22,097 bases of DNA, from NCBI GenBank assembly GCA_025786725.1, contig JAHLTZ010000145.1, positions 1 to 22,097 on the forward strand, given 5' to 3'. Shown piece after piece: positions 1-22,097 of the stretch. The notes under the pieces are model-generated. The model made no database searches. It saw only the letters and a program-made list of their open reading frames with translations, and was not told the origin of the DNA. Numbering within the stretch: the first letter of the stretch is position 1; every line of letters begins with the position of its first letter. The stretch is from Syncephalis fuscata. Its lineage: Eukaryota > Zoopagomycota > Zoopagomycetes > Zoopagales > Piptocephalidaceae. The translations under genes were made by a program, and so were the position numbers.

Positions 1-1220
1 ATGATAAATATAGATACAATGTCAATGCCAAATACATTTAAATATCGCTTATTTCCATGCTATCCAATAAATAATATCAATGTATACAAGTATAACAGAA
101 GACAAACGGTAAATGATATAACCGGTGGATAATATTGCTAAAATAGGCATACATTGTTTAATATACTGTTGGCTTTGAATTAAGAATTTGCAAACGCAAC
201 TCGATGCGCTAACACAATTCAAAATCCCAAATGTCATTTTCATCAAATTAATGTCATATAATGCATTTTTACAACAGGATTATCTCTGATTATTATGTCG
301 TATTTTATTTATCTACACTGAAGCTAGATATACAAGACTGGTATAACCTAGCGAGCACAATCCAGTATTTTGCATTATTCTATAAACAAAGAATTAATAA
401 AATTGATGTTCAAACCCCATGATTTGTTATCGGGAATGTCGTTATGCAAAGGCCAATTGCTAACTGTGATACCTGCATCAGCATTTGGTAGTACCGTGTT
501 AAAATGAATAGTCTATTTTATTAAACAATCTGTAATGCCGAATTTAATGTATATGCAAATCAATCAATATGATTTATAGCTAAGTAATTGCAGCCAACTT
601 ATCTATAGCATAAAACACTTTTAAAAAGACGCAAATATACTAGATCAAAATTGATAATATACTGAAGCTATATGTTACTTTGAATAGCATACATGCAGAT
701 GTTGGGGCAAGTTTTTCGGTAAAAGCGACAGCAAAGGCGCAAAACAAAACAATAGCAAAGGCACAGTAATTCATTGCCATTGTTGTAGAATCAATAAATT
801 TAGCTTATATTGTATGGCCTAGTTGTGTAACAGCATGGTGAAAGCCGATATATAAACCTTTACTGTATAAATACCAGATTATTGGTGTTACCAGCTTGTC
901 TGTTTAAATGTTAAACAAATTAAAACAAAGAGCTAGGCTGCATATCATCACGTTATCAGTGTGTTGGTATACGTGTGCCTCAAGTCATCATGTGAATGTA
1001 TCGCTATTGGCTCACACTACATTTCAATGGTATAGTCCATACACTACAGCCTATTGACATTTCAGCATAACCATAGGCTTAAATAGACCACGCAATACAC
1101 ACAGCTAACCATTGCACCACAATTGCACTCTCTTTCTCCAAGTATTCACCACTATCTACTTTATACCAATTATATTCTATTATCTGTTTTATTTGTTTGT
1201 TTCAACAAATCAGAATCAAC
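1..1220. other. AT-rich region without a supportable gene
   Basis: I see no coding exon here with recognisable protein content. Short open frames exist, for example about 65 codons on the minus strand near 49-246, but they have AT-driven composition and no domain. TATA-like stretches occur around 849-872. A pyrimidine- and CA-rich stretch from about 1090 to 1200 resembles the leaders directly before the start codons of other genes in this window, so 800-1220 may be the promoter and leader of the exon that follows. No tRNA, rRNA or obvious repeat family was seen. Confidence 0.5.
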
Positions 1221-1314
1221 ATAAAGCGTCCTATTGCTGTCGTCTGTACCATCGTCGTGGCTTTTGTGGCCAATATAGCCATGGCAGATGCTAAGCCAAT
1301 GCTAGTTCGTCGTG
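1221..1314 (+). pseudogene. Candidate signal-peptide exon with ATA where ATG is expected
   Basis: Read from 1221, the frame gives ATA, then Lys-Arg-Pro, then a hydrophobic run of about 18 residues rich in Val, Ile and Ala, then an Ala-Met-Ala/Asp-Ala step that looks like a signal-peptidase site, then KPMLVRR. At base 1314 it reaches a GTAGGT splice donor. The n-region, h-region and cleavage-site order is textbook for a secreted protein. The codon where initiation is expected is ATA, in the context AAC ATA AAG, and I found no in-frame ATG just upstream. Either the start codon mutated and the gene is dead, or the start is non-AUG or lies in an unseen upstream exon. The donor is in register with the intron-like repeat array that follows, so the two probably belonged to one transcription unit. 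No homologue is recognised. Confidence 0.4.
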
Positions 1315-2104
1315 GTAGGTTGCAACTACGATGCTCAATTAATTAGTTACTCAATCAAATACTTTTTGTAATACCAAACTGAATTTGATAGCCTGTAAGT
1401 GATTTTATAAACTCCTTAAACATGCTAAATACATATCGCCCACTATACGTGTTTAGTAACTTATATTGATAGTTTGTAAGTAGCTCCATCTATTAATTAG
1501 TTATATAATAACCATATGCCATTCACCTTTTTGTGATTAATAATTTGTATTAATAAAGAGTAAGCAGCGTTGTATATTAATTTAATTATATACCAACAAT
1601 TTTGCATTTACTTTGCGTGCTCAATAATGTGCATTAATAGAGCGTAAGTAACGTTTTACATTAACTAATTATATACTAAATTTATGCTGTTTACTGTGTG
1701 TACTCAATAATATGTATTAATATTTTGTAAGTGGTGGTTTAGCTTAACTAACTATATGCTAAAATATTTCATGCACCATGTGTGCCAATGATTTGTATTA
1801 ATAGCAGGTAAGTGGCGATGTATAGTAATGGGCTATATATTAATCATGTTTCATGCGCTGTGTTTGTTCAATAGCCTGTATTAATAGGCGGTAAATAAGA
1901 TTGTATATTGATTAACTATCATTAGCTAATCCGATATTTGTACGTTGAATGGTTTTTATTGATAGATGGTAGGTGAGACTGCATATTAAGCTACTATGTT
2001 CTAATCATAAACCATGCATTGTGCGTTTTTAGTAAGATATTTTTATAGAATGTAAGTGGAGCTGTATGGAAATTGGATAAATGTTAATTATATATTATAC
2101 ATAG
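1315..2104 (+). repeat. Degenerate ~82-bp tandem array of intron-like units (left part)
   Basis: Units begin with a 5' splice-site consensus at 1315, 1395, 1476, 1560, 1644, 1727, 1808, 1891, 1969 and 2052, so spacings are 78-84 bp. Most end in TTAATAG or TTGATAG. That AG sits exactly three bases before the next GTAAGT, so each unit looks like one small intron plus a 3-base exon. The triplets between AG and GT are CCT, TTT, AGC, CAG, GCG, ATG and AAT. Two units have lost the AG (AA before 1557, AT before 1724). Branch-point-like CTAAT or CTAAC motifs lie mid-unit, as in real introns of this window. Units are diverged in sequence but keep length and splice signals. The last unit is cut at 2104 by the LTR element and resumes at 7531. 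Confidence 0.75.
2100..2104. repeat. Target-site duplication, left copy (CATAG)
   Basis: CATAG directly precedes the 5' LTR and is repeated directly after the 3' LTR at 7526-7530. A 5-bp duplication is normal for Ty3/gypsy integrases. It shows that the element integrated as a unit and has not recombined since. Confidence 0.9.
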
Positions 2105-2319
2105 TGTGGTATCAATCTTGGAAACGATGGTATTTAGGAGCGGAGCTCAAATAATTAATATAAATACTATCCAAGTTCATATAATTAATAAAGAACAGAC
2201 TTTCTTACGACTAATCTTCTTGCTACAAATATAAGTGGAGATATCACAATAATATTCAGTGTTTATTGATAGTTGTCACCTCGCTCTACCGTCCCCCCAA
2301 ATCCTCCACCAATACGACA
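2105..2319 (+). repeat. 5' LTR
   Basis: This 215-bp copy is the same length as the 3' LTR and I saw no difference from it on reading. It has TG...CA termini. An AT-rich TATA-like stretch lies near 2151-2166 and an AATAAA polyadenylation signal at 2187-2192. The last bases contain CCTCCACCAAT, which is the reverse complement of the sequence just after the LTR. Confidence 0.95.
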
Positions 2320-2338
2320 ATTGGTGGAGGACCTGGGC
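2320..2338 (+). other. Primer-binding site and adjoining hairpin
   Basis: After the LTR terminal CA come two bases (AT) and then TGGTGGAGGACC. This is the usual placement of a site that pairs with a tRNA ending in CCA. The same bases are complementary to CCTCCACCAAT at the end of the LTR, giving an 11-bp perfect inverted repeat around a 6-base loop. The primer could therefore be a tRNA, or the RNA itself as in Tf1-type elements. I could not name a tRNA. Confidence 0.65.
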
Positions 2339-2465
2339 AACGTAAAACAATCGTTGCCCGTTCGTGCTCTCCCGTACCTAAAGACACTAATATTATTGAA
2401 TACCTTCCACTTGACTCGATCTAATTTTATCTAATAATACCGCTAATATCTCGTCATACATCCAA

Positions 2466-3818
2466 ATGTCTACTAACGAAAGACTAAGGCCATTAACACG
2501 CGCTGCGGCAGCCATCGCCTTACCTATTGATGAACAGGATGAGGTTGATGATCGATCGAATGTATCACAGAACAATCAACCCGAAGTACCAGTTCCAACG
2601 ACCCCGGAACAGGCACCCACATCAGTACCATCCAGTACTGCAACAGTGATCCAATTGATCACAGAAAGTTTTGTCAATACATTGGTACAAAATGCCGGCT
2701 CATTATCGACCACAGACAGTGCGCAAATGGCCATCGCGTTAAACTACACACTGCAAAAGTTAGGCCATAATCAAATTGCTACCTTACCTTCAATTACCCC
2801 TGGCCCTGGGTACACCGTACAAACGCCCGGCACTATTCTGCCGACAGTTGTCCCAACCCATGAAGTCACATCCTCTGCGCCCATAGCGGAATTCAACAAT
2901 CTAACGGATACTCCCAGTCGTATTCCCAAATCGACTACCTTCGAATCGATAGCTGACAGTGAATCCACTGATAGCGTATCAGTAATACTACAAAACGATA
3001 CTCCGCCGGTGAAAAAAATTACACCAGCAGCAAAATTACCCAAGATGGATATCGAAAGGTTAGACGATAAGGACGACCCGTTAGAATGGTTAAACAGCTT
3101 TCAGATGATCGCTGGACTAGCGAAATGGGATGAGCCAACAAAATGCGGTCGCTTATTTTACGGATTACGTGGCCGTGAGAGTGTTTGGTGCCTTCAAAAC
3201 ACTCCGCGACTAGATGATTATCGTCCTGGACTATTCACACAGTTAGTAAGGGAATTGAAGACGAAATGGTGTTTAGGCGATCCCGAAGAAATGTTAATGA
3301 CCAAATTCCATCTGACTCGTTTACGTCCCAATGAGACCCTCCTCGCTTTCGCTGAGCGAGTAGAGAAGGCCGGTAGTAGCGCTGGTGCTGATACCGACGC
3401 CATTTGGTACCAGATTAAATTGGGTACGAATGAATACGTCCGCGATAAACTACGGAACTACCAGATCCAAACATTGGATGATTTGCGATTCAGAGGAAAA
3501 AGTATACCAACAATTGACCCAAATAAGAAACAAATCAACCGATCGGATATCCATGCTGTTCTTAACGATGATTCAACCTTCTCTGACGAGCTAGTGTCTA
3601 GTTCAGTTCAGATGGTCTCTAATTTGAGTCAGCAACGTTGCCGCCCCAATAACAACAACGGACGGAAAAGCAAACAACAACAATCTGTTCCTCGTTATCC
3701 CTGCGCTATCTGCGATGTTCAAGGACACTTTACACACCAATGTCCAAAATTACCCGCTGCCCGAGCCTCTGCATTAGGTGGACTACCTAATGTAGACGCT
3801 AACGAATCGGAAAACTAA
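2466..3818 (+). CDS. gag: Gag structural protein of the Ty3/gypsy element
   Basis: This 450-residue protein would form the cytoplasmic virus-like particle and bind the element RNA. The first ~190 residues are Pro/Ser/Thr-rich and probably disordered. A helical retrotransposon-gag capsid-like region follows at roughly 200-330 (it contains DPLEWLNSF and FHLTRLRPNETLLAF). A Gln/Asn-rich linker leads to a single CCHC zinc knuckle, Cys413-x2-Cys416-x4-His421-x4-Cys426, typical of nucleocapsid. The start is the first ATG after a 146-base leader. The stop TAA at 3816 lies directly after the slippery sequence GGAAAAC, so most ribosomes should end here and a minority continue into pol. The assignment rests on the knuckle, position and partner frame. 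Confidence 0.93.
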   Translation: MSTNERLRPLTRAAAAIALPIDEQDEVDDRSNVSQNNQPEVPVPTTPEQAPTSVPSSTATVIQLITESFVNTLVQNAGSLSTTDSAQMAIALNYTLQKLGHNQIATLPSITPGPGYTVQTPGTILPTVVPTHEVTSSAPIAEFNNLTDTPSRIPKSTTFESIADSESTDSVSVILQNDTPPVKKITPAAKLPKMDIERLDDKDDPLEWLNSFQMIAGLAKWDEPTKCGRLFYGLRGRESVWCLQNTPRLDDYRPGLFTQLVRELKTKWCLGDPEEMLMTKFHLTRLRPNETLLAFAERVEKAGSSAGADTDAIWYQIKLGTNEYVRDKLRNYQIQTLDDLRFRGKSIPTIDPNKKQINRSDIHAVLNDDSTFSDELVSSSVQMVSNLSQQRCRPNNNNGRKSKQQQSVPRYPCAICDVQGHFTHQCPKLPAARASALGGLPNVDANESEN

Positions 3819-3876
3819 GTGGGGTGTCGACGTTTAAGGGTACCGACACCCCCGACCAATTAACAAATCCCTTGAA
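3809..3876 (+). promoter_or_regulatory. -1 ribosomal frameshift signal between gag and pol
   Basis: The Gag frame ends G GAA AAC TAA, and GGAAAAC (3809-3815) is a slippery heptamer in the correct phase. After a five-base spacer, GGGGTGTCG (3821-3829) is perfectly complementary to CGACACCCC (3844-3852), a 9-bp GC-rich stem with a 14-base loop. Loop bases 3833-3840 (TTTAAGGG) can also pair with CCCTTGAA at 3869-3876, with one G-U, which would form an H-type pseudoknot. The pol frame is open only from 3803, so the shift must occur in this 16-base overlap. The order slippery site, spacer, structure is the classic arrangement. Efficiency is unknown. Confidence 0.8.
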
Positions 3877-6800
3877 AACCGTATCCGTAGTCAATGCCAT
3901 TTCCGCAACGACATTACTACAGGATGGTACTATCAATGGACACGTAGTCTCTATGCTGATCGATACAGGTGCTGAAAGTACAGTTATTTCTAGTGCGGTT
4001 TGCACTAAAATAGGACTCATTTTGGGCCCACGTACCGATTCATTTGTACGATTAGCTGATGGCCGTCACGTTAACACTCGTGGACGCACTCCAGTGCGGA
4101 TTGAAATCGCTAACGTGGTACGGCAAGTCGATGCAGTTATACTAGACGCTGCCCCGTATAGCGTTCTACTTGGTATGGATTGGTTATCAGCCGCTGGTGC
4201 CAGCATTGATTGCGCAGCGGGCCGATTGTTCATTGATGGCCAATCCCATGATATAAAATTATCAAATAATCCCTCTCCTGGTATACATGTCGTATCCATG
4301 GTAGAGAAAGTCAGAAATAGTCGTTTACTTAGTAAGATTAAACAACACTTACTGAGACGGGGTGAACGACCCACTAAGAAGATTAATGATGCCGTGTTAG
4401 CATTGGCACTATCCCAATCGTCTAGTGAAGAATGGAATGAGTATACGCGTACAGCAAAACTCAATCAAGTGCTACAGGAATATTCAGATCTCTTTGCGGC
4501 GAATCCGAATAATCCTAATGCCACTACTAGAGTTCGCCACACAATCGATACAGGTGACTCACAACCAATTAATACACCCCCCTATCGTTCGGCTTATCGA
4601 CAGAGAGAAAAGATAACTGAAGCAATTGCTGACATGCTCAAGAATGGTATTATTGAACCATCTCGTAGTCCATGGTCTTCTCCTGTGGTACTAGTCGGTA
4701 AGAAGGATGGTGGTGAAAGATTTTGTGTAGATTATCGCAAAATCAACTCTATAACCAAGAAGGACTCATATCCAACTACTCGGATCGATGATGCCCTTGA
4801 CATGCTGACTGGCGCCTGTTGGTTTACTACTTTAGACCTTGCGTCAGGATATTGGCAAGTTAAGATGGCCGAGTCCGACAAAGAAAAGACAGCGTTTGTC
4901 ACTCACGCTGGTCTATATCAATTTAGTGTCATGCCATTCGGTTTATGCAATGCACCTGCGACTTTTCAACGATTGATGGATGAAGTATTGGCGGGATTGA
5001 AGTGGCATTCGTGTATTGTTTACCTAGATGACATTATCGTGTTTGGTAGAACGTTTGAAGAACACCTACAACGACTGAGTGCTGTATTTAAACGACTACG
5101 TGACGCTGGACTTCGTCTGAAGCGTAGTAAATGTCATTTCGGACAACAACAACTTGCTTATCTCGGTCATGTAGTTAGCGCTACTGGCGTTAAGCCCGAT
5201 CCAGATAAAGTGTCTGCAGTGCACAATTTCCCTGTTCCCACTGACGTCCGGGGATGTAAAAGCTTTCTAGGCTTAGCATCTTATTATCGCCGCTTTATTA
5301 ATCGATTCGCTGAAAGAGCCGAACCCATTCGTCGCCTAGAGAAGAAAGGTACACCTTTTGTATGGTCAAACGAACAACAAATCGCTTTTGATGATCTACG
5401 AACTGCTTTAACTAGTAATGACGTACTAGCTTACCCAACTCTATCTGAACCATTCCGAATTGAAACTGACGCATCTACTTACGGCCTTGGCGCTGTATTA
5501 TCACAACAAATCAATGATGTATGGCGGCCAATTGCATATGCTAGTAGAGCGTTGAATGATGCTCAAAAGAATTATTCAGCAACTGAATGTGAATGTATGG
5601 CTATCGTTTGGGCCATTGAAAAGTTTAGACCCTATGTTTATGGTAGCAACTTTACTGTAGTTACAGATCATTCTGCTTTGCGTTGGCTCATGTCTCGACC
5701 TAATCCAACCGGTAAACTTGGGCGATGGGCGTTAAAACTACAAGAGTACCGACCAACCATTGAATACCGACGTGGTACTGCAAATGCTAATGCTGATGCA
5801 TTATCGCGCGATCCTTTACCGTGGCATGAACTGGTCGAATTAGCAGAGCAAGACAAGGCAACTATGGTGATGCACATAGCCGAAATACCTGTACCCTTGT
5901 TACCCACTAATGAAGAATGGCTATATGCTCAACAAACTGAGGCTGGTACAGCAGATATTTATGCTTACTTGAAATATGGCGCTGAGTCTACGCTGATGAT
6001 GTCCGAACCTACTCGTCGCTCTTTACGTAAACGTGCCAAACGCTTTGGATTGGTAAATGACCGAATGAAAAGGAAAGTTATGAAAAACGGCATTGTGGTA
6101 GATTTACTAGATGTAGTACCCAACCAATATCGACCAGTAGTACTATATCATAGTCATGATCAGGAACTGGCTGGTCATTTGGGTATCACACGTACTCACC
6201 AGCGATTACGTCAAAACTATTGGTGGCAAAATATGCACAGTGACGTATGCGATTATGTAGCATCCTGTACTGTATGTCAGAAAGTGCGACGTATACACCA
6301 ACGATCCGGACTGTTACAGTCATTACCGGTGCCAGAAAAACCGTTCGACTTTATTGCCATTGATCTAATGGGACCTTTTACTGAATCCAATTATGGAAAT
6401 AAGTATGTGGCTGTATGTTGTGATTACACCACTCGATGGATAGAAGCAGCGGCCATTCCAGATGCGACGGCTGAGACGACCGTTCAGTTCCTAATGACTC
6501 ATATTATCGCTAGGCATGGTATGCCAAGAGTATTACTTACTGATGGTGGAACCAATTTCACATCTGGTTTGACTACTGGCATAGCACGTAGACTAGGCAT
6601 ACAACGACGGATCACTTCGGCTAGACGACCTCAAACTGATGGACTTGTAGAAAGATTTAATCATACACTTGCTTCTATGATAGCTAAGTTCACTAGTGAT
6701 TTTGAACAAGATTGGGATAAGTATTTGCCTTTACTACTATTCGCTTACAGAACGACAAGACAATCGTCGGCTGGACACTCACCTTTTCAACTATTGTTTG

Positions 6801-7360
6801 GACGAGAGGCTACCCAACCGTTGGAAGTCGCCGTCGACCCAGCTCCGACAATTCCGATCCGGTTCCATAAAAAGGTAGAAGAATATGAAGAATATGTCAC
6901 CGATCTGCAGTTGAGATTAAACGATGTAAGAGAAAGGGCCAGATTGATGATTGAAGCAGCCCAACGTCGACAATCTGCAAGATATAATAAAGGACGACGA
7001 AAGGAACCGTTTAAAGAAGGAGATTTAGTGTGGGTGGAAGAACAACTGTTAAAAGGAACAAAATTGAAAAAGATGAAAGAACGTATCAAAGGACCGTTTA
7101 AGGTGATTGACCAGACGTCGGCTGTGAATTATCTCCTAAAGGATTTAGAAACGCAAAGAACGTTTTCTGAACATGCCGATCGAATGGTGCCCTTACATAA
7201 CAGGCCCGCACACTTATTATTACCTGCAGTAGCGGTAAACCATTTATCAGTGCCCAACCTAAGTCAAGATGATATGTCAGCGGGACGCTTGACAACCAAA
7301 GAGGGAGTGTTGTGGTATCAATCTTGGAAACGATGGTATTTAGGAGCGGAGCTCAAATAA
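3815..7360 (+). CDS. pol: Pol polyprotein: protease, reverse transcriptase, RNase H, integrase
   Basis: About 1182 codons, made as Gag-Pol by -1 frameshifting; no ATG opens the frame. Numbering from 3815: aspartic protease with Asp50-Thr-Gly; reverse transcriptase with the LDLASGYWQVKM block and YLDD at 403-406; RNase H with Asp552 and the TDH triad near 617-619; integrase with an N-terminal zinc site (His781/His788, Cys818/Cys821) and catalytic Asp850, Asp910, Glu946, which is D,D-35-E spacing. A GPF module (KGPFKVIDQ) follows. All catalytic residues are present and there are no internal stops. The enzyme set would copy the RNA inside the particle and integrate the DNA in the nucleus. The frame ends 50 bases inside the 3' LTR, so the LTR start is coding in this copy. 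No chromodomain was found after the GPF module. Confidence 0.95.
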   Translation, partial: LSGVSTFKGTDTPDQLTNPLKTVSVVNAISATTLLQDGTINGHVVSMLIDTGAESTVISSAVCTKIGLILGPRTDSFVRLADGRHVNTRGRTPVRIEIANVVRQVDAVILDAAPYSVLLGMDWLSAAGASIDCAAGRLFIDGQSHDIKLSNNPSPGIHVVSMVEKVRNSRLLSKIKQHLLRRGERPTKKINDAVLALALSQSSSEEWNEYTRTAKLNQVLQEYSDLFAANPNNPNATTRVRHTIDTGDSQPINTPPYRSAYRQREKITEAIADMLKNGIIEPSRSPWSSPVVLVGKKDGGERFCVDYRKINSITKKDSYPTTRIDDALDMLTGACWFTTLDLASGYWQVKMAESDKEKTAFVTHAGLYQFSVMPFGLCNAPATFQRLMDEVLAGLKWHSCIVYLDDIIVFGRTFEEHLQRLSAVFKRLRDAGLRLKRSKCHFGQQQLAYLGHVVSATGVKPDPDKVSAVHNFPVPTDVRGCKSFLGLASYYRRFINRFAERAEPIRRLEKKGTPFVWSNEQQIAFDDLRTALTSNDVLAYPTLSEPFRIETDASTYGLGAVLSQQINDVWRPIAYASRALNDAQKNYSATECECMAIVWAIEKFRPYVYGSNFTVVTDHSALRWLMSRPNPTGKLGRWALKLQEYRPTIEYRRGTANANADALSRDPLPWHELVELAEQDKATMVMHIAEIPVPLLPTNEEWLYAQQTEAGTADIYAYLKYGAESTLMMSEPTRRSLRKRAKRFGLVNDRMKRKVMKNGIVVDLLDVVPNQYRPVVLYHSHDQELAGHLGITRTHQRLRQNYWWQNMHSDVCDYVASCTVCQKVRRIHQRSGLLQSLPVPEKPFDFIAIDLMGPFTESNYGNKYVAVCCDYTTRWIEAAAIPDATAETTVQFLMTHIIARHGMPRVLLTDGGTNFTSGLTTGIARRLGIQRRITSARRPQTDGLVERFNHTLASMIAKFTSDFEQDWDKYLPLLLFAYRTTRQSSAGHSPFQLLFGREATQPLEVAVDPAPTIPIRFHKKVEEYEEYVTDLQLRLNDVRERARLMIEAAQRRQSARYNKGRRKEPFKEGDLVWVEEQLLKGTKLKKMKERIKGPFKVIDQTSAVNYLLKDLETQRTFSEHADRMVPLHNRPAHLLLPAVAVNHLSVPNLSQDDMSAGRLTTKEGVLWYQSWKRWYLGAELK
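7298..7307 (+). other. Polypurine tract
   Basis: AAAGAGGGAG lies three bases before the 3' LTR and is the expected RNase H-resistant primer for plus-strand synthesis. It is also coding sequence, inside the 3' end of pol. Confidence 0.7.
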
Positions 7361-7525
7361 TTAATATAAATACTATCCAAGTTCATATAATTAATAAAGA
7401 ACAGACTTTCTTACGACTAATCTTCTTGCTACAAATATAAGTGGAGATATCACAATAATATTCAGTGTTTATTGATAGTTGTCACCTCGCTCTACCGTCC
7501 CCCCAAATCCTCCACCAATACGACA
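7311..7525 (+). repeat. 3' LTR
   Basis: 215 bp, no difference from the 5' LTR on reading. AATAAA at 7393-7398 is the probable polyadenylation signal of the element transcript. Its first 50 bases carry the end of pol. Confidence 0.95.
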
Positions 7526-7530
7526 CATAG
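7526..7530. repeat. Target-site duplication, right copy (CATAG)
   Basis: This matches the left copy at 2100-2104. Confidence 0.9.
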
Positions 7531-7725
7531 TATGTAGCTAGTAATTTAATGCTAACAAACAGTAAGTGATATTTCACACCATCTAATTATGTACTAATCA
7601 TATACTGTTACTGAACATTTTAATGGCATTTGCCGATAGATGGTGAGATAAACTGCATAATAGTTAGCTATATACTAATTAAACGAACTTTACTGTATAC
7701 ATCTATACCATGAAATAACTAGCAT
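7531..7725 (+). repeat. Intron-like tandem array (right part, after the LTR element)
   Basis: The interrupted unit ends here, with AA in place of AG before the triplet ACA at 7559-7561. The next unit starts GTAAGT at 7562 and ends GATAG at 7639, followed by triplet ATG. Another starts GTGAGA at 7643 and ends CTAG at 7722. After the triplet CAT (7723-7725) the donor position reads AATTTA, not GT, so the regular series stops. Both complete units contain ACTAAT, a plausible branch point. The continuation in phase across the 5.4-kb insertion confirms the left and right parts are one array. Confidence 0.7.
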
Positions 7726-8340
7726 AATTTAAAACATTAGCATGTATAATCATTAGGTTACCGTTTCCACTACTTTAGATATATATATGGCAAGAAGCAA
7801 AATCATTTGACAAATGCCGTTCAGTCCATTCACATATCAAGCTCCAGCCAATGCTCCGGGTTATTCATATTTCAATCAATGATATTATCATATTACAAAC
7901 AATTTTACAATTAGTCGTGTATATATAGCTATGTAAACTTGTAGTAATAAACATATAGTCATATCTATGCTTATGCTTAATTTGCATCCAATTATTGAGA
8001 AGCACTAGTCAGTAAATATATTAGCATTGTATTTGTACAAATACAATTTATTATGTCGACTTGCGTGATGCAGGGCAATGTTAATGATTAAGAATGCACA
8101 AACCAAAACTATTAAAATCCAAAGTAAGCCACATTAAAATGAAACTAAGGAATTAGAATTTAGCAACAATGTTAATACTCTATCGTTAATATTAACTTTA
8201 AAAACAGCCTTTTTATTAGCAACAGCCTTTCAGTAAATAATAAACATAAGATTAAACATAACATTATCGTAAAGCTTTTAATCTTCATTACTATTTGTTG
8301 ACATGCTTTTGTAAACAATTATAGCATTTCGCTTTTTTAA
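7726..8340. other. AT-rich intergenic DNA, includes the metH 3' end region
   Basis: No coding content was recognised. On the minus strand, AATAAA at 8217-8212 lies about 125 bases past the metH stop and is a plausible polyadenylation signal. The rest is AT-rich, with no structure I can interpret. Confidence 0.5.
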
Positions 8341-11300
8341 TTACGTTTCATAAGCAAGAATAGGACGAAGCCACTTCTCTACTTCATCTACCGATACCGA
8401 TTTACGCTCGGCATAGTTTTCAATCTAGTTGTAAATGAAATACATTATTAGTTGTCTATACAAACAAGCTTATCGTTTCTACTTACTTGATCCTTTTCAA
8501 TCTTGCCTACTGCAAAGTATCGTGACTCTGAGTTGGCAAAATAAAGGCCGCTAACCGATGCAGCTGGCCACATGGCAAGTGATTCAGTCAGTTGAATATC
8601 CGTTTCTTGTTCGATATTGGCAAGCTTCCACATAACACGTTTCTCTGTGTGGTCTGGCTGACTTGGATAGCCCGGTGCTATATAAGATACCATTATTTGT
8701 TAATTAATCTACCTACTATAATTAAAATGTTATTAAATACCTGGTCGAATGCCCTATTTTTATACAATAAAATACACGTTATTAGCAATAAATTGCATAT
8801 CCATCAATATGTCACTCACCTGATATTTCACCGACAACATGGCTTCAATATCCAAATTTTCATTCTTGTTATAGCCCCAGTATTCCTGTAAATCATTGAT
8901 GGCTGATTAGTATGTTCCATCTACTAACTTAGCAAAATGGCTATCTTATTTACCCGACGCAGTTCAACATGGAGTGCCTCGGCAAATGCTTCGGCCAATC
9001 GATCGGCCAACGCTTTAACCATAATTGAGTTGTAGTCATCAAACTGCTTTTCATAGCTCGCGGCAAGTTCATCGGCTCCAAAACCAGAACTAACGGCAAA
9101 AAGACCAATATAGTCTGCAATACCGCTATCTTTGGGTGCAATAAAGTCGGATATGCACAAATATGGATCTTGAGATTCTTTATCCTATATAGAGATGCAT
9201 TAGCCATTATTTCTATGCTGTATAGCAATGTACTTTTTCCGCTTGTTGTCTAAAATATAGAACAAATAAGTATTTATAAGCAATTAACCCTGTATGCTTA
9301 TCATACCTTAATCCACAGAATTTTGCTGAAACCGTTTGACGTGTCTCATCGGTGTAAACCTGCCATTCAAGTATTTAACAATTTTATACAAAGTGGCAGT
9401 ATTAGATTTATTACCTCGATATCATCACCTACGCTGTTGGCTATACAATATCATTAGATTTAATTATAATATTTAGCAACCCTTACCTGGATATAGACCA
9501 ATAATACCCTTGGCTTTTAATAGCTTTTCATCTATAATACGTCTCAACAGCACTTGTGCCTCGTCGTATAGTTTCTTGGCTTCAGCACCTATTAAATCAC
9601 AATTAGATTGAGCCATGTCTATAATTATTCAACAACCTACCAACATTCTCATCCTTAAATATCTTGGGATAGCCACGATTTGGATAGCGACCTCGTAGTT
9701 GCCACACTTGGAAGAATGGATTCCAGTCGATATATTTAAGCAGTGAATTCAGATCATAATCTTTAAACACCTATAATTGAAATATCAATAGCAATTATAT
9801 GTAATTTGCCATTTATCTACCTTCACACCCAAAAATGATGGCTTAACGGGCGATGATTGTGCTGCCCAGTCGATTTGTAAGCCTTGTTCGCATGCCTTTG
9901 GATATTTTAAATATTTACGATCCTTTAAAGAATCATACTAATCAAAGCAATTACTTGTTACACTCTCCACCATTATTAAAATCAAAAGTGGCTACTTACA
10001 TGATCCTCGCGTACCTCTTCATACTCCTCTCGGATATCCTCAGCAAAGTCTTCCTTTGCTTGTTCATCAAGTAGATTTGAAACAACAACAACACTAGCCA
10101 TTTAACTATTAATAACTGCAATATCGATCGTTTTTACAACGATTACCTTCTAGAAGCATCTAATACATGAATTGCCGGTACAGAGTAACGAGGAGCAATC
10201 TTCACTGCTGTATGTGTTTTACTCGTTGTAGCACCACCAATTAAAAGTGGAATTTTTACACCTCGTCGCTCCATTTCTCGAGCCACGTGGATCATTTCAT
10301 CCAATGAAGGCGTAATTAAACCAGACAAGCCAACAATGTCGGCCTGTTCTGCAATGGCCGTCTCGATAATCTTTTCAGCCGGAGTCATGACACCCAAATC
10401 AATAACCTATAATTAAGGGTTAGTTACGGTATCAATTATATTGATGTATCTATCTATTGAACATACTTTGTAATTATTACAGCCTAGTACAACAGCTACA
10501 ATATTCTTGCCAATATCTGTTTATCATCCATTGTTAATAATACGATTACAAACATACATACACATATATATATATTCAACTATCATACCATGAACATCTC
10601 CCTTGACCGTAGCCAATACTAATAACAATGTTTAATGATATGTTTACATTATCATATTCCACTTACCAATTGTGCCATTGTACATCGATTGACTGGCATC
10701 AGTGTTGGCAGTCAGCTGTTGCTTTAATCGCTCTTCTTCCATAAATGGAATTAGATGAGCAACAGCTCTAATAATTAAATGCTTAGTAATTCTATACTAT
10801 TAATAATTTGATCGTTTAACTTACTGCTTCATAACACGTGCACTTTTAATTACTTGAGGTAGAAACATTTTACCTGCACCAAATAGATCACCAACAATAT
10901 TCATTCCGTCCATCAACGGCCCTTCAATGACATGTAATGGCCTTTCAAACTATCATTGTTGGCATGTATCAGTTTTGTTTATATAATCACTATTGTTTGA
11001 TAATTACCTCTGGCGATACACGGGCTTCTTCCGTATCTTCGATAATATACTTGGTAATACCTTTAACAAGCGCATAGGACAGTCGTTTCCTTACTGGATC
11101 TTTTCGCCATTCTTCTTCGTTCTCCTTCTTCTCACCTACTTTTCCGTGTTGTTCAGCGTATTTAAGTAGTTTCTCTGTTGATTCGGGATCTTTGTTGTGA
11201 ACTGCATTTTCACAAATCTCAAGCAGATCTTTGGGAATATCGTCGTAAATGGTAAGAAATCCTGAATTAACAATGCCCATGTCTAGACCAGCTCGAATTG

Positions 11301-13929
11301 CATGGTACTATCAACGTCTATTAATAGACATGTCTATACTGTTTAATAAACGACTTACCAGAAACACGCTGTGCATTGCCTCTCGTACGACATCCTTACC
11401 ACGGAACGAGAATGAGACATTTGAAACACCACCGCTTACCTAGATCGATTCATTTGTAAACGTGGCTTTAATTCGTATCTATTTATACTTACTTTTGCAC
11501 CAGGGAGCTCTTGTTTAATTCTACGCGTTGCTTCGATGAATTCAACTGCATAGTTATCGTGCTCCTCTAAATAGACCATTAATATATAGACAAAAAGTAT
11601 AGACTAATTACTCACCCATGCCAGTACAGATGGTCAAAATATTTGGATCAAATACAATATCATTCGGATTGAATCCCACGACTTTGGTTAATAAATCATA
11701 CGATCGTTTACAAATCTCAAATTTACGATCCTTTTCTGCTGCTTGGCCTTGTTCATCAAACTAATACAGAACAAGATTTAGAATTGCTAAATAGCATAAT
11801 ACAAATTTACTCACAGCCATAACAATGACTGCAGCACCGTAACGTTTGACAAGACGTGCTTTGTGTAAAAAGTCTTCTTCACCTTCCTTCAAACTAATAC
11901 TATTAACAATGCATCGACCTTGATAACATTTGAGGCCCGCTTCAATAACATCGAAGTTGGACGAATCGATCATTAAAGGAACCTATAATATTGGTTAGCG
12001 ACATCATAGTATCACTAATAGTAATATTGGTGTTTTAATCATTACCTTGGCCACATCCGGTTCAGAAACAATTAAATTAACAAATTTTGCCATGGCCGTC
12101 ATACCGTCCAGCATACCATCATCCAAATTAACATCTTAATTATAACAGTAATATAATTAATATAACATAGATGACAAAATGCCACTAATATACTTACCAA
12201 CAATCTGGGCACCATTCTCCACTTGAAGTCGAGCAATAGCCAGACCTTCGTCGTACTGATTATCTCGAATATGTCGTGCAAACTTACGTGATCCTGAAAC
12301 ATTGCATCTATAGCCATATAGTCAATGTTGCCATCTATCTATGTAGGATTGGTCATATTTACCTTTCGCCTACATTCACAAAGTTGGTACGTTCGTCGAT
12401 TGACAATGGCTCCAGACCCGATAACAACATTTTATTTAATGCTTCATTGGCGGGCGGCACTCGTGGCTTATACGGCAGGCATGCGTCGACAACAGCCTTG
12501 ATATGTTTCGGCGTAGTGCCGCAACAGCCGCCTACAATATTAACAAGGCCACTTTTGGCAAATTCAGCTACCTGTTGTGCCATACTTTCCGGTCTATACT
12601 CATTTAGTGCATGTTTAACCATTAGTATAAAATGTATAGACTGTGCTGCTATTAAATTATTACTTACAATTGGTCATATTCACCAAATGTGTTAGGTAGG
12701 CCGGCATTTGGATAACATACAACATAGGACGAAGTAAAGTTGGCAATATTTTGAATAAACGGTCTCATTTGATCGGCGCCAAGAGCACAGTTAAGACCAA
12801 TGGCTAGTGGACTGGCATGGGAGACACTAATAACAAAAGCTTCTCCTGTTTGGCCAGACAGTGTTCTAATCGTAGATATTGGTTAGTATATACATACATA
12901 TATATATATTAGTATAATCAATCGCTTCTTATTACTAACCGTCCACTTTGATCAACAATAGTACCAGAAATAAAGATAGGAACCCGTTCATAGCCGTCTT
13001 CATCGTCAAAAATCGAATCAATGGCAAAAAGAGCGGCTTTTGCATTAAGTGTATCAAAAATTGTTTCTACAAGCAAAATATCCGCTCCACCATCAAGTAA
13101 TCCACGTGTTTGTTCTTTGTACGCATCAACCAATTCGTCAAATGTAACATTACGATATGCAGGATTTTCGACCGATGGTGAAATAGAAGCCGTACTATAA
13201 TGACTCATTAGCAGTCTATTCGGTCAGTTCAGCTTAGTACGCACCGATTGGTTGGACCTATAGATGGTGTTGATAGGCAGACCATCGTTGTTATGCAACG
13301 GCCAACAATGTATTGCTGTACTTTAACTTACCTATAGCACCGCATACATAACGCGGTTTATCCGGCTGTTCCTTAGTGACCTCCTCACAGGCTTGTCGGG
13401 CCAATTCAGCAGCTACTTTGTTAAGTTCGTAGGCCAAAGGTTCTAGGCCATAATCAGCTTGGGCAATACATGTCGATGAAAAAGTGTTTGTTTCGACAAA
13501 ATCTGCGCCAGCCAATAGGTATTCCTTATGGATATTAACAATGGCATCTGGTTTAGTAAGTACAAGTAAATCGTTATTGCCCTTTAAATCCTTGGGATGA
13601 TCAGTAAAACGTGTGCCTATAATAATAATAATAGTGTAAATTTAATAATGTTAAGTAAATCGACTATATTGAAATCAAAAATTATTCACCTCTAAAGTCG
13701 TCCTCGTTTAAGTTTAGCGTCTGTATCTGCGTGCCCATAGCACCTTTTATCATATTGTGTTATTTTATCATATACTGTTTTTTATGACGGCGGCCAACTT
13801 ACCATCTAGAAACAGTATACGCTCTTTCAACGCCGACGCGATATAGTCTAGATAGTAGCTGGAATTAACATGTAATTCCGCTTAACCATAGCAGTAGCTA
13901 CCTTTCAAAGGAGGTCTTACACTTGACAT
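8341..13929 (-). CDS. metH: Cobalamin-dependent methionine synthase
   Basis: Transfers a methyl group from 5-methyltetrahydrofolate through enzyme-bound cobalamin to homocysteine, giving methionine in the cytosol. The spliced model is 3744 nt, 1247 residues (E. coli MetH about 1227, human MTR about 1265). Domains in order: homocysteine-binding with zinc ligands Cys246 (GLNCALGA) and Cys308-Cys309 (GGCCGTTP); folate-binding (NVGER through [13 protein letters not shown]); cobalamin-binding with Asp768-Val-His770-Asp-Ile-Gly773, VGLSGL and IGGATT; and the AdoMet-binding reactivation domain ending with Arg1155-x3-Gly-Tyr1160. All cofactor residues are present, so the enzyme should be active if cobalamin is obtained. 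The start is the ATG at 13929 because the homologous N-terminus then continues in frame, although the first intron needs a less usual GTGTAA donor. It diverges from the kinase gene. Many fungi use only the B12-independent enzyme, so presence here points to an early-diverging lineage. Confidence 0.97.
8341..13929 (-). other. metH: Exon map of metH: 32 exons, 31 introns
   Basis: Exons in transcription order (plus-strand coordinates): 13923-13929, 13803-13847, 13690-13743, 13332-13616, 13245-13257, 12940-13194, 12668-12865, 12363-12593, 12198-12307, 12046-12134, 11815-11982, 11616-11760, 11493-11566, 11359-11439, 11008-11307, 10825-10949, 10667-10767, 10589-10618, 10467-10516, 10147-10406, 10000-10093, 9821-9937, 9641-9770, 9487-9588, 9415-9440, 9307-9359, 9234-9249, 8954-9184, 8820-8885, 8742-8754, 8487-8677, 8341-8424. 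The sum is divisible by three and the family sequence reads through every junction. Introns are 46-75 nt. Micro-exons measure 7, 13, 30, 26, 16 and 13 nt. The weakest calls are the first intron and the acceptors of exons 8 and 9, where several AGs are possible and phase decided. Confidence 0.85.
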
Positions 13930-14600
13930 ATTGTTTTAATCGTACGTACTAATACTTGTTGTTGGTTACGGGAAATACACACGACTACAAGTTGATATTG
14001 GGGAAACTATGAAAAAGCCAATGAAAAAATGCTCTATCTCTATGATTAATCACGACATTTTAATCTCGATGCTCATTGGCTCGTATGAAATGATCTCAAA
14101 AGACGAGGATTTTAAACACCGAATTTCGTAACTTGTTAATTAATTAACTATCCATGCTACAATTACGTAAATTATCATTATTGTAAAAGTAAAAGTTTAT
14201 TTAATAAAGTTTTGGTATTTAATTGGCATTATAAGTGATTTATTAAACCAATTTATTATTAACTATTATAATTGTTGTAATTATTCTATTAATATATACT
14301 AAAATAGAGTGATCTGTTGACGGTATATTAGACATTAATTAACAACGACTATTATATTGTTATAAATAAAAACTGCCAATCGTTTCATTGCCAACTTAAT
14401 TATTCATAATAGTAATTATTCTGGGTATTCATAGCCGTACTAAATGATTTCTAACCAAATTAGTATACTAATATTAGTGAATTGAGTTTTGTTGATAATC
14501 ACTACCAAATATGCAGTAAATTAATCACTCTTTGATCATAGCAACAACAATAGTGTAATGGTAGTCCATCAATGGATATCAACGATAAAACATCATTAGG
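13930..14600. promoter_or_regulatory. metH promoter region with inverted CCAAT boxes
   Basis: Upstream of the metH start, AGCCAATGA (14016-14024) and its exact reverse complement TCATTGGCT (14073-14081) lie 48 bases apart. They resemble CCAAT boxes bound by the HAP/NF-Y complex, about 90-150 bases from the start codon. No CACGTG or TGACTCA element, the sulfur and general amino-acid control sites known in yeast, was seen nearby. The rest is very AT-rich, with no gene recognised. Confidence 0.45.
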
Positions 14601-14730
14601 AAAATGAGACTTGACAACGGTAATTCCTCACAACCATTGTTACACTACTCCTTTTAAACTTTGTCTATTATCGATTGGCTATTTATGTTTCATTGATGGC
14701 CCCTTTTCTATTTCACTCCACACATACATA

Positions 14731-14789
14731 CAGAATGCACCATATATACATATTTATAGGCATCGATGCCTAGAATGTACCATATATAT
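14731..14789. repeat. 16-bp perfect palindrome inside a 40-bp direct repeat
   Basis: TAGGCATCGATGCCTA (14757-14772) is a perfect palindrome. It lies between two near-copies of GAATGCACCATATATA (14733-14748) and GAATGTACCATATATA (14773-14788), 40 bp apart. It sits between the divergent metH and kinase genes and could bind a dimeric regulator or be a chance structure in TA-rich DNA. Confidence 0.5.
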
Positions 14790-14822
14790 GTATGTATCAC
14801 CAAAGAGAGATATACATATATA

Positions 14823-15942
14823 ACTATCAACCAATCTCCTGCTTGTCGTCAGTACATAAATAAAACGTCTCCTGCATTTCGATAGTGCAAATACCACAAG
14901 GGACCATAGTGTCATTCTCCGTCCATACACATCATCTATTCATACACATTTACATACAATTCACCGCTTTGCCGTCATTCAATCTTTGTCTCTAGTTCAA
15001 TTCTTTTTTATTTTGTATCGTCTTAAACGGTAAGTTATACGTCGATTACTCCTAAACCATTGCCCTCCAATGATTGTCCCATTGAAGATGCGTGGGTGAG
15101 TGAGTACATGTCTATGTATCATATGCATCCGTTCTTGTTCGCTAGTTTACTTACCCTATTTAGTCCCTTGGCTACAGATGATATCTTACTCATTTAGTGG
15201 TCACTCACTCGCTTAATGGCCGATACACTCTTACACATTATAGCCGCCCTTTCTACTGCTACTGCTGCTCCTCCTACCATTACCGCTACTAAGACTGCTG
15301 TCCTTCCCCCTTTGGTTAGATGCATTCACAGCTATATCAAAATTGATTACTTTCTTATCCCATTCAAAAAAATACTTTATTGCTCATCATAGCATTACAT
15401 CAGTTTTCTTTTGTTGTTCATTCATTCTGTCGTTTCTTCGTCTTTTTATCCGTTTGCTTGGCAGTTGCTTAGATGTTTGTTGCCTGGGCTTTGGCATTAT
15501 CGCTATTTTACTGACCATTATCGTTATTATCATTGACAGCATCGCGCTGGACACTGACTCGTCAGTTACACAGTCACACTTTTGGGCCATTAACGACGCG
15601 TGTGCTACACTACTCGTCATTCTTATTTCTGCCATTACGATCTGTCACTTTGTTCTCTTTAGAACTTTGCCAGGTGTGCTTCTTGCTACAACACTTGCCT
15701 TTTTGTCGCATAGTCACGATACTAGTTTCTCTTTTTATTAAATACACGAAATTAACTGATTTTTTGACGATTATCATTCATAGCTATTTCTTCTACTGTG
15801 TCCATCCATCGTTTTTGTATTCTGCTAGAATTTAAGGTAAGCATTTGATACTTTAACACTTAACACTTTACTTATTCAATTAACTATTATCCATTGCAAT
15901 TACAACTAAAGTATATAGTACTTAATTCTACCCAACCCCATT
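14823..15942 (+). other. Long pyrimidine-rich leader or promoter of the kinase gene
   Basis: No conserved protein is recognisable. The stretch is rich in C and T from about 14860, with a CTG/CTC-like run at 15250-15312. A GTAAGT donor occurs at 15031 and a clearer 5'-untranslated intron could run from GTAAGC at 15837 to AG at 15918, just before the kinase ATG. Open frames at 15343-15741 and 15533-15835 give Leu/Phe/Ile/Ser-rich, membrane-like peptides. Because they overlap in different frames, I attribute them to base composition, though a small membrane protein cannot be excluded. Confidence 0.4.
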
Positions 15943-18266
15943 ATGCCTAGCTCTCGACAAACATTTGCAGTCCCCGGAAGCTTTTTATTCCTTCCACAGG
16001 ATAAGCGTCGCGCGTACAATTCTCATCATGAGCAAGATACCAAGAGACAATTGTTAACAACAACCGCCTTGTTGGCAAAAGGGGCTAGCAATGTTGACGA
16101 TACCCCGAAGCATCATCACATATCGAATGTTCCCCTTGAGCAAAACTATAAACTATTGACCGAGATTGGCAAAGGAGCGTTTGGAAAAGTATACCGCGGT
16201 ATTCATCTTGCTACAAAAGATGAAGTGGCAATCAAGGTTATTGAACATAAAAATCTAAAAACCGCTCGACAACGTCGTAATGTTGAACGGGAAGTACGCA
16301 TTATGAGCTTGCTACACCATCCAAACATTATACCAGTGCGTGAGGTAATTATCGTACCCGGCCGCTACACTGTAGTCATGAACCAAGCACGCGGTGGTGA
16401 ATTATTCGAGCATATTAGCAAGTCTCGCCGCTTAAGCGAGTCCTCTTCACGCCGATACTTTCGACAGATTGTATCTGCGTTACATTATTGCCATGAGGTA
16501 AGTTATTTATGCAAAGAAGAAAAATACAATTTCTTCTAGTAGCACACATGTACTAATACGTGTGATGTACAGCATTCTATTATTCACCGAGATTTAAAAC
16601 CGGAAAATATATTGCTTGATGAGACACGCAAACGTGCTTTTATCATTGATTTTGGTTTTAGCAACACTTATCGTGCAGACGGTGTCATCAACACGTTCTG
16701 CGGTTCTCCATCCTATGCATCGCCCGAAATGCTTCGCGGGGTACCATATATTGGACCTGAAGTAGATATCTGGAGTTTGGGTGTCATTCTCTATGTGATG
16801 CTGACTGGTAATCTGCCTTTTTCTGCAAAAGAAGGTAAACAACTCTGTGCTCAAGTCTCGCTCGGTCAATTCCGCATTCCCGACTATGTCTCGGCGAGTA
16901 AGTTGGCAAGCCGTTACTACCTGCATAGCCATTCAAGCATGCTAACATGTGATATTTAGGTGCAGCGGATTTATTGAGAAGAATGCTTAATGTGGATTCA
17001 TACAAACGCGCTACCATGCAAGAAATCATTAATCATACTTGGACAATGGAAGGCTACTCACATCCCGTAACGCGTATCCATAAAAACCGACCGTGCCTCG
17101 TGACAGATCCTAATGAGGAAAGTATTCAGCAACTTGTATCCTATGGATATAAACGCGAAGATATAATCAAGTATCTACGTGATACACGAATAGTCAGTCA
17201 TCCAATTATAAGTTTATATCATCTTTGTGAAGATGGCCGATTACGCAGAGAGATTGCTGCTCGTCGTACCGAGCTTGAAAAGAAAAAGCTTATTTACCAT
17301 GGCCGCCGTTCCTACTCGTTGGTTGGACAGTCGAATTTCTTCAATACCAGCATCGAAGGAACAGTGCCAATAGAGCAATATGACCCCACATGCCACATGC
17401 CATCACCACTGGCCATCGAGGACTATTTGGCACGTGCAACTGATAAGTCAATTAGTGGTCAATTAGCGGTCAAACGGCAATCGACAGCACCGGCCAAAAT
17501 GCCCCATACTGTAGCTGATACGATAGCCGATATGACTGTTTGCGGGTTATGTCACAATGTTGATGGTGATTGTGACTGTTTTGTCGTCGAATCAACATCA
17601 GACTCGACTCATCCACGGATATCCGAAGAAGATCGTGAACGATTCTACACACCTGAATTACCACCGGCCGATGATAGTGGATGTGCCAGCAGTGCCGGTC
17701 GAGCATCAAATCATAGCGCTCTTTTGGCTCTTGAAAGCATTAAAGACGGCCATTCACTGCCGAATAAAAGTGTTTCACTGATACATGATTACTGTAGAGC
17801 TTCGTCAGGCATGGCATCACCTACCGATGCTACCTTTGGCTCTGAGATTGAATCAGCTCAATATTTGCCACAAAAAGAGTACAGGGCCCGCTTTAGAAAT
17901 ATACTCAATAGAAAGACGGCGGTGACCACGACAACGACGCCGCGGCTTGGCTCATCAGCATCTTCAATCGTTAATGCAAATAGATTGCCTGCCACTGTTC
18001 AAACAAATCCACCATTATACGATTCTCATAAATTTACATGGAAGAAGAATGCCCAACACTCCAATGGTACAAATGTACGGCAATTCATGGGCCAATGCCA
18101 GTTATTAGTCGTTTATCGTAAATTATATCGCAAAATGGCTCGTTGCGTTCGACGTAAACGTAGTTGTAACAGCGCAACTCCTGATTCTTACGTATCAGCT
18201 CCTCCTATTGCACCAATCACATTTCCACATACACACATCACAGCTGCCAAGCGAAAGGCTGTATAA
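15943..18266 (+). CDS. CAMK-like serine/threonine protein kinase
   Basis: Three exons (15943-16497, 16573-16897, 16960-18266) give 728 residues; the frame closes exactly with introns of 75 and 62 nt. The kinase domain starts near residue 70: glycine loop GKGAFGKV at 76-83, VAIK Lys98, HRDLKPEN with catalytic Asp192, DFG at 211-213, then CGSPSYASPEM in the activation segment. All catalytic residues are present. This activation segment is typical of the AMPK/Snf1-related (CAMKL) group. A segment starting near DPNEESIQQLVSYGYKREDI resembles the UBA-like helices found after the kinase domain in that group. The long C-terminus is Ser/Thr-rich and ends in a strongly basic stretch (KLYRKMARCVRRKR), possibly membrane-binding. 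The specific orthologue (Kin4-, Kin1- or Snf1-like) is not resolved. It lies between the two methionine genes, with nothing to show a link. Confidence 0.93.
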
Positions 18267-18344
18267 GCGCTTTTTGTCATCATGTATGTTTTAAAAAACA
18301 TATATTCTATTTCGATACTGTATCATTTATATATATTTGCAATG

Positions 18345-18350
18345 AATAAA
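18345..18350 (+). terminator. AATAAA polyadenylation signal of the kinase gene
   Basis: It lies about 80 bases after the kinase stop codon, in AT-rich DNA. Confidence 0.6.
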
Positions 18351-18853
18351 TCGTGAACCATTTTTTGAAAATCTATTAAAATTAATTTGACTAAATGTTG
18401 TCGAAAATACTGTCTTTGGAATAATAGTAAATTAAAAGAATAATTTGTTTTGTCTATTCGTATGATAAATAAAGTAAATTAAAGTGTACATAAATGCGCT
18501 ACCCTGACATTCAATCTCTATTGGCTTGGTGGATGAATGGTGGGAGTATTGTCAGGCAAAATATTCAAACTCCGGAATTGAACATTTTTGTAATAATTTC
18601 TAATCTTTAATCTTTCTATGGACCATCATTGCATCTATACTAATATAGCAGTCCTAACGACGTTGCAGATACTCAACTTTGATTGGATAGAAATGGCGTA
18701 TGCTTGGGATGAATTTTGTAATTTCTCTTTCCTCTTCAAGTTCTTCATTCTTACACTAGTTAGCATTGCTTTCTTTTTTATTCCAATTGCATTCCTCATT
18801 TGTTTTTTGAATTTAGTTTTTCATACCAGTAACACTTGTAACGACCTTTGAAA
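18351..18853 (+). promoter_or_regulatory. Intergenic region and leader of the MET2-like gene
   Basis: AT-rich, becoming pyrimidine-rich before the next ATG, like the other leaders here. An open frame of 77 codons (18618-18851) encodes a hydrophobic, Phe/Leu/Ile-rich peptide and its TGA ends two bases before the next gene's ATG. I read it as a possible upstream frame or a composition artefact. ATTGG (reverse CCAAT) occurs near 18519 and again near 18682. Confidence 0.4.
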
Positions 18854-20535
<1,682 letters not shown>

Positions 20536-20885
20536 TTTTACAGGCATAATGGGCAGGCCTAGTAACACAAATCATGCTACCCTTGTCCACTAGAATCATA
20601 GGATACCCAATCGCCTGGCGTAAATGAATTCTAATGTAGTACAATTTAGTAGAGCATGTTTGTTCACACAATACTATTCTCGCTTCTGTTTCATCATTTT
20701 GTTTCCAATTGATTATTATTGAACATCTGTGTTGCCCATACTATCTTCATTCATACACGCACATATACATATACATATATATAGTGCTACGTTTATCCAT
20801 TTCAAATAAATTATCATAACATCAAATCGCACTCATTACTCGCTATTTATCTATATTGCAACGACTCTATTTAACTGCCTCCATT
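20536..20885 (+). promoter_or_regulatory. Spacer and promoter of the GH8 gene
   Basis: No gene is recognised. A CA/TA microsatellite-like tract (about 20755-20785) contains TATATATA and is followed by a pyrimidine-rich leader before the ATG, the same pattern as other leaders in the window. The frame upstream of the ATG is open only back to a TAA at 20817 and has no ATG, so I see no signal-peptide exon directly attached. Confidence 0.45.
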
Positions 20886-21974
20886 ATGTCTACCGCTAGC
20901 CGATACACTACCTGGCGTCAACGCTACCTTCGCGACGAACCAAGTCTCGGCTCAGGACAGCCGTGCCGATATGTCGCCTACAACACAGATGGCTCCAACG
21001 GTGATGCCATCACTACTAGTGAATCTTCTGGCTATGGTTTGCTAATTTCCGTTCTAAATAATGCTCGCGAAGACTTTGATGCTATTCTGCGTTTTACCGA
21101 CCACTTCATGAATAGCCGTGACCTACTCGGCTGGCAGCAGAGACGTGAACAAGGTTCAGGCCGCATACTTCCCGGTAACAACGGCGGTGAAAACTCGGCT
21201 ACCGATGGCGATCTTGACTGTGTAGCTGCACTATGGATGGCCCACAAACGATGGGGCAACAACCAGTACGCCGACCGTGCACGCAGGTGGGGCAATGCCA
21301 TCCTAAACCACTGTATTAATTCAGATACTGGTGCTATTGTTCTTGGCGACTGGGCCAACTTCAATAAATGGGATGATAAGCGATGGCTTACCCGTCCATC
21401 TGACTATGTTCTCGGTCATTTAACCATGTTTTCACGCAAGCATACCGATCGAAGCGATGCCTGGAACCGTGTCATTAACGCTACCCGTTCCATCATGAAT
21501 AGCCAGTACAAGCTTAATCCAAATACTGGTTTGGTTGCTGATTTCTTGAAATGGGATTCAGGTCGTAACATGTACATGCCAGCGAATGGCTTTGTTCAGG
21601 AATCATCGCACGATGGCGACTTTAACTGGAACGCATGCCGAGTTCCATGGCGTCTAGCCCAGTACTACTTCTATACTAGGGACTCTTCTGTCTTGCCACA
21701 CTTGCAAGCACTTGTCAGATTCTTTGAAGCTAGGTGCAGCAACGGCTACGTACTTGCCGGCTACCAGCTAAACGGTCAAGGATATGTCAACTATACAAAC
21801 TTGGCATTCCTTGCTCCAGCTGCTTACTGCCTCAAAATCATGAACAGCCCGTTGGCCAACACTGTCTTTGGTCAAATGGACCAAGCTTATCCTAGCGCTA
21901 CTTACTACGGTGAAACTATTTCTCTCATTACTCTATTGCAAGCCGAACGAAGCTCGCTTGACTTGATGAACTAA
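20886..21974 (+). CDS. Glycoside hydrolase family 8 (chitosanase/lichenase-like)
   Basis: An intronless 362-residue protein of the (alpha/alpha)6 barrel type that cleaves beta-1,4 links in glucans, xylans or chitosan. Family blocks seen: TSESSGYG with Glu46 as likely acid; NSATDGDLDCVAALWMA with Asp107; TRPSDYVLGHLTMF; and WNACRVPWR. At the position where cellulase-type members carry the base Asp (YDAxR), there is Asn249, while Glu239 lies ten residues before in a loop. That pattern recalls the chitosanase/lichenase subfamily (GH8b), so I favour that activity, from memory of the family. I chose ATG 20886 because no earlier in-frame ATG exists. No signal peptide is visible, which is odd for an enzyme normally secreted. 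GH8 is overwhelmingly bacterial, and the lack of introns among intron-rich neighbours suggests horizontal acquisition. Confidence 0.9.
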   Translation: MSTASRYTTWRQRYLRDEPSLGSGQPCRYVAYNTDGSNGDAITTSESSGYGLLISVLNNAREDFDAILRFTDHFMNSRDLLGWQQRREQGSGRILPGNNGGENSATDGDLDCVAALWMAHKRWGNNQYADRARRWGNAILNHCINSDTGAIVLGDWANFNKWDDKRWLTRPSDYVLGHLTMFSRKHTDRSDAWNRVINATRSIMNSQYKLNPNTGLVADFLKWDSGRNMYMPANGFVQESSHDGDFNWNACRVPWRLAQYYFYTRDSSVLPHLQALVRFFEARCSNGYVLAGYQLNGQGYVNYTNLAFLAPAAYCLKIMNSPLANTVFGQMDQAYPSATYYGETISLITLLQAERSSLDLMN

Positions 21975-22008
21975 TTAGCTATTGCTTAGCAGCAGTTTGC
22001 TAACACTT

Positions 22009-22014
22009 AATAAA
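22009..22014 (+). terminator. AATAAA polyadenylation signal of the GH8 gene
   Basis: It lies about 35 bases after the stop. It shows that this bacterial-type gene has a eukaryotic 3' signal close by and is followed by AT-rich DNA to the end of the window. Confidence 0.55.
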
Positions 22015-22097
22015 ATAATATTTTATTATTTTAAATATATCTCAATATTTTATAATTTACAACTGTTTTATTAATTAAATAATGATGATTAATAACC

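Follow-up and report, generated by a model that had tools for sequence, protein, structure and literature searches.

The window examined here, the whole stretch of 22,097 nucleotides at positions 1 to 22,097 of contig JAHLTZ010000145.1 of Syncephalis fuscata, most probably carries a dead member of a large S. fuscata family of one-codon micro-exon genes for small secreted pre-pro-peptides, a reading to which we assign a probability of about 0.9 from sequence comparisons. The products of this family appear to be hypervariable secreted peptides: exon 1 would supply a signal peptide and a propeptide, with the RR presumably cut by a Kex2-type protease, and the mature peptide would be spelled codon by codon across the array exons, dozens of introns being removed for each peptide. 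The likely site of action of the peptides is extracellular, with host fungi as a possible target. As many as ~50 consecutive one-codon exons sit uneasily with textbook views of exon recognition and make these genes a natural test of the exon size and exon number that a spliceosome can handle sequentially without error; the architecture also lets peptide length and sequence change residue by residue via unit duplication.

All features of the window copy lie on the forward strand. The remnant of exon 1 (1221..1314), recognised by tblastn with two family leaders and by side-by-side comparison of leaders, comprises a putative signal peptide, a propeptide ending in RR and a phase-1 donor; the leader that had been placed directly before the array is therefore real and related to the leaders of array loci, but its start is ATA, not ATG. 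The twelve tandem intron-like units described in the first-pass annotation are borne out by 12 donor-like GT sites (1315, 1395, 1476, 1560, 1644, 1727, 1808, 1891, 1969, 2052, 7562, and 7643), and in nine of the units an AG does stand exactly three bases ahead of the next donor position, the intervening triplets being, as reported, CCT, TTT, AGC, CAG, GCG, ATG, AAT, ATG, and CAT. Intron 1 (1315..1391, GTAGGT...TTGATAG) is followed by the 3-base exon CCT (1392..1394), an intron unit (1395..1472), the exon TTT (1473..1475), two units with donors at 1476 and 1560 (1476..1640), the exon AGC (1641..1643), two units with donors at 1644 and 1727 (1644..1804), and the exon CAG (1805..1807). Three further intron units (1808..1887, 1891..1965, and 1969..2048) then precede the 3-base exons GCG (1888..1890), ATG (1966..1968), and AAT (2049..2051), respectively. 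The next unit is split into a first part (2052..2104) and a remainder by an LTR retrotransposon (2105..7525; LTRs at 2105-2319 and 7311-7525, long ORFs at 2466-3818 and 3824-7360), which is bordered on both sides by CATAG (2100-2104 and 7526-7530). The remainder and one more intron unit, with its donor at 7562, occupy 7526..7639, ahead of the 3-base exon ATG (7640..7642) and the last intron (7643..7740). The acceptors before 1560, 1727, and 7562 lack AG, in agreement with the three losses originally counted. The last triplet, CAT at 7741, is present but does not hold as a one-codon exon; because no good donor follows it, the beginning of a putative terminal exon is the better reading. Together with the 3′ region, this exon extends to AATAAA at 7946-7951 (7741..7951), as placed from the sequence and by comparison with the corresponding exons elsewhere in the family. 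A copy on contig C90 (L009) is 99.7% identical to the window copy and lacks the LTR element; as read in this copy, the third codon after the leader is indeed a stop. Given the ATA start, this early stop, the lost acceptors, and the LTR insertion, the dead-gene reading is right for the window copy, which is a pseudogene of the family. A kinase intron in the same window, placed by eye, is similar, with GTAAGT, CTAAT, and a length of 75 bases.

In 30 parsed arrays, the S. fuscata array genes begin with an exon 1 of 94-97 bases, which encodes a putative signal peptide plus a propeptide that in most cases terminates in RR. Behind it lie 15-52 introns, each of ~80 bases, which have strong donors (GTAAGT), motifs resembling branch points (CTAAY), and acceptors of the form TTAATAG. 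The mature part is carried by 14-51 consecutive exons, nearly all of one codon and in phase 1, and a terminal exon follows the last intron, where the frame stops (in L028, just before it) in 22 of the 30 arrays. By eye, the leaders show a hydrophobic stretch, then D/N-A, and a short propeptide (those of the window and L009 have no ATG), with a 1-base deletion near the start in L019 and L023; RR lies near residues 30-31 in most leaders, exceptions including arrays L024 and L028 and the intronless loci L034, L056, L064, and L072. A related full-length family member matches 150 scored loci in the genome, and the family comprises about 150 or more loci in this assembly, some of which may be second haplotypes. 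An ordinary ~82-bp satellite free of leader exons, which had been named as the finding that would overturn the micro-exon reading, is at odds with the presence of a leader exon in 20 of the initial 21 array loci, a set to which the window belongs; the sole locus with no leader in its fetched stretch, L017, reaches the contig end. The scripted parse left out L017, L050 (leader donor unrecognised), and the window copy. The dead L009 was included in the parse with a uniform exon-length prior and its stop test as well as in the parse favouring 3-base exons, and was excluded from the exon-length and stop counts drawn from the latter, from paralog matching, from the tree, and from the cassette rates.

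The 3-base spacing of array units is far beyond chance. The pattern TTAATAG-N3-GTAAGTG has 933 exact matches genome-wide and its reversed control none, whereas the same acceptor and donor motifs occur only 4 times at spacings N0-2 (control 1) and 36 times at N4-30 (control 17), all of these counts being free of parse circularity. When exon lengths of 1-45 are given a uniform prior, 425 of 446 exons in 19 arrays, including L009, have 3 bases. In the 30 arrays, under a prior favouring multiples of 3, exactly 3 bases are found in 767 of 789 internal exons and a multiple of 3 in 787 of 789, counts that are partly circular, since 3-base exons are favoured by the parse, whose splice models were trained on AG-N3-GT matches; L011 and L053 have one 2-base exon each. 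Tandem, interrelated units (65-70% identity in most between-array matches) in variable number, together with a window copy and a C90 twin that are both non-coding, would also fit a minisatellite-like repeat within one long intron, with triplets that do not act as exons and splice-like motifs that owe their persistence to duplication alone. We regard this as extremely improbable, as the spacing stays fixed at 3 while array intron lengths mostly vary between 63 and 91, and as, in L018/L016, a pair of moderate divergence, donors and acceptors are better conserved than intron interiors; here 1 of 94 bases differs in exon 1, 3 of 168 in donors, 9 of 194 in acceptors, and 253 of 1816 in intron interiors.

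Coding constraint is seen across the introns. When the arrays are spliced in silico, the frame set by exon 1 contains one stop in 745 codons, a roughly 30-fold depletion relative to 5000 shuffles of triplet order (mean 29.5, minimum 16), whereas the frame one base earlier shows no depletion (60 stops in 715 versus 58.5 expected). Exons of lengths other than 3 were masked for this test, with the frame taken up again behind them, so that stops arising from the 2-base exon of L011 are uncounted. The uniform-prior parse including L009 gives 2 stops in 405 versus 35 in 390, and the codon positions of the arrays are skewed like those of intronless members (third position 57% T versus 40%). The same observations bear on recursive splicing of one long intron with the triplets mostly not kept in the mRNA, one of the readings offered in the first-pass annotation. 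AG-N3-GT does recreate a donor after each step, as in recursive splicing (cf. PMC6224609), but discarded triplets would leave no selection on cross-intron codons, and such constraint is observed; furthermore, in intronless copies the leader and the terminal exon enclose the mature peptide. Recursive steps with discarded triplets are thus disfavoured and appear very improbable, whereas a stepwise mechanism that retains a single codon each time is plausible. Both the non-coding satellite and discarded-triplet splicing were rejected on the open frame and the intronless paralogs.

These intronless paralogs have the leader, flanks, and terminal exon in common with array genes. In the ten compared for this purpose, 5′ flanks are common with array genes, up to ~1.3 kb with array L026, and in 12 of 13 compared paralogs the downstream homology starts within 5 bases of the beginning of an array's predicted terminal exon. 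When compared with the 29 distinct intronless peptides that remained after duplicates had been merged, 11 of the 30 spliced arrays outscored almost all of their triplet shuffles in similarity to the mature part (only 0-9 of 300 did as well), a resemblance that argues against an inert repeat; the clearest match is L052 with L072, at a score of 94 against a shuffle maximum of 50. For the other 19 arrays no convincing intronless counterpart was found, and most of them look like other subfamilies; L048, a relative of L043/L044, also fails to match, 209 of 300 shuffles doing equally well, and a wrong frame outscores the spliced frame in several of the arrays that lack a match, such as L012, L021, L022, and L027. 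A kinship of L012 with the intronless P0005/L089, suggested by eye, was dropped as its score was no better than that of shuffles.

The proposal of a secreted-protein gene with one-codon exons is therefore strongly supported at the level of the family by the 3-base spacing, the open frame, and, in part, the intronless paralogs. In such genes, splicing would be efficient, mostly with all exons included. Exons of this size leave no room for simultaneous recognition at both ends, and splicing is therefore probably sequential, each step keeping one codon and exposing the next donor. Combinatorial splicing, by which one gene would yield many peptide variants via codon skipping, would preserve the frame because 787 of the 789 exons are multiples of 3; it seems unlikely, however, since the fully included product is the one that matches intronless paralogs in the 11 arrays above, suggesting mainly full inclusion there.

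Under the one-codon-exon reading, duplication or loss of a unit would add or remove one residue with the frame intact. In L018/L016 the 3-base exons differ more (19 of 78) than the intron interiors, and between near-duplicate cassettes within an array, which form non-independent pairs, the codon differs far more often than the flanking introns. These substitution rates suggest quick codon change after unit duplication. In diverged units the wobble position varies about as much as the other positions, which is not what simple amino-acid selection predicts. Positive selection is not claimed because of this wobble variability, the non-independence of the pairs, and possible misalignment of units. 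On the family tree, ~10 changes between array and intronless states are placed (bootstrap 7-10, at least 2 forced). A tentative view, which we hold to be possible though doubtful, is that the peptides diversify codon by codon through recombining intron-plus-codon cassettes, whose duplication, loss, exchange, and possibly skipping would quickly produce in-frame variants, spliced copies being occasionally rewritten as intronless genes.

Several known systems offer partial parallels. Schistosome micro-exon genes (MEGs) have exons of 3-81 bp and introns of up to 5 kb and encode secreted proteins (PMC10526429); the S. fuscata arrays resemble them in having many short exons and would likewise encode secreted products. 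They differ in that nearly every exon of the mature part has exactly 3 bases, that such exons follow one another 14-51 times, separated by uniform introns of ~80 bases, and that the organism is a fungus. A profile search, which returned only S. fuscata proteins, and Pfam gave no sign of homology to MEG proteins. A 3-bp exon in Drosophila homothorax (PMC7392893) and 1-nt exons in plant APC11 and VPS55 (PMC8831610) likewise indicate that exons of one codon or less can be spliced, but these are single tiny exons in ordinary genes, whereas in S. fuscata the whole mature peptide is so encoded in dozens of genes. Intronless APC11 copies have been ascribed to RT-mediated intron loss (PMC8831610). Introner-like and stwintron families, the repeated introns of fungi (PMC8469720, PMC9024468), also comprise many sequence-similar spliceosomal introns per genome; unlike them, the similar introns of S. 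fuscata stand, in the loci covered here, in tandem arrays of one peptide family at one-codon spacing. Among the matches listed in a literature search, which covered few subscription papers, no report of one-codon-exon arrays was present.

In databases, Pfam yielded no family above cut-off for six members, with sub-threshold similarities for three and none for the other three, and a concatenated mature-peptide query found no match in the genome, a result that is uninformative without a positive control. The single profile search recovered 11 proteins, all named Syncephalis fuscata, and no relative outside this species. In none of these annotated proteins can a micro-exon model be recognised, and P0002, which apparently represents array L029, runs on into intron 2. 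At least one family locus is thus misread by a public gene model, and such genes may hide in other genomes because gene models misread the arrays, as in S. fuscata.

All donors and acceptors listed for the window array by the first-pass annotation are confirmed. That annotation had described a dozen intron-like units, each near 82 bases and set 3 bases apart, behind a signal-peptide-like exon, and had offered three readings: a one-codon micro-exon gene, recursive splicing, or an intron amplified in a dead gene. Its suggestion of a dead gene holds for this copy. The window array is dead, since its leader exon (1221-1314) has ATA at the start position, where the relatives compared have ATG, the frame of its 99.7% identical twin on contig C90 meets a stop at the third codon past the leader, and the array is interrupted by an LTR retrotransposon that has two long ORFs and LTRs of 215 bases. 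The C90 copy also carries the ATA and is free of the element; the two contigs, C52 and C90, may represent separate haplotypes or stem from a recent duplication. The loss of three acceptors from the window array is consistent with decay. The proposal of a one-codon micro-exon gene is strongly supported for the family, in which the frame is open and, for part of the arrays, intronless paralogs match the spliced products.

Syncephalis fuscata is a mycoparasite. It is assigned to the Zoopagales (NCBI taxonomy), and its 28.95 Mb assembly gave 134 matches, mostly of 65-70% identity, to the window array together with part of the LTR. A search with one spliced product matched a single annotated protein, P0001 of the same species, which has 100% matches on contigs C236 and C273 and yielded 150 scored matches among 313 candidates. 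Of these, 105 do not extend past residue 38, close to where the leader ends, and 45 do; among the loci read, the former are mostly arrays and the latter mostly intronless, with exceptions including L076 and L089. Five NCBI gene models (P0002, P0003, P0006, P0007, and P0008) carry a short unrelated tail after the family leader and may be mis-spliced models of array genes, the locus sequence having been compared for P0002 only. A literature search returned no report of one-codon exon arrays among the matches listed. Judging from the available part of the sources, schistosome micro-exon genes are among the closest known systems (PMC10526429), together with isolated exons of 1 to 3 bases.

Under a uniform prior on exon lengths of 1-45 bases, the parse of 19 arrays assigned 3 bases to 425 of the 446 internal exons. 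A second parse, of 30 arrays, whose prior favoured lengths divisible by 3 and which allowed GC donors, placed 767 of 789 internal exons at 3 bases and 787 at multiples of 3, and 787 of its 819 introns span 60-92 bases. The splice-site models of the parses were trained on AG-N3-GT matches, and motif spacings were therefore counted genome-wide as an independent check: the exact pair TTAATAG-N3-GTAAGTG occurs 933 times (reversed control, 0), spacings of 0-2 between the two motifs 4 times (control, 1), and the 27 pooled spacings of 4-30 only 36 times (control, 17). The parses also placed one or two GC-AG introns with a GCAAGT donor in each of arrays L010, L011, L013, L024, L042-L044, L046-L049, and L051-L053.

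Because the array leader ends in phase 1, every codon is split by an intron: its first base closes one triplet, and its other two open the next. With exons of other lengths masked and the frame resumed past them, the 745 codons of the 30 arrays contain one stop, at the end of array L028, against a mean of 29.5 and a minimum of 16 in 5000 within-array triplet shuffles. Stops in the frame starting one base earlier are as frequent as in shuffles (60/715 versus 58.5), and none occurs among the 767 triplets read as codons themselves, a count that shuffling cannot test. The third codon position falls on the central base of each triplet and is 57% T, resembling that of intronless members (40% T). The frame of 22 arrays runs to a stop within the terminal exon or, for L028, shortly before it; the other eight (L010, L011, L024, L026, L045, L046, L047, and L053) have truncated, misparsed, or broken ends.

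Many family members join the shared leader to an uninterrupted mature peptide, often with C-x2-C-x3-C near its start. From about 30 distinct intronless genes, ten were compared upstream and thirteen downstream. The ten share homologous 5′ flanks with array genes, reaching up to ~1.3 kb in the case of L026; for the remaining arrays of that subfamily (L042-L053), coverage was limited to ~100 bases 5′. Downstream, a listed alignment begins within the first 5 bases of the predicted terminal exon of an array in 12 of 13 genes, the exception being L041, whose frame continues beyond the predicted terminal-exon start. Each of the 30 spliced arrays was compared by score with a set of 29 intronless mature peptides. 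For 11 arrays (L026, L042-L047, L049, and L051-L053, with L043/L044 and L046/L047 near copies of each other), no more than 9 of 300 triplet shuffles did as well, the best-separated match being L052 with the intronless L072 (score 94; shuffle maximum 50). The other 19 were not distinct from shuffles in this comparison, including the borderline L016 and L023 (22/300 each) and L048, a relative of L043 (209/300); for several of them a wrong frame outscored the spliced one. The matches that stood out tie together one peptide family encoded in two ways, by continuous ORFs and by one-codon exons, and of the evidence gathered they come closest to demonstrating splicing. The array and intronless states require 10 changes on a 59-row tree (7-10 in bootstraps), at least two changes being forced by strong branches. 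We infer that the intronless copies derive via spliced RNA, because intron gain at every codon would be far harder; a similar route has been inferred for intronless APC11 copies, in the available part of that report (PMC8831610).

The standard spliceosome is probably enough for array introns, since they share their signals and size with an ordinary-looking intron of a kinase gene in the window, located by eye near 16,500. An acceptor and a donor three bases apart cannot be occupied simultaneously, and splicing is therefore likely to be stepwise; each step would remove one intron, retain one codon, and expose the next donor. Full inclusion of the one-codon exons is supported by the intronless matches, and exon skipping without frame loss would be possible.

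Between the moderately diverged arrays L018 and L016, leader (1/94), donor (3/168), and acceptor (9/194) positions have changed much less often than intron-interior positions (253/1816), and positions of the 3-base exons more often (19/78). Codons are almost unchanged between nearly identical array copies, and at 2-5% intron divergence they differ in 3/41 unit pairs between arrays and in 11/20 pairs within one array, where unit codons differ far more than flanking introns. The differences hit all three codon positions, so this excess may reflect diversifying selection, intron homogenisation, or codon exchange. In L024, five consecutive units (AAT CCG AAT CTA CTC) are tandemly duplicated as a block, which repeats the pentapeptide SESTQ in the spliced product. 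Single introns are unusually long in arrays L012 (443 bases), L014 (474), L024 (354), and L029 (500); those of L012, L024, and L029 contain a repeated element with the common start GAAGAGCTTGTGAGCCCC, which in L012 and L029 terminates in a stretch resembling tRNA box B and so may be a SINE, L014 being known as a long intron only. Elsewhere in the window, a homocysteine S-methyltransferase domain piece at 12918-13208 is perhaps part of a B12-dependent methionine synthase, and an ORF at 20856-21974 carries a domain of glycosyl hydrolase family 8 (Pfam E 2e-26), a family commoner in bacteria.
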